Shown here: positions 1 to 49,722 of the stretch, piece by piece | Position numbering within the stretch: position 1 is the first letter of the stretch | Layout: every line of letters starts with the position of its first letter | Assembly (NCBI GenBank): GCA_902771635.1 | Contig: CACXXW010000021.1 | Location: 1 to 49,722 of the forward strand | From: an uncultured Bacteroidia bacterium | Lineage (GTDB): Bacteria; Bacteroidota; Bacteroidia; Bacteroidales; F082 | DNA: 49,722 nt | Reading direction: 5' to 3' | Notes under the pieces: generated by a model | The model's database searches: none | Told to the model about the DNA's origin: nothing | Seen by the model: the letters and a program-made list of their open reading frames with translations, nothing else | Translations under genes and position numbers: made by a program

Positions 1-999
1 CTCTCTGCTCTTCACGGACAGTCGAACGACATCTTCCAAGGTGTCAAGCGCGAGGCCGATGAGAACCAGGGCGCCGGCGACCAAGGCATGATGTTTGGCT
101 TCGCCTGCAAGGAGACCGAGAACTACATGCCCCTCACCATCGACCTTTCGCACCTCTTGTTGCAAGAGCTGGCCAACATCCGCCGTGAAGGCAAGAAAAT
201 GACCTACCTTCGCCCTGATGCCAAGTCACAAGTGACGGTGGAATACGGCGAAGGCTGGAAGCCTTTGCGTATCGACACCATCGTCATCAGCACGCAACAC
301 GATGAGTTTGCCGATGATGAGACTATGCAGAAGAAAATCGAGGCAGATGTGCGCAATATCCTTATCCCAAGGGTGAGGAAACAGCTGCCCGCCCGCCTGA
401 AGAAACTCTTCGGCGATGACATGAAGCTCTACGTGAATCCCACGGGCAAGTTCGTCATCGGTGGTCCCCACGGCGACACCGGTGTCACGGGTCGTAAGAT
501 CATCGTCGACACCTACGGTGGTCGGGGTGCCCACGGCGGTGGTGCTTTCTCAGGCAAGGACAGTTCGAAGGTAGACCGTTCGGCAGCCTATGCAGCACGC
601 CACATTGCCAAGAACCTCGTGGCCGCAGGCATCTGCGACCAAGCCTTGGTGCAGATTGCCTACGCCATCGGCAAAGCCGAGCCTGTAGGCTTCTACATCA
701 ACACTGACGGCACCTCGCATGTCAAGATGAGTGATGCCGAGATTGCCCTCAAGGTAAGAGAACTGGTCGATTTGAGGCCATACTTCATCGTGAAGCGTTT
801 CGGCCTCACCAACCCCATCTTCGAGGAGACGGCTTCCTACGGCCATTTCGGCCGCCAACCCGAGACCCGCAAGGTGGAAGTCTATTATGAAGACAACAAC
901 ACCTTCCGCGAAGGCGAGCACATCTACAAAAACGTGGAGTTCTTTGGCTGGGAAAAGCTTGATCTGGTGGATCAACTAAAAGCGGCCTTTTGTCGCTAA
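1..999 (+). CDS. metK: S-adenosylmethionine synthetase, 3' part
   Basis: The reading frame is open from base 1, so the gene begins before the window; 332 residues are present. The enzyme makes S-adenosylmethionine from methionine and ATP in the cytoplasm. Family signatures are visible: the [10 protein letters not shown] stretch encoded near bases 73-99, and the glycine-rich phosphate loop GGGAFSGKD followed by KVDRSAAY near bases 535-590, preceded by [10 protein letters not shown]. The C-terminal domain ends at TAA 997-999, as expected for the family. A shared hairpin terminator follows directly. Residues match the MetK family throughout, with no visible lesion. The ATG at 88 is an internal methionine, not the start. 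Confidence 0.97.
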
Positions 1000-1005
1000 C
1001 TTACG

Positions 1006-1035
1006 AAAAAAGCCTGCGTTACTGCAGGCTTTTTT
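1006..1035. terminator. Bidirectional hairpin terminator between metK and the TPR lipoprotein gene
   Basis: Twelve-base arms (six A plus GCCTGC, and the complementary GCAGGC plus six T) enclose a 6-base loop. It serves metK on the plus strand and the convergent lipoprotein gene on the minus strand. The last codons and stop of the minus-strand gene lie inside the stem, so the two genes share one very compact terminator. Confidence 0.85.
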
Positions 1036-1597
1036 CATTTTCATTCAAGGCAGCATCTAAATCGACTTCTTCAACAGTCATCTGCGACATCATGATCAAA
1101 CTCATGATTTCATCTGGCGACAAGCCAAGGTATTCGATGGATTTCTGAGCGTCATCAACCAAATCGCTGTCAGGATATTCATCAATCAACCTCTGGAACA
1201 TGACATGAGCCTGAGCTGTGTCCTTAAGTTGGTCGTTATAGACAAAAGAGCCCAAAGTCAACAACGTTCGAGGAGCCCATTTCGACTGGGGATATTGTTC
1301 CAACAGTTGGTTGCCCATCTTGATGCTTTTTTCAGAATCCTTCAGCATCAAATTGATTTCCATGGCATGAAAGAGCCATTTGACAGCAGCTGTGTCGTTG
1401 GGGTTTTGTTTGACATAGCGGCAGTATTTTTCCGCCACCTTGGGTGCTTCCTTTTCATTCAACGAGCCATTTTCATTAAACAAAGTGGATTGGGCCTCCC
1501 TCAGTTCCTCTAAGGTAATTTCTTTCCGATTTTCGCCACAAGCAAACAACCCAAATGTCAGCAGGGCGACAGCCATTAGTCTTAAAGTTTTCTTCAT
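1019..1597 (-). CDS. TPR-containing lipoprotein
   Basis: This 192-residue protein starts with a lipoprotein signal peptide: basic MKK, a hydrophobic stretch, then LFAC with the lipobox cysteine at residue 20. The rest is helical, with tetratricopeptide-like units (about residues 60-160, for example LLEQYPQSKWAPRTLLTLG and FQRLIDEYPDSDLVDDAQKS), similar in style to the helical repeats of outer-membrane assembly lipoproteins such as BamD. It probably sits on an envelope membrane and acts as a protein-interaction scaffold; no specific partner can be named. It is the last gene of a ruvX-def-lipoprotein operon, 22 bases after def. Its stop codon lies inside the terminator shared with metK. Confidence 0.8.
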   Translation of the reverse strand: MKKTLRLMAVALLTFGLFACGENRKEITLEELREAQSTLFNENGSLNEKEAPKVAEKYCRYVKQNPNDTAAVKWLFHAMEINLMLKDSEKSIKMGNQLLEQYPQSKWAPRTLLTLGSFVYNDQLKDTAQAHVMFQRLIDEYPDSDLVDDAQKSIEYLGLSPDEIMSLIMMSQMTVEEVDLDAALNENEKSLQ

Positions 1598-1619
1598 CTT
1601 ATTGGAGTTTTTATATCAA

Positions 1620-2189
1620 TTATCTATGTTTCTTCTTACGCGGGAAAATCATGCGATAATCCACGTCGCATTTGCCCTCCGAGATGGCGCGCAGTTTGCC
1701 TTGCAACAGGGTCTTGCGAAGTGGAGCGATGCGATCCACATGGACATGGCCTTGCAAATGGTCATATTCGTGTTGGATGATACGGGAGCGGATGCCTTCA
1801 AACACCTCTTCATGCTCTTGGAAGTTCTCATCGAGGTATTTGATACGTATCTTTTCAGGGCGCATCACCTCTTCGTAGATATTGGGCAAGCTGAGGCAGC
1901 CTTCCTTGAAAGGCACTGTCTCACCAAAAGCTTCGAGGAGTTCGGCATTGATGAAAACCTGCTTGAAGTCCTTGGCATCCGGATAGTCGGGATAGAATGG
2001 ATTGCCGTCAACAATAAACAGGCGGATAGATTTGTTGACCTGAGGGGCAGCCAAGCCGACGCCTTCGGAATGAGTCAAGGTTTCCCACATATCATTCAGC
2101 AAGGTTTCCAATTCAGGATAGTCAGCGGTGATGGGCTGAGCTATGGCTTTCAGGGTGGGGTGACCGTATGCTACAATAGGAAGTATCAT
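1620..2189 (-). CDS. def: Peptide deformylase
   Basis: A cytoplasmic metalloenzyme that removes the formyl group from the N-terminal methionine of new proteins. All three family motifs are present in this 189-residue protein: GVGLAAPQ (residues 43-50), EGCLSLP (96-102, with metal-ligand Cys98) and HEYDH (140-144, two His ligands and the catalytic Glu). Length is normal and the tail is basic (PRKKKHR). The start codon overlaps the stop of ruvX by four bases (ATGA), which suggests translational coupling. Def and RuvX serve different processes, so the pairing is probably only transcriptional. Confidence 0.96.
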   Translation of the reverse strand: MILPIVAYGHPTLKAIAQPITADYPELETLLNDMWETLTHSEGVGLAAPQVNKSIRLFIVDGNPFYPDYPDAKDFKQVFINAELLEAFGETVPFKEGCLSLPNIYEEVMRPEKIRIKYLDENFQEHEEVFEGIRSRIIQHEYDHLQGHVHVDRIAPLRKTLLQGKLRAISEGKCDVDYRMIFPRKKKHR

Positions 2190-2632
2190 TGTTGAATTGT
2201 TGATTGTTGATTCGTTGAATTGTTTTTGGATTCCATGAAGGATTGAAGGATGATGGTGGCGGCAATGGTGTCGACAAGTTCCTTGTCCTGACGTTTCGAT
2301 TTGCTGAGGCCCGCGTCAATCATGGTCTGGTGCGCCATCACTGAAGTGAAACGTTCATCGTAACGCACTATCTTCATGTCGGGCAGGAGCTTCTTCAAGC
2401 GGTTGACAATAGGCTCGATGTACTTGGAGCAGTCGGAAGGGTTGTTCTTCATGTCCTTGGGCTCACCAATGACGATTTGCTCCACCTCTTCCGTCTTCAG
2501 GTAATCCAGCACAAAGTCAACAAGCTTGTGCGACTCCACCGTAGTCAGCCCGTTCGCGATGATCTGCAAAGGGTCGGTGACTGCGATGCCGCTGCGTTTG
2601 CGTCCAAGGTCGATTGCCATTATCCTTGCCAT
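2186..2632 (-). CDS. ruvX: RuvX/YqgF family Holliday junction resolvase-like nuclease
   Basis: This RNase H-fold protein (148 residues from the chosen start) opens with MAIDLGRKRSGIAVTD, which carries the first catalytic Asp. Further family motifs are VIGEPKDMKNNPS, the DERFTS block and DTIAATIILQ, the last carrying a catalytic Asp. The family is linked to Holliday junction resolution and, in E. coli, to 16S pre-rRNA end processing; which job applies here is unknown. The ATG at 2630-2632 is preferred over an upstream TTG at 2651-2653 because that TTG lies inside the -7 promoter element. It is the first gene of the operon with def and the TPR lipoprotein. Confidence 0.92.
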   Translation of the reverse strand: MARIMAIDLGRKRSGIAVTDPLQIIANGLTTVESHKLVDFVLDYLKTEEVEQIVIGEPKDMKNNPSDCSKYIEPIVNRLKKLLPDMKIVRYDERFTSVMAHQTMIDAGLSKSKRQDKELVDTIAATIILQSFMESKNNSTNQQSTIQQ

Positions 2633-2650
2633 GTCCTTCAATTTGAGGTG

Positions 2651-2658
2651 CAAAATTA
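2651..2658 (-). promoter_or_regulatory. Bacteroidota-type -7 element of the ruvX operon
   Basis: Minus-strand TAATTTTG matches the TAnnTTTG -7 element of the main Bacteroidota sigma factor. It lies 18 bases before the ruvX ATG, giving a very short leader. I see no convincing -33 TTTG at the usual distance. Confidence 0.6.
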
Positions 2659-2697
2659 CACAATTTTATGCAGTTGGCGGAATAATGGGACAAAAAA

Positions 2698-2725
2698 AAT
2701 CCTTCGGCCTCCAGGCCGAAGGATT
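2698..2725 (-). terminator. Terminator of the T9SS cargo gene
   Basis: A perfect 13-bp stem (AATCCTTCGGCCT and its complement, 2-base gap) is followed on the minus strand by a run of eight T (plus-strand A at 2692-2699). It ends the 2799-4163 gene. Confidence 0.8.
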
Positions 2726-2726
2726 C

Positions 2727-2794
2727 TGTAGAGACGTTTCCCGAAACGTCTCAATCATGCCGATATCAGAGACGTTTCATGAAACGTCTCTACA
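2727..2794. repeat. Two tandem copies of a GAGACG palindromic repeat
   Basis: Copy 1 (2727-2753) and copy 2 (2768-2794) are near-perfect palindromes built as TGTAGAGACG, a short variable core and CGTCTCTACA. Both cores here read GTTTC-N-GAAAC. They fill the space between the T9SS cargo stop and its terminator. Other copies are at 2953, 27634 and 38002. Confidence 0.8.
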
Positions 2795-2798
2795 GTGG

Positions 2799-4163
2799 TT
2801 ATTCCACCACAAATTTCCGCGTGGCATCACCCACGGTGATGAAATACACACCCTTAGGAAGATTGCGCACGTCGATTTGTTGTTTTTCCGTCGTGATTTG
2901 GCCTTCCATCAGGGTTTGGCCGAGGGGATTCATTATGCAGTAGGTTTCCCCCTGTAGAGACGTGGCGCGCCGCGTCTCTACAAACAAAACATTGTTTGCA
3001 GGATTCGGGTAAACGGTTAAGGTCCTTGTGGCTCCTGAGCCTGTCGAAGGACCATTTTCCTCCACGCCCACGATTCCGCTGTCCGAACGGTTGGAAAAGG
3101 CCAATTCTTCGTAGTCGCGATTCTTTGCGTCGTTAAACACCGCGGCCACGATGCCATAGTCACCTTCGAACAAGTCCATGTTGTATTTGCCAAGGTGGAC
3201 CTGGGCGCTGAGCTGGTCGATGGCGACGAACTCGCCCGTGCCCTCATTGAAACGTCCGATGCGGTAGGCCGCTACCGAATAGGACGAACCTTCTTCGATG
3301 AACGGGTCTTCCCACGTGAAGTTCATGAGGCTCGGATTGTTGATGTCGGGCGAAATGATGGTGTTGAACGTGCCGAACCGATAACTCGGAATGGGACACT
3401 CCGTGCCGTCGCTCGCAATGCCTGTGATGCGGTAGATACGCGCAGCGTTTTCGCTACCGATGTTATCCAAAAACTGTCCGTCCAAGTAAGGCGCTGTCCC
3501 TACGACCATGCCATCGCGATCAATCTTCACTGAGCTGATGTACTCGGCTTGCTCGGGAGTGGTCTGCCACAAAACCCTGTTCTTGTTGGTGGCAGGGTCT
3601 ACGCCGGAGCGGTAAATCTCGACGTTATCTCGGACGATGAACGTACGAGTGGCGGTACCACAAGGCCCGGTGATTTCGACAGAGTAGGTACCGGTTTGTG
3701 TTACGGTTATTGATTTTGTCGTTTCGCCTGTAGACCACTGGAAGCTGTAGAAATAAGGCCAGTCAAGGGGATAGTCGATGGTATCTTGCCCAACAGATTC
3801 AAGTTCAGTTAGCTCACCTTGATGCTTCCATACATGGTGTGTAAAGCTACCTGGAACTGGAGAATTGACGTATTCTATCACAAAATCATGGTAAAATCCC
3901 TCACAACCACTGTACGAAATGACCACCGTACCTTCCCCTAGTGGTTCAACAATGAAAGGATTGGCGTGTTCTTGTAACCCGCCTCCTGACCAATGAAAAT
4001 TTTCACAGCCGTCTTGAGCATAGATGATGACTCGTTGGTTGTCTGGTAAACAAAGGTACATATCTTCCGGATAATCGGCGATATACAAAATGATATCGTC
4101 TTGTGCAAAGGTCAACAACATATTGCTGACCAACATCATTGTAAGTAATACGAGCTTTTTCAT
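2799..4163 (-). CDS. Exported protein with T9SS C-terminal sorting domain
   Basis: A 454-residue exported protein. An N-terminal signal peptide (about residues 1-20, ending FAQ) is followed by Ig-like or fibronectin-like beta segments: WSTGETTKSITVTQTGTYSVEITGPCGT is typical of PKD/gliding-motility-type repeats. From about residue 375 comes a type A T9SS sorting domain, with LTVYPNPANN, a central LGQTLMEG strand and the final LPKGVYFITVG and KFVVE. The predicted path is Sec export, then transfer across the outer membrane by the Por system and surface anchoring or release. The ligand is unknown. Two repeat-derived segments lie in frame near the CTD: GPSTGSGATRT (3021-3053) and VETRRATSLQ (2953-2982). 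No TAnnTTTG promoter is evident upstream. Confidence 0.85.
   Translation of the reverse strand: MKKLVLLTMMLVSNMLLTFAQDDIILYIADYPEDMYLCLPDNQRVIIYAQDGCENFHWSGGGLQEHANPFIVEPLGEGTVVISYSGCEGFYHDFVIEYVNSPVPGSFTHHVWKHQGELTELESVGQDTIDYPLDWPYFYSFQWSTGETTKSITVTQTGTYSVEITGPCGTATRTFIVRDNVEIYRSGVDPATNKNRVLWQTTPEQAEYISSVKIDRDGMVVGTAPYLDGQFLDNIGSENAARIYRITGIASDGTECPIPSYRFGTFNTIISPDINNPSLMNFTWEDPFIEEGSSYSVAAYRIGRFNEGTGEFVAIDQLSAQVHLGKYNMDLFEGDYGIVAAVFNDAKNRDYEELAFSNRSDSGIVGVEENGPSTGSGATRTLTVYPNPANNVLFVETRRATSLQGETYCIMNPLGQTLMEGQITTEKQQIDVRNLPKGVYFITVGDATRKFVVE
2953..2982. repeat. GAGACG palindromic repeat inside a T9SS sorting domain
   Basis: TGTAGAGACG and CGTCTCTACA arms flank a GC-rich core. Translated in frame on the minus strand it gives V-E-T-R-R-A-T-S-L-Q, placed between the first and second parts of the sorting domain. 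It is the same family as 2727-2794, 27634-27658 and 38002-38031. Confidence 0.8.
3021..3053. repeat. Palindromic repeat of the CTTCGACA-GGCTCAGG family, in frame
   Basis: GGTCCTT and AAGGACC arms enclose a core with TTCGACAGGCTCAGG on the minus strand. It encodes GPSTGSGATRT just before the YPNP motif of the T9SS cargo. Related copies are at 6109-6139 and 40064-40120. Confidence 0.65.
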
Positions 4164-4504
4164 ACTTTTACCCTTTCTTTTTTTTGATTAGTAATTAATT
4201 GTTATTGTTTGAACTAGATTATTGCTTTTTCTTTTTCCATCAACTTCCGCTCTCGTTCAGAAAAAGCAATAAGAAAGGCGTGAAAACTTTTTGCATTACC
4301 TTCAACTGCGGATTATTTCTGGACTACCGATCGGAAAGGTAAGTGCAAAAGCCCACGCCATAGCGTGAACTTTCGTCACTTATTCTCTTCCGATGAAAGT
4401 GTCCAGTTTTCAGTTGAGAGAACAAGAGCGTAAAGCTCAGGGGGTTAATTATGTCAGGTTATTCGTTTGTCTTTTCTTTTATCAATCTGTTTTATCTTGT
4501 TGGT
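4164..4504. other. 341-base gene-free region with strong secondary structure
   Basis: No credible coding frame. It holds an 11-bp perfect inverted repeat (4221-4231 with 4260-4270) and the larger nested structure listed at 4248-4430; parts of these two would compete for the same bases. It lies between two minus-strand genes and is AT-rich at both edges. Confidence 0.6.
4248..4430. ncRNA. Candidate structured RNA, strand and family unknown
   Basis: Colinear nested complementary segments are visible: 4248-4258/4420-4430 (one mismatch), 4301-4308/4411-4418, 4319-4324/4401-4406, 4331-4336/4388-4393, 4340-4345/4377-4382 and a terminal hairpin 4354-4358/4363-4367 with loop CATA. Together they make a rod of about 180 bases. 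The pairing is symmetric, so either strand could be transcribed, and no clear TAnnTTTG element marks a start. The size and rod shape resemble 6S RNA, but I could not confirm any conserved 6S positions. Confidence 0.4.
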
Positions 4505-5380
4505 TTATAATAATTTCAACTCTTCTTCATTCAATCCAGTCGTGGCCAAGATGACGGCATCGTCAACGCCTGCGGCTTTCAGCTTACGGGCTATATCTAA
4601 GGCTTTTTTCCTTTCACCTTCTCTCAATCCTTCTTCCTTGCCTTCTCTCAAGCCTTCTTCCTTGCCTTCGCGGAAGTGCTTCACATTACTATTATTAATG
4701 TCGTTGTAATCAAACAAGGACTTTTCGTATTGCCTCCGCTCGTTGGGCTGCATCTTGTCAATCTCGGCATGGCGGAACAGCGAGGTGAACACCCTTTCCT
4801 GCAATGCGGCAGGGCGTTCCATCAACCTTGAAAGGTTGCGCAACACAAACAGCCACTTATCGTACAAGGTCACTAACTCGTCCTCTTTCTTGTTGAACTT
4901 CGGCAACTCTATGGTGATGAACGACAGCTTGTCGTAGAACACCTCCTTGGTCGCCACGTTCATCAACTTGGCCTCGTGATGCACGTCGTCGCTACTCTTG
5001 TCGAAGATGAAGTTCAGAATACCAATCGTATAGACGGGGTTCAGCTTATAGTCCCAGTCACCGCGCTTGGCCTGTTCTCGGATGGGGAAAGTTGAATAAT
5101 AGACCATTCGATCGGTGAAGTAGTCCTGGTCCACATTCTGCATCTCCACAATGATATGGTCGCCCTTGTCGGTGGTGCAATACACATCAAAGATGGCTCG
5201 GCGTGAATACACCACCTCGTCAAGATGTTCCGAATTCTGGTAGGTGACATCCGTGATATGGTGCCTGCCTTCGAAAAGGGCGTTCAAGAACGAAATCAAG
5301 TATTCCTTGTTCAGTTCGCTGCCAAAGATGTACTTGAAGCCGAAATCCGTGTATGGGCTGATGTATCGCTGTCCGTCCAT
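4505..5380 (-). CDS. Rpn/PDDEXK nuclease-transposase family protein
   Basis: A 291-residue protein of the PD-(D/E)XK nuclease family transposase group (Rpn-like recombination-promoting nucleases), common in multiple copies in Bacteroidales. It opens with the hallmark ISPYTDFGFKYIFG. The nuclease core includes IFDVYCTTDKGDHIIVEMQN (D, then E-x-Q). Near the C-terminus a KEEGLREG unit is repeated (REGKEEGLREGKEEGLREGERKKALDIA), then a helix ends in NEEELKLL. The ATG at 5378-5380 is chosen because a -7 element lies 22 bases upstream and a longer frame would run through the tRNA-His gene. Related Rpn proteins cut DNA and promote RecA-independent recombination; activity here is inferred. Confidence 0.88.
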   Translation of the reverse strand: MDGQRYISPYTDFGFKYIFGSELNKEYLISFLNALFEGRHHITDVTYQNSEHLDEVVYSRRAIFDVYCTTDKGDHIIVEMQNVDQDYFTDRMVYYSTFPIREQAKRGDWDYKLNPVYTIGILNFIFDKSSDDVHHEAKLMNVATKEVFYDKLSFITIELPKFNKKEDELVTLYDKWLFVLRNLSRLMERPAALQERVFTSLFRHAEIDKMQPNERRQYEKSLFDYNDINNSNVKHFREGKEEGLREGKEEGLREGERKKALDIARKLKAAGVDDAVILATTGLNEEELKLL

Positions 5381-5401
5381 GGCTTGATGAAGTTTATTGT
5401 G

Positions 5402-5409
5402 CAAAACTA
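5402..5409 (-). promoter_or_regulatory. -7 element of the Rpn-family gene
   Basis: Minus-strand TAGTTTTG fits TAnnTTTG, 22 bases before the ATG, followed by GCAC as at several other promoters here. Confidence 0.6.
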
Positions 5410-5441
5410 CACATTTTTTTGAAATGTTGGCACAAATAAAC

Positions 5442-5468
5442 AAAAAAAGAGGCTCTCTCGAACCTCTT
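5442..5468 (-). terminator. Terminator of tRNA-His
   Basis: A 6-bp stem (AAGAGG/CCTCTT) with a 10-base loop is followed on the minus strand by seven T. It lies just downstream of the tRNA. Confidence 0.65.
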
Positions 5469-5476
5469 CTTCTCAG

Positions 5477-5551
5477 GGTGGAATGTGGGATTCGAACCCA
5501 CGACCCACGGAACCACAATCCGGTACTCTAACCAGCTGAGCTAAATCCACC
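5477..5551 (-). tRNA. tRNA-His (anticodon GTG)
   Basis: Cloverleaf with acceptor GTGGATT/ATTCCAC (one U-U mismatch), D arm with AGCTGGTTA loop, anticodon loop TTGTGGT giving GTG, and T arm GTGGG-TTCGAAT-CCCAC. The extra 5' G(-1) specific to tRNA-His is encoded at 5551 and faces discriminator C at 5477. No CCA is encoded. Confidence 0.95.
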
Positions 5552-5567
5552 ATCTGATTTGCGGGTG

Positions 5568-5575
5568 CAAAAATA
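5568..5575 (-). promoter_or_regulatory. -7 element of tRNA-His
   Basis: Minus-strand TATTTTTG fits TAnnTTTG and lies about 17 bases before the tRNA 5' end. It is divergent from the permease promoter at 5660. Confidence 0.6.
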
Positions 5576-5659
5576 CAACATTTTTCCGAATCGGCGATGC
5601 TTTTTGAACAATTTTTTCGATTTTTCTTTTTTTCGACCCAAAATCAAGGGCGAAATCCG

Positions 5660-5667
5660 TATTTTTG
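5660..5667 (+). promoter_or_regulatory. -7 element of the peptide permease gene
   Basis: TATTTTTG fits TAnnTTTG, 22 bases before the ATG at 5690. Confidence 0.55.
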
Positions 5668-5689
5668 ACGGCGCAAACAAAGGTGCATC

Positions 5690-6874
5690 ATGAACGGCAA
5701 ACCAAAACAAATCCAATCTCCCAAAGCTCTGGCCTGGAAGCGGTTCCGCAGCAACAAGCTCGGAATGGTTTCTTGTGGTTTCGTACTGCTTTGGGCTCTG
5801 ATGGCTTTGTTTGCCTACCTCATCATTCCCGACAAAACCCCTAACGCCAACCGGCAAATCCTCGAAATCAGCACCAAGAAACCCGGCTTTGAGGTCGACA
5901 TGCTAATGATTCCGAAGGAAACACCGCCACAAAAAACACCTTTTTTCGAATTTCTGTTCAACGGGCGACCCGACGACTGCATTTATTTGCCTTTTGATAG
6001 CCTGCATATTAATAAAGAAACAACGACGGTTTTTCTGTATCAGGCAGAAGGATCCTCAAGTGTAAGAACTGAGACTGTCGATAATAAAGAACTTCTGGCA
6101 AGCGGCGTTTCGACCCTTCGACAAGCTCAGGGCTCAACGACCGCGGGGTTCAACTCTGCGGAAGAAGCGGACACCTATATAAGAAGTCATTGCGTGAAAC
6201 ACCGCAAATTCCTATTGGGCACCGACCAATTTGGCCGCGACTTCCTCAGCCGTCTGGTTTTGGGTAGCCGGATTAGCCTGACGGTGGGCTTTATCGCTGT
6301 GCTGCTCAGCTTGATGATTGGCATCGTGATGGGTAGCTTGGGCGGTTTCTTCCGTGGCAAGGTCGACGACATCGTGGTGTGGTTCATCAACGTGGTGTGG
6401 TCCATCCCTACCCTTCTCCTGGTCATTGCCATCACATTCGCCTTGGGCAAGGGCATCGCGCAGGTTTTCATCGCTGTCGGTTTGACCATGTGGGTGGAGG
6501 TAGCACGCATCGTGCGCGGACAAATTCTCTCTATCCGCGAAACGACCTTTGTGGAGGCTGGCAAGGCTTTGGGCTTCAAAAACCTGCGCATCATCTTCAA
6601 ACACATCTTGCCTAACATCCTCAACCCCATCATCGTGGTATCGGCTGCCAATTTTGCTTCTGCTATCTTGCTTGAGGCGGGCTTGAGTTTCTTGGGTATT
6701 GGAGTGCAACCGCCTATGCCTTCATGGGGTAGTATGATCAAAGAAAACTACGCCTTCATCATCTTGGACGCTGCTTATTTGGCCATTTTGCCAGGTATTG
6801 CCATAATGCTGCTCGTGCTTGCCTTTATGCTTATCGGCAACGCATTGCGCGAGGCACTGGATGTAAAGAATTAA
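5690..6874 (+). CDS. ABC transporter permease, OppC/DppC type
   Basis: An inner-membrane subunit of a peptide/nickel-type ABC importer (394 residues). An N-terminal cytoplasmic segment with FRSNKLGM precedes TM1 (about residues 24-46). A large periplasmic loop follows, then the typical GTDQFGRDFLSRLVLGSRISL entry (about 176-196) and about five membrane segments. The EAA coupling motif is EAGKALGFKNLRIIFKHILPN, and the C-terminal GLSFLGIGVQPPMPSWGSMI is classic for OppC. The periplasmic loop is long (about 130 residues) and contains an in-frame repeat-derived stretch, VSTLRQAQGSTT (about 140-151). The partner permease is not in the window; a fused ATPase lies at 15870-17600. Confidence 0.93.
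   Translation: MNGKPKQIQSPKALAWKRFRSNKLGMVSCGFVLLWALMALFAYLIIPDKTPNANRQILEISTKKPGFEVDMLMIPKETPPQKTPFFEFLFNGRPDDCIYLPFDSLHINKETTTVFLYQAEGSSSVRTETVDNKELLASGVSTLRQAQGSTTAGFNSAEEADTYIRSHCVKHRKFLLGTDQFGRDFLSRLVLGSRISLTVGFIAVLLSLMIGIVMGSLGGFFRGKVDDIVVWFINVVWSIPTLLLVIAITFALGKGIAQVFIAVGLTMWVEVARIVRGQILSIRETTFVEAGKALGFKNLRIIFKHILPNILNPIIVVSAANFASAILLEAGLSFLGIGVQPPMPSWGSMIKENYAFIILDAAYLAILPGIAIMLLVLAFMLIGNALREALDVKN
6109..6139 (+). repeat. CTTCGACAAGCTCAGGG repeat inside the permease gene
   Basis: Carries CCCTTCGACAAGCTCAGGG with GTTTCGA and TCAACG flanks that can pair as short arms. It is in frame and encodes STLRQAQGSTT within the periplasmic loop. Confidence 0.65.
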
Positions 6875-6876
6875 TT

Positions 6877-6990
6877 CGGAATGCTGAATAAGGAATGTGG
6901 AATAGTGCAAAGCGCCAATGGGTTTCGCACTAATTCATAATTCAGCATTGACTTCGTCGAATACTTCGTATTTCAACATTCATAATTCAA
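6877..6990. repeat. Degenerate GAATG/AATTCATAATTC tract
   Basis: The permease-to-tRNA-Leu gap carries units such as GAATGCTGAATAAGGAATG and, in the opposite sense, AATTCATAATTCAGCATT and CATTCATAATTCAA. The two halves can pair as a long imperfect hairpin. A second tract of this kind is at 12000-12059. Confidence 0.5.
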
Positions 6991-7000
6991 ATAAAAGTTG

Positions 7001-7008
7001 TATCTTTG
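7001..7008 (+). promoter_or_regulatory. -7 element of tRNA-Leu, probably also of tig
   Basis: TATCTTTG fits TAnnTTTG and lies 13 bases before the tRNA-Leu 5' end. No other promoter is visible before tig. Confidence 0.6.
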
Positions 7009-7021
7009 CGCCCTCAAAAAC

Positions 7022-7103
7022 GCGGGTGTGGCGGAATTGGTAGACGCGCTAGACTTAGGATCTAGTTTCTCACGAAGTAAGGGTTCGAGTCCCTTCATCC
7101 GCA
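7022..7103 (+). tRNA. tRNA-Leu (anticodon TAG)
   Basis: Acceptor GCGGGTG/CATCCGC with one G-U pair, D arm GGCGGAATTGGTAGACGC, anticodon stem CTAGA/TCTAG with loop CTTAGGA (anticodon TAG), a class II variable arm (TTTCTCACGAAGTAA) and T arm GGG-TTCGAGT-CCC region. Discriminator is A; no CCA is encoded. Confidence 0.95.
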
Positions 7104-7131
7104 CAAATTAAAGACAATCAATAACTTAAAA

Positions 7132-8490
7132 ATGAATATCACACAAAGCACAAAAGGAGACAACCTTATCTCCATCAAAATCAATGTTGAGAAGGCTGAT
7201 TACGAAGAAATGGTCGAAAAGACCCTGAAGCAGATGCGCCAAAGAGCCAATGTGCCTGGTTTCCGTCCCGGTATGGTACCTATGGGCATGATCAAGAAGA
7301 TGTACGGCGCCAGCGCGAAAATGGAAGCCTTGAACAACATTGTTTCGGACAACCTCAACAAGCATATCATCGACAACAAACTCGACCTCCTTGGCTATCC
7401 GCTCAACGACACTGAGATGCAGCAGCCTACCGATCTCGAGAAGGAAGAGAATATTGACTTTTACTTTGAAGCCGCCCTGCGTCCTGAAATCAACGTTGAC
7501 TTCACCAACACCATGGTCGACTTCTACCATATCGTCCCTACCGATGAGGAAGTGGACAAGGTCGTTGAAGACCTTTTGGAACGCAACCCTAACACCAGCC
7601 ATCCCGAGACCGTCGGCGAGGACGACCGCCTCGAAATCAAGATCCGTGAAGCCAAGAACGGCAAGGAAGTGGAAGGCGGCTTCGAAAAAGACGGCCTTTA
7701 CTTCAATATGAGCCAAATCAAGAACAAGACCCAGCGTAAGAAATTCATTGACAAGGAAGTGGGATCCGAGTTCATCATCAACTTCGCCAAGGTATTCGGT
7801 TCGGAAGAAGAAGCTGCCAAGATTTTGGGCGAAGGTGCTCCCGCCGCCAGCGACTTCAACATCATCATCGACGATGCCATCCGCAACGAGAAACCCGAGC
7901 TGGATGAGGACTTCTTCAAGAAGATCTTCCCCGACAAGGAAATCAAGGAACTCGATGCCTTCAAACAAGCCGTCAAGGCCGAGATGGAGAAACAGCATGA
8001 AGCCGAGGTCGACCCCATCCTCTTCAACAAGATGGTTGACGAGCTGGTGGCCGCCGTTCATTTCGACCTGCCCGACGTTTTCATGAAGCGTTGGTTGGTG
8101 GAGAACAGCCAAGGCAATATCACTGCGGAGGACGTGGAGAAGAACTACGAAAAAGACTATGTGAAAGGGATTCGTTGGCAGCTCATTGAAGACAGCATCG
8201 TGAAAGCCAATCCCGAGCTCATCATCAAAGATGAAGAGGTCAAGAACTTTGTGTTGAAGCAGATCTTCCCCGGCATTGACTATGCAACCCTTGAAGATGA
8301 TATGAAGGCCAATCTCGACAAGATTGCTGCCAATTACCTCAAGGATGAAAAACAAGTCGAGCACCTCAAAAACCAACTTGCCGACATCAAAATGACTGCT
8401 TTCCTAAAGGGCAAGATGAATATCAACTACACTGAAACCACTTCTTCCGATTTTATGAAGAAGCTGGAAGAGGATCGGAAAACAAAATAA
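7132..8490 (+). CDS. tig: Trigger factor
   Basis: A ribosome-associated chaperone of 452 residues. The ribosome-docking signature is present as VPGFRPGMVP (residues 41-50). The central region (about 155-235) occupies the place of the FKBP-type prolyl isomerase domain but is divergent, with VGEDDRLEIKI and an insertion-like KNKTQRKKF segment, as usual in Bacteroidota. The C-terminal arm is long and charged. It starts 28 bases after tRNA-Leu and probably shares its transcript, then is followed by clpP and clpX, the common tig-clpP-clpX order. The tig-clpP gap contains a palindromic repeat. Confidence 0.93.
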   Translation: MNITQSTKGDNLISIKINVEKADYEEMVEKTLKQMRQRANVPGFRPGMVPMGMIKKMYGASAKMEALNNIVSDNLNKHIIDNKLDLLGYPLNDTEMQQPTDLEKEENIDFYFEAALRPEINVDFTNTMVDFYHIVPTDEEVDKVVEDLLERNPNTSHPETVGEDDRLEIKIREAKNGKEVEGGFEKDGLYFNMSQIKNKTQRKKFIDKEVGSEFIINFAKVFGSEEEAAKILGEGAPAASDFNIIIDDAIRNEKPELDEDFFKKIFPDKEIKELDAFKQAVKAEMEKQHEAEVDPILFNKMVDELVAAVHFDLPDVFMKRWLVENSQGNITAEDVEKNYEKDYVKGIRWQLIEDSIVKANPELIIKDEEVKNFVLKQIFPGIDYATLEDDMKANLDKIAANYLKDEKQVEHLKNQLADIKMTAFLKGKMNINYTETTSSDFMKKLEEDRKTK

Positions 8491-8507
8491 ACTATGGCTT
8501 ATGACTA

Positions 8508-8549
8508 TGGCCTATGGCTTGCCATCTACAATGGGGCAGCCATAGGCCA
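8508..8549. repeat. TGGCCTATGGCT inverted repeat, copy 1
   Basis: TGGCCTATGGCT and AGCCATAGGCCA arms flank a core, preceded by half-units CTATGGCTTATGA. It lies between tig and clpP. A second copy is at 18050-18087. Confidence 0.7.
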
Positions 8550-8606
8550 TTAACTTTAGACCACAGGCAACTCAATAACTCTTTAACTCAAAAACTCTCC
8601 TAACAA

Positions 8607-9284
8607 ATGAACAACGAATTTTTCAAATACGCCACCAAGCACGTCGGACTGAGCACCCTCGGTCTTGAGCAATACATCTCCAAAATCAATAACAGTGGCT
8701 ACATCAGCCCCACCGTCATCGAGGAACGTCAACTCAACGTGGCCCAGATGGATGTGTTCAGCCGCTTGATGATGGATCGCATCATCTTCCTCGGCACCGC
8801 CATCGACGACTATGTGGCCAACATCATCCAAGCCCAGTTGCTCTTCCTTGAGTCGACCGACTCGAAGCGCGACATCCAGATTTACCTCAACTCACCTGGC
8901 GGAAGCGTGTATGCTGGTTTGGGCATCTACGACACCATGCAGTTCATCAGTCCCGACGTGGCTACCATCTGCACTGGCATGGCCGCTTCGATGGCCGCCG
9001 TGCTGATGTGCGCCGGCACCAAAGGCAAACGCTCAGCCCTGCCCCACTCCCGCATCATGATTCACCAGCCTATGGGCGGTGTGGAAGGTCAAGCCACCGA
9101 GATCGAAATCACGGCCCGCGAGATTCAGAAACTGAAGAAAGAATTGTACGAAATCATCGCCAAGCACTCAGGGCAAACCTACGACAAGGTGTGGGCCGAC
9201 AGCGACCGCGACTATTGGATGACCGCCGCCGAAGCCAAGGAATACGGCATGATCGACGAGGTACTCATCAAGAAACAAGCCTAA
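8607..9284 (+). CDS. clpP: ATP-dependent Clp protease proteolytic subunit
   Basis: A 225-residue serine protease subunit that forms tetradecameric barrels and degrades proteins unfolded by ClpX. The catalytic triad is visible: Ser128 in [10 protein letters not shown], His153 in IHQPMGG and Asp202 in DSDRDYWM. The NSPGGSV oxyanion strand is at residues 95-101. The N-terminal segment is longer than in E. coli ClpP and may be partly removed by self-processing. clpX begins four bases after the stop codon. Confidence 0.97.
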
Positions 9285-9288
9285 CACG

Positions 9289-10527
9289 ATGGCAAAGAAA
9301 TCAGGTGTTTGTGCATTTTGCGGCAGGAAAGCCAGCGAGGTCAGGCTGCTTATCCAAGGCATAGAGGCTGAGATTTGCGACAGCTGTGCCGAGCAGGCCC
9401 ATGCCATTGTCAAGGAACAGTTCGGTGAGCGCAAACAAGGCCAAGGTTTCGACTCCAAAGGAATCACCCTGAAGAAGCCCGCCGAAATCAAGCGTTTCCT
9501 CGACCAGTATGTGATCGGGCAAGATGATGCCAAACGCACCTTGGCCGTGGCTGTCTACAATCACTACAAGCGCATCAGCCAGAAAGTGGAAGCCGATGAG
9601 GTGGAGATCGAGAAATCGAACATCATCCTCGTGGGTGAGACTGGCACAGGCAAGACCCTACTGGCCCGCACCATCGCCAAGATGCTCAACGTGCCCTTCG
9701 CCATCGCTGACGCTACTGTGCTCACAGAGGCAGGTTACGTGGGAGAAGACGTGGAAAACATCCTCGTTAAACTATTGCAAGCCGCCGATTACGATGTTGC
9801 CGCCACCGAGCGTGGTATTGTCTTCATCGATGAAATCGACAAGATTGCCCGCAAGAGCGACAACCCCAGCATCACCCGCGACGTGTCTGGGGAAGGTGTG
9901 CAGCAGGCCATGCTGAAGCTGCTGGAAGGCTCGGTTGTCAACGTGCCGCCTCAAGGCGGACGCAAACACCCCGAGCAGAAGATGATTGCCGTCAACACGA
10001 AAGACATCCTCTTCATCGCTGGTGGTGCCTTCGACGGCATCGAGCGTCTCATCGCCGCTCGCAAGCGTACCAACGTCATCGGCTACGGTGCAGGCGGCAA
10101 TGAAGCCATCGACAAGGACAACATGTTGCAATACCTCTCACCCGCTGACCTGAAGAAATACGGCCTTATCCCTGAGATTGTCGGCCGTCTTCCGGTCATC
10201 ACCCACCTTAACCCTTTGGACAAAGATGCACTGAAACGTATCCTCACCGAGCCGAAGAATGCCTTGGTGAAGCAGTTCCAAAAGCTTTTTGCCATGGATC
10301 ACATCAACTTGGTCATTCAAGATGAGGTGCTCGACTTTGTGGTGGAGAAGGCCATCGAGTTCAAGGTTGGCGCACGCGGATTGCGTTCCATCATGGAAGC
10401 CATCCTAAACGATGCCATGTTTGAGATGCCTTCCGACATCAAAGCCACCGAGTTGGTTGTCGACCGCGCCTACGCTGAGGCAAAACTTGAAAAATCAGGT
10501 TTGCAAAAGCTTCATGTGGGAGATTGA
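9289..10527 (+). CDS. clpX: ClpX unfoldase ATPase
   Basis: A 412-residue AAA+ unfoldase that feeds substrates to ClpP. An N-terminal C4 zinc-binding domain has Cys8, Cys11, Cys30 and Cys33. Walker A is GETGTGKT (116-123), the pore loop GYVG is at 149-152, Walker B is GIVFIDEID (176-184), and the RKH loop is at 225-227. The ClpP-docking loop reads IGY (264-266) rather than the IGF of E. coli, an aromatic swap. The C-terminal small domain is complete ([13 protein letters not shown]). It is followed by a strong terminator. Confidence 0.97.
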
Positions 10528-10545
10528 TAGCCAAACAGTTTCATC

Positions 10546-10582
10546 AAAAAAAAGCATCAAGCTGCGGCTTGATGCTTTTTTT
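10546..10582 (+). terminator. Terminator of the tig-clpP-clpX block
   Basis: A perfect stem, GCATCAAGC/GCTTGATGC with a TGCG loop, is flanked by A and T runs. Its last T residues overlap the -24 element of the next promoter. Confidence 0.9.
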
Positions 10583-10598
10583 GGCACAATACTTGCAT
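10581..10598 (+). promoter_or_regulatory. Sigma-54-type promoter (-24/-12)
   Basis: TTGGCAC, then five bases (AATAC), then TTGCAT. GG and GC are separated by exactly 10 bases, matching the sigma-54 consensus TGGCAC-N5-TTGC. Predicted start near 10608, about 26 bases before the ATG at 10634. Confidence 0.7.
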
Positions 10599-10633
10599 AG
10601 TTCTGAGCGTTGAATTAAGAAAAGAAGAACGCC

Positions 10634-11329
10634 ATGAAAAGAATAGTCTTGATTGTAGTGATTGCCTTGATGTGCCTCACGGGGTATTCCCAAATGATTG
10701 CCAAAGGCGATTCAGCCAAAAAGAAAGCTCTCGTTGTCAAAAAGCACCCAACTCACAAGCCCCAATCGGCAGTGGTGGATTTCTCCGACCCCGCCGAACC
10801 CACCACAGGAAGCGTAGTTTACGGCCGCATCGATGAGAACGGCGACACCACACTTGTTGTCTACCTGCCCGAAGTCAACATCGACCTGATGCAACGCTAC
10901 CTACAAATCACCGACACGCGCCAAGGCCGCCGTCTGGCCAGCAATGTGAGAAAGGTGTTCCCCTATGCCAAACTGGCTGGAGCGAAGATGCAAGAGTACG
11001 ACTCGATTCTGGCAAACGTCTCCGACAAGAACGAGCGTAAGCGCCTGATGAAACAAGCCGAGGATGAAATCACCGAACAATACACCGAGGAGCTGAAGAA
11101 CCTTACCATCGCACAAGGGCTCATTCTCGTCCGACTCATCGACCGTGAGACAGGCAACACCAGCTATAAAGTCGTCCAAGAGCTGCGTGGCAAGGTGCGC
11201 GCCTTCTTCTACCAAGGCTTCGCGCGACTATGGGGCTACAACCTCAAGGCTGAATACGACCCGCACAACAACCCCGAGGATGATGACATCGAGACCATCA
11301 TGACCCTCCTAGAACGTGGAGTGATTTAA
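10634..11329 (+). CDS. DUF4294 family exported protein
   Basis: A 231-residue protein with an N-terminal signal peptide (MKRIVLIVVIALMCLTGYSQ). It matches DUF4294, a Bacteroidota family of unknown function, with VYGRIDENGDTTLVVYLPEVNI and the helical core NVRKVFPYAKLAGAKMQEYDSIL. The later part is a charged helical region (KRLMKQAEDEITEQYTEELKNLT), then LVRLIDRETGNTSYKVVQELRG and ARLWGYNLKAEYDP, which are typical of the family. It probably acts in the periplasm. It stands alone between two terminators behind a sigma-54-type promoter, so it may be controlled separately from clpX. Confidence 0.85.
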   Translation: MKRIVLIVVIALMCLTGYSQMIAKGDSAKKKALVVKKHPTHKPQSAVVDFSDPAEPTTGSVVYGRIDENGDTTLVVYLPEVNIDLMQRYLQITDTRQGRRLASNVRKVFPYAKLAGAKMQEYDSILANVSDKNERKRLMKQAEDEITEQYTEELKNLTIAQGLILVRLIDRETGNTSYKVVQELRGKVRAFFYQGFARLWGYNLKAEYDPHNNPEDDDIETIMTLLERGVI

Positions 11330-11348
11330 TTCCACTACAACAACATAA

Positions 11349-11385
11349 GAAAAGGTGTCGCCTCAGCTGAGATGACACCTTTTTT
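11349..11385. terminator. Hairpin terminator between DUF4294 and cvpA-like genes
   Basis: AAAAGGTGTC/GACACCTTTT arms; the loop contains a second palindrome, CTCAGCTGAG. T run on the plus strand, usable in both directions. Confidence 0.75.
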
Positions 11386-11434
11386 CATTATCAAATGCTC
11401 TGCACCATTGCAAGGAATGATAGTGATTCGATAG

Positions 11435-11995
11435 TTACCAACTTGAAGAAGAAACATTGTTATCCACAGCATTCTCTTCAGTCTCCTCATCAGGCAGTAC
11501 CTCCTTGGCGTAGTCCTTCACCAAATCGAAGCCACGATAGACGTAAGGCACAGTCTGCTCAATGTAAGGATATAACTTCGATTTTTCTTTGACTTCTGGC
11601 TTCACCACACCCAACAATTGGAAATTGTTGAGCACCATCAACAGGACACTGCACAGCAAAACGCCTTTGATGATTCCAAACAAGAATCCACCCAACTTGT
11701 CGAAAAAGCCCAAATTCATGGATTTCACCCACTTCGAGACAAGCTTCCCGATGAGGTTGACCAAAACCACCAGTATGATGAACGTCAGCACAAAAGCAAC
11801 AGTGTTGAGGTATTTTGGGTCGATTTCCATAAAATCCTGCATGTGGGCTGCAGTGAAATCGGAAAAATGCATGGCCCCGTAAATACCGGCACAGAAAGCC
11901 AACAAGGTGACAACCTCAATGATGAGACCCTTGCACAGGCCTTTAAAACCAAAGAGGAAAAGGATGATAGCGATGATTATGTCTAAGTAGTTCAT
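11435..11995 (-). CDS. CvpA family inner-membrane protein
   Basis: A 186-residue protein with the CvpA (colicin V production) pattern: MNYLDIIIAIILFLFGFKGLCKGLIIEV opens the first membrane segment with the conserved short GFxxG-type turn. Three further hydrophobic segments follow (about residues 28-45, 66-90 and 101-125), then a soluble acidic tail ending DEETEENAVDNN. The function of the family is poorly defined; it is a small multi-spanning membrane protein. The start at 11993-11995 is preferred. An upstream in-frame ATG would translate the GAATG repeat tract into a run of H, S, F and I residues and is not credible. Confidence 0.85.
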   Translation of the reverse strand: MNYLDIIIAIILFLFGFKGLCKGLIIEVVTLLAFCAGIYGAMHFSDFTAAHMQDFMEIDPKYLNTVAFVLTFIILVVLVNLIGKLVSKWVKSMNLGFFDKLGGFLFGIIKGVLLCSVLLMVLNNFQLLGVVKPEVKEKSKLYPYIEQTVPYVYRGFDLVKDYAKEVLPDEETEENAVDNNVSSSSW

Positions 11996-11999
11996 TTTT

Positions 12000-12059
12000 G
12001 AATGTGGAATGTGGAATGCGGAATGTGGAATGGCAAATTCATTCCGCATTCATAATTCA
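12000..12059. repeat. GAATGTGGAATG / CATTCATAATTCAT tract
   Basis: Tandem GAATGTGGAATGTGGAATGCGG units, then the reverse-sense ATTCCGCATTCATAATTCAT, forming an imperfect hairpin between the cvpA-like and M64 peptidase genes. Same type as 6877-6990. Confidence 0.55.
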
Positions 12060-13328
12060 TCATTTTGAATAATATAGAATCATTCGCTCAATGGCACGTT
12101 GGCAGACAGGGCAAAACTCGTGGCCATTGAATGTCTTCATTAAACAGTCCATGTGGGGGCTATAGACACCCTCAGGCTCATAGCCACCGCCCTCAAATAC
12201 GCCTATCGTATTCTCATATTTTTTCTCACGCGGTGTGGGAACAGGCGTTTTCTTGTCCATCATATCCTTCCATTTCGCATCAAAGTTAACAAGAGTGGTG
12301 AGGTTGGGTTCCCAAGGCTCCAAATCATTGTTGTACATGTCGCCATAGGTGTCATCATTGTAGTACTCATCGGCCAAGCCCGCGAAACCATGACCGAACT
12401 CATGTATGATAACATCGCTCGAAAAGCCGTTGCTGCTGGCACTCGAGCAATAAAAGTTGTAGATTCCGCCTCCACCGTATTTCTCCGTGTTGACAAGGAT
12501 ATAAATCTGGTCGTATGGCACCTGTCCCGCCAAATCACGTATGTCGCGGTTGTCGGTGCTCATGCAGTAGCGTTCCGAGTCAAAGGTCCAGAAGCTGAAG
12601 CGCATTACGGTGTTCTTGTATATATGATCGCCTGGCATGGTGCAACCACTTTCGGCAGAAGGAGCCATAACACCACGGATGTTAAAGCTCTCTCGGTAGC
12701 GGTCATAAGGTGCATAGCCGAACATGCTCTCCACAAAGAAATCGCAATCCTTGATGAATTTGCCCATCTCGGCCTGGGTATAACCTTCAGGAAGGATGAC
12801 AACGTCGACAGCCTGGGTAACGTCCTTGTTACCAATCCAAGCCTCATAGACGGGCAAATCGAGCTTGTCGTAGTCGCGGATGAAGTAGTCATCAGGACTC
12901 ACGGTAAAGCGCATACCCTCCTTGAGTTGGCCTTCCCAGGTTTTATAGCATAAAGCGATGTCAATTTTAACCTTGGGGAAAGGCACGATGACCGACTCAT
13001 CGAAAGTCTTGGTGATCTGCTTGGCCTCATCGGTGGTTTGCCATTCACCAAAGAGGTTTTGATAGCCCTTGGAAAACAACAGCTTATCCGTTCCCGCCTC
13101 GTATACCTTAACGATATAGCTACCAAACTCCAAACCATCGATGAGGTTGGTTTTGGAACCACTCCAATAGGGTTCGCGGATGAGTTCCTTCAAGGAATAA
13201 CTGGTCACATCACAGTTGCCAGTGAGGCAATAATCGACACGCAGCGAGGCTGCAGTGAAATACTGGTCGAATTGAGCCCATGCCAAGCAAGGCATGAAGA
13301 CAAACAGAAAAAACAGGCTTTTTTTCAT
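12060..13328 (-). CDS. M64-family (IgA-peptidase-like) zinc metallopeptidase
   Basis: A 422-residue exported protein. The signal peptide MKKSLFFLFVFMPCLAWAQ is followed by an N-terminal beta domain (about 25-160), then the catalytic domain, which begins near VDVVILPEGYTQAEMGKF, a family hallmark. The zinc site is HEFGHGFAGLADEY (about 309-322), giving HExxHxxGxxD with two His ligands, the catalytic Glu and a third Asp ligand. The C-terminal YSPHMDCLMKTFNGHEFCPVCQRAIERM, with a paired CPVC, is also typical. Members are found in gut Bacteroidetes, and the founding enzyme cleaves IgA; the substrate here is unknown. No T9SS domain is present. A -7 element lies at 13360-13367. Confidence 0.92.
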   Translation of the reverse strand: MKKSLFFLFVFMPCLAWAQFDQYFTAASLRVDYCLTGNCDVTSYSLKELIREPYWSGSKTNLIDGLEFGSYIVKVYEAGTDKLLFSKGYQNLFGEWQTTDEAKQITKTFDESVIVPFPKVKIDIALCYKTWEGQLKEGMRFTVSPDDYFIRDYDKLDLPVYEAWIGNKDVTQAVDVVILPEGYTQAEMGKFIKDCDFFVESMFGYAPYDRYRESFNIRGVMAPSAESGCTMPGDHIYKNTVMRFSFWTFDSERYCMSTDNRDIRDLAGQVPYDQIYILVNTEKYGGGGIYNFYCSSASSNGFSSDVIIHEFGHGFAGLADEYYNDDTYGDMYNNDLEPWEPNLTTLVNFDAKWKDMMDKKTPVPTPREKKYENTIGVFEGGGYEPEGVYSPHMDCLMKTFNGHEFCPVCQRAIERMILYYSK

Positions 13329-13359
13329 AGATTTACTGTTTTTGCATCGTAATTTTGCA

Positions 13360-13367
13360 CAAAAGTA
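13360..13367 (-). promoter_or_regulatory. -7 element of the M64 peptidase gene
   Basis: Minus-strand TACTTTTG fits TAnnTTTG, 31 bases before the ATG, followed by TGC. Confidence 0.6.
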
Positions 13368-13388
13368 TACATTTTTTCAAAAAATCCC

Positions 13389-13396
13389 TATCTTTG
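13389..13396 (+). promoter_or_regulatory. -7 element of the 13420 lipoprotein gene
   Basis: TATCTTTG fits TAnnTTTG, 23 bases before the ATG; divergent from the M64 promoter. A second match, TAATTTTG, lies at 13350-13357. Confidence 0.55.
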
Positions 13397-13419
13397 TCCC
13401 GCAAAAAACACTTTTAACC

Positions 13420-14031
13420 ATGAAAACAAAAGCTTTACTCATCACATTGATGGCCGTAGCACTGGCGGCCTGCAACAACACTCCCCAACCAAGCGAGAAC
13501 GGGGACATGGACAACACTATTGTAGAGAACACTGTTTCTCAATTAATTACCATCACTCCTGAAGGCATTGGCGACCTCATGATAGGTGCCACGATTCCCG
13601 AATCCATTCCTGGCTACGAAATCAATCCTACCACCATTGTCTATGAAGAAGACATTGAAGACCTCGAATACCAAGTCTTTAAAGACGGAGAGCCTGTCCT
13701 CTCACTGTTCCCCACTTATGAAGATGAATCCGACGTGCCTAGCGATAAAATCAGGAGCATCTCGATTTACAGCCAGCAATATGTCACGCCCGATCAGTTC
13801 CATGTGGGTACCAACATTCAAGACATCTTGAAAAAAGAAGGTGTGAAGACCTATTTCGACAAAGAGGATTTCTTTGTTTACGACAATGGCATCCTGTACA
13901 TCGTAAGCCCTGAAGACTATGACGGTGAGTTGCCCGAGGTGCAATTCGACATCCCTGTGGAGATTGAACAACCCACCTTCAAGGCAGACGCACAAGTGAA
14001 AGAGATTCAAATTATCGGATCAATGGATTAA
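13420..14031 (+). CDS. Lipoprotein of unknown function
   Basis: A 203-residue protein with lipoprotein signal MKTKALLITLMAVALAAC, lipobox Cys at residue 18. An acidic linker (QPSENGDMDNT) leads to a domain starting ITPEGIGDLMIGATIPESIPGYEI; a GI-x-x-L-x-IG-x-x-IP pattern of this sort occurs in several small Bacteroidota lipoproteins whose function I do not know. The body is rich in acidic residues and beta-prone stretches, ending KADAQVKEIQIIGSMD. ATG 13420 is chosen because it follows the -7 element and begins the signal peptide; an upstream ATG would translate the promoter. It stands alone with its own terminator. Confidence 0.8.
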   Translation: MKTKALLITLMAVALAACNNTPQPSENGDMDNTIVENTVSQLITITPEGIGDLMIGATIPESIPGYEINPTTIVYEEDIEDLEYQVFKDGEPVLSLFPTYEDESDVPSDKIRSISIYSQQYVTPDQFHVGTNIQDILKKEGVKTYFDKEDFFVYDNGILYIVSPEDYDGELPEVQFDIPVEIEQPTFKADAQVKEIQIIGSMD

Positions 14032-14092
14032 AAACAGGATGTGGTTTGAGAAAGCATAGACACACTCAGCCTCATCTCGGTACAACAAAATC

Positions 14093-14125
14093 AAAAAGGC
14101 CTTTGATAATATCAAAGGCCTTTTT
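14093..14125. terminator. Bidirectional terminator
   Basis: A near-perfect hairpin, AAAAAGGCCTTTGATA / TCAAAGGCCTTTTT with a 3-base loop, between convergent genes. Confidence 0.85.
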
Positions 14126-14147
14126 GTCTAGGGATCTTAAAAACACT

Positions 14148-14765
14148 CTATTCGTAATATTCGATGCTGCGAGTCTCTTCATAGTCTTCGGTGTTCTCCA
14201 TGTCCGCTAAGGTTACCTTTACCGCACGTCGAATCCAGTTGCCATGACTGTCGAAATCAAGATAGCTGTATTCCGTAATTGACCAGAGGGGCAACTCATC
14301 TTCTTCATCTTCAAAACCACCAATATATTCGCTGAGCTTCACCAAGTGACCTTCGGCATCGTACTCGTAATCGTTTCTCCACACGGTACCCTCCTCAAAG
14401 CCTGAAGCACTCACCACCCGACCATCGCTCCATGTGAGTTCCGACATACCTTCCACGCCCGTAATGGACGCGACTCGGCCTTCCTCATCACGTTCCCACT
14501 TGGCGTATTCCACAAAGCCTTCATCTCCATCCAAGTCACGGTAAGCCTGGTCGATGGCAAAGGGGTTATAATCACCAATGCTCACCATCGTGCCTTGACG
14601 GTCGAATTCGACATTGTTGCAATGCTTCACCGGACCTTGCAAGTCCCAATAGGTCAAATCGGGAGTAATGGTCACCGTTGCGGTTTCTTTTGTACTGTTT
14701 TCACATGAGACACTAACTAAGAGCATCATCACACAAGCCGACAGTAATAACTTGATGTTTTTCAT
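14148..14765 (-). CDS. Lipoprotein with YD-repeat-like segments
   Basis: A 205-residue protein. The chosen start MKNIKLLLSACVMMLLVSVSC gives a lipoprotein signal with Cys21. The mature part has beta-hairpin units of the YD/RHS-like type, such as NNVEFDRQGTMVSIG, WERDEEGRVASITG, YEYDAEGHLVKLSEY and LDFDSHGNWIRRAVK. Units of this kind occur in many Bacteroidota lipoproteins of unknown role. It follows the 14796-15776 lipoprotein gene by 30 bases with no promoter between, so the two are probably one operon. It ends at a terminator shared with a convergent gene. Confidence 0.8.
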   Translation of the reverse strand: MKNIKLLLSACVMMLLVSVSCENSTKETATVTITPDLTYWDLQGPVKHCNNVEFDRQGTMVSIGDYNPFAIDQAYRDLDGDEGFVEYAKWERDEEGRVASITGVEGMSELTWSDGRVVSASGFEEGTVWRNDYEYDAEGHLVKLSEYIGGFEDEEDELPLWSITEYSYLDFDSHGNWIRRAVKVTLADMENTEDYEETRSIEYYE

Positions 14766-14795
14766 GATTGTATGTTTTTTATTGGTTTTCAATAA

Positions 14796-15776
14796 TTATC
14801 CACCATATACACCACATGGGTTGAACTTAACAGGCTTGTTCAACCCTTTATTGCAGAAGTCAACACCATCAATAGGAGTAATGTAGTAGCCTTCATTGCC
14901 AAAGTCAGCATAACGCATCTCAAAAACACCTTGGCTATTCACATTTGTGGTGTTGATCCCCTCGCCAGTATATTCCATACGAGTGGTAAACTCATACCCA
15001 AAAACAAAAACCATCTCATCCCAATCCTCATCGATGAGCCAGAAACGACCTTGTAGCTCCTCCAACTTCTCACTAAGATAATAGCCCAAGACATACCGCA
15101 TCTTCCAGTCATCGGTGAAGAACAGCTGATAGACCACATCAGCACTTTGGCCATGGTCGACATATTCAAGATCTCTTTCCAAGTTATACAACGGAACCTC
15201 ATGCTTGTCGCCTTGAGCGTCGACACCATAAATCGTAGTGTATTCATAATAAATGTTGCCTTCACCATCATCCCAAGGGCCACCTGGTCCGGCCTCGAAC
15301 TTATCGATAGGTTCCATAGGGACCTCTGTCACTTCCAAGTCGCCCGTGACAACAGTGTTCGAGAGGCTCAGCATCTGCACCTTGTCATTGTCAGTCAGCA
15401 CACAAAGGATAGGATTGAAATCCTGACCGATGTCGGCAATGATAAAGTCCTTTGGCGAACCTTGCAAACCCTCCACCTGGATGGGATAGTCTGGCAAACG
15501 GTATGAGTCCTTGTCAGTGAAGCCAAGTGGTAGGATCTCTTCTTCAAGAAAAGTCAGCCACAGTCCTCCATCCTTGATTTCACCAATGATAACCGGCTGG
15601 TTTTCATCTATGGCATAATAGTTCTTTGTCAATGCCACTTCTGTTGTTTTACTATTGGTCACCGTTGGTCTTGCAACCGACTGATTACCATTCTTTTCCT
15701 TCTTTCCCAGCAAACCATTGCAGGCTGTAGTCAGGATAAGAAGTCCCAAAGATAATGCAAGGCAAATGTGTCTCAT
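14796..15776 (-). CDS. Lipoprotein of unknown function
   Basis: A 326-residue protein starting MRHICLALSLGLLILTTAC, with lipobox Cys19 and a basic, low-complexity linker (LLGKKEKNGNQ). I recognise no family. The mature part is acidic and beta-rich, with repeated aromatic and acidic stretches (FTDDWKMRYVLGYYLSEKLEEL, WLIDEDWDEMVFVFGYEFTTRMEYTG). It looks like a propeller- or lipocalin-like surface protein, but that is a guess. ATG 15774-15776 is chosen because the signal peptide begins there and the -7 element lies 30 bases upstream. It is co-oriented with, and likely co-transcribed with, 14148-14765. Confidence 0.75.
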   Translation of the reverse strand: MRHICLALSLGLLILTTACNGLLGKKEKNGNQSVARPTVTNSKTTEVALTKNYYAIDENQPVIIGEIKDGGLWLTFLEEEILPLGFTDKDSYRLPDYPIQVEGLQGSPKDFIIADIGQDFNPILCVLTDNDKVQMLSLSNTVVTGDLEVTEVPMEPIDKFEAGPGGPWDDGEGNIYYEYTTIYGVDAQGDKHEVPLYNLERDLEYVDHGQSADVVYQLFFTDDWKMRYVLGYYLSEKLEELQGRFWLIDEDWDEMVFVFGYEFTTRMEYTGEGINTTNVNSQGVFEMRYADFGNEGYYITPIDGVDFCNKGLNKPVKFNPCGVYGG

Positions 15777-15805
15777 AAAGATTCTTTTATTGATGATTGA
15801 TTCTA

Positions 15806-15813
15806 CAAAAGTA
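15806..15813 (-). promoter_or_regulatory. -7 element of the two-lipoprotein operon
   Basis: Minus-strand TACTTTTG fits TAnnTTTG, 30 bases before the ATG at 15776. Confidence 0.6.
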
Positions 15814-15845
15814 GTAAAAAACCAATAAACCATTGAAAAAAGCAC

Positions 15846-15853
15846 TATTTTTG
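15846..15853 (+). promoter_or_regulatory. -7 element of the fused peptide ATPase gene
   Basis: TATTTTTG fits TAnnTTTG, 16 bases before the ATG at 15870. Divergent from the promoter at 15806. Confidence 0.6.
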
Positions 15854-15869
15854 CCCTAAAAATAACCCG

Positions 15870-17600
15870 ATGTCCACTGCCCTATTATCCATCCGCAAAC
15901 TTAAGGTAGCCTTCAAACATGAAAACCAATGGGTCGAAGCCGTGCATGGCATCGACATGGATGTGATTGCTGGCAGGACGTTGGGGCTGGTGGGCGAGTC
16001 GGGCTCAGGCAAGTCAGTGAGCTCTTTGGCGGTGATGCGGCTGCTCAACGAAAAAACGAGCCACATCGAGGCCGACAGCATCCAAATCGAAGGCGAGGAA
16101 ATCAAAGACTTCGGTGAGAGCCAAATGGCCGAAGTGCGTGGAAAGCGCATCGCCATGATCTTCCAAGAGCCCATGACCTCACTCAACCCCGTCTACAAAT
16201 GCGGCTATCAGGTGACTGAGATGATAAGGCAACACGAGGCCGTGAGTCAAGTGGAAGCCAAGAAACGGGTCGTTGAACTGTTCAAGCAGGTGATGCTTCC
16301 CCGTCCAGAAGCCATATACGACAGCTATCCCCATGAACTATCAGGAGGGCAGAAGCAACGGGTGATGATTGCCATGGCTATCGCTTGCCATCCCAAGCTA
16401 CTCATTGCCGATGAGCCCACTACGGCCTTGGACGTGACCGTACAAAAAGAGATTTTGAAGCTATTGCGCCAGTTGCAAGCTGAAACGGGCATGGGCATGA
16501 TTTTCATCACCCATGACTTAGGCGTGGTAGCAGAGATTGCCGATGACGTTGCTGTGATGCACAACGGCGAGATATTGGAAAGCGGCACGGTGCGTGACAT
16601 CCTCAGCCATCCGAAGCACCCTTACACGCAAGGTCTTTTGGCCTGCCGTCCGCCGATGGATGTGCGTCTCAAAAGGCTGCCCATTGTCAAGGAGTTTCTT
16701 GACGGGCAATGGCAAGGCGGCAAGGAGCAAATCTTGCACGACCTGCAAATCACGGCTAATGAGCGACAAGTGCATCTTGAACGGCTCTATAGTCATCCGC
16801 CACTCTTGCGTGTGGAAAACCTAAAGACTTGGTACCCACTAAGGAAAGGCGTGTTTGGTCGTGTCTACGACCACGTGAAGGCCGTCGATGATGTAAGTCT
16901 TGAAGTCTACGAGGGTGAGACCCTTGGGCTCGTGGGCGAGTCGGGGTGTGGCAAGACCACGTTGGGTCGCAGTATTCTGCGACTGGCAGAGCCCACAGAG
17001 GGCAAAGTGTGGTTCGACGGTGTTGATGTGACGGCTTTAGAGGGTCAATCTTTGCGCGACTTCCGCAAGCAAGCCCAGATTGTGTTTCAAGACCCCTACT
17101 CTTCCCTCAACCCTCGCATTACCATTGGAGAAGCCATTGCCGAGCCGATGCTAGTACATAGCATTGAAAAGGATAAGAAAAAAAGTCGTGCTATGGCTTG
17201 TGACTTGTTGGAACAAGTGGGATTGCAAGCCTCGCATTACGACCGTTATCCGCACGAGTTCTCAGGAGGCCAACGGCAACGCATTTGCATTGCCCGCGCC
17301 TTGGCGGTCAACCCGCGCTTGGTTATATGCGATGAGTCGGTGTCAGCCTTAGACGTATCGGTCCAGGCGCAGGTCTTAAACCTGCTGAATCGACTGAAAG
17401 AGGAGCGTCACCTCACTTACATCTTCATTTCACACGACCTAAGCGTGGTGCGCTTTATGAGCGACCGCGTGGTGGTGATGTATAACGGAAAGCCTGTGGA
17501 GATGAATGATGCCGATGAATTGTTTGAGCATCCTCATAACGATTACACGAAGAAACTGATTGCAGCTTTGCCTGGAAGACGGGAAACAAAAATAGGCTGA
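15870..17600 (+). CDS. Fused DppD-DppF type ABC transporter ATPase
   Basis: A 576-residue cytoplasmic protein with two complete ABC nucleotide-binding domains of the peptide/nickel importer class. Domain 1 has Walker A GESGSGKS (42-49), signature LSGGQKQR (about 157-164) and Walker [13 protein letters not shown]. Domain 2 has Walker A GESGCGKT (about 356-363), signature FSGGQRQR (about 464) and [12 protein letters not shown]. Each domain ends with its own oligopeptide-type C-terminal segment ([22 protein letters not shown]). In many bacteria these are separate genes; the fusion is known in other lineages. It probably powers the importer that includes the OppC-like permease at 5690-6874. Confidence 0.94.
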
Positions 17601-17621
17601 CGACTTACATCGCCAGCCTAT
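17592..17621 (+). terminator. Hairpin at the end of the fused ATPase gene
   Basis: ATAGGCTG/CAGCCTAT arms enclose CG-ACTTACAT-CG; the stop codon lies in the 5' arm. The T tract is weak. Confidence 0.5.
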
Positions 17622-17653
17622 CTATTTCAACAAAATTGTCGTTTCCTTGTGTT

Positions 17654-17917
17654 TTATTCCTCACGGCGCTTTTTGGCTACCATGTAGGCTGCACCAAGGC
17701 CAAGCAGAACGGCAACGCCGCTGCCAAGAGGGGCATTCTGATTGCCTGTTTCGTTATGGCCAGGGATAATAGGCGTAATTATGCCACCCTCACGATCACC
17801 GTAGACACCCGAAGTGGGCTCAGAAGCACCGCGTTGGAACAGACCACCGTCATTGTTTGCAAAAGATGTCAAGGTCAAACCGAGAACGATTGCGATTGTC
17901 AATGCTAATTTTTTCAT
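17654..17917 (-). CDS. Small exported protein with CTERM-like tail
   Basis: An 87-residue protein in three parts. The signal peptide MKKLALTIAIVLGLTLTSFA is followed by a short polar segment (about 21-60, with NNDGGLFQRGASEP and GVYGDREGGI). The C-terminus has a proline-containing motif NAPLGSGVAVL, a single hydrophobic helix (GVAVLLGLGAAYMVA) and the basic end KKRREE. This layout is that of C-terminal sorting/anchoring signals (PEP-CTERM and the Bacteroidota PID-CTERM type) processed by exosortase-like enzymes. The exact motif is not the canonical PEP or PID, so the class is uncertain. A -7 element (17973-17980) stands upstream. Confidence 0.7.
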   Translation of the reverse strand: MKKLALTIAIVLGLTLTSFANNDGGLFQRGASEPTSGVYGDREGGIITPIIPGHNETGNQNAPLGSGVAVLLGLGAAYMVAKKRREE

Positions 17918-17972
17918 TTTTTGTAATTCAGTATTAATATTTTGTTTATTCTATTCTTCTTGATTCGGGCTG

Positions 17973-17980
17973 CAAAAATA
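17973..17980 (-). promoter_or_regulatory. -7 element of the small CTERM-like gene
   Basis: Minus-strand TATTTTTG fits TAnnTTTG, 56 bases before the ATG at 17917. Confidence 0.55.
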
Positions 17981-18049
17981 GTAATTATTTTGATACGAAG
18001 ATGATTTTTTGAGATTTTTTTTCGATTTTTTCTCGTTGACTATGGCTGA

Positions 18050-18087
18050 TGGCCTATGGCTTAGCTTTAAAAGCGAGCCATAGACCA
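18050..18087. repeat. TGGCCTATGGCT inverted repeat, copy 2
   Basis: TGGCCTATGGCT and AGCCATAGACCA arms, preceded by CTATGGCTGA half-units. It lies downstream of the 18173-22348 gene. Same family as 8508-8549. Confidence 0.7.
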
Positions 18088-18172
18088 TTACATTAGCCAT
18101 GTTCCATTATTATCTCACGACCTTTTGGACTTTCCAGTCAGTCGAATTGTTTTTATCCACCAAACTGATTGG

Positions 18173-21100
18173 TTATTTCTTGATAAGTTTGCCAGGCTTG
18201 GTGTTGCGGCGGGCTTTCGAATCTCCCGTCTGGAAGACTAAGGTCTTATCCTCATCGCTGGTGGAGAAGTACATGATGCCATATCCGGGTTCAAACGCAT
18301 CAAAGTTACCAAACCACTCACCGTCATACTCCGTCATACCGTAGTCGGTTTGGATTTGGTCACCTTCTGAAGCCTCGAAATCGGCAAGGGCAGTACTGAC
18401 CTCTATTGCCACGGCGCTCGGGAAGCCAATATAGTTCCAACCGTTATGGATGTTGATTTCGAAATCGCCGACATTGGCAGGCGTACCCGTCAGCTCAACC
18501 GTGCAGTCAGTAATAACATTAACGAAGTATCCCTTCTCGTTCTCTAAACCGATATCATCCAAGTCACCGAACCACTCCGCGCCGTCATACTCCGTCATGT
18601 TTTCCTCAGACTGGATTTCCGTAGCGTTCTCACCAAGCGATGCCTTCAGCATGTCAAGCATCTCGACCGGATCCTCTACCGCAAGGTATGTGCTGATCAA
18701 ATTCCAACCAGCAGTCAGTTCGATGGTCTGAGTGACGGTTTCAGAACCAGCTGTTTGTACAAAGAAGTCAAGGAAGAAGTTGTATCCAGCATTAATGTTG
18801 GTCTTTGCATAAGCTCCAAATGCAGTGCCGTTAAATGCAAAAGCTCTGCTTGTATTATTCTTGTTGGTAATAACAAAGCCAGAATAATTAGGCACCAATC
18901 CAGATTCTGACGTACTTAATTCAATTGTCCATTCTGTGTTATTACCACCAGTAGCGAAATTGGTACCACTTGTATAACCAATCACCTGACCATTTGCATT
19001 CGTGAATGTGTAACCATCTTCAGTCACATTAACAGTCCAATAATAGGTATCTTCAGAAGCGGTAATAGTCGCAGGAAGGATCTCGTCAGTGCCAGAGGTT
19101 TCAGAGGTGAAGGCAACTCCAGTGGGTTTGCCAGAGGTCTCACCTGGCATGGCATAATATCCATCAGTATGATCTGCATCATAACGGGCGGCAATAATCA
19201 CTTTGCATCCATCAGTCAATTGATCGAGGTCACTGATACGGACATAATTGCCAGCAACATATTCAATGGCCACTGCAGTAACGGTGACATTGTGATCAGG
19301 CATAGTGAAAGTATAGGCACCTGTTTCATCAATTTGAGAGGTGACATCTACACCATCCACCATCAATGATTCAATGGCATAACCTTCTTCCACATCAACA
19401 CTAATCAAAACCATTGTTCCGTCAAGGATTTGCACCGAGCCTTCGCCCTCCAACAGCATCTCACTCTCATCAGCAGCATCAAAGACATAGGTATTGACAT
19501 TCACCAGATTACTGACGGTCAAGGTGTATTCCTCATGCTGGACTTCAACTTCTTCAATGCTACCAATCATAGTATTATAATAGGTGCTAGAAGAGATACC
19601 AACATAATAACCCGTCACTTTTACTTGCTTGTTGTTCAAAGCCGTAATTTCATCACTATTGAGAGGATAGGAAATACTACCAATAGCAGTCGTTGCGCCA
19701 CTAATGTTGGTCACGTTATAATGGGTTCCACTAATGGTAAACGTACCTTCATATTGAACATAGCTTGACAATTGGGCAGGTGTCGTGGATGCCACTCTTG
19801 CATCCATATCTGCGCCGCTCAGCACTGTGGGATCTTCTTCCACATAATTCGACTCTTCCACATAAGTAATGGAAGTGTTACTGTCAAATTCAAATACGCC
19901 GCCATAGACAACGACGGGACCCGAGAGCTTCACCACGTCACCAATGTCATAGTCGCCAGATTCAAACTCTGCGCCATAGTAATAATACACATAACCTGTG
20001 CCATCACCTAAAATGAAGCCTCTGTTGCTAATGGCCACAATAGTGCCTTGCACGGTATAGGTGCCAGCTTCAGTGATGTCGGAAATGTTATCAATCGTAT
20101 TGGGATTGCCAGCTTGTGTCACCGTAACGTTCTTTGTAACAAACTGGTCGGTATTGTATGTGTAGGTAAGGGTAACGGTAGCTATGCGGGGCGAAGCAGT
20201 AGTATTGGCAGAGCAGGTGAAAGGCACCGTTGTGCCAATTGTACCCAATGTGAGCCAATCGCTTTCCGTGGCAGCAGTCAGAACGCCACCATTCACTGGA
20301 TTTTCGATAGTGTATGCAATAGCACCACTTGTGGCATTATATTCAATGCTGACATTTTCAGCAGTAATGGATGGATTGCTGCTCACTATTTCCTCAATGC
20401 TGCCCAACATTGTGTTGTAATAGGTGCTGGAGGAAATGCCAACATAATATCCAGTAACCTTGACATACTTACCGTCCAAAGCCGTGATTTCTTCATCATT
20501 GAGCGGATAAGAAATGCTACCGATAGCGGTTGTTGCGCCTACAATGTCTGTAATGTTATAGTGGGTATCATTGATGGAAAACGTGCCTTCATACTGGACA
20601 TAGCTTGACAATTGTGGAGGTGTGGTAGAAGCCACTCGGGCATCCATCTGCTCACCAGTAAGTACGGTGGGATCCTCTGCAACGTAATTAGAGCTAGTTG
20701 CAGTGGTAATGGTAGTTGAGTTATTGAACTCATACACACCACCATAAACAACAACGGGACCTGCCAATTTCACCATGTCACCGATGTTGTAGTCGGATTG
20801 AGTGTAATCCTGGTTATAGTAATACACATAGCCCGTACCGTCACCAACAATGAAGCCTCTTGCGCTCTTGGCAACGATGGTGCCCTGCACAGTATAGGTA
20901 CCAGCTGCAGTAATTTCGGAAATATTGTTAATCGCATTGGGATTAGCTGCTTGTGTCACAATAACATTAGCGGTAGTGGTTTCGCGGTTGTAAGTGTAGG
21001 TTAGGGTAACCGTAGCCGTACGAACAACTGAAGTTTGGTTTGCAGTGCAGGTAAACGAAATCGGGCTGGTGGTGCCTTGACCAAGGGTGAGCCAATCACC

Positions 21101-22348
21101 TTCAGTAATGGCTGCGCTCATCGTGCCGCCATCAACACCATTGTTAACGGTGTAAGCAATCGAACCAGACACGGCATCGTATTCAACGGATACATTGTCT
21201 GCAGAGATGCTTGGAGGAACCGTACCGCCAACCATTTTCTTGTAGAAAGCGAAAGTTTGGCCGCTGATATTGTTGTTGATGGAAGTATAGCATCTCCAGT
21301 CTTGTGAATTGTAAATACCAACATAACGAGAAGTTCCCTGATGTACTAAATAGCCCGAAGTGGCATCCATCTCAAAAGTGCTGGCAGTGTTGGTACCTAC
21401 GCGAACACCATTATTGGTGTTGGTGCAATACAGCCAAGCCTCAGTTGAGCCATTCGGATAGAAAGTATATCCATTAGCGGCATCACCACTGACAGTCCAC
21501 TTGATAGTTGAAGCCACCGTGCTAGTGATTTCGTTACCAGTTACGGTCACTGCAACTGCTGAAGGAGCACTACCTGTGCCGTTGTTATTCGACATGGCAT
21601 AGTTGCTGCCATTGTTACCCACAATAACGAAAACGTCATCCTCGGTGAGGTCGGCGAGGTTGGCAATCACCCAATGTTCATCACCAGAAACGATTTCAGT
21701 CCATTGGGCAGTCATTGTGACATTGCCATTCACTGTATATGAAGCACCAGCTTGATAAGTAGTTGTACCATCACTCCAACCATCGAAAGTATAATCAGTC
21801 TTGTTAGGTGCAGCAGCAAGGGTGATGCTTGTTCCAGCAGTAATACCAGTTACATTCTCAGGGCAACCGCTGGTACTGCCGTTGCAGTCGTAAGTAACTG
21901 TAAAGGTGGTAGGGACAGAGCCTCCTATAGTAACTACTATTTCAGTCATACGAACTTGGGAACTTGCTGACAGTGATATGTCTGCTGCACTTCCAATCCA
22001 AGTTCCAATATTGCCAGAATAAGAATATGAGCCAGTATATCCTTCTGTCAAACTAAACTTTCCAGGACCATAGTTCGAATCACCATTTCCAGTACAAGTC
22101 AACTCAACATTTGTTATGTTGCCTGCCGTAGATGCAATAGTCATAGCAGTATTGGCATAGCAACGATAATTGTCTGTACGGCTCATCGTTGACATTGAAA
22201 CCGTAACACCGTCTTTTGTGACAGAGGTCTCACCTGTGTCAGTTCCCGCGGTAAAAGTTACCGTCGTTTGTCCCCTCATCCCCATAGGAATGGCGAGGAA
22301 CGCTAGCAGCGCGAAAGCCGCTGCCAGGATTGTAAATCTCTTTTTCAT
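18173..22348 (-). CDS. Large modular surface protein with InlB, BACON-like and duplicated modules
   Basis: A 1391-residue protein beginning with a signal peptide (MKKRFTILAAAFALLAFLAIPMGMRGQ). Modules in order: an N-terminal beta domain; an InlB-type (Listeria-Bacteroides) repeat at about 150-217 with YTFDGWSDGTTTYQAG; a lectin-like stretch (about 220-375); and two tandem copies of a module of about 280 residues (378-656 and 657-935). Each copy combines a BACON-like Ig domain (SVEYDAVSGSIAYTV, WLTLG, TVTLTYTYN) with an OB-like domain (GTYTVQGTIVA). A divergent InlB-type domain follows (about 938-1020), then a beta domain and two AGWNLIS/NGWNYIG repeats. No T9SS CTD is recognisable. The tail is basic (KARRNTKPGKLIKK). 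Probable carbohydrate or mucin binding is inferred. Confidence 0.85.
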   Translation of the reverse strand: MKKRFTILAAAFALLAFLAIPMGMRGQTTVTFTAGTDTGETSVTKDGVTVSMSTMSRTDNYRCYANTAMTIASTAGNITNVELTCTGNGDSNYGPGKFSLTEGYTGSYSYSGNIGTWIGSAADISLSASSQVRMTEIVVTIGGSVPTTFTVTYDCNGSTSGCPENVTGITAGTSITLAAAPNKTDYTFDGWSDGTTTYQAGASYTVNGNVTMTAQWTEIVSGDEHWVIANLADLTEDDVFVIVGNNGSNYAMSNNNGTGSAPSAVAVTVTGNEITSTVASTIKWTVSGDAANGYTFYPNGSTEAWLYCTNTNNGVRVGTNTASTFEMDATSGYLVHQGTSRYVGIYNSQDWRCYTSINNNISGQTFAFYKKMVGGTVPPSISADNVSVEYDAVSGSIAYTVNNGVDGGTMSAAITEGDWLTLGQGTTSPISFTCTANQTSVVRTATVTLTYTYNRETTTANVIVTQAANPNAINNISEITAAGTYTVQGTIVAKSARGFIVGDGTGYVYYYNQDYTQSDYNIGDMVKLAGPVVVYGGVYEFNNSTTITTATSSNYVAEDPTVLTGEQMDARVASTTPPQLSSYVQYEGTFSINDTHYNITDIVGATTAIGSISYPLNDEEITALDGKYVKVTGYYVGISSSTYYNTMLGSIEEIVSSNPSITAENVSIEYNATSGAIAYTIENPVNGGVLTAATESDWLTLGTIGTTVPFTCSANTTASPRIATVTLTYTYNTDQFVTKNVTVTQAGNPNTIDNISDITEAGTYTVQGTIVAISNRGFILGDGTGYVYYYYGAEFESGDYDIGDVVKLSGPVVVYGGVFEFDSNTSITYVEESNYVEEDPTVLSGADMDARVASTTPAQLSSYVQYEGTFTISGTHYNVTNISGATTAIGSISYPLNSDEITALNNKQVKVTGYYVGISSSTYYNTMIGSIEEVEVQHEEYTLTVSNLVNVNTYVFDAADESEMLLEGEGSVQILDGTMVLISVDVEEGYAIESLMVDGVDVTSQIDETGAYTFTMPDHNVTVTAVAIEYVAGNYVRISDLDQLTDGCKVIIAARYDADHTDGYYAMPGETSGKPTGVAFTSETSGTDEILPATITASEDTYYWTVNVTEDGYTFTNANGQVIGYTSGTNFATGGNNTEWTIELSTSESGLVPNYSGFVITNKNNTSRAFAFNGTAFGAYAKTNINAGYNFFLDFFVQTAGSETVTQTIELTAGWNLISTYLAVEDPVEMLDMLKASLGENATEIQSEENMTEYDGAEWFGDLDDIGLENEKGYFVNVITDCTVELTGTPANVGDFEINIHNGWNYIGFPSAVAIEVSTALADFEASEGDQIQTDYGMTEYDGEWFGNFDAFEPGYGIMYFSTSDEDKTLVFQTGDSKARRNTKPGKLIKK
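19540..21215 (-). repeat. Intragenic tandem duplication of an 840-base module
   Basis: Two consecutive copies (about 20382-21215 and 19540-20381) encode closely similar protein modules, sharing for example GYYVGISSSTYYNTM, ISYPLN, QLSSYVQYEGTF and PVVVYGGV. The nucleotide identity is also high in places. Confidence 0.8.
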
Positions 22349-22431
22349 TGTGTTGAATGTTTTAATGGATTGATATTTAATTGATTGTTTGTGTTTTTAC
22401 AATTGCCCACAATTATGCAATTTAACGAGCG

Positions 22432-22439
22432 CAAATATA
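22432..22439 (-). promoter_or_regulatory. -7 element of the 1391-residue protein gene
   Basis: Minus-strand TATATTTG fits TAnnTTTG, about 84 bases before the ATG at 22348; a longer leader than most here. Confidence 0.55.
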
Positions 22440-22489
22440 GGGATTAATTGGATAGAATAGCCGCTGGGAAAGTGGCTTTTTCCGATTTT

Positions 22490-22519
22490 TTATCAACGTT
22501 TTATCAACAGTGTTGATAA
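22490..22519. other. Cluster of three TTATCAAC(A/G) boxes
   Basis: TTATCAACG (22490-22498), TTATCAACA (22501-22509) and its inverse TGTTGATAA (22511-22519). Each differs from the DnaA box TTATCCACA by one or two bases. The last two form a hairpin followed by eight T on the plus strand. Confidence 0.35.
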
Positions 22520-22541
22520 CTTTTTTTTGAGGCTTTTACGC

Positions 22542-22573
22542 AAAAAAAGAGACGATGCCCATGCACCGTCTCT
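22542..22573 (-). terminator. Terminator of the M49-type peptidase gene
   Basis: An AGAGACG(A)TGC / GCA(C)CGTCTCT stem with CCAT loop is followed on the minus strand by seven T. Confidence 0.75.
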
Positions 22574-22598
22574 GATGGATTAATGTGTGTGACAATTA

Positions 22599-24242
22599 TT
22601 ACTTCAACAACACCTGCGGTCCCATGTTGAAATAGATGTCGGTGGGGATACCGGCAGCATTCACACGGTCAAGGTCGGCTTGCAGCTCAGGCTTAATGAC
22701 GGTCATCTCTCCCATCCAAGCCTTGGTGGCTTCATAGTCACCATTGCCTTGGTGTTGGAGGATATCACCTGCCAATTTCTCAACAGCCACTTTCATCTTC
22801 TCAAAGTCGATGGCATACTTGCCTTGCTCGTTACGAACAAAAGCACCTTCATTCTGGAAGTAATTGAAGGTAAGCATGTTGGCTTTGCCGTGGGCACTGG
22901 CGGCACCGAAACGCACCGAGCGGAAGATGCCCGCCATGAAAGTGGTGTAGTTATCTTCCATCGTGGTGTTGGTATATTCGCCCATCTCAGCCAGTTTGGT
23001 CACGAGATAGAGGCCTAACACGTCGGCTTTAGCTTCCTCGAGGGCATTGTACTGGTTACCCAAAGCCTCACGAACGGTGCCTTTACCCGTGATGGTGTTC
23101 TTGATGCCCATGCCGTGGGCGGTCTCGTGGAACATCACATTGGCAAAGAAGGCATCAAACTTGATGTGTTCCAGCGACTCGGGGGTCATCAATTCCTTGG
23201 AGATGGGGTCAAGAATCTTGTCGAACTTGGCCTGCATGGCATTCTTAAGCTGGAGCTTGCGGGTACCGCGTTGTAGCTGCACGCGCTCATCATTGGGCAG
23301 GTTGATGGCAATGGTCTTGCTGTTGGCGTTGCAGTCACCAGCATAGTAAACCACGTCGTAAGCAGCCAAGTCAACATCAGAGCCAGGAACTTCTTTCTTG
23401 TACTGTGCTGGCACAGGCAACTGCTTCTGCAATTTAGGCACAAACGAGGCATAACGGGCCAGTTGCTTGGTCCACTCTTGATCCTTGATAAGGATAAAGG
23501 CTTCGTGCGAGGCCTTGATGCCGTAGCGGGCATCAGTGTAGTTTTCGATAGGGCCAATCACCATGTCGATGTTGTTGTTGCGCACATCCATCCACTGCAT
23601 GTCACTCTCAAGGTAATCGTCGGTACGGAGAGCCTGAGCACGAAGTTTCAGATAGGTGGCAAACTCCTTGTCGCCCGCCAACTCGGAAGCTTTATCGAGC
23701 AAGGAAGCAGCCTTCTCAATTTGTTCGGCGAAATAGTCGTGATACCACACGCATTTCAACGCACCATTCTCATCGCGGACAATCATGGTGTATTGGCTGG
23801 TCTTGTTCGGGTCATCGAAGGCATTCCATTCCTCCTCGGTCATATCGGCAGGATAGAATTGAGCACCAGCGGGTTTTGCACCAATGCCTTCAACGAAAGG
23901 TTTGTTGCCATCGAGGCCATCCCAAGGGCCGTAGGCGATGGTGGCCAGTTTCTTGATGTCGGCATTGTCACCGATTTTGGCCATCAGTTCATCCTTGTCA
24001 CCATAGTTCTCGTTCCAGAAGAGGCCGTCCATGATGTCGGCAGCTTCAAAGAGCAGCGGCAACATTTGTTTCTCGTTGTCGCTGAGGTGATCGATTTTGG
24101 TTGTCAGAGTGTACTCGGCGTACTTGTCTGACAGGTGGGTTTGTTCTTGAACAGGCTCTTGAACCGGTTCTGGCTTCTTGTTGTCGCAAGCGGTAAATGC
24201 AACGGCTACCATAGCGACTAATGCAAAGTACTTGATTTTCAT
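22599..24242 (-). CDS. M49-family (dipeptidyl-peptidase III-like) zinc peptidase lipoprotein
   Basis: A 547-residue protein. The chosen start MKIKYFALVAMVAVAFTAC gives a lipobox Cys, then a Pro/Glu/Gln-rich linker (KKPEPVQEPVQEQ). The catalytic region has HETAHGMGIKN (HExxH-type, about residue 371) and, 30 residues on, EEAKADVLGL, supplying further zinc-binding acidic residues. This is the pattern of the HExxH variants related to dipeptidyl peptidase III. It would act on peptides at the cell envelope. The ATG at 24240-24242 is preferred because it begins the signal peptide. Its leader carries the structured element at 24285-24353. It follows the acyl-CoA dehydrogenase gene, but a shared transcript is uncertain. 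Confidence 0.82.
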   Translation of the reverse strand: MKIKYFALVAMVAVAFTACDNKKPEPVQEPVQEQTHLSDKYAEYTLTTKIDHLSDNEKQMLPLLFEAADIMDGLFWNENYGDKDELMAKIGDNADIKKLATIAYGPWDGLDGNKPFVEGIGAKPAGAQFYPADMTEEEWNAFDDPNKTSQYTMIVRDENGALKCVWYHDYFAEQIEKAASLLDKASELAGDKEFATYLKLRAQALRTDDYLESDMQWMDVRNNNIDMVIGPIENYTDARYGIKASHEAFILIKDQEWTKQLARYASFVPKLQKQLPVPAQYKKEVPGSDVDLAAYDVVYYAGDCNANSKTIAINLPNDERVQLQRGTRKLQLKNAMQAKFDKILDPISKELMTPESLEHIKFDAFFANVMFHETAHGMGIKNTITGKGTVREALGNQYNALEEAKADVLGLYLVTKLAEMGEYTNTTMEDNYTTFMAGIFRSVRFGAASAHGKANMLTFNYFQNEGAFVRNEQGKYAIDFEKMKVAVEKLAGDILQHQGNGDYEATKAWMGEMTVIKPELQADLDRVNAAGIPTDIYFNMGPQVLLK

Positions 24243-24284
24243 TTTCGTTTGTAGAGTTTCCCTGCAGGAATGGAAAGACATTTG

Positions 24285-24353
24285 TTGTGTAAACTGCGGC
24301 GGTAGGTCTCATATCCAGACCGTAAGCGTTACAAACCGCCGTATATAACACAA
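24285..24353. other. Three-way-junction-like structured element
   Basis: Complementary segments TTGTGT/ACACAA (24285-24290/24348-24353), CGGCGGT/ACCGCCG (24297-24303/24335-24341), GGTCT/AGACC (24305-24309/24317-24321) and GTAA/TTAC (24322-24325/24329-24332). If transcribed with the minus-strand peptidase gene, it would sit about 43 bases before its ATG. Function unknown; it could be a leader RNA or a small palindromic repeat. Confidence 0.45.
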
Positions 24354-24386
24354 ATGAAACACATCCATTCTCGAAGGGAATCTTCA

Positions 24387-25529
24387 TCAGCACCCAATTG
24401 CCCTCGAAATCACCAAGCGGAGAATCTCAGAAGTGCCTTCACCGATTTGAAGGATGCGCTGGTCGCGATAGAAGCGCTCCATGTCGAACTCCTTCAGCAG
24501 GCCATGACCGCCCATCACTTGAACGGCTTTGTCGCAGACCTCAGCTGCCACTTCGGAGCAATACAACTTCGCCATCGCCGCCTCCTTGCCGAAAGGACGG
24601 TGTTGGTCTTTAAGCCAACAGGCATGATAGAGCAGCCCTCGTGCAGCTTCAATCTTCATGGCCATGTCGGCCAACTTGAAACTCACGGCCTGGAACTTGC
24701 ATACAGGCTTACCAAACTGCACACGCTTCTTGGAATATGCCAAAGCCATCTCGTAGGCACCTTGTGCACAACCCAGACCCATGGCAGCTATCGACAAACG
24801 TCCTGAATCAAGGGTGGCAAGCATAATATGGGAACCTTCTCCAGGTTGGCCCAAAATACAATCCTCGGAAAGTTTCACATCATTGAAGATGAGTTTACCC
24901 GTGTTGGAGGCACGCCACATCATTTTGTCGTGCATAGGTGTCTGGGTGAAGCCTTCTCGTTTGTTCTCGACCAACAAAGCCGTAAACTCCGGTTTGCCAT
25001 CTTTTTCTCCCGAAACAGCCTGCACAGTAGTACCCAAGCTGATGGGTGTCGCACTGTTGGTGATAAAAATCTTAGAACCATTGAGATGCCAAAACGTGCC
25101 GTCAAACTTGGCGGTCGTCTTAGTGCCTCTTGAGTCGCTACCTGCGTCTTCCTCGGTCAGGCCGAAACCCCAAAGGCGATCTTTACATAACTGAGGCAAA
25201 TACTTGCGTTTCTGTTCCTCTGTGCCGTAGTCTTTAATAGGGCCGATACCCAAAGAGTTGTCGGCAGCAATGGTAGCTGCGGTGGAGCCGTCCACGCGGG
25301 CAAGTTCCTCCACAGCGATGATATAACTCAGATTGTCAAGCCCTTGACCACCGTATTCCTTCGGGACGGTCATGCCCAAGAGACCTTGTTCGGCCATCTT
25401 GAGGGTCAAGCCAACATCGAAATGCTGGTCTTCGTCGTTTTCGCGGGCGACGGGTTTCACTTCCTGTTCGGCGAAGTCGCGCACACGTTGGCGGAGGGCT
25501 TCCTGTTCTTTTGTGAGGTCAAAGTTCAT
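24387..25529 (-). CDS. Acyl-CoA dehydrogenase
   Basis: A 380-residue FAD enzyme of the acyl-CoA dehydrogenase family, which oxidises acyl-CoA to 2-enoyl-CoA in the cytoplasm. It has the N-terminal helical domain (MNFDLTKEQEALRQRVRDFAEQEV), the flavin-binding middle segment (GFGLTEEDAGSDSRGTKTTA, LNGSKIFITN) and C-terminal RVQFGKPVCKFQAV and QVMGGHGLLKEF. The catalytic base is Glu364 in IGEGTSEI, at the place found in short/medium-chain enzymes rather than in isovaleryl-CoA dehydrogenase. It lies 29 bases after the biotin-carboxylase gene. Exact chain length is not readable from sequence. Confidence 0.95.
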   Translation of the reverse strand: MNFDLTKEQEALRQRVRDFAEQEVKPVARENDEDQHFDVGLTLKMAEQGLLGMTVPKEYGGQGLDNLSYIIAVEELARVDGSTAATIAADNSLGIGPIKDYGTEEQKRKYLPQLCKDRLWGFGLTEEDAGSDSRGTKTTAKFDGTFWHLNGSKIFITNSATPISLGTTVQAVSGEKDGKPEFTALLVENKREGFTQTPMHDKMMWRASNTGKLIFNDVKLSEDCILGQPGEGSHIMLATLDSGRLSIAAMGLGCAQGAYEMALAYSKKRVQFGKPVCKFQAVSFKLADMAMKIEAARGLLYHACWLKDQHRPFGKEAAMAKLYCSEVAAEVCDKAVQVMGGHGLLKEFDMERFYRDQRILQIGEGTSEILRLVISRAIGC

Positions 25530-25558
25530 TTATTATTCAAAATTTAAGATTCAAAGAT

Positions 25559-27553
25559 TCAAGATTCCAACTCTAAAAGTTGCAATTTATTATCCACCAT
25601 CTGGCCTTCTTCAACAAAAATCCGCTTCACCTTGGCTTTTCCAGCGGCAACGATATTGTTCTCCATCTTCATCGCTTCCACCACCATCATTATCGTTCCC
25701 TCCTTCACCTCATCGCCCTCCTTAACATTGATTTTCACAACCTTGCCAGGCATAGGGGACACCAATTTCGATTTGTCATTCACCGACTCCTTGCATGCAT
25801 AGTCCAAGGTGTCGTTCAGTTGGTCGGTACGATAGCAATTGAAATTGAGGCCATGGAAATTAATGATGGTCTTCTGTTCATTGTTCACCGAGCAGTAAAC
25901 GGTCTCTGTGCGTCCGTTAAGCATAATCTTGAGTTGTCGGTTCTCATACTGAATAAACTCTACCGCGAAAGGCGTCTCCCCTACCGTTCCATTGATCCTG
26001 CCCGCTTCGGCGGCGCTGATGCTGACTGGTATCTTTTTACCTTCCACATCTACGATGAGCTGCATGTGGTAACGCCAGTAGCCGATTTCCTCCCAAACAT
26101 TTTCAGGTTGATGTTCGACATGCTTTTTGCAGAAGTCATACATCAAGAAAGCGGCCACTATGTCATTCACATTTTGGGCGTTTCGGCTATCCTCCAATGC
26201 TTTGATCAAGCCATCCTGATGCGTGGTACAAAACGATGTATCTATTCTATTCGCAACAAAGTCCTCATTCTTAATCACTTCCCAAAGATAGGCCTTGTTG
26301 GTGGTCAAACCTTGGATGATGAATTCCTTCAAGGCACGACGTGCGGTTTCGATGGCACTCTGACGGTCTTTCGCATGACAAGTCAACTTGGCAATCATCG
26401 GGTCATAGGCTTCTGATATTGCACAAGGTTCATCAATGCTACTGTCTACACGAGCACCACGCACTTGAGGTTCATGATATGCTGTCACCTTGCCTGGTGT
26501 AGGCAGGAAACCATTGGCCGGGTCTTCAGCATAGATACGCAATTCGATGGCATGACCTTGCGGTTGTATGGCTTCTTGTGTCCACCCCATCTCCTTCCCT
26601 CTCGCGATGCGGATTTGCTCTTCAACGATGTCGATGCCCGTACGCATTTCAGTGACAGGATGTTCCACTTGGATTCGGGTGTTCATCTCCAAGAAATAGA
26701 AATTCAAGTCTTTGTCCACCAAAAACTCAACCGTACCCGCATTGCGGTAACCAATCGCCTTGCATAGCCTGACTGCGGTCTCACAAATCTGCTGGCGTTT
26801 TTCCTCAGTCAGCGTGGGTGACGGTGATTCCTCAATGATTTTCTGGTAGCGGCGTTGTATGGTGCATTCGCGTTCATGCAAATGGATCACATTACCGAAA
26901 TGATCGGCCAAAACCTGCACCTCGATATGACGAGGATTTTCAATATACTGCTCAATGAAGACCGTGCCGTCGCCAAAATACTTCTCGGCCTCACGCGAGG
27001 CACGTTCCAACTCGGATTTCAAATCTTGCTTTTCCCAAACAATGTGCATGCCTTTGCCGCCACCACCGGCAGCCGCCTTGATGAGAACAGGGTAAGGCAA
27101 TGTATCGGCCATCTGAAGAATCTCTTCATGGCTGCCCATCATGCCAAAGGTGACAGGAATACCATGCTTGACGGCAATTTTCCGCGCTTCTATCTTGTTG
27201 CCCATCAATCGCATTGAATTAGCATCAGGGCCTATAAAAATCAAGTTGTTGGCTTCGCAAGCTTCGGCCAGTTCGGGACTCTCGGAGAGAAAACCGTATC
27301 CAGGATGGATGGCATCGGCACCTGAATCCAAGGCTGCATCAATGATTTTGCGGACATTGAGATAGGTGTCTTTCAATGCTCCATTACCCAAAGGATAAGC
27401 CTCGTCAGCCATGCGGCGATATAAGGCATTGGCATCGTTGTCGGCAAAAATCGCGACAGAGGTAATATGCAGTTTCCGCAACGTCTTAATTACACGAACT
27501 GCAATTTCGCCACGGTTGGCAACTAACACCTTATTGATTCTTTTGCTGTTCAT
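25559..27553 (-). CDS. Acyl-CoA carboxylase alpha chain: biotin carboxylase fused to BCCP
   Basis: A 664-residue protein. The N-terminal biotin carboxylase domain (about 1-450) has LVANRGEIAVRV, HPGYGFLSE, the ATP-grasp glycine loop AAAGGGGKGM, HLHERECTIQRRYQKIIEESPSP and LEMNTRIQVEHPVTE. A linker region (about 450-590) follows, then a C-terminal biotinyl domain with VEAMKMEN, biotinylated lysine at 629. It charges biotin with CO2 for a carboxyltransferase subunit that is not in the window. The layout fits propionyl-, methylcrotonyl- or acetyl-CoA carboxylase alpha chains. The start at 27551-27553 is set by the -7 element upstream. Confidence 0.94.
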   Translation of the reverse strand: MNSKRINKVLVANRGEIAVRVIKTLRKLHITSVAIFADNDANALYRRMADEAYPLGNGALKDTYLNVRKIIDAALDSGADAIHPGYGFLSESPELAEACEANNLIFIGPDANSMRLMGNKIEARKIAVKHGIPVTFGMMGSHEEILQMADTLPYPVLIKAAAGGGGKGMHIVWEKQDLKSELERASREAEKYFGDGTVFIEQYIENPRHIEVQVLADHFGNVIHLHERECTIQRRYQKIIEESPSPTLTEEKRQQICETAVRLCKAIGYRNAGTVEFLVDKDLNFYFLEMNTRIQVEHPVTEMRTGIDIVEEQIRIARGKEMGWTQEAIQPQGHAIELRIYAEDPANGFLPTPGKVTAYHEPQVRGARVDSSIDEPCAISEAYDPMIAKLTCHAKDRQSAIETARRALKEFIIQGLTTNKAYLWEVIKNEDFVANRIDTSFCTTHQDGLIKALEDSRNAQNVNDIVAAFLMYDFCKKHVEHQPENVWEEIGYWRYHMQLIVDVEGKKIPVSISAAEAGRINGTVGETPFAVEFIQYENRQLKIMLNGRTETVYCSVNNEQKTIINFHGLNFNCYRTDQLNDTLDYACKESVNDKSKLVSPMPGKVVKINVKEGDEVKEGTIMMVVEAMKMENNIVAAGKAKVKRIFVEEGQMVDNKLQLLELES

Positions 27554-27572
27554 AGAAATCAAAATGATAGCG

Positions 27573-27580
27573 CAAAAATA
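27573..27580 (-). promoter_or_regulatory. -7 element of the carboxylase-dehydrogenase operon
   Basis: Minus-strand TATTTTTG fits TAnnTTTG, 20 bases before the ATG, directly after the preceding terminator. Confidence 0.6.
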
Positions 27581-27581
27581 C

Positions 27582-27620
27582 AAAAAGAAAGACAACCTTT
27601 ACAGATTGTCTTTCTTTTTT
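27582..27620 (-). terminator. Terminator of the T9SS propeller gene
   Basis: AAAGAAAGACAA / TTGTCTTTCTTT arms with a short loop; ends in T on the minus strand and abuts the next promoter. Confidence 0.7.
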
Positions 27621-27633
27621 GTGATTGTTTGAA

Positions 27634-27658
27634 AAGACGTTGCGCGCAACGTCTCTAC
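27634..27658. repeat. GAGACG-family palindromic repeat
   Basis: AGACGTTGCG/CGCAACGTCT is a perfect palindrome with a CTAC tail. Intergenic copy of the family at 2727, 2953 and 38002. Confidence 0.7.
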
Positions 27659-27666
27659 TAACAACA

Positions 27667-30582
27667 TTAGTACACCATGAACTTCACGCTGTTGTTCTTG
27701 GCACCCTGGTTGAGACGCAGGATGTAGGAACCTGAGCTGAGGTTCTCGGCATTGATGCTGATTTGCTGTTCGCCTTCGCTCATGCGGCCCATGTTCTGGT
27801 TCATCACCATGCGGCCCGTCATGTCGAACACTTGGTAGCTGACGTTGCAGCTTTCCTTAAGGTCGAAGCTGAGGGTGGCTTGGCTGCTGACTGGGTTGGG
27901 ATACATACTCAGGTTGACGTTTTCTTCGTTCGAATTCTCAGGAACACTAGCGGAAGTTTTCTTATAGTTCTCGCAGCGGAAAACGCCTCTGCCGTAGGTG
28001 GCGGCATAGATGATACCTGTGTTGTGAACGCCAGGATATTCAGTCACGAAGTCACCTTCATCGGTATGGTTCACGGTGATGGCATCTTCTCTATATGCAC
28101 GCTGTTGCTTGAGTTCCATAACCGGGATCGAACCCAGAGCCTCGCTGTCAGGAGTCCAAGTGGTGAGGTCCTTCGTTCTGTAAATACCACGTTCAGTACC
28201 AATGATGACATCGCCAGTGGTCATGTCAATGACGGAGGAGTAGACAGGCATCTTGGGCAGGTTGCCTTGCTTGGAGACAAAGGTAGGCTCATCAGACAAA
28301 GCATTGGTGCTATAGAACACATAGTCTTCATTACCATAGTTACCACAGGTAACGAGAACCTTGTTGCCATCACGTGGGTCAACCGCGACAGAGGTAACGC
28401 ATTGTCCATCGATGGGAAGAGTGATTTGCGTGGTGGTCACCAAGCAGTCGGGGTTAAGTATAATGGTATTATTTGGACGAGCGATATAATTACCCGTTTC
28501 ACTATCAACTACAGTATTGAGATTGGAAACACGGAAGAACTTACCATCCTTGAAGCCAATAAACATATTGTCGCCATCAGACGTAATAGACATACAAAGC
28601 GGTTCTCCTTTAAAAGCGCCACCAGCTTTATCACTTGATAACAGGTACCATTCAGCTTGTTTATCAAACTGCAATGGGGTGCGAGTCATAATGAAAGTGT
28701 TTGTAGTAGCGGCAAAGAAATAAGAAGTAACGGGATCGTGTACTTCGATAGAGTCGCCAGCGGCAAGAGGAGCGGTCAGCGTATAATCGAAGGGATAGTT
28801 GTTGTTACTCATTACCTGAACTGTGGTTCCAGCATCCTGATGATGACCTGTCTCGTTGAAATACCAAGTTGTCTCAGGATTGAGTTGGTTATTATAGTTC
28901 TCATGCAGCAGGATTGGCATACGGAATGAGGATGTGGTGGGCATAAAAGTAATATAGGAGAAATCATTATCATCAAAATAGGAAGTGAAGCTGGATGACA
29001 CCCAGTCTTCGCCAGCGGTCTCGGTACGAGCCATACCACCTTCCTTGTAAGTGACAAAGAACGTGTTGGCATTGAGTGCTGAGATGGCGCATGAGCCAGC
29101 GCTGGAGCTCTCAGAGAATAAGCCCAAATTATCACCAGAAGGATTAATCCAGTAACCCGTTTCCAAGCTATTGCCATTGGCTTCGCCTGGGATGTACACC
29201 GTACCATGATCGAGACCACCAGCCAAAACTCTGGTATCCTTGCCGGAATAGGCCACACTGAACATACGAGTGGTCACATAATTACGGTTGCAATTGCTGA
29301 AAGTGAATCTGCCATTAGCCTTATAGACACCACCATCGGTACCCACATAGCATTCTTGGCTATTGTTGGGGTTGAAGACCATGGCATGGATGCCAGCATG
29401 AAGGTAATCCGGCAGATAGTAGTACGATTGACCCGTCAATTGGCGAGACAGATAGAAACCGTTGTTAGGTGTAGCCGTCAATGACCAAAGATTGTAACCG
29501 AGCACATAGACAACCTCAGCGTTTTCAGGATCAACAACGATCCCGTGGTTGTAAAGTCCAAGGCTTTCATAAATGTTATGGCCTTGAGGCGGATTCGTGG
29601 TAACAGCAGGAAAAGCCACACGCCAAGTCTTACCTTTGTCGCTGGAAACGTAAACGCCAGTATGAATGCCATTTGTTCCAATAAAGCTAACATAGATGAT
29701 GTTCGCATCCGATGGAGCAATAGCGAGGTCGATCATGCCACCATCTACACCTTGAGGCAGAAGGCTGTCGCCTTGCAGAGCATTGGTTGTACCGGAGTGG
29801 TCCTCCAAATGGTTAACGTCGCGGCCCACATAGATATGACCACCAACAGCAGCAACGATAGTGTTGTCGCTACCGACCTTTACGGAAACGGCTTTGCCTT
29901 CAGCGACAACCGACCAGTTACGGCCACCATCACTTGAGCACATCAAGCCTTCATTAGTGGCAGCCAAAACCTTATCACCAACGACAGCAAGATCGTTAAT
30001 ATACAACCATGAGTCTTCAGTGGGAGCTTTGACTTGTTCAATCACACCGTTAACAAGGGTATAAAGACCCGTACCTGCAAAGCTGTTGTCATAGTTTTGC
30101 TGGTCGAGACCATTATGTGTAGCGGCATCATCGCAGTCACCAGTACCGATATAGATGACACCATTGGCAGCCTGAGCCATGCAACTGACCATCAAATTGA
30201 CGTTTCCAACATGATGCCATGTATGACCGTAGTTAAAAGACTTGTACACGCCACCACCTTTGGAGCCGATGTAAACGATACCTGTACCTTGATTGTCGTA
30301 CACAATTGACGTGGTCTGACCACCCATGTTGTCAGGACCCATGTTGATCCAATAGAGCGGGTCATCGGAAGCATTCCTTGTTGCAGGAGCCTGCATAGCC
30401 TTAAGCATGTCAGCAGGATCGATCAAGCCCGTCTTTTGGTTGGCGCGGAGACTGCCCATAAAGCTTTCCGCATTGTTGGTTTGCTTGCGAGGGACATAAT
30501 GTCCACCTTGGTCAGCAATCACTGACTGACCTAAGATCATGATTACCAGAAGTAAACTGAAAGGTAAAAATCTCTTTTTCAT
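27667..30582 (-). CDS. T9SS-exported beta-propeller (sialidase/BNR-like) protein
   Basis: A 971-residue exported protein with a signal peptide (MKKRFLPFSLLLVIMILGQSVIA). It contains many sialidase/BNR-type blades: YKSFNYGHTWHHV, CSSDGGRNWSVV, VSSDKGKTWRVA and YRTKDLTTWTP carry the S/D-x-G-x-T-W pattern, alternating with IYIGTG, VYVLG and IIYAATYGRGVF strands, so a large propeller or sortilin-like fold is expected. The C-terminus is a type A T9SS sorting domain (LSMYPNPVSSQATLSFDL, MTGRMVMNQN, LSSGSYILRL, VKFMVY). It is probably a secreted surface protein; catalytic activity cannot be claimed. It follows the bat operon by 114 bases holding an AT-rich hairpin (30638-30671). Confidence 0.88.
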   Translation of the reverse strand: MKKRFLPFSLLLVIMILGQSVIADQGGHYVPRKQTNNAESFMGSLRANQKTGLIDPADMLKAMQAPATRNASDDPLYWINMGPDNMGGQTTSIVYDNQGTGIVYIGSKGGGVYKSFNYGHTWHHVGNVNLMVSCMAQAANGVIYIGTGDCDDAATHNGLDQQNYDNSFAGTGLYTLVNGVIEQVKAPTEDSWLYINDLAVVGDKVLAATNEGLMCSSDGGRNWSVVAEGKAVSVKVGSDNTIVAAVGGHIYVGRDVNHLEDHSGTTNALQGDSLLPQGVDGGMIDLAIAPSDANIIYVSFIGTNGIHTGVYVSSDKGKTWRVAFPAVTTNPPQGHNIYESLGLYNHGIVVDPENAEVVYVLGYNLWSLTATPNNGFYLSRQLTGQSYYYLPDYLHAGIHAMVFNPNNSQECYVGTDGGVYKANGRFTFSNCNRNYVTTRMFSVAYSGKDTRVLAGGLDHGTVYIPGEANGNSLETGYWINPSGDNLGLFSESSSAGSCAISALNANTFFVTYKEGGMARTETAGEDWVSSSFTSYFDDNDFSYITFMPTTSSFRMPILLHENYNNQLNPETTWYFNETGHHQDAGTTVQVMSNNNYPFDYTLTAPLAAGDSIEVHDPVTSYFFAATTNTFIMTRTPLQFDKQAEWYLLSSDKAGGAFKGEPLCMSITSDGDNMFIGFKDGKFFRVSNLNTVVDSETGNYIARPNNTIILNPDCLVTTTQITLPIDGQCVTSVAVDPRDGNKVLVTCGNYGNEDYVFYSTNALSDEPTFVSKQGNLPKMPVYSSVIDMTTGDVIIGTERGIYRTKDLTTWTPDSEALGSIPVMELKQQRAYREDAITVNHTDEGDFVTEYPGVHNTGIIYAATYGRGVFRCENYKKTSASVPENSNEENVNLSMYPNPVSSQATLSFDLKESCNVSYQVFDMTGRMVMNQNMGRMSEGEQQISINAENLSSGSYILRLNQGAKNNSVKFMVY

Positions 30583-30696
30583 ATCACGAAATTTTAATTA
30601 ATTCTTTCTTTTACACGTGTCTTTCAAAGAAATTACATTTTGAGGAAAAAAATTTCATTTTTTTCTCAAAAAAATTCATTCCATGCCCCGAAAAGG

Positions 30697-31455
30697 TCAG
30701 AAAGAAAGCATTTTATCCATTTCAAGCCATCCAACACTACCATTGGCGATTCGAACCTTATTCCAGCCGTTTGAGGACTCCAAAACCGACACTTTAGCTC
30801 CTTCGTGCAAAACAAAGAGGTCGACACTGTCATCGCTTGGTGAGCTCTTCACAGTCACCGTAGGGGTCATGACAATGGCTTGATCTTGGGTGGTGGCGGC
30901 ATGCTTGAGTTGGGCTGCGAAAACCACCGAGAGGGCAAAGACAATGAGGAAAACGATACCCATAAAAAAGCCCAATTTGCGCATCCCCACACGGCGCGAA
31001 CGCAGAAACATAAACAGGCAAACAAGCAGTAATGCAAACGCTGCCACCGACCACCATGCCCAGCGGTCACTCGAGCACATTGCCCTCAAGCTGCGCCACC
31101 AGCGTTCGATAAACGACTGGGGAACAGGTTCTATCTTGTCCACAATGGCAAGGTTGGCAATTTCAAGGTTGGTACGCACCTCTTCGTTCGCAGGGTCAAG
31201 CTTCAAGGCTTTCTCGTACGAATAAATAGCCATGGGATATTCGCGCATCTTGTAGTAGGCGTTACCCATGTTGTAATACACAGGAACCGACTCCATATCC
31301 GTGGCAAGGATCTTCTCATAAAGTTCCACCGCTGTTTCATAATTGCCTGAATTATAGGCCGCATTGGCTTGGTTGAACCATTCATCTGCGGTGTTTTGGC
31401 CAAATGCCCAGCCCATGATGGCAAGCATATATATTAATAAGGTGTATCTTTTCAT
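30697..31455 (-). CDS. batE: BatE: TPR membrane protein with SH3-like tail
   Basis: A 252-residue protein. A signal peptide (MKRYTLLIYMLAIMGWAFGQ) leads to TPR repeats (about 22-95: ADEWFNQANAAYNSGNYETAVELYEKIL, YYNMGNAYYKMREYPMAIYSYEKAL). Two membrane segments follow (around WWSVAAFALLLVCLFMFL and LGFFMGIVFLIVFALSVVFAA), then a C-terminal bacterial SH3-type domain (TVTVKSSPSDDSVDLFVLHEGAKVSVLESSNGWNKVRIANGSVGWL). The start at 31453-31455 is chosen because a clear AAAGGAG ribosome site lies 8 bases upstream, inside a slightly longer alternative reading. Last gene of the Bat operon. Confidence 0.9.
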   Translation of the reverse strand: MKRYTLLIYMLAIMGWAFGQNTADEWFNQANAAYNSGNYETAVELYEKILATDMESVPVYYNMGNAYYKMREYPMAIYSYEKALKLDPANEEVRTNLEIANLAIVDKIEPVPQSFIERWWRSLRAMCSSDRWAWWSVAAFALLLVCLFMFLRSRRVGMRKLGFFMGIVFLIVFALSVVFAAQLKHAATTQDQAIVMTPTVTVKSSPSDDSVDLFVLHEGAKVSVLESSNGWNKVRIANGSVGWLEMDKMLSF

Positions 31456-31476
31456 TGTTGTTTCTCCTTTCATTGT

Positions 31477-33336
31477 TTACAAGACTTTTTCCGCTTTCGA
31501 GATGACGTCGATGCCGCGCTGGTAGAGGTCATCCATCTTCTCCTCGGCACTGCCAGGAGCGAAACGGGCAAACTCACAACTATTGAGCGTGTCGACAAAT
31601 TGCTGCGTCAGTTCATCAGGCACTTTCTTGTCCTTCATTGTCTCGCTCACGGTATCCATCGACAGCTTGGAGCGCTCGATGCCCAACTTGTCTGCAATAT
31701 AGCCCCACAAAGCCTGCGACATCTCCACATAGAACTTATCCTGATCTTTGGCTTTCAGGTGTTGATAGGCATTTTTCAAACGACCGCGTGCCACCTTGTC
31801 GGCTTTACGGTTGCGGTTGGCTGCCGTGTCTTTGGCCAACTCGGCGCGTTTCTTCAAAACGAAGAGCAAGACAACGAAAACCACCAACAGACCCAGCAGG
31901 ATGGAAAAATAGGTGGAGGAAGCGAAGAAAGAGGTATGCTTGGGCTTCAGATGAGCACCATCGTTCATGATGTGGCGCACGTCGCTGCCCAAATATTTGA
32001 TATCTTCCTGAGTGGAAGCATAAACGCCGCCGTCTCCCTCGGTTTCCTTGCCTTTCACCACCGAAAGCTCATAAGGCTCTGAAGACAAGGTTTGATATGA
32101 CTCTGAGCCAGGATTGAAGTATGAGAACTCAACCGGTGGAATGGAAAAACTTCCAGCCCGACGTGGAATGGCTAAATACTCAGCCTTCTTCGTTCCGGTC
32201 ATGCCTTGTGAGTTGACATCCGTCGAGATCGTGATTTTCGGGTCATAAACCTCAAAATCGGGCGGAAACACAGGCTCTGGCATTTGCAGCAACTCAATGT
32301 TGCCTGATCCCGAAACGGTCAACGTGAGAGTAACGGCTTCATTGGTACTCAGTTCCGTCTTGTCGATTGACGACGTGAACTTATAGTTACCCACAGCACC
32401 TGCAAACGAGGCTGGCTTGGCATCTTCGGGAAGCTTCTTCGCCTCAATACTGAAGGACTGAGAAGAAAGTTCCTTCTGCACATTGGTGATGTTGCGGTTG
32501 AAGAAGGGGTCGTTGAAGAATGCCTCAAAGGGGTCCATACTGCGACTGTTGTTGCGTTGGGTACGAATTTGTGCAACGCATTCCATGGTCATCGGGTCGA
32601 TGGTGAACTTGCCCGAACGCTGCGGCACGATGATCACCTTCTGGATTTCGGCGGTCGTGTACTCGATGCCATTGACATATTCGCTCGACTGCTTCAATGT
32701 CCCACTGTTATCGGAGATATCCTTGGTCCAGAAGCCAGCATACGAAGGCACTTTGGAGAGTGAGACCGACGAAACCGGCACCTTAGTATAGAGCTTGTAG
32801 GTCAACACAACTTGTTCTCCGACATACACCGACTTTTTGGACGGGATACACCTAAGGAACAAATCCTTACCGCTGACTTGCGGGTCGTTGGTGTTTTGCT
32901 GCGACTGACCCTGATTGGATGATGAGCCACCACCGCCCGAATAAGCATGACTGCCATCATCGGGCAACACTTTGATTTCGAAAGGCTCGCTGCTGACCTT
33001 ATCGCCGCTGACAGTCAGCGAGGCAGAACCGATACGGTAAGTGCCTTCCTGAATAGCCTGCAAAGCAAATGTATAGGAGTTGCGGGTAGTACGTGATATC
33101 GAGCCATTGACCACCTGAATGCTTGAACTAGTTGAAGTGAACGGGCCACCCACCACGTTGAAGCCTTCAAACGAGGGTGCCTGAAAATTCCGTCCCTCCG
33201 CATTGGACTCAAACACCACTTGGAAACGCTCACCCACGAAGACCTGTTTCTTGGCTGAGACAGTCAAAGTAGGTGTGTCTTGCGCCCAAAGCCACAAGGG
33301 GCATAGCATCAATAACAAAATGATTCGTTTATTCAT
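31477..33336 (-). CDS. batD: BatD: oxygen-tolerance family protein
   Basis: A 619-residue exported membrane-anchored protein of the BatD family. It has a signal peptide (MNKRIILLLMLCPLWLWAQ), a long periplasmic beta-rich region (about 20-470) with repeated Ig-like domains (VFVGERFQVVFESNAEG, VYVGEQVVLTYKLYTKVPV, LSTNEAVTLTLTVSGSGNIELLQMPEPVFPPDFEVYDP), a Gly/Ser linker (GGGGSSSNQGQSQQN), one membrane helix (YFSILLGLLVVFVVLLFVL) and a cytoplasmic helical tail. It starts 2 bases after the batC stop. Bat proteins were linked to aerotolerance in Bacteroides fragilis; their molecular role is not settled. Confidence 0.92.
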   Translation of the reverse strand: MNKRIILLLMLCPLWLWAQDTPTLTVSAKKQVFVGERFQVVFESNAEGRNFQAPSFEGFNVVGGPFTSTSSSIQVVNGSISRTTRNSYTFALQAIQEGTYRIGSASLTVSGDKVSSEPFEIKVLPDDGSHAYSGGGGSSSNQGQSQQNTNDPQVSGKDLFLRCIPSKKSVYVGEQVVLTYKLYTKVPVSSVSLSKVPSYAGFWTKDISDNSGTLKQSSEYVNGIEYTTAEIQKVIIVPQRSGKFTIDPMTMECVAQIRTQRNNSRSMDPFEAFFNDPFFNRNITNVQKELSSQSFSIEAKKLPEDAKPASFAGAVGNYKFTSSIDKTELSTNEAVTLTLTVSGSGNIELLQMPEPVFPPDFEVYDPKITISTDVNSQGMTGTKKAEYLAIPRRAGSFSIPPVEFSYFNPGSESYQTLSSEPYELSVVKGKETEGDGGVYASTQEDIKYLGSDVRHIMNDGAHLKPKHTSFFASSTYFSILLGLLVVFVVLLFVLKKRAELAKDTAANRNRKADKVARGRLKNAYQHLKAKDQDKFYVEMSQALWGYIADKLGIERSKLSMDTVSETMKDKKVPDELTQQFVDTLNSCEFARFAPGSAEEKMDDLYQRGIDVISKAEKVL

Positions 33337-33338
33337 AA

Positions 33339-34964
33339 TTACCAATCTTTATCGCTTTTCTTCTTAGGTTGTTGACGGACTTTTTGTTCGTTGACCTTCT
33401 CCATGGTCTTCTTTTCTTGGTTTTCAAGAGCATCAAGCATGCGCTGGGCATCTTCCATCGACATTTGCTGATTTTGCTGCTGTTGGTTTTGTTGCTGCTG
33501 TTGCTGGTCTTGGTTCTGCTGATCCTGCTGTTGCTCTTGGTCTTGTTGGTCTTGCTGCTGGTCCTGCTGCTGTTGTTGCTGGTCTTGGTTCTCCCCTTCG
33601 CTCTTCTCGAAGACGGCAGAGACCTCCACATCGAAGTCGGGCATAGTGAAGAAGTTGCCCAATGGCTGCACCTTCACGGCGGTATCACCCACCTGATGGA
33701 TGACATATTCCTTGAATTGGTAGCCTGGTTCAGGGGCATTATCCAACTTCACTGTCTCACGGCGTGTTGCCTCGGTCTGGTCAAGGAGCACATGACCACC
33801 TTCGATGGCAGAATCAGCCTCCACCTTATAGTAATCAGTGGCTTCCACGAAATCGGCCTTCACCGTCACATCGGTGTCAAGCATCTGAAACATATTGTCA
33901 TCGGATACAGGGGCCGATTCGCTGGCATCACGGTCGCTGACCACCCGCAGGTCACCCAACTGGTAGCCCTTGTCAGGTTTCACGATAATGCCCACATTCT
34001 GTCCAGGTTTGACCAAGCTGTCAGTCACCTGAATGTTGCCATTGGCCACGCTATCAACACTGACTTTCAATGCATTGCGGAAGGTAGCGGTCACCGTGAC
34101 ATCAAAATTGGGCATTTGGAAGGTAGTCTTATTGACTGGCACCGTGTCGTTACGGTTGCCCGTACGATACACGATAAACTTGTCGAGCACAAAGTCGTTT
34201 TCGCCTTGTGCCTCAAGGGTAACCTGCTGGCCTTCGACGGCCTTATTGCGGTCAGCCTTCACCGTACCGTTCTTGATGTTTTTATCGATCTCAATCTTAT
34301 GGGCCTGTTTGAACTCAGCTGAGACCAGCACATCAAACTTGGGCATGACAAAACTGCTGCCGCTCACATCCACTGTAACCTGCTGATTGTCGGCCCGCAC
34401 CACATAGTACTGCGACAAGGCGTAATCCGCATCAGGTTTCGATGTCATTGTGATGCGCTGGCCATTGAAAGCCTCTTTCTCTTTGACTTCAACCAGTCCG
34501 TGTTCGGGCTGCACCACCCAAATCTTGCTCTTCACCAAATGGGCACGGCAATACTCTAGGTTGTACAAGGCGTTTTCGTTCTCAGGATTCAACTTCAGCG
34601 ACACCTTATATATATTAAAGGCATCGTAATACTTGTTTTGGGCCAAAAGGCAGTTGCCCATATTGAACACCGCATCCGACTTCAGCTTGGCATCAGGCGA
34701 CATCTCCACCACCTTTTCGAAGGCGGCGTAAGCACTGTCGTATTGTTGCAGGCCATAATAGGCGTCACCCAAATTGAAACGAGCCTTGGTGTTGTTCGGA
34801 CTCAACTCAATGACCTCCTTGTATTTGGAGATGGCTTCAGCATAATTCGCCTTCTTGTATTGTCGGTTGCCCTTGCGGATAGCCTTCTCATCGTTCTGCG
34901 CCGAAACTGCCAAAGCAGAAGATAGTAAAATTATGATTGTCAAATATTTAACAAGCTTATTCAT
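33339..34964 (-). CDS. batC: BatC-like TPR protein with four InlB-like repeats and a Gln-rich tail
   Basis: A 541-residue protein: signal peptide (1-23), TPR units (about 24-145), then four InlB-type repeats of about 72 residues (147-218, 221-296, 299-373, 379-453). Each repeat has a VxV-GNGxV-like start and a FxMPxFDVxVxAxF end. A Gln/Asp/Asn-rich stretch (458-500) and the BatC-type C-terminus MSMEDAQRMLDALENQEKKTMEKV...KKKSDKDW follow. BatC proteins are typically TPR proteins without such repeats, so this version looks enlarged. The start at 34962-34964 begins the signal peptide and overlaps batB by 8 bases. It lies between batB and batD in the usual order. Confidence 0.88.
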   Translation of the reverse strand: MNKLVKYLTIIILLSSALAVSAQNDEKAIRKGNRQYKKANYAEAISKYKEVIELSPNNTKARFNLGDAYYGLQQYDSAYAAFEKVVEMSPDAKLKSDAVFNMGNCLLAQNKYYDAFNIYKVSLKLNPENENALYNLEYCRAHLVKSKIWVVQPEHGLVEVKEKEAFNGQRITMTSKPDADYALSQYYVVRADNQQVTVDVSGSSFVMPKFDVLVSAEFKQAHKIEIDKNIKNGTVKADRNKAVEGQQVTLEAQGENDFVLDKFIVYRTGNRNDTVPVNKTTFQMPNFDVTVTATFRNALKVSVDSVANGNIQVTDSLVKPGQNVGIIVKPDKGYQLGDLRVVSDRDASESAPVSDDNMFQMLDTDVTVKADFVEATDYYKVEADSAIEGGHVLLDQTEATRRETVKLDNAPEPGYQFKEYVIHQVGDTAVKVQPLGNFFTMPDFDVEVSAVFEKSEGENQDQQQQQQDQQQDQQDQEQQQDQQNQDQQQQQQNQQQQNQQMSMEDAQRMLDALENQEKKTMEKVNEQKVRQQPKKKSDKDW

Positions 34965-36009
34965 CTTTCTTCTCAAAAATATTAAACTTCTTCTCCCAGG
35001 CTTTCTTACCCGATGAAATGAAAATCTCAATTAGCAAAAGGATGATGGCAGCTGCCACAAACCATTGGAACTGGTCTTCATAGTCGGTGAAGACCTTGGC
35101 ATCTATCTCTGTCTTGTCCAACTTACTAATGTCATCGTAAATCTTCTCCAAACCCACATTGGAATTGCTGGCACGCACATAAAGGCCATTGCCTGCCGAG
35201 GCAATCTTTTGCAGCATCTGTTCATCAAGACGGGTGATAATGGTGTTGCCTTGACTATCTTTCCGATACCCAGTTTGATGGCCATATTGATTGTACAGCG
35301 GGATAGGAGCACCTTCAGCGAGACCCATACCGATGGTATAGATGTGTACGCCTTGCTTGGCTGCCTCTTGTGCGGCCTTCAGTGCCGCGTCGTTCTCGTG
35401 GTCTTCTCCATCGGAAATGATGATAATGGCACGACTGTGCGCCTCATCGGGGAATGACTTCAGCGCCAAGTTAATAGCCTCGGCGATGGCCGTACCCTGC
35501 GATGCCACAAGACTTGTGTTGACGGTCGAGAGGAACATCCTCGCTGCTGAATAGTCGGTGGTGATGGGCAACTGCACGTATGCCTTGTCGGCGAACACAA
35601 TAATGCCGAGACGGTCGCCGCGCATCTCGCTGATGAGCTTGTTGATGGCCTGTTTAGAGCGTTCCATTCGGCTCGGGACAATGTCCTCCGCATTCATTGA
35701 GTTGGACACATCGACGGCGATGTAAAGGTCGATGCCCTCGCGCTTCACCTCCTCCATCTTGCTGCCGCTCTGCAAGTTGGCCAAGGCCAAAATGGAGCAG
35801 GCAATGACAAGAAGGAAAATGACAAACTTGAAGGTGGAACGACGTGAAGAATAACTCGGAACCAGCTGTTCGCGCATCTCGATATGGGCGAAACGCTCGA
35901 AACGGCGCTTCTGCCCGAGGCGGAACAGGATATAGATGATGACCAATACTGGAATGATCAATAACCAGTAAAGGTACTCGGGATGTTCGAATCGCAATAC
36001 GTTTTCCAT
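34957..36009 (-). CDS. batB: BatB: von Willebrand A domain membrane protein
   Basis: A 350-residue protein with two N-terminal membrane helices (about 14-30 and 60-77), a vWA domain (about 92-290) with an intact MIDAS motif DVSNSMN (Asp100, Ser102, Ser104), and a C-terminal membrane helix (FQWFVAAAIILLLIEIFI). Such domains bind metal-dependent partners on the periplasmic side. It is paired with BatA, which has the same layout. Starts 4 bases after the batA stop. Confidence 0.95.
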   Translation of the reverse strand: MENVLRFEHPEYLYWLLIIPVLVIIYILFRLGQKRRFERFAHIEMREQLVPSYSSRRSTFKFVIFLLVIACSILALANLQSGSKMEEVKREGIDLYIAVDVSNSMNAEDIVPSRMERSKQAINKLISEMRGDRLGIIVFADKAYVQLPITTDYSAARMFLSTVNTSLVASQGTAIAEAINLALKSFPDEAHSRAIIIISDGEDHENDAALKAAQEAAKQGVHIYTIGMGLAEGAPIPLYNQYGHQTGYRKDSQGNTIITRLDEQMLQKIASAGNGLYVRASNSNVGLEKIYDDISKLDKTEIDAKVFTDYEDQFQWFVAAAIILLLIEIFISSGKKAWEKKFNIFEKKDE

Positions 36010-36013
36010 AGTC

Positions 36014-37015
36014 TTAGTCCGTTAAAGTCCTGAAAATGGTTTTGCGCAAGAGGAACTCGAGCAAAAGCAGTGCCAAAGCCCAAGCCACCAAAGGATAAAA
36101 CTCCTCATGTAGGCGGCGGAACTCTGTCACCTCAATCTTGGAGCGCTCCAGCTTGTCGATTTCCTGATAGATTTCATCCAACTTCTTGTTATTGTTGGCG
36201 CGGAAGTACTTACCACCCGTCGAGTTGGCTATGGTGGTCAGCAGCTTCTCATCGATTTCGACCTTAATCTGCTGCATAACGGTTGTGCCGAAAGGCGTCT
36301 TCGCAGGATAAGGCGCCATACCGTAAGTGCCCACACCGATGGTGTAGACACGGATGCCATAAAGCTTGGCGATTTCAGCAGCCGTATACGGGTCAACAGA
36401 ACCGGCATTGTTCATACCGTCAGTCAATAGGATGATGACTTTGGAAATGGCTTCACTGTCTTTCAGTCGGCTAATGGCAGTGGCCAATCCGTCGCCGATG
36501 GCGGTGCCGTCTTCAATGAGGCCGTTTTTCATCTCGGCCAACATGTTGAGCATCACGCCATGGTCGGTGGTCAGCGGCACTTGGGTGAATGTCTCGCCCG
36601 AGAAGATGACCAGTCCCATACGGTCGCCGGGGCGATCCTTCACAAAGTTGGAGGCAACTTCCTTGGCGGCGGTCAAGCGGTCAGGTTTGAGGTCGCGGGC
36701 CAGCATAGAGCCTGAGACGTCCATAGCCATCACGATGTCGATGCCTTCGATGTTCGAGGTCGAATTGGTAGATGAGCTTTGGGGACGTGCCAAGGCCACG
36801 ATGAGCAAGGCCAAAGCCGCCATCTTCATGCCAAAAAGCAAATGACGGAACCATGCCTTCCATGTCCTCGGCAACTTGACCATCCCCTTCAAATCGGAGA
36901 AAGTCACCGAAGCTTCCTGTTTCTTGTGGCGCAGGATATACCAAATGATAGCCAGCGGCACCAAGAGCAAGAGCCACAGCAGCTTAGGATTCGCAAATTC
37001 AATGTTTTCAAACAT
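36014..37015 (-). CDS. batA: BatA: von Willebrand A domain membrane protein
   Basis: A 333-residue protein with N-terminal membrane segments (LLWLLLLVPLAIIWYIL and MAALALLIVALA), a vWA domain with MIDAS DVSGSML (Asp99, Ser101, Ser103) and later conserved TDG (LLTDGMNNAG), and a C-terminal helix (FYPLVAWALALLLLEFLL). Same design as BatB, likely paralogues acting as a pair. Its start overlaps the upstream gene by 8 bases. Confidence 0.95.
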   Translation of the reverse strand: MFENIEFANPKLLWLLLLVPLAIIWYILRHKKQEASVTFSDLKGMVKLPRTWKAWFRHLLFGMKMAALALLIVALARPQSSSTNSTSNIEGIDIVMAMDVSGSMLARDLKPDRLTAAKEVASNFVKDRPGDRMGLVIFSGETFTQVPLTTDHGVMLNMLAEMKNGLIEDGTAIGDGLATAISRLKDSEAISKVIILLTDGMNNAGSVDPYTAAEIAKLYGIRVYTIGVGTYGMAPYPAKTPFGTTVMQQIKVEIDEKLLTTIANSTGGKYFRANNNKKLDEIYQEIDKLERSKIEVTEFRRLHEEFYPLVAWALALLLLEFLLRKTIFRTLTD

Positions 37016-38075
37016 CTTTCACGTCCTCCTTTCCTGTGGGTTCTTCTTGTTTCAGCTTCTTCATCTCGGCAAGTCTCGCTTCCTCCTCTGCTTTACGCTG
37101 CATGTATTGTGCATGACTCTCGTTGACAAAGTCCGTCATACTATTCAAGGCGGTATCGCTCTCGAGAGTCGAAGCCGAATATTTGGCGAACTTCACCAAG
37201 TCGGCAATCTCCATAGTATCTTTCAGCTTGTCAAAGGTTTCCTTCGGGAAATGCAATGGCTTGACTTCCTCCAAGATATCATCGGTAGTCATTTCGATGG
37301 CATTCACACCAAACTGACCTTCGATGTACTCGCGGGCGATATCTGTAAGCGAGGAGAAATACTCCTTCACCTTGCCCGACTGCCAAATTTTTTCCTCACG
37401 CAATTTCTTCAAGTCGCCCACTGCTTTGTCATAAGGTGGAATAACGGGTCCACGCACGATATTGCCATCGACATCAACCTTGGGCTTACGATGCTTCCTC
37501 CAATACCAAATGCCAATGGCCAGTAAGACCAGCAGCAACGCACCGAGAATCCAAGGGAACACCTCTTTAAACTTCACTGGTGCATCGATGGGCTCCACAA
37601 TAGGCTTGTAAGTCATAGTGGTGTCGACCGACATCGTGGTCGAATAGAGTTTGATAGGATCCGTATAGGCCTTCAGGCGGTCCGGGTCATCAAATGAGCG
37701 AGCGTAGGTGAGGCCAACAGGTGGCACTTGGACTTGACCTGTATCGAAGGTCATCAGGGTCAATTGCTGCTTCACGATGACGTTGCTGTCGGCGTCGGCG
37801 GTGCGTTCTACCTCGCTGCGCTTGATGATGTCGAGCTGCTCCGAGAGCGTGTCGGTAGCGAAATCGTTCCATTCCACAAACCAGCCGTAAGGCACTTTGA
37901 GGCTCAAGTCGAGCGTGAAAGGCTTGCCGACTTGCACTTCAGTGCTTTCGACCTTGCCGTCCACTTCCACATTTTGGGGTAGGTTATTCCCTATTTGGAT
38001 TTGTGGAGACGCAAAGCATTGCGTCTCTACAACCCAAAACAATAGGGTTAGCACAAACAAAACATATTTCTTCAT
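37008..38075 (-). CDS. Bat operon membrane protein (unnamed), periplasmic beta domain plus one helix
   Basis: A 355-residue protein in the usual slot between DUF58 and batA. The signal peptide region is MKKYVLFVLTLLFWVV, whose end (V-E-T-Q-C-F-A-S-P-Q) is encoded by a palindromic repeat. A periplasmic Ig-like domain (about 35-165: VQVGKPFTLDLSLKVPYGWFVEW, QVPPVGLTYARSF) is followed by a membrane helix (about 180-197, ILGALLLVLLAIGIWYW) and a cytoplasmic helical domain with YFSSLTDIAREYIEGQFGVNAIEMTTDDIL, a pattern shared with DUF4381-type proteins. It may couple the envelope to MoxR; that is inference. Overlaps DUF58 by 4 bases and batA by 8. Confidence 0.85.
   Translation of the reverse strand: MKKYVLFVLTLLFWVVETQCFASPQIQIGNNLPQNVEVDGKVESTEVQVGKPFTLDLSLKVPYGWFVEWNDFATDTLSEQLDIIKRSEVERTADADSNVIVKQQLTLMTFDTGQVQVPPVGLTYARSFDDPDRLKAYTDPIKLYSTTMSVDTTMTYKPIVEPIDAPVKFKEVFPWILGALLLVLLAIGIWYWRKHRKPKVDVDGNIVRGPVIPPYDKAVGDLKKLREEKIWQSGKVKEYFSSLTDIAREYIEGQFGVNAIEMTTDDILEEVKPLHFPKETFDKLKDTMEIADLVKFAKYSASTLESDTALNSMTDFVNESHAQYMQRKAEEEARLAEMKKLKQEEPTGKEDVKDV
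38002..38031. repeat. GAGACG-family palindromic repeat within a signal peptide coding region
   Basis: TGTGGAGACGC and GCGTCTCTACA arms around AAAGCATT. Read on the minus strand in frame it gives V-E-T-Q-C-F-A-S-P-Q, in the same frame as the copy at 2953. Confidence 0.8.
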
Positions 38076-38950
38076 CTTCTTGCCTCCCTTTTCTTAAAGA
38101 GTTGCATCAAAGGTTTCACATAGTCTTCATCGGTGTAAATCAGCGAGTTGTCGATACCGTGTTTGGTAAACTCGCGATTCAGTTCCAACGATTTGTACTG
38201 TATCATCTGTTGGTAGGCATTGTGCCATGCACGACTCGAGGTGTCGACCCAGCGTTCCTTGCCTGTCTCCGAGTCGCGGAACTTCACCAGACCCACCTTG
38301 GGGATGTCCATTTCGCGGCGGTCGGTGATGCGCAAAGCGACAAGATCGTGCTTATTAGCAGCAATCTGCATCTCTTTCTCGAAGCTCTTGTCCGTCATGA
38401 AGTCGGAAATAAGGAAGGCTGTGGTACGGCGCTTGATGGCCGAGGTCAAGAAACGCAGGCCCTCGCCAATGTCGGTGCCGCGTTCCGACGGCTTGAAGTC
38501 GACGATCTCGCGAATGATGCGCAGGATGTGCGAGCTACCCTTCTTCGGTGGTATGAACTTCTCGATCTTGCTGCTGAAGAAAATCACGCCCACCTTGTCG
38601 TTGTTCTGGATGGCAGAAAACGCCAAGACAGCTGCCAATTCGGCAGTCAGGTCACGCTTCGACTGACTCTGTGAACCGAAGTCGTTGGAGCCCGACACAT
38701 CGATGAGCAGCATCACCGTCATCTCACGCTCTTCCTCAAAAATCTTGACAAAAGGCTTGTTGAATCGGGCAGTGACGTTCCAGTCGATGTTGCGGATGTC
38801 ATCGCCGTACTCGTACTCACGCACCTCGCTGAAGGTCATACCACGCCCCTTGAAGGCGCTATGGTATTGCCCCGAGAAGATGTGGTTCGAGAGGCCTCGC
38901 GTCTTTATTTCGATTTTACGGACCTTTTTGAATATTTCTGTTGATTCCAT
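38072..38950 (-). CDS. DUF58 protein of the Bat operon
   Basis: A 292-residue soluble DUF58/vWA-like protein. The DUF58 block Y-x-x-GDDIRNIDWNVTARFN is at about 48-64, and a vWA-type MIDAS DVSGSND (Asp84, Ser86, Ser88) is intact. It has the family's FKGRGMTFSEVREYEYGDD opening and ends with a basic tail (LFKKREARR). Such proteins pair with MoxR ATPases. It lies 63 bases after moxR and overlaps the next gene by four bases. Confidence 0.94.
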   Translation of the reverse strand: MESTEIFKKVRKIEIKTRGLSNHIFSGQYHSAFKGRGMTFSEVREYEYGDDIRNIDWNVTARFNKPFVKIFEEEREMTVMLLIDVSGSNDFGSQSQSKRDLTAELAAVLAFSAIQNNDKVGVIFFSSKIEKFIPPKKGSSHILRIIREIVDFKPSERGTDIGEGLRFLTSAIKRRTTAFLISDFMTDKSFEKEMQIAANKHDLVALRITDRREMDIPKVGLVKFRDSETGKERWVDTSSRAWHNAYQQMIQYKSLELNREFTKHGIDNSLIYTDEDYVKPLMQLFKKREARR

Positions 38951-39013
38951 TGGTTAACCATTGATATATCAATCGAATGTACGGCTGCCACGGTGTGACA
39001 GCCCTACAACCAA

Positions 39014-39964
39014 TTACGGGGTGATGTTTTCGGCTTCGGCCTCGTAGGTCAGGCCGATACGGTGGCGCAGCACGTCGGGAGCCACGGCACGGATGTCCTC
39101 GGGGATGACATAGCCACGGTGCTTGATGAAAGCGTAGGCCTTGGCTGCCAGGGCCAGGTTGATGGTGGCACGTGGAGAGCCGCCGTAGCTGATCATATTT
39201 GCGAACTTCTTCAGCTTGTAATCTGAAGGATAACGTGAGGCGAAAACGATGTCGGTGATGTAGTTCTCAATCTTCTCATCGAGATAGATTTCGCGGCACA
39301 CCTCGCGGGCACGGATGATATCCTCAGGCTTCACCACGGCATTGATTTGCGCACCAGTGCTGGCAATCTGCTGGCGCAGAATCAGTTTCTCCTCTTCCTT
39401 CTTGGGGTAATTGATGACCACCTTCAACATGAAACGGTCCACCTGAGCCTCGGGCAGCGGATAGGTGCCTTCCTGCTCGATGGGATTTTGGGTAGCCATG
39501 ACAAGGAAAGGATCCGGCAACTTGAAGGTCTCATCGCCGATGGTCACCTGATGCTCCTGCATGGCTTCGAGCAATGCACTCTGCACCTTAGCAGGAGAAC
39601 GGTTGATTTCATCTGCCAGCACGAAGTTGGCGAAGATGGGGCCGCGACGCACCACAAACTCCTCCTTCTTCTGACTATAAATCAGCGTGCCGATGAGGTC
39701 AGCAGGCAGCAAGTCGGGGGTGAATTGGATACGGGCGAAGTCGGCATCGATAGCGCTTGCCATCGACTTGATGGCCAATGTCTTAGCCAGGCCAGGCACA
39801 CCTTCGAGAAGGATGTGGCCGTTAGCCAGCAGACCTATCAGCAGGCGTTCCGTCATCTGTTTCTGTCCGACGATGACCTTATTCATTTCGAGGTTGATGA
39901 GGTCGAGGAATTGACTCTCACGTTGGATTTTTTCGTTCAGTTCACGAATGTCAGTTTCTATCAT
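39014..39964 (-). CDS. MoxR-family AAA+ ATPase
   Basis: A 316-residue AAA+ chaperone ATPase. Walker A is GVPGLAKT (55-62), Walker B is VLADEINR (115-122), and the family segments TPDLLPADLIGTL, FRRGPIF-type (VRRGPIFANF), ATQNPIEQEGTYPLPEAQVDRFM and SPRATINL are complete. MoxR proteins assemble or activate vWA-protein partners, here most likely BatA, BatB and DUF58. First gene of the operon; its leader is about 165 bases long and holds several hairpins. Confidence 0.96.
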   Translation of the reverse strand: MIETDIRELNEKIQRESQFLDLINLEMNKVIVGQKQMTERLLIGLLANGHILLEGVPGLAKTLAIKSMASAIDADFARIQFTPDLLPADLIGTLIYSQKKEEFVVRRGPIFANFVLADEINRSPAKVQSALLEAMQEHQVTIGDETFKLPDPFLVMATQNPIEQEGTYPLPEAQVDRFMLKVVINYPKKEEEKLILRQQIASTGAQINAVVKPEDIIRAREVCREIYLDEKIENYITDIVFASRYPSDYKLKKFANMISYGGSPRATINLALAAKAYAFIKHRGYVIPEDIRAVAPDVLRHRIGLTYEAEAENITP

Positions 39965-39998
39965 TGCTTATTTGTTTAGTTGTTCTTTGCTTGGTATG

Positions 39999-40120
39999 AA
40001 CCAGGGAATGAATTCCCTGGTTGATATTGGGTCGTCCCTTCGGGACTTTGTGTCACTTGACGCGGCCCTTCGACGCTTCGACTGAGCTCAGCGACCTCAG
40101 GCTCAGGGACTGTCGAGGGG
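39999..40120. repeat. Hairpins and CTTCGACA-family repeats in the moxR leader
   Basis: Three structures: AACCAGGGAAT/ATTCCCTGGTT (39999-40022), GTCCC-TTC-GGGAC (near 40033-40046) and a complex repeat 40064-40120 with CCCTTCGACGCTTCGAC, CTGAGCTCAG and CTCAGGCTCAGGGACTGTCGAGGGG. The last belongs to the family at 3021 and 6109. All would be transcribed in the moxR leader if the -7 at 40138 is used. Confidence 0.6.
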
Positions 40121-40137
40121 ATTCGTCAAAAAGCGTG

Positions 40138-40145
40138 CAAAAATA
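40138..40145 (-). promoter_or_regulatory. -7 element of the moxR-bat operon
   Basis: Minus-strand TATTTTTG fits TAnnTTTG; about 174 bases before the moxR ATG. Confidence 0.55.
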
Positions 40146-40210
40146 GCGGTTATTTAGCTTGAATAACTCCTATTTAATAATTTTATTGCAGAATTTCAGC
40201 CATATTTTTC

Positions 40211-40218
40211 TACTTTTG
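40211..40218 (+). promoter_or_regulatory. -7 element of the aspartokinase gene
   Basis: TACTTTTG fits TAnnTTTG, 19 bases before the ATG at 40237. Confidence 0.6.
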
Positions 40219-40236
40219 CGGCATAAACAGCAGGAT

Positions 40237-41474
40237 ATGATTCGCAAAATCTATAAATTCGGTGGAGCGTCGGTAAAAGATGCCGATGCCGTGCGCAATT
40301 TGGCACAAATTGTCAGCCAGCACAAGGACAAGGACATCATGTTGGTGGTCTCTGCCATGGGCAAGACGACCAATGCCCTCGAAAAAGCATTGGCCAACTT
40401 CCGTGAACACGACGGTCAACTTGGCATGGATGCCCTTCACGAAGTCATCGCCTACCACGACGGCATCATCCAAGGCCTGTTCGATGGCAACACCGACCCG
40501 CGATTTGATGAAAACATCGCCGGCCTCTTCACTACCAATACGACCAAACCGTGTGCTACGGCGAACTCATCTCGACCAGCATCATCCACGAATACCTCAG
40601 TAAATGTGACATCCCGACACGTTGGCTCGATGCCCGCCAATATGTCATCGCCGAAGATGACACCCACTACCGCGCCGCCAACCCTGATTGGGATGAAACA
40701 AGACTCAGAATCAGCAAGTTGAATAATGAGCATATTCGGGGTATCGTATGCCTGACGCAGGGCTTCATCGGAGGCACGGCCGACGGCAAACATAGCGTCA
40801 CCCTAGGGCGTGAAGGCTCCGACTTCACAGCAGCCATCTTCGCCAACTGCCTCGATGCCGAGGAGGTCACCATCTGGAAGGACGTGGACGGCCTTCTCAA
40901 TGCCGACCCGAAACGCTTCACCGAAACAGTCCAGCTGCCACATATCCCCTACTCCGAAGCCATCGAATTGGCCTTCTACGGTGCTACCATCATCCACCCA
41001 AAAACCATCAAACCGTTGCAAAACAAGGGGATAACACTCAAAGTACAGTCGTTCCTCCATCCCGACCACGAGCCTTCGCTCATCGACGGCGGCCATAGGA
41101 AAAACGACGAAACCATTCCCTCCTACATCATCAAGGACGACCAAACGCTGGTCTCCATCTCTCCCCGCGACTACTCTTTCATGGATGAACGCAACCTGAA
41201 GACCATCTTTGAAGTCTGTGCCGATCTGAACATCCACGCGAACATGATCCAAACTTCTGCGCTGATGCTCTCGTTCTGTTTCGACAGCAACGAACAGAAG
41301 CTGAAACAGCTGAGAGCCAACCTCAAAGACAGTTTCAGTGTCAAGTACAACGACGGGCTGCAACTGTTCACCATTCGCCATTACAAAGACGGCTTGGAAA
41401 GCGACTTCATCAAGGGGAAGAAGATTTTGGTGAAACAAGGGAGCCGTTCCACTATGCAATTCGTATTAGGCTGA
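40237..41474 (+). pseudogene. Aspartokinase interrupted by a frameshift
   Basis: Two consecutive frames together give one aspartate kinase, which phosphorylates aspartate in the lysine/threonine/methionine pathway. Frame 1 from ATG 40237 encodes MIRKIYKFGGASVKDADAVRNLA and continues to GLF near 40530. The reading then must shift by -1 to give HYQYDQTVCYGELISTSIIHEYL, which carries the family YDQ-x-x-x-x-GEL block, then GFIGGT, TLGREGSDFTAAIFA, WKDVDGLLNADP, IHPKTI and an ACT domain ending at 41474. No slippery sequence is evident. The segment between FDEN and YDQ also looks short for the family, so a small deletion (non-multiple of three) is likelier than one miscalled base. Either a broken gene or an assembly error. 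Confidence 0.8.
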
Positions 41475-41489
41475 AAGTTATACCCTTTA

Positions 41490-41577
41490 CCGTCATGGCG
41501 GAGGAACATCCGCCATCTCCTCCGCAGAAGGGAATCCCTTTCGCATAGGAGATCGCGGATCAAGTCCGCGATGACGG
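41490..41577. repeat. Cloverleaf-like palindromic repeat
   Basis: Outer stem CCGTCAT/ATGACGG encloses three arms: GGCGGA/TCCGCC, ATCTCCT/AGGAGAT (itself holding AAGGGA-TCCCTT) and CGCGGA/TCCGCG. It lies between the aspartokinase and flavoprotein genes. Confidence 0.75.
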
Positions 41578-41659
41578 CTATGATTCTATGTCTTTCATTA
41601 GACAGGCGACTTTTTTTTCAAAAAAACCATTAAACCGAAATACTTTTTAGTGTTTTTCC

Positions 41660-41667
41660 TAAATTTG
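41660..41667 (+). promoter_or_regulatory. -7 element of the flavoprotein gene
   Basis: TAAATTTG fits TAnnTTTG, 34 bases before the ATG at 41702. Confidence 0.6.
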
Positions 41668-41701
41668 CGCCCGCATTTTAAGACTCAAAAACACATTCTA
41701 T

Positions 41702-44700
41702 ATGTACAAAATCGAGAAACACCCCATCTTGGACATCCCGCAGGAAGACCTTGTGGAATTCCAATATGAAGGAAAGACCGTCAAAGGTCAGCGCGGCAAA
41801 ACCATCGCCGCCGCCCTTCACCAAGCCGGTTATCCCGTCCACAGCCACTCGCTCGACGGCCGCAACCGAAGCCTCAACTGCGGCATCGGCAAATGCGGTG
41901 CCTGCGAGATGCTGGTCGATGGCAAGATCCGCCGTATCTGCATCACCAAAGTCGATGGCGTCAAGGAAGTGCGCCGCATCGACAAGGAGGACACCATCCT
42001 TCCCGAGCCCAAGGAGCAGCAGCCCCGCGAAGTGAAGGTCTACAAGACCCAGGTCGCCATCATCGGTGCCGGTCCCGCGGGTCTCGCATGCCGCGAGCAA
42101 CTCAACGCCTTCGGCATCAGCAACATCGTCGTCGACAACAACGCCAACATCGGCGGCCAGTTCAATATGCAGACCCACCAGTTCTTCTTCTTCGAGAAAG
42201 AGAAGAAATTCGGCGGCATGCGTGGCTTCGACATCGCTAAGACCCTGGCGGGCGACAACCACGAAGGCATCCTGCTGAACAACACCGTTTGGGACCTGCT
42301 TGAAGGCGGTCGCGTGGCCATCAAGAACATCGTCACTGGCGAGATTGGCTACATCGACGCACAACACCTAGTGGTGGCCACGGGTGCCGTGCCCTTCATG
42401 CCGACCTTCGAGAACGATGATGTGCCGGGTGTCTATACCGCCGCTGTGTTCCAGAAGATGATGAACCAAGAGCACACCTTGTTGGGTAAGAAAGTCCTCA
42501 CCGTGGGTGCTGGCAACATCGGCTACCTGACCTCCTACCAAGGCATGCAGGCTGGTGCCACCATCAAGGCCATCATCGAGGCCATGCCCCGCGAGGGCGG
42601 CTTCCCCGTGCAGGCCAACCGTGTGCGCCGTCTCGGCATCCCAATCATGACCAGCTACGTCCTGGTGCGTGCCATCCCCAACGCCGACTACACAGGCATC
42701 ACGGGCGCCGTCATCGCCAAGTGCGAGAACTTCAAGGCCATCCCTGGCACTGAGCAAGTCATCGACGACATCGACATCATCAACATCTGCACCGGCCTCA
42801 TCCCCGACAACCAACTGTTGGTGAAAGGCCGCGAGGTCTTCGGCCTCAACACCTACGGTGCCGGCGATGCCATCCGCATCGGCGAAGGCACCAGCGCCGT
42901 GCTGCGTGGCAAACAAGTCGCCTACGAGGTGGCCCAAGCCATTGGCGTGCGCTTCAACTACGACGATTATCTTGAGATTTCGAGACAATATATCGACTCG
43001 CAACAGCATCCTGTGCGTCTCCTTGAGAAGCCCAACCTGCCCACGCCCGAGCGCATGATGCAGAAGGCTTTCGTGCAGGCCGACTGTCTCTATGGCTTCG
43101 CCTGCAACCCCTGCTCGTTCAGCTGCCCGCAAGGCGCCATCACCAAGCCGTCCACCAGCAGCACGCCCACCATCGACTATAACAAGTGCATCGGCTGTAT
43201 GCTGTGCGTCTCAAGCTGCCCAGGTCTGGCCATCTTCGGCTACGATGTGCAGAAGTCGACCTGCTTCCTGCCCATCGAATATGAAGCACAAGAAGGCGCA
43301 GAGGTCTATCTCGTCGACAACGACGGCCAAAAGATTGGCGAAGGCGTCATCGAAAAAATCCTCAAGAAGTCGAACAAAACCAATGTGGCCCGTGTGAAAG
43401 CACGTTCCTCACGTCCTTCGGGCGAGGCCAGCAGAGTGTTCGAGTTGACCGATGTCAAGGGCTTCATCCTGAAAGACCGTTACAACGCCAACAAGGAACT
43501 CACCACACCGATTTCGCCCAAGAAACTGGCCGAAGGCGAGAGCGAGACCTATGTCTGCCACTGCGAGGACATCAAGCTCGACCGCGTATTGCGCGTCATC
43601 GGCAACCGCAAGACCATTTCCGTGGATGAGCTGAAACACATCACCCGTATGGGTATGGGTCCCTGCCGTGGCAAGCGTTGCATCCCACGCGCCCGTCAGA
43701 TCTTGCGTTCCTACGGCATCGAATTGGTGGGCGACGCCACACCGCGTGCCCCGCTGTCGAACCAAGTCAGCCTCGGCGACCTCTACAACCCGCACACCAA
43801 AGAGACCTTCATCTTCCCCGAAATGAACGGCGTGAAGAAAGAACAGGTCGAAGTGTTCATCGCGGGTGGCGGTATTGCGGGTAGCGCCTTGTTCCGTTAC
43901 TTCTCTGAAGCCGGCAAGAAGCCCGTGATGATCAACTACAGCCGTGGCGCTTCGTGGCGTTGCATCGGTGGCGGCCGTCCAGCCTTCTCCAACCCCGACA
44001 TCGCCGACATCGCCGTTCACAACCACGAAATCTTCAAGAAGATGCAGGCCGAGCACAACATCAACTACCACCCGACGCATTATGTCAATTTGGTACACGA
44101 TGAAGCCACCTATAACTCCTTAGACGCTTCTCGCGCATGGAGCGATGCCTACATGATTGAGCGCAAGGACTTCAAGAAGGAGATTTCGCCGCTATGGGAC
44201 GACAGCAAAGACACCTACAGCCATGCCCTTATCACCCGCGACTGCTGGCAGGCCACACCTGGCCGCGTCATCGACTACATCCGTTGGATCGGTGTGCAGC
44301 AAGGCGGTCGCTACTTCGAGGACTGCGAGCTGCTCCATGTGCAAAAGGTCGGTGGGCACTATGTCACTTTGGTACGCACCCACGAAGGTGAGTTCATCGA
44401 GTACACCTGCGACCACTTCGTCAACGCGATGGGTTGGGGTGCCGAGAAGTTCAATGACATGCTGGGCCTCGACACTGGTCTGTATCCTGTGAAGCACCAA
44501 GCCTTCATCACGCGCCGTCTGCCCATGATGGGACCCAATGGTGGCCCGCTCGACATGATCATCGACCGCCGTCACTACAAGGGCTTCAGCGCCGTCTACG
44601 GACAGCAGTGGGCCCACACTGGCCAGATCATCGGCTGCGCCAGCCCTGACACCGACGCTTATGAGGCACGCCAGAACATCAAGTACAACAGCAAGGAGTT

Positions 44701-44971
44701 CTTGGAGATCGTCTCCGAGGTCTTCGCCGAGTGGATCCCCAACTTGGGTGAAGTGAGCTTCTTGGCTTGCTGGGCCGGTCGTTACACCGAGCCGCGATAC
44801 ATCGTCGACCCGGAGGTCGGTATCCTCACCGGTTTGCGCGGCCACGGCTTCATGCTCGGCCAATACCTCGCCAAGTTATATGTGGACAAGTACCTCGGCA
44901 AGGAGGTGCCTGGCTACATGAAGGATTTGGCCTTGAGTGGCAAGGGATTGAGCGAGAACGCGTTCAAGTAA
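41702..44971 (+). CDS. Single-chain multi-cofactor FAD-dependent amino-acid dehydrogenase-like protein
   Basis: A 1089-residue protein joining parts that are often separate subunits. In order: a [2Fe-2S] plant-type domain (about 15-105; Cys60, 65, 68, 80, HcnA/SoxA-like); a FAD/NAD(P) disulfide-reductase-type domain (about 115-440; GAGPAG 122-127, VGAGNIG, GDAIRIG); two ferredoxin-like clusters (Cys462/468/471/475 and Cys496/499/502/506); a BFD-type [2Fe-2S] domain (Cys619, 621, 655, 660); and a C-terminal DAO-type FAD domain (about 718-1075; IAGGGIAGSALF). This matches hydrogen cyanide synthase HcnABC, sarcosine, opine and proline/hydroxyproline dehydrogenase complexes in one chain. Substrate unknown; it probably oxidises an amino or imino acid and passes electrons through the clusters. 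Confidence 0.88.
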   Translation: MYKIEKHPILDIPQEDLVEFQYEGKTVKGQRGKTIAAALHQAGYPVHSHSLDGRNRSLNCGIGKCGACEMLVDGKIRRICITKVDGVKEVRRIDKEDTILPEPKEQQPREVKVYKTQVAIIGAGPAGLACREQLNAFGISNIVVDNNANIGGQFNMQTHQFFFFEKEKKFGGMRGFDIAKTLAGDNHEGILLNNTVWDLLEGGRVAIKNIVTGEIGYIDAQHLVVATGAVPFMPTFENDDVPGVYTAAVFQKMMNQEHTLLGKKVLTVGAGNIGYLTSYQGMQAGATIKAIIEAMPREGGFPVQANRVRRLGIPIMTSYVLVRAIPNADYTGITGAVIAKCENFKAIPGTEQVIDDIDIINICTGLIPDNQLLVKGREVFGLNTYGAGDAIRIGEGTSAVLRGKQVAYEVAQAIGVRFNYDDYLEISRQYIDSQQHPVRLLEKPNLPTPERMMQKAFVQADCLYGFACNPCSFSCPQGAITKPSTSSTPTIDYNKCIGCMLCVSSCPGLAIFGYDVQKSTCFLPIEYEAQEGAEVYLVDNDGQKIGEGVIEKILKKSNKTNVARVKARSSRPSGEASRVFELTDVKGFILKDRYNANKELTTPISPKKLAEGESETYVCHCEDIKLDRVLRVIGNRKTISVDELKHITRMGMGPCRGKRCIPRARQILRSYGIELVGDATPRAPLSNQVSLGDLYNPHTKETFIFPEMNGVKKEQVEVFIAGGGIAGSALFRYFSEAGKKPVMINYSRGASWRCIGGGRPAFSNPDIADIAVHNHEIFKKMQAEHNINYHPTHYVNLVHDEATYNSLDASRAWSDAYMIERKDFKKEISPLWDDSKDTYSHALITRDCWQATPGRVIDYIRWIGVQQGGRYFEDCELLHVQKVGGHYVTLVRTHEGEFIEYTCDHFVNAMGWGAEKFNDMLGLDTGLYPVKHQAFITRRLPMMGPNGGPLDMIIDRRHYKGFSAVYGQQWAHTGQIIGCASPDTDAYEARQNIKYNSKEFLEIVSEVFAEWIPNLGEVSFLACWAGRYTEPRYIVDPEVGILTGLRGHGFMLGQYLAKLYVDKYLGKEVPGYMKDLALSGKGLSENAFK

Positions 44972-45001
44972 TTGAGAATTGAGAATTTACAATTGATAAT
45001 T

Positions 45002-45037
45002 AAGGCTGTCGCAGGTTTGCGGCAGCCTTATTTTATT
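45002..45037 (+). terminator. Terminator of the flavoprotein gene
   Basis: AAGGCTG(T)CGCA / TGCG(G)CAGCCTT stem with a short loop, then TATTTTATT. Possibly also used by the convergent gene. Confidence 0.75.
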
Positions 45038-45062
45038 ATGCAATCAAATCGCATAGATAAAC

Positions 45063-46541
45063 CTATACTTCAATCATTTTCTTCGAGTCGAACCCGTTGG
45101 CAAAGTGTTCTCCTTGTGAGATGTAACCCAATTGATTGGATGTGATTTTTGTCTTGCCAATCTGCGCATTGATATTACGATGCGAATGGCCGTAAATCCA
45201 ATAGTCAATACCAGAATCAGCAATATATTCACCCAATTCCACAGTAAAAGCGCCATTGATGTTGCTGTCGCGAAACTCTTCTGCCGTACAGAGTTGCGTC
45301 GGCACATGATGGGTAAGCACAATTTTTGTTCTGGCCTTGCTCTCGGCAACCGCATGTTTCACGAACCGCAAGCAACGGTCATGTTCGTGATTGAAGTTAT
45401 CTGCATTGAGGCGATGCCCCTCATATCTAATTCGATAGAAATCGCTCACCCCTCGCTCTGTCAAGTAAACATTGTACGGTTCAATATATGACCAAAGAGT
45501 GGAAACAACGATGTCAATCTCTCCCAAGTGCACCACATTATTGTAATAGGCGTGGATGTTAGAGCGAATTTGCTTGCAATAACCATCTTGCATGGTGGAA
45601 AGATCGTAATAGCCATAAAAGTCGTGATTGCCAAAGCAAACAATCACCTTTTGATAATGCTCTGACGCCCAATCCCAAAAAGAGTATTGCGAGTAAGTGT
45701 CCTGCTTTGAATCAGGCAGGTCGAGATAGGCTGTATCGCCAACAACAAGTAAAATATCTCCTGTCACTTCCAAAGGTTGTTCCTCAAGCCATTTCCTATT
45801 CTGAGGAAACTCGAGATGCAAGTCGCTGACATATTGTATTCGCAGTGATTGCGGCTTGTACTCAGCAATGATTTTCATGGTTTCCAACACCAAATCCGTG
45901 CGCTCAATCTCATCGGATGAAATGGCACATTCCAACTCCTCTGCAATATTCGGCCTTTTTAGCATCTTAGCGAACTGCTCAGAGACAAAAGATTGGACAT
46001 GTTTGTCTTCCGCCTTGAATCGATCAATGAAATCCGCACAATAATTAAGGACATACACCAAATCCTCAAAGTCTTTTGCCCCTCTCCAATCATCTCCCCC
46101 TCGCGAAAGCAACGCGTCAATTTTCGTTGCCACGTAATATATCACGGTAAGGCGATAAATGGTTTTTCCTGAAGGCAAAATACAAGGCTCTCGTTTGGCA
46201 AACCCAGGTCGATACCATTGATTACCAAACGATAGCACATCCTCATTCATCGACATCACATCCACCTTTTCGCCATTGAACAGCCATCGACAAAGAGGAG
46301 CATTGGGTGTTTGGTCGTTTTGGAAATGCTTTTCACGGAGCAGTTCCTCAAAAGCCGTATGTTCCTTGTAGGAAGTGGAGTCTACAACACAATCCACGTC
46401 AGTGGTAGTCCGTGGCTCTGTGGCAGTAGGGTCGGTCGCATACAAGCCTGCCATTGCTCCGCCGACATAAACAAGCCTATCGTTCAAGTCTTGCATCGCC
46501 TCTGCAATTTCTTGGAGGCGTTCATTATTGGTTTTCGGCAT
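45063..46541 (-). CDS. Fused nucleotidyltransferase-metallophosphoesterase
   Basis: A 492-residue protein with two catalytic domains. N-terminal (about 1-230): an AbiEii/DUF6036-type nucleotidyltransferase with GG (27-28), the R-T-T-T-D-V-D motif (Asp48, Asp50), a third acidic residue (Asp94), Lys140 and K-D-F-E-D-L (156-161). C-terminal (about 234-480): a calcineurin-like phosphoesterase with all motifs, SDLHLE (Asp240, His242), GD (268-269), GNHD (304-307), THH (His411 region) and GHSH (451-454). I know of no named family with this order. The chain overlaps the HTH gene by 17 bases. Both active sites look intact. It could nucleotidylate a cell component and reverse or process that mark, but this is inference. 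Confidence 0.85.
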   Translation of the reverse strand: MPKTNNERLQEIAEAMQDLNDRLVYVGGAMAGLYATDPTATEPRTTTDVDCVVDSTSYKEHTAFEELLREKHFQNDQTPNAPLCRWLFNGEKVDVMSMNEDVLSFGNQWYRPGFAKREPCILPSGKTIYRLTVIYYVATKIDALLSRGGDDWRGAKDFEDLVYVLNYCADFIDRFKAEDKHVQSFVSEQFAKMLKRPNIAEELECAISSDEIERTDLVLETMKIIAEYKPQSLRIQYVSDLHLEFPQNRKWLEEQPLEVTGDILLVVGDTAYLDLPDSKQDTYSQYSFWDWASEHYQKVIVCFGNHDFYGYYDLSTMQDGYCKQIRSNIHAYYNNVVHLGEIDIVVSTLWSYIEPYNVYLTERGVSDFYRIRYEGHRLNADNFNHEHDRCLRFVKHAVAESKARTKIVLTHHVPTQLCTAEEFRDSNINGAFTVELGEYIADSGIDYWIYGHSHRNINAQIGKTKITSNQLGYISQGEHFANGFDSKKMIEV

Positions 46542-47043
46542 AGCAATTCATTCTTTTGGTCAGTTCTTCAATAGCAATACTTTTTTCTCTTGCTCGGCCC
46601 ATGCGCAAAGCATCCACAATTACCAACAATTGGTAAAGTTCCTCATCGCGCATAGCTGCTTCTGGCACGGAGGGATAAAGCGGCTCGATGTGTTGACCTC
46701 GTGCGTTTCCTCTTACGTAATGCCACACATAACTCTCAGCACCATTGCTGATCGCTTCACTAATGGGTGCAGCGCTCACATAAGTAGGCACTCCCCGACC
46801 GACACGCCCTGCTTCAACAGGAAACACGTATGCGATGCCATGAATCAAGAACTCTTGCAAAGCCAACACATTCACCTTTTTTTTATGGCGGTCGATCAAT
46901 TGCGCTTTCCTACAACGCTCTAAACTCTTGCTCACATTTGACGCACTCATGCCCAACGAATCGGCTATTCCACGACTGGACATCGCCTTCCCTTGAGTGG
47001 TCGTTTTTTTTAATAAAACTACAATATCTTGTGGCAACATCAT
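46525..47043 (-). CDS. Winged-helix regulator paired with the nucleotidyltransferase-phosphoesterase
   Basis: A 172-residue protein. Residues about 1-65 form a winged helix-turn-helix domain (SSRGIADSLGMSASNVSKSLERCRKAQLID, a MarR-like recognition helix). A second domain of unknown type follows (IHGIAYVFPVEAGRVGRGVPTYVSAAPIS, YVWHYVRGNARGQHIEPLYPSVPEAAMRDEELYQLLVIVDALRMGRAREKSIAIEEL). It ends inside the next gene by a 17-base overlap. Start is the ATG pair at 47038-47043; an upstream TTG at 47053-47055 is less likely. A dyad operator lies 28-53 bases upstream, at the promoter, so negative autoregulation is likely. It may be the antitoxin-like partner. Confidence 0.8.
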   Translation of the reverse strand: MMLPQDIVVLLKKTTTQGKAMSSRGIADSLGMSASNVSKSLERCRKAQLIDRHKKKVNVLALQEFLIHGIAYVFPVEAGRVGRGVPTYVSAAPISEAISNGAESYVWHYVRGNARGQHIEPLYPSVPEAAMRDEELYQLLVIVDALRMGRAREKSIAIEELTKRMNCYAENQ

Positions 47044-47070
47044 ATTATATATCAATTATTTATAGTTAAA

Positions 47071-47096
47071 TGTTCTCTGTTCGCGAATCGAGAACA
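47071..47096. promoter_or_regulatory. Predicted operator: nested dyad symmetry
   Basis: Outer arms TGTTCTC and GAGAACA (7 bp each) flank a perfect inner palindrome, TTCGCGAA, each separated by two bases. Centre at 47083/47084, 16 bases downstream of the -7 element, overlapping the likely start site. A second dyad, GTGTT-CCT-AACAC, lies at 47139-47151 upstream. Both fit binding by the dimeric HTH protein encoded next door. Confidence 0.65.
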
Positions 47097-47111
47097 CTTG
47101 CTTTGGAAATG

Positions 47112-47119
47112 CAAAAATA
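47112..47119 (-). promoter_or_regulatory. -7 element of the HTH-nucleotidyltransferase operon
   Basis: Minus-strand TATTTTTG fits TAnnTTTG, flanked by GC-type TGCATTTCC as at other promoters here, about 69 bases before the ATG. Confidence 0.6.
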
Positions 47120-47152
47120 GACATTTTCTTTGAATTTGGTGTTCCTAACACG

Positions 47153-47184
47153 AAAAAAGCCCAAGAATCGCTTCTCGGGCTTTG
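47153..47184. terminator. Terminator downstream of the 47206 gene
   Basis: AAGCCC-(A/G)-AGAA / TTCT-GGGCTT arms; A run on the left gives T on the minus strand, ending the 47206-47751 gene. Divider from the HTH promoter. Confidence 0.7.
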
Positions 47185-47205
47185 TTTTAGTTTAAAAGGT
47201 TGCTA

Positions 47206-47751
47206 TTACCACTCTATTCCGATGCGCAAAGAGATGCCAGAAGGACTGATTTGTCGGGCTTCTTGGGTATGATGATATCCATCATAATAACTCTCATTGA
47301 TCTTGTCGTAATAGGTACCAGCCACCATTGCGCTGACGGCGAAGTCACGCTTGGAAGCAAAACGCACACCGAAGGCAAGGTCGCCATAGGCACCCAAACC
47401 GTCGCCGACGTATGAGCCAAGACGCAGGCTGATGATGGGGCTCACCACCCTGGTGTTGTTGAACTGATAACGCAGATTGGTGTAGAAAGGCACCAAGGCG
47501 CGGTCGTTGTTGAAGTCGACACCCAAGCCGATACCGGCATAGATATGTCCATTGAAATAAAAGCCGTGAGTGGTTGACAGGCTGATGCTATTGGGCATAT
47601 TCTTGTCGAAATGCCAGGTGTTCCCTTGTTCGATGAAGCCTTGGTAGCCACTGGGGACACGAACCTTGGCAGGGTTGGGAACATCCTTTTCTTGTGCGAA
47701 CATACTCGTTGCCATGAGAAGCATGACTAACGATAAGATTACTTTCTTCAT
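47206..47751 (-). CDS. Predicted outer-membrane beta-barrel protein
   Basis: A 181-residue protein with signal peptide (MKKVILSLVMLLMATSMFAQ) and alternating amphipathic strands: GFYFNGHIYAGIGLGVDFN, ALVPFYTNLRYQFNN, VSPIISLRLGSYVGDGLGAYGDLAFGVRFA, FAVSAMVAGTYYDKI, ending ISLRIGIEW with an aromatic terminal residue typical of outer-membrane proteins. It probably forms an 8-strand barrel. Likely the last gene of a three-gene run with 47831-48364 and 48377-48970. Function unknown. Confidence 0.75.
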   Translation of the reverse strand: MKKVILSLVMLLMATSMFAQEKDVPNPAKVRVPSGYQGFIEQGNTWHFDKNMPNSISLSTTHGFYFNGHIYAGIGLGVDFNNDRALVPFYTNLRYQFNNTRVVSPIISLRLGSYVGDGLGAYGDLAFGVRFASKRDFAVSAMVAGTYYDKINESYYDGYHHTQEARQISPSGISLRIGIEW

Positions 47752-47830
47752 TGTTGGTAGTTTTTAGGTTAATAAACAGTTTATCAAATTTCGTTTTCAA
47801 TTTCGCAGTAATAACGCGAGATGGGATATA

Positions 47831-48364
47831 TTATTGCTCGGGCTCCAAAGGAACAAACAATTCCATCCGGATGGTATCCCCGTTTTTCAACACTCCACGA
47901 AGAATAAAGGTGATGCCGTCCTCTTTTTCCACAAACTCCATCCAACCGCTCTCAAAAGGCGATTTGTCGGGATAGGATGTTTGAGGATCCATATTGGTTT
48001 CGGCAATAGCTCCCGATATCTCGTCAGGTGAGGAATGCCATTCCAAGCGGTTGCCAAAATCGAAGGAAAGCGGAATGTCCGACTTCTTAGTTAAGTCGAT
48101 GGTATGGCCTAACAAAACACTAGGAATACCATAAAAATGGAAACGCATCAGAGGGCCGAAGAAATCCATTTCCGACTCTGTCACGATATCGAATTCATCT
48201 TGACACGACTCAATGGGGCTGACGCTCATCTTATAGTTGGTAGTATTATAGATAATCTCGTTCTGTTTAGGAGCAATGTTGCGTCGTTTAACGGGTTCTT
48301 TCACACAGGAACCCAAAGTTGCCAAAGCAAGCAGCAACAGCATAATTTTCAATGTGTTTTTCAT
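47831..48364 (-). CDS. Lipoprotein of unknown function
   Basis: A 177-residue protein with signal MKNTLKIMLLLLALATLGSC (lipobox Cys20). The mature part starts VKEPVKRRNIAPKQNE, then has a mixed acidic, beta-prone region (ESEMDFFGPLMRFHFYGIPSVLL, SFDFGNRLEWHSS, ITFILRGVLKNGDTIRMELFVPLEP). I recognise no family. It lies between two genes for predicted beta-barrel proteins with short gaps (12 and 79 bases), so it may be an accessory lipoprotein of that set. Confidence 0.75.
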   Translation of the reverse strand: MKNTLKIMLLLLALATLGSCVKEPVKRRNIAPKQNEIIYNTTNYKMSVSPIESCQDEFDIVTESEMDFFGPLMRFHFYGIPSVLLGHTIDLTKKSDIPLSFDFGNRLEWHSSPDEISGAIAETNMDPQTSYPDKSPFESGWMEFVEKEDGITFILRGVLKNGDTIRMELFVPLEPEQ

Positions 48365-48376
48365 GGCTTTAAGGTT

Positions 48377-48970
48377 TTATAAATGTATTTCATAACCCAC
48401 CGAGAAAGGTAATCCGATGAATGACAGGCATGTCCAATGCTCTTCTGCATGGCCAACCTTATAGGTAATCCTATCATGGCCCATCATGAATTGCAGTCCC
48501 AATCGTAACCGACTGTTTTCCGTCAATTTGATTCGACCTCCGATTTCCGACATGCCACCGAAGCCGAAATGCTCGTATGTCCGCGCATCAAGCCAAGGAT
48601 TGACAGCACGTTCGACATAGGGACCAGCGTTTACATAAAACCATTTGTAACTGAATTCGACGCGGACAGGCAGACGGAAATAATTGTTGAATCCGGTGCC
48701 AGGCACACCGTCTTCCCAATTCTCTGGTTTATCTGAATTGGTTCTCCTATATTGGTAGTCAATGCCGCCCAACAAAGACCAATGCTCGTTGAAATCATAT
48801 TTGACATCCACACCCAAGTCACCGTGAAACTTGCTCTCATAAGGCCCATACAGGAAATCGATGGAGCTAGCCACTTTTGCGTAGGGAATCAACGACCATC
48901 CCTTTGCGTTTTGAGCCGATGCTGACAATACGCAGCATAACAAACTCACAATCAATGCTACTCTTTTCAT
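48377..48970 (-). CDS. Predicted outer-membrane beta-barrel protein (PorT-like)
   Basis: A 197-residue protein with signal peptide (MKRVALIVSLLCCVLSASAQ) and strand-loop pattern: LGVDVKYDFNEHWSLLGGIDYQYRR, FRLPVRVEFSYKWFYVNAGPYVERA, MSEIGGRIKLTENSRLRLGLQFMMGHD, SFIGLPFSVGYEI. FRLPVRVE followed by YKWFYVNAGPY is characteristic of the PorT/OmpW-like small barrels of Bacteroidota. A -7 element stands at 49025-49032. Confidence 0.8.
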   Translation of the reverse strand: MKRVALIVSLLCCVLSASAQNAKGWSLIPYAKVASSIDFLYGPYESKFHGDLGVDVKYDFNEHWSLLGGIDYQYRRTNSDKPENWEDGVPGTGFNNYFRLPVRVEFSYKWFYVNAGPYVERAVNPWLDARTYEHFGFGGMSEIGGRIKLTENSRLRLGLQFMMGHDRITYKVGHAEEHWTCLSFIGLPFSVGYEIHL

Positions 48971-49024
48971 TGTTTAGAATTTTATGGTTATTACTATCGA
49001 TTGTCGTTTTGTGTATTTAACGAG

Positions 49025-49032
49025 CAAAAGTA
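49025..49032 (-). promoter_or_regulatory. -7 element of the barrel-lipoprotein-barrel operon
   Basis: Minus-strand TACTTTTG fits TAnnTTTG, 55 bases before the ATG at 48970. Confidence 0.6.
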
Positions 49033-49145
49033 TAGCAAAATTTCATCGTTTTGGCAAATTCTCAGTCCATTACAAATTTTTCAATAAACTCGTTATTGAT
49101 TTTCAATCGGTTACAAGATTTGATTACAAATTTTTCATTCCCGTG

Positions 49146-49722
49146 TTACCTCACCACAAACTTGTTGCTCACCCCATTGTACTCATAAATGTAGATACCA
49201 GGGCGGTAATTGCTCACATTGATGTCAATCCATTCGGCATCGGGATCGAGGGTCTTGGCATCCACCAAAACGCCTCGGGAGTCATAGATGTGCATTTCAG
49301 CCGACTTCCCATTAAGGGTATAAGGGATGGAAACCATCATACTGGCCGGATTGGGATAGGGGCTTTGGGTGCTGACCACCATTTCATTAGCTGAGAAGTT
49401 GCCTTGGGTGGCATAAACCTCGATGTTGTAATTGTCGTAACTATTCGAAATCTCGAATCTCAACTCATCGCCAGCCTTATACAAATAGGAAATCAGCGAT
49501 CCCTCCTGCATAAACAGCACTTCACCGTCTTCATTGAGGATCATTGTGTACATTTTGCCACCTTGCTTCCAAGGCGTAAGGCAAATCTCAATCTTGTCAT
49601 CATTGTTGAAAAGGTGTTTTCCAGCGATGACCACACCAAAAGAGCTGTATCTGATGCCCCATTTTCCCTCTACGGTGAACGGAATTTCTTTAGTCAGTTG
49701 GAAATCGGCATCATACACTGAG
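49146..49722 (-). CDS. T9SS-exported protein, C-terminal part
   Basis: The frame runs off the right end of the window, so the start is missing; 191 residues are visible. The N-terminal part is a beta-rich domain (DADFQLTKEIPFTVEGKWGIRYSSFGVVIAGKHLFNN, IEICLTPWKQGGKMYTMILNEDGEVLFMQEG). A type A T9SS sorting domain follows (about the last 75 residues: SPYPNPASMMVSIPYTLNGKSAEMHIYDSRGVLVDAKTL, IDINVSNYRPGIYIYEYNG, NKFVVR). A GTG near 49716-49718 is internal, not a start. Secreted; function unknown. Confidence 0.85.
   Translation of the reverse strand, partial: SVYDADFQLTKEIPFTVEGKWGIRYSSFGVVIAGKHLFNNDDKIEICLTPWKQGGKMYTMILNEDGEVLFMQEGSLISYLYKAGDELRFEISNSYDNYNIEVYATQGNFSANEMVVSTQSPYPNPASMMVSIPYTLNGKSAEMHIYDSRGVLVDAKTLDPDAEWIDINVSNYRPGIYIYEYNGVSNKFVVR

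What the first reader, a model, noticed from the sequence alone, without database searches (positions are those of the whole stretch)
45063..47119. Autoregulated HTH / nucleotidyltransferase-phosphoesterase cassette: possible new toxin-antitoxin or defence module
Seen: two overlapping genes behind one promoter, a winged-helix protein and a single chain that carries an AbiEii/DUF6036-type nucleotidyltransferase (G27G28, Asp48/Asp50, Asp94, Lys140, Asp157/Asp160) followed by a complete calcineurin-like phosphoesterase (motifs at 240, 268, 304, 411, 451). Known: AbiE and MenT-type systems use nucleotidyltransferase toxins, often with HTH antitoxins. Inference: the phosphoesterase may remove the transferred nucleotide or act as a built-in control, making a writer-eraser on one polypeptide. 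Genes flanking it are ordinary, so it looks like an inserted cassette.
Basis: partly seen in the sequence, partly recalled or inferred. Interest (0 to 1): 0.82.

Follow-up and report, generated by a model that had tools for sequence, protein, structure and literature searches.

The report
Three-part toxin cassette with fused phosphoesterase
A gut-type bacterium carries a small gene cassette in which a repressor controls a protein that joins a nucleotide-adding enzyme, of a kind used as toxins against phages, to a phosphate-cleaving enzyme; in relatives the same phosphoesterase sits beside three different toxin-type enzymes, so it may be a shared antidote or a second weapon.

Summary
A winged-helix gene overlaps by 17 bp a 492-aa chain with an AbiEii-type nucleotidyltransferase (NTase, 1-228) and a calcineurin-like phosphoesterase (PE, 229-492). 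PADLOC lists HTH and NTase as candidate PDC-M21; PE is not in that model. Relatives add more. The same PE is the third gene behind two other HTH-NTase pairs, one with an HTH over Pfam's AbiEi_2 cut-off: 48 of the 80 best PE loci carry an NTase within 1 kb upstream. Both active sites are conserved. NTases have been lost, several in frame, while PE stayed: 6 of 19 close HTH-anchored loci, against 0 PE losses (cut-off set after seeing the data). A palindrome marks the promoters, and sister genomes show empty sites, some keeping only the palindrome or also a Fic gene. I read it as a three-part AbiE-like toxin-antitoxin/defence cassette whose PE most likely counteracts the NTase. The eraser step is unproven: many HTH-NTase pairs have no PE, and PEs without an NTase neighbour are also under purifying selection.

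The parts
46525..47043 (-). Winged-helix regulator (M21A type); the longer ORF to 47055 starts at TTG
   Evidence: PDC-M21A 5.6e-45; start inferred from relatives
45063..46541 (-). 492-aa fused NTase-phosphoesterase gene
   Evidence: intact full-length relatives in four other genomes of the genus
45858..46541 (-). NTase domain, residues 1-228, M21B/AbiEii type
   Evidence: PDC-M21B 1.6e-46; residues conserved
45066..45857 (-). Calcineurin-like phosphoesterase domain, residues 229-492
   Evidence: Metallophos 55.1 bits, cut-off 21.5; nine checked residues intact in 100 of 102 rows
46525..46541 (-). 17-bp overlap of HTH and NTase reading frames
47072..47095 (.). Palindrome, likely operator of the HTH
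47110..47119 (-). TAnnTTTG-type -7 box (consensus recalled)
   Evidence: sequence; same box upstream of 27 of 28 close HTH genes
45001..45030 (+). Terminator-like hairpin at the left border
47156..47183 (-). Terminator-like hairpin at the right border

Best explanation
This is a three-component AbiE-like toxin-antitoxin/abortive-defence cassette on two genes. Step 1 (comparative evidence): the winged-helix protein represses the operon by binding the palindrome at the promoter. Step 2 (inferred from family): the AbiEii-type NTase is the toxin and transfers a nucleotide to a host target, most likely RNA such as tRNA. Step 3 (inferred, least sure): the phosphoesterase counteracts that toxin, by cleaving off the transferred nucleotide or otherwise clearing its product, so that the fusion holds writer and eraser in a fixed 1:1 ratio; HTH and PE together hold the toxin in check until a phage disturbs the balance. 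The cassette comes and goes at a site between two convergent terminators, and hosts sometimes shed the costly NTase alone.
For: PADLOC M21A/M21B match. AbiEii/DUF1814 motifs I-IV as defined in PMC3985639 (passages): G27G28; R44 and D48-x-D50; K140...R147; K156-D157-x-x-D160 (the K is His in stand-alone relatives). NTase beside PE in 48 of 80 loci: 22 fused M21, 14 class C, 12 class B; class C HTH is AbiEi_2, 80.9 bits, cut-off 21. Pairing survives a change of order (PE before the pair in L273, L279, L280, L307) and occurs unfused with M21 in another family, G310. NTase lost with PE kept in 6 of 19 close HTH-anchored loci, PE lost in 0. dN/dS 0.071 for NTase and 0.112 for PE in fused copies. 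Palindrome. Empty sites.
Against: No toxicity, antidote or phage data. PE is absent from most HTH-NTase pairs outside the close group, so it is not generally required. PEs of the HsdM-linked clade, without NTase neighbours, have dN/dS 0.066, so PE is useful without an NTase in cis. The NTase queries were themselves picked from PE neighbours, so its zero elsewhere overstates the contrast. The cut-offs for 'close' were set after seeing the data, and losses sharing a junction may be one event. M21B itself is under Pfam's AbiEii cut-off.
Confidence: 0.45

Rival explanations
1. Two weapons under one regulator: the PE is a self-sufficient defence enzyme (acting on phage nucleic acid, nucleotides or a signal) that is often carried with, and once fused to, HTH-NTase pairs because both gain from the same repressor and the same mobile site.
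For: PE without NTase in 7 of 80 loci behind HsdM, with purifying selection in that clade; distant kinship to defence candidate PDC-S10, 27-37 bits; PE kept when NTase is lost.
Against: The repeated choice of AbiEii-like NTases as neighbours, three families and two gene orders, is more specific than general defence cargo would give.
Confidence: 0.3
2. Phospho-switch: the PE is a protein phosphatase that removes an inhibitory phosphate from the NTase's active-site Thr46, as auto-phosphorylation inactivates MenT1 at Thr39, two residues before its Asp41.
For: Thr two residues before the first catalytic Asp in 12 of 12 M21B and 6 of 6 class B rows and in RRTxDxD of 12 of 14 class C NTases; MenT1 data in PMC11375011 (passages).
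Against: That Thr may be conserved for catalysis alone; the lines for class C were mis-indexed and say nothing. A phosphatase that activates a toxin does not explain why PE outlives the NTase.
Confidence: 0.12
3. RNA end-processing pair: PE trims phosphates from broken RNA ends and the NTase adds nucleotides, a repair rather than a toxic function.
For: Phosphatase and nucleotidyltransferase domains occur together in RNA repair enzymes such as bacterial Pnkp (recalled).
Against: No kinase or ligase partner among the labelled neighbours; repeated removal of the NTase alone and an AbiEi_2 regulator in class C fit a toxin better.
Confidence: 0.06

Closest known systems
PADLOC phage-defence candidate PDC-M21 (HTH + NTase)
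   Same: Both proteins match its models at about 1e-45 in the same gene order
   Different: The model has no phosphoesterase; here one is fused to the NTase
AbiE type IV toxin-antitoxin (AbiEi/AbiEii)
   Same: HTH gene before an NTase gene; four NTase motifs; palindrome at the promoter; a class C relative with an AbiEi_2 HTH also carries the PE
   Different: Window NTase is under Pfam's AbiEii cut-off, window HTH has no AbiEi match; PE is extra
MenT/MenA NTase toxin systems
   Same: Weak NTase profile match to 8an4, an AbiEii/AbiGii-family toxin, E 0.012; Thr two before the catalytic Asp
   Different: No phosphoesterase was named in the passages of PMC11375011 that I saw
PADLOC single-gene candidate PDC-S10
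   Same: Distant homology of the N-terminal half of the PE, 27-37 bits
   Different: Only about 100-115 residues aligned; listed there as a single gene

Membership tests
PDC-M21 | M21A-type HTH | tested here: met
   151.5 bits, residues 18-169
PDC-M21 | M21B-type NTase next to it | tested here: met
   156.9 bits, residues 5-227; 17-bp overlap
AbiE (type IV TA) | NTase motifs I-IV of DUF1814 | tested here: met
   Motifs from PMC3985639 found by eye in the window; spacing of motifs I and II is longer than the 15 given there
AbiE (type IV TA) | Pfam AbiEii cut-off | tested here: not met
   12.9 bits, cut-off 22.5
AbiE (type IV TA) | AbiEi-type regulator | tested here: not met
   No AbiEi family among 15 Pfam matches of the window HTH; met by the class C relative
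AbiE (type IV TA) | Autorepression through inverted repeats | tested here: inconclusive
   Palindrome core exact in 23 of 28 and within one mismatch in 28 of 28 close promoters; binding not testable here
AbiE (type IV TA) | Toxicity of the NTase and its neutralisation | not testable with these tools
   Needs expression
Calcineurin-like phosphoesterases | Metal-binding motifs and Pfam cut-off | tested here: met
Anti-phage defence system | Protection against phage | not testable with these tools
   Class B HTH-NTase-PE or NTase-PE sets are on 10 of 28 PE-bearing viral contigs; protection itself needs plating

The most novel reading that the evidence does not exclude
The phosphoesterase is a general nucleotide eraser that undoes the product of AbiEii-superfamily NTases: an interchangeable enzymatic antidote that has been teamed with at least three HTH-NTase pairs, fused in one of them into a writer-eraser chain, and that persists alone as protection against NTase toxins met in trans.
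Probability: 0.28. Interest if true: 0.85.

Novelty: new variant of a known kind. Interest (0 to 1): 0.62.

Why it matters
AbiE-type NTases are widespread defence toxins whose targets are often unknown. An enzyme that travels with three such families, and in one case sits on the same chain, gives a direct way to learn what the NTases write: find what the phosphoesterase removes. Natural NTase deletions that keep repressor and phosphoesterase are ready-made controls.

Tried and rejected
Metabolic enzyme: rejected; the site is variable between sister genomes and the labelled neighbours of PE are mostly HTH-NTase pairs or restriction genes. Chance ORF or domain artefact: rejected by conservation and dN/dS. 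Fic as a fourth regular partner: considered when RhuM-Fic was found before PE in L041 and L053; not used as evidence for an eraser, because RhuM, DUF1016 and HsdM genes recur around PE. Rfam elements in 44900-47300: none at gathering score. PDB by sequence: no convincing PE match, weak NTase profile matches to 5uvd and 8an4, E 0.012. PHROGs: only the PE matched. GC content: 43-47% in the cassette, 56-59% to the left but 44% to the right, so no clear sign.

Literature: searches returned no paper; some searches listed 3, 1 and 5 papers, judged by title and start of abstract and not opened; (SanaTA) gave noise; led to PMC3985639 and PMC11375011, read as passages (and an outline); led to PMC13356809, where 'PDC-M' occurs once in the main text, as PDC-M13.

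Rows dropped and biases: the 80 loci are the best of at least 543 relatives found, so they favour PEs near the window's. The tree left out PEs under 235 residues, rows with over ten X, and L178-L184. The dN/dS left out L079, L082 and L137; that also left L110, L114 and L117 out of the fused group. One search's class C lines were mis-indexed.

Full report
What is there. The window is contig C21 of a 3.0-Mb, 77% complete genome; the nearest named relatives are uncultured Bacteroidales or Bacteroidia, many from rumen or gut. On the minus strand a winged-helix gene (46525 to about 47043) overlaps by 17 bp a 492-aa gene (45063-46541). Residues 5-227 match PADLOC PDC-M21B (1.6e-46), the HTH matches PDC-M21A (5.6e-45), and residues 234-455 match Metallophos (55.1 bits, cut-off 21.5). 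Pfam's AbiEii model gives only 12.9 bits, under its cut-off of 22.5. Still, the four motifs that PMC3985639 (passages) gives for AbiEii/DUF1814 can be read in the sequence: G27G28; R44 and D48-V-D50; K140...R147; K156-D157-F-E-D160. Motifs I and II are further apart than there, and the basic residue of motif IV is His in stand-alone relatives.

Relatives and neighbours. Of 173 genomes of the family, 54 had a match to the chain; the full-length fusion was in five, window included, while others had NTase or PE parts. In a named-genome scan with a PE alignment, the best 80 loci fall out as follows: 22 with NTase homology and PE in one ORF (M21 type); 3 with the M21 HTH directly before PE; 11 with a 315-330-aa HTH and/or an AbiEii-like NTase before PE (class B), 1 with that NTase broken, 2 with it missing; 14 with a roughly 200-aa HTH and a 283-aa-type NTase before PE (class C); 7 with HsdM upstream; 1 each with RhuM, an AAA_14/DUF4143 protein, a Mur ligase and a second metallophosphoesterase; 16 without a label. 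The class C HTH is AbiEi_2 (80.9 bits, cut-off 21) and its NTase scores 20.2 against AbiEii, just under cut-off. Equating class C with COG4861-COG4849 is recall. M21B and class B NTase profiles are related over 96 columns (hhalign 82%, E 1e-5). Of 28 viral-contig PE loci, 10 carry a class B NTase beside PE.

Is the pairing more than chance? With six NTase queries, 49 matches lay within 1 kb upstream of PE in 48 of the 80 loci and none in the remaining 715 kb. The queries came from PE neighbours, so this overstates the contrast; but such genes are not common: class B NTases were found in 19 of 295 and class C in 17 of 295 genomes of the order, M21 HTHs in 34 of 393. In a separate draw of 393 genomes of the order, 68 had a PE relative. 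Of the 30 loci opened, 10 show an HTH-NTase pair beside PE (in L256 the NTase is in two frames), 2 an HTH with the NTase missing or a stub (L254, L259), and 18 no HTH-NTase pair. Seen from the NTase side the link is looser: PE is in the flanks of 7 of 19 class B and 0 of 17 class C NTase-anchored loci, although class C pairs close to those are nearly absent from that draw (best match 60%). In L273, L279, L280 and L307 PE lies before the pair, and in L279 and L280 it follows HsdM; so the link survives a change of gene order. G310, in another family, has M21 HTH, M21 NTase and PE as separate neighbouring genes, and its PE groups with class B PEs.

History. In a quick tree of 102 PE rows, label A (M21) needs 12 changes (at least 4 forced by starred branches), B 7 (4), C 6 (3), D 3 (1). 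A and C are interleaved, so the pair in front of a similar PE was probably exchanged more than once, though many forks are open. The HsdM-linked PEs sit beside fused copies (98*); the tree is unrooted and does not give the direction.

NTase loss. G057, 95% identical to the window in its HTH, keeps the first seven residues of the NTase and then runs in frame into PE, which is cut by the contig end after 84 residues. G175 keeps about 34 residues, L110 and L114 about 19, L117 none that I recognise, and L079 lacks the catalytic core. The residues that remain match the start of stand-alone M21B proteins, so these are deletions. These PE-found examples cannot show PE loss; the HTH-anchored searches can. 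Among 53 M21 rows, nine HTHs are at least 67% identical to the window's: six have NTase and PE, two have lost the NTase (G057, G175), one is cut by a contig end. G310, at 53%, has all three parts. Of the other 43 rows, 38 show an NTase match and one (L225) a PE. For class B, 13 of 95 genomes have a match, at 15 distinct places: eleven closer ones have PE, seven of them whole and four with the NTase missing or truncated (two of these with a broken HTH too); the next two, at 31-34%, have an NTase and no PE; two more are an HTH alone and a fragment. So in the close groups the NTase was lost in 6 of 19 and PE in 0 of 19. A sign test gives 0.03 if all six are independent and 0.13 if they are four events; L371, L372 and perhaps L383 may be one. 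The cut-offs were set after seeing the data.

Selection. In fused copies dN/dS is 0.071 for NTase and 0.112 for PE (13 unsaturated pairs of 190). In the HsdM-linked PE clade (11 rows, 7 of them behind HsdM) it is 0.066 (36 of 55 pairs). PE thus has a use without a neighbouring NTase, the strongest point against an eraser dedicated to its own NTase. Nine PE catalytic residues are intact in 100 of 102 rows.

Regulation. The core TTCGCGAA lies upstream of 23 of 28 close HTH genes exactly and of 28 of 28 within one mismatch; at 50-54% identity of the HTH it is 13 and 15 of 19. Four control 8-mer palindromes gave no exact match, and at most 6 of 28 within one mismatch. The wider pattern GTTCNCNNTTCGCGAANNGNGAAC (one mismatch allowed) occurs at one place in 14 of 16 chosen genomes, at two in G100 and at none in G080; the reversed pattern occurs in none. 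It is still there in the NTase-deleted G057 and G175.

Site. The cassette lies between terminator-like hairpins of two convergent genes. G080 has an empty site. G095 and G098 have no cassette but keep the palindrome. G126, G113 and G097 have the palindrome and a gene for a Fic protein with a C-terminal wHTH (Pfam run on the G097 copy only); G101 shows the start of the same stretch. None of these seven genomes is among the 21 with a match to the M21 HTH.

Mechanism. Family knowledge makes the NTase a likely toxin: AbiEii mutants in motifs I-IV lose toxicity, G50A excepted (PMC3985639, passages). PE as counter-enzyme fits the pairing with three NTase families, the fusion and the one-sided losses. 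A second weapon fits the PEs without NTase. A phospho-switch is suggested by the Thr two residues before the first catalytic Asp, the position phosphorylated in MenT1 (PMC11375011, passages). I give these 0.45, 0.3 and 0.12. No structure could be predicted.

Known or new. The HTH-NTase pair is a catalogued candidate; a search for the name PDC-M21 found no paper in the library. The PE as a recurrent third part, the fusion, the partner exchange and the natural NTase deletions were not found in the searches listed under Tried and rejected, which cover open papers only. I file it as a new variant of a known kind.

Noticed in passing
L321 1368-1434; L324 1013-1085 (same site as window 45034-47150): Cassette-free sister genomes G095 and G098 keep the 24-bp operator-like palindrome, perfect in G095, although no M21 HTH was matched in them. 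Why it is kept is unexplained.
   Followed up: partly
L330 424-1437 (also L322, L335): A gene for a Fic protein with a C-terminal wHTH sits beside the same palindrome at the cassette's site, as an alternative occupant.
   Followed up: partly
L156, L265, L182, L183: PE directly or closely behind a second, different metallophosphoesterase, a recurrent pair of its own, twice on viral contigs.
   Followed up: no
L279 and L280: HsdM, PE, HTH and NTase in one row on one strand: the trio inside what looks like a type I restriction operon.
   Followed up: no
window 41702-44971(+): 1089-aa flavoprotein with Fer2_4, Pyr_redox_2, Fer4, BFD-like and DAO domains in one chain, next to the cassette.
   Followed up: no
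L039 and L040/L081: Two fused proteins have a changed NTase catalytic Asp (D94N; D50V) with an intact PE.
   Followed up: partly
G100:C144:7367-7390: Second copy of the operator-like palindrome in G100, away from its cassette.
   Followed up: no
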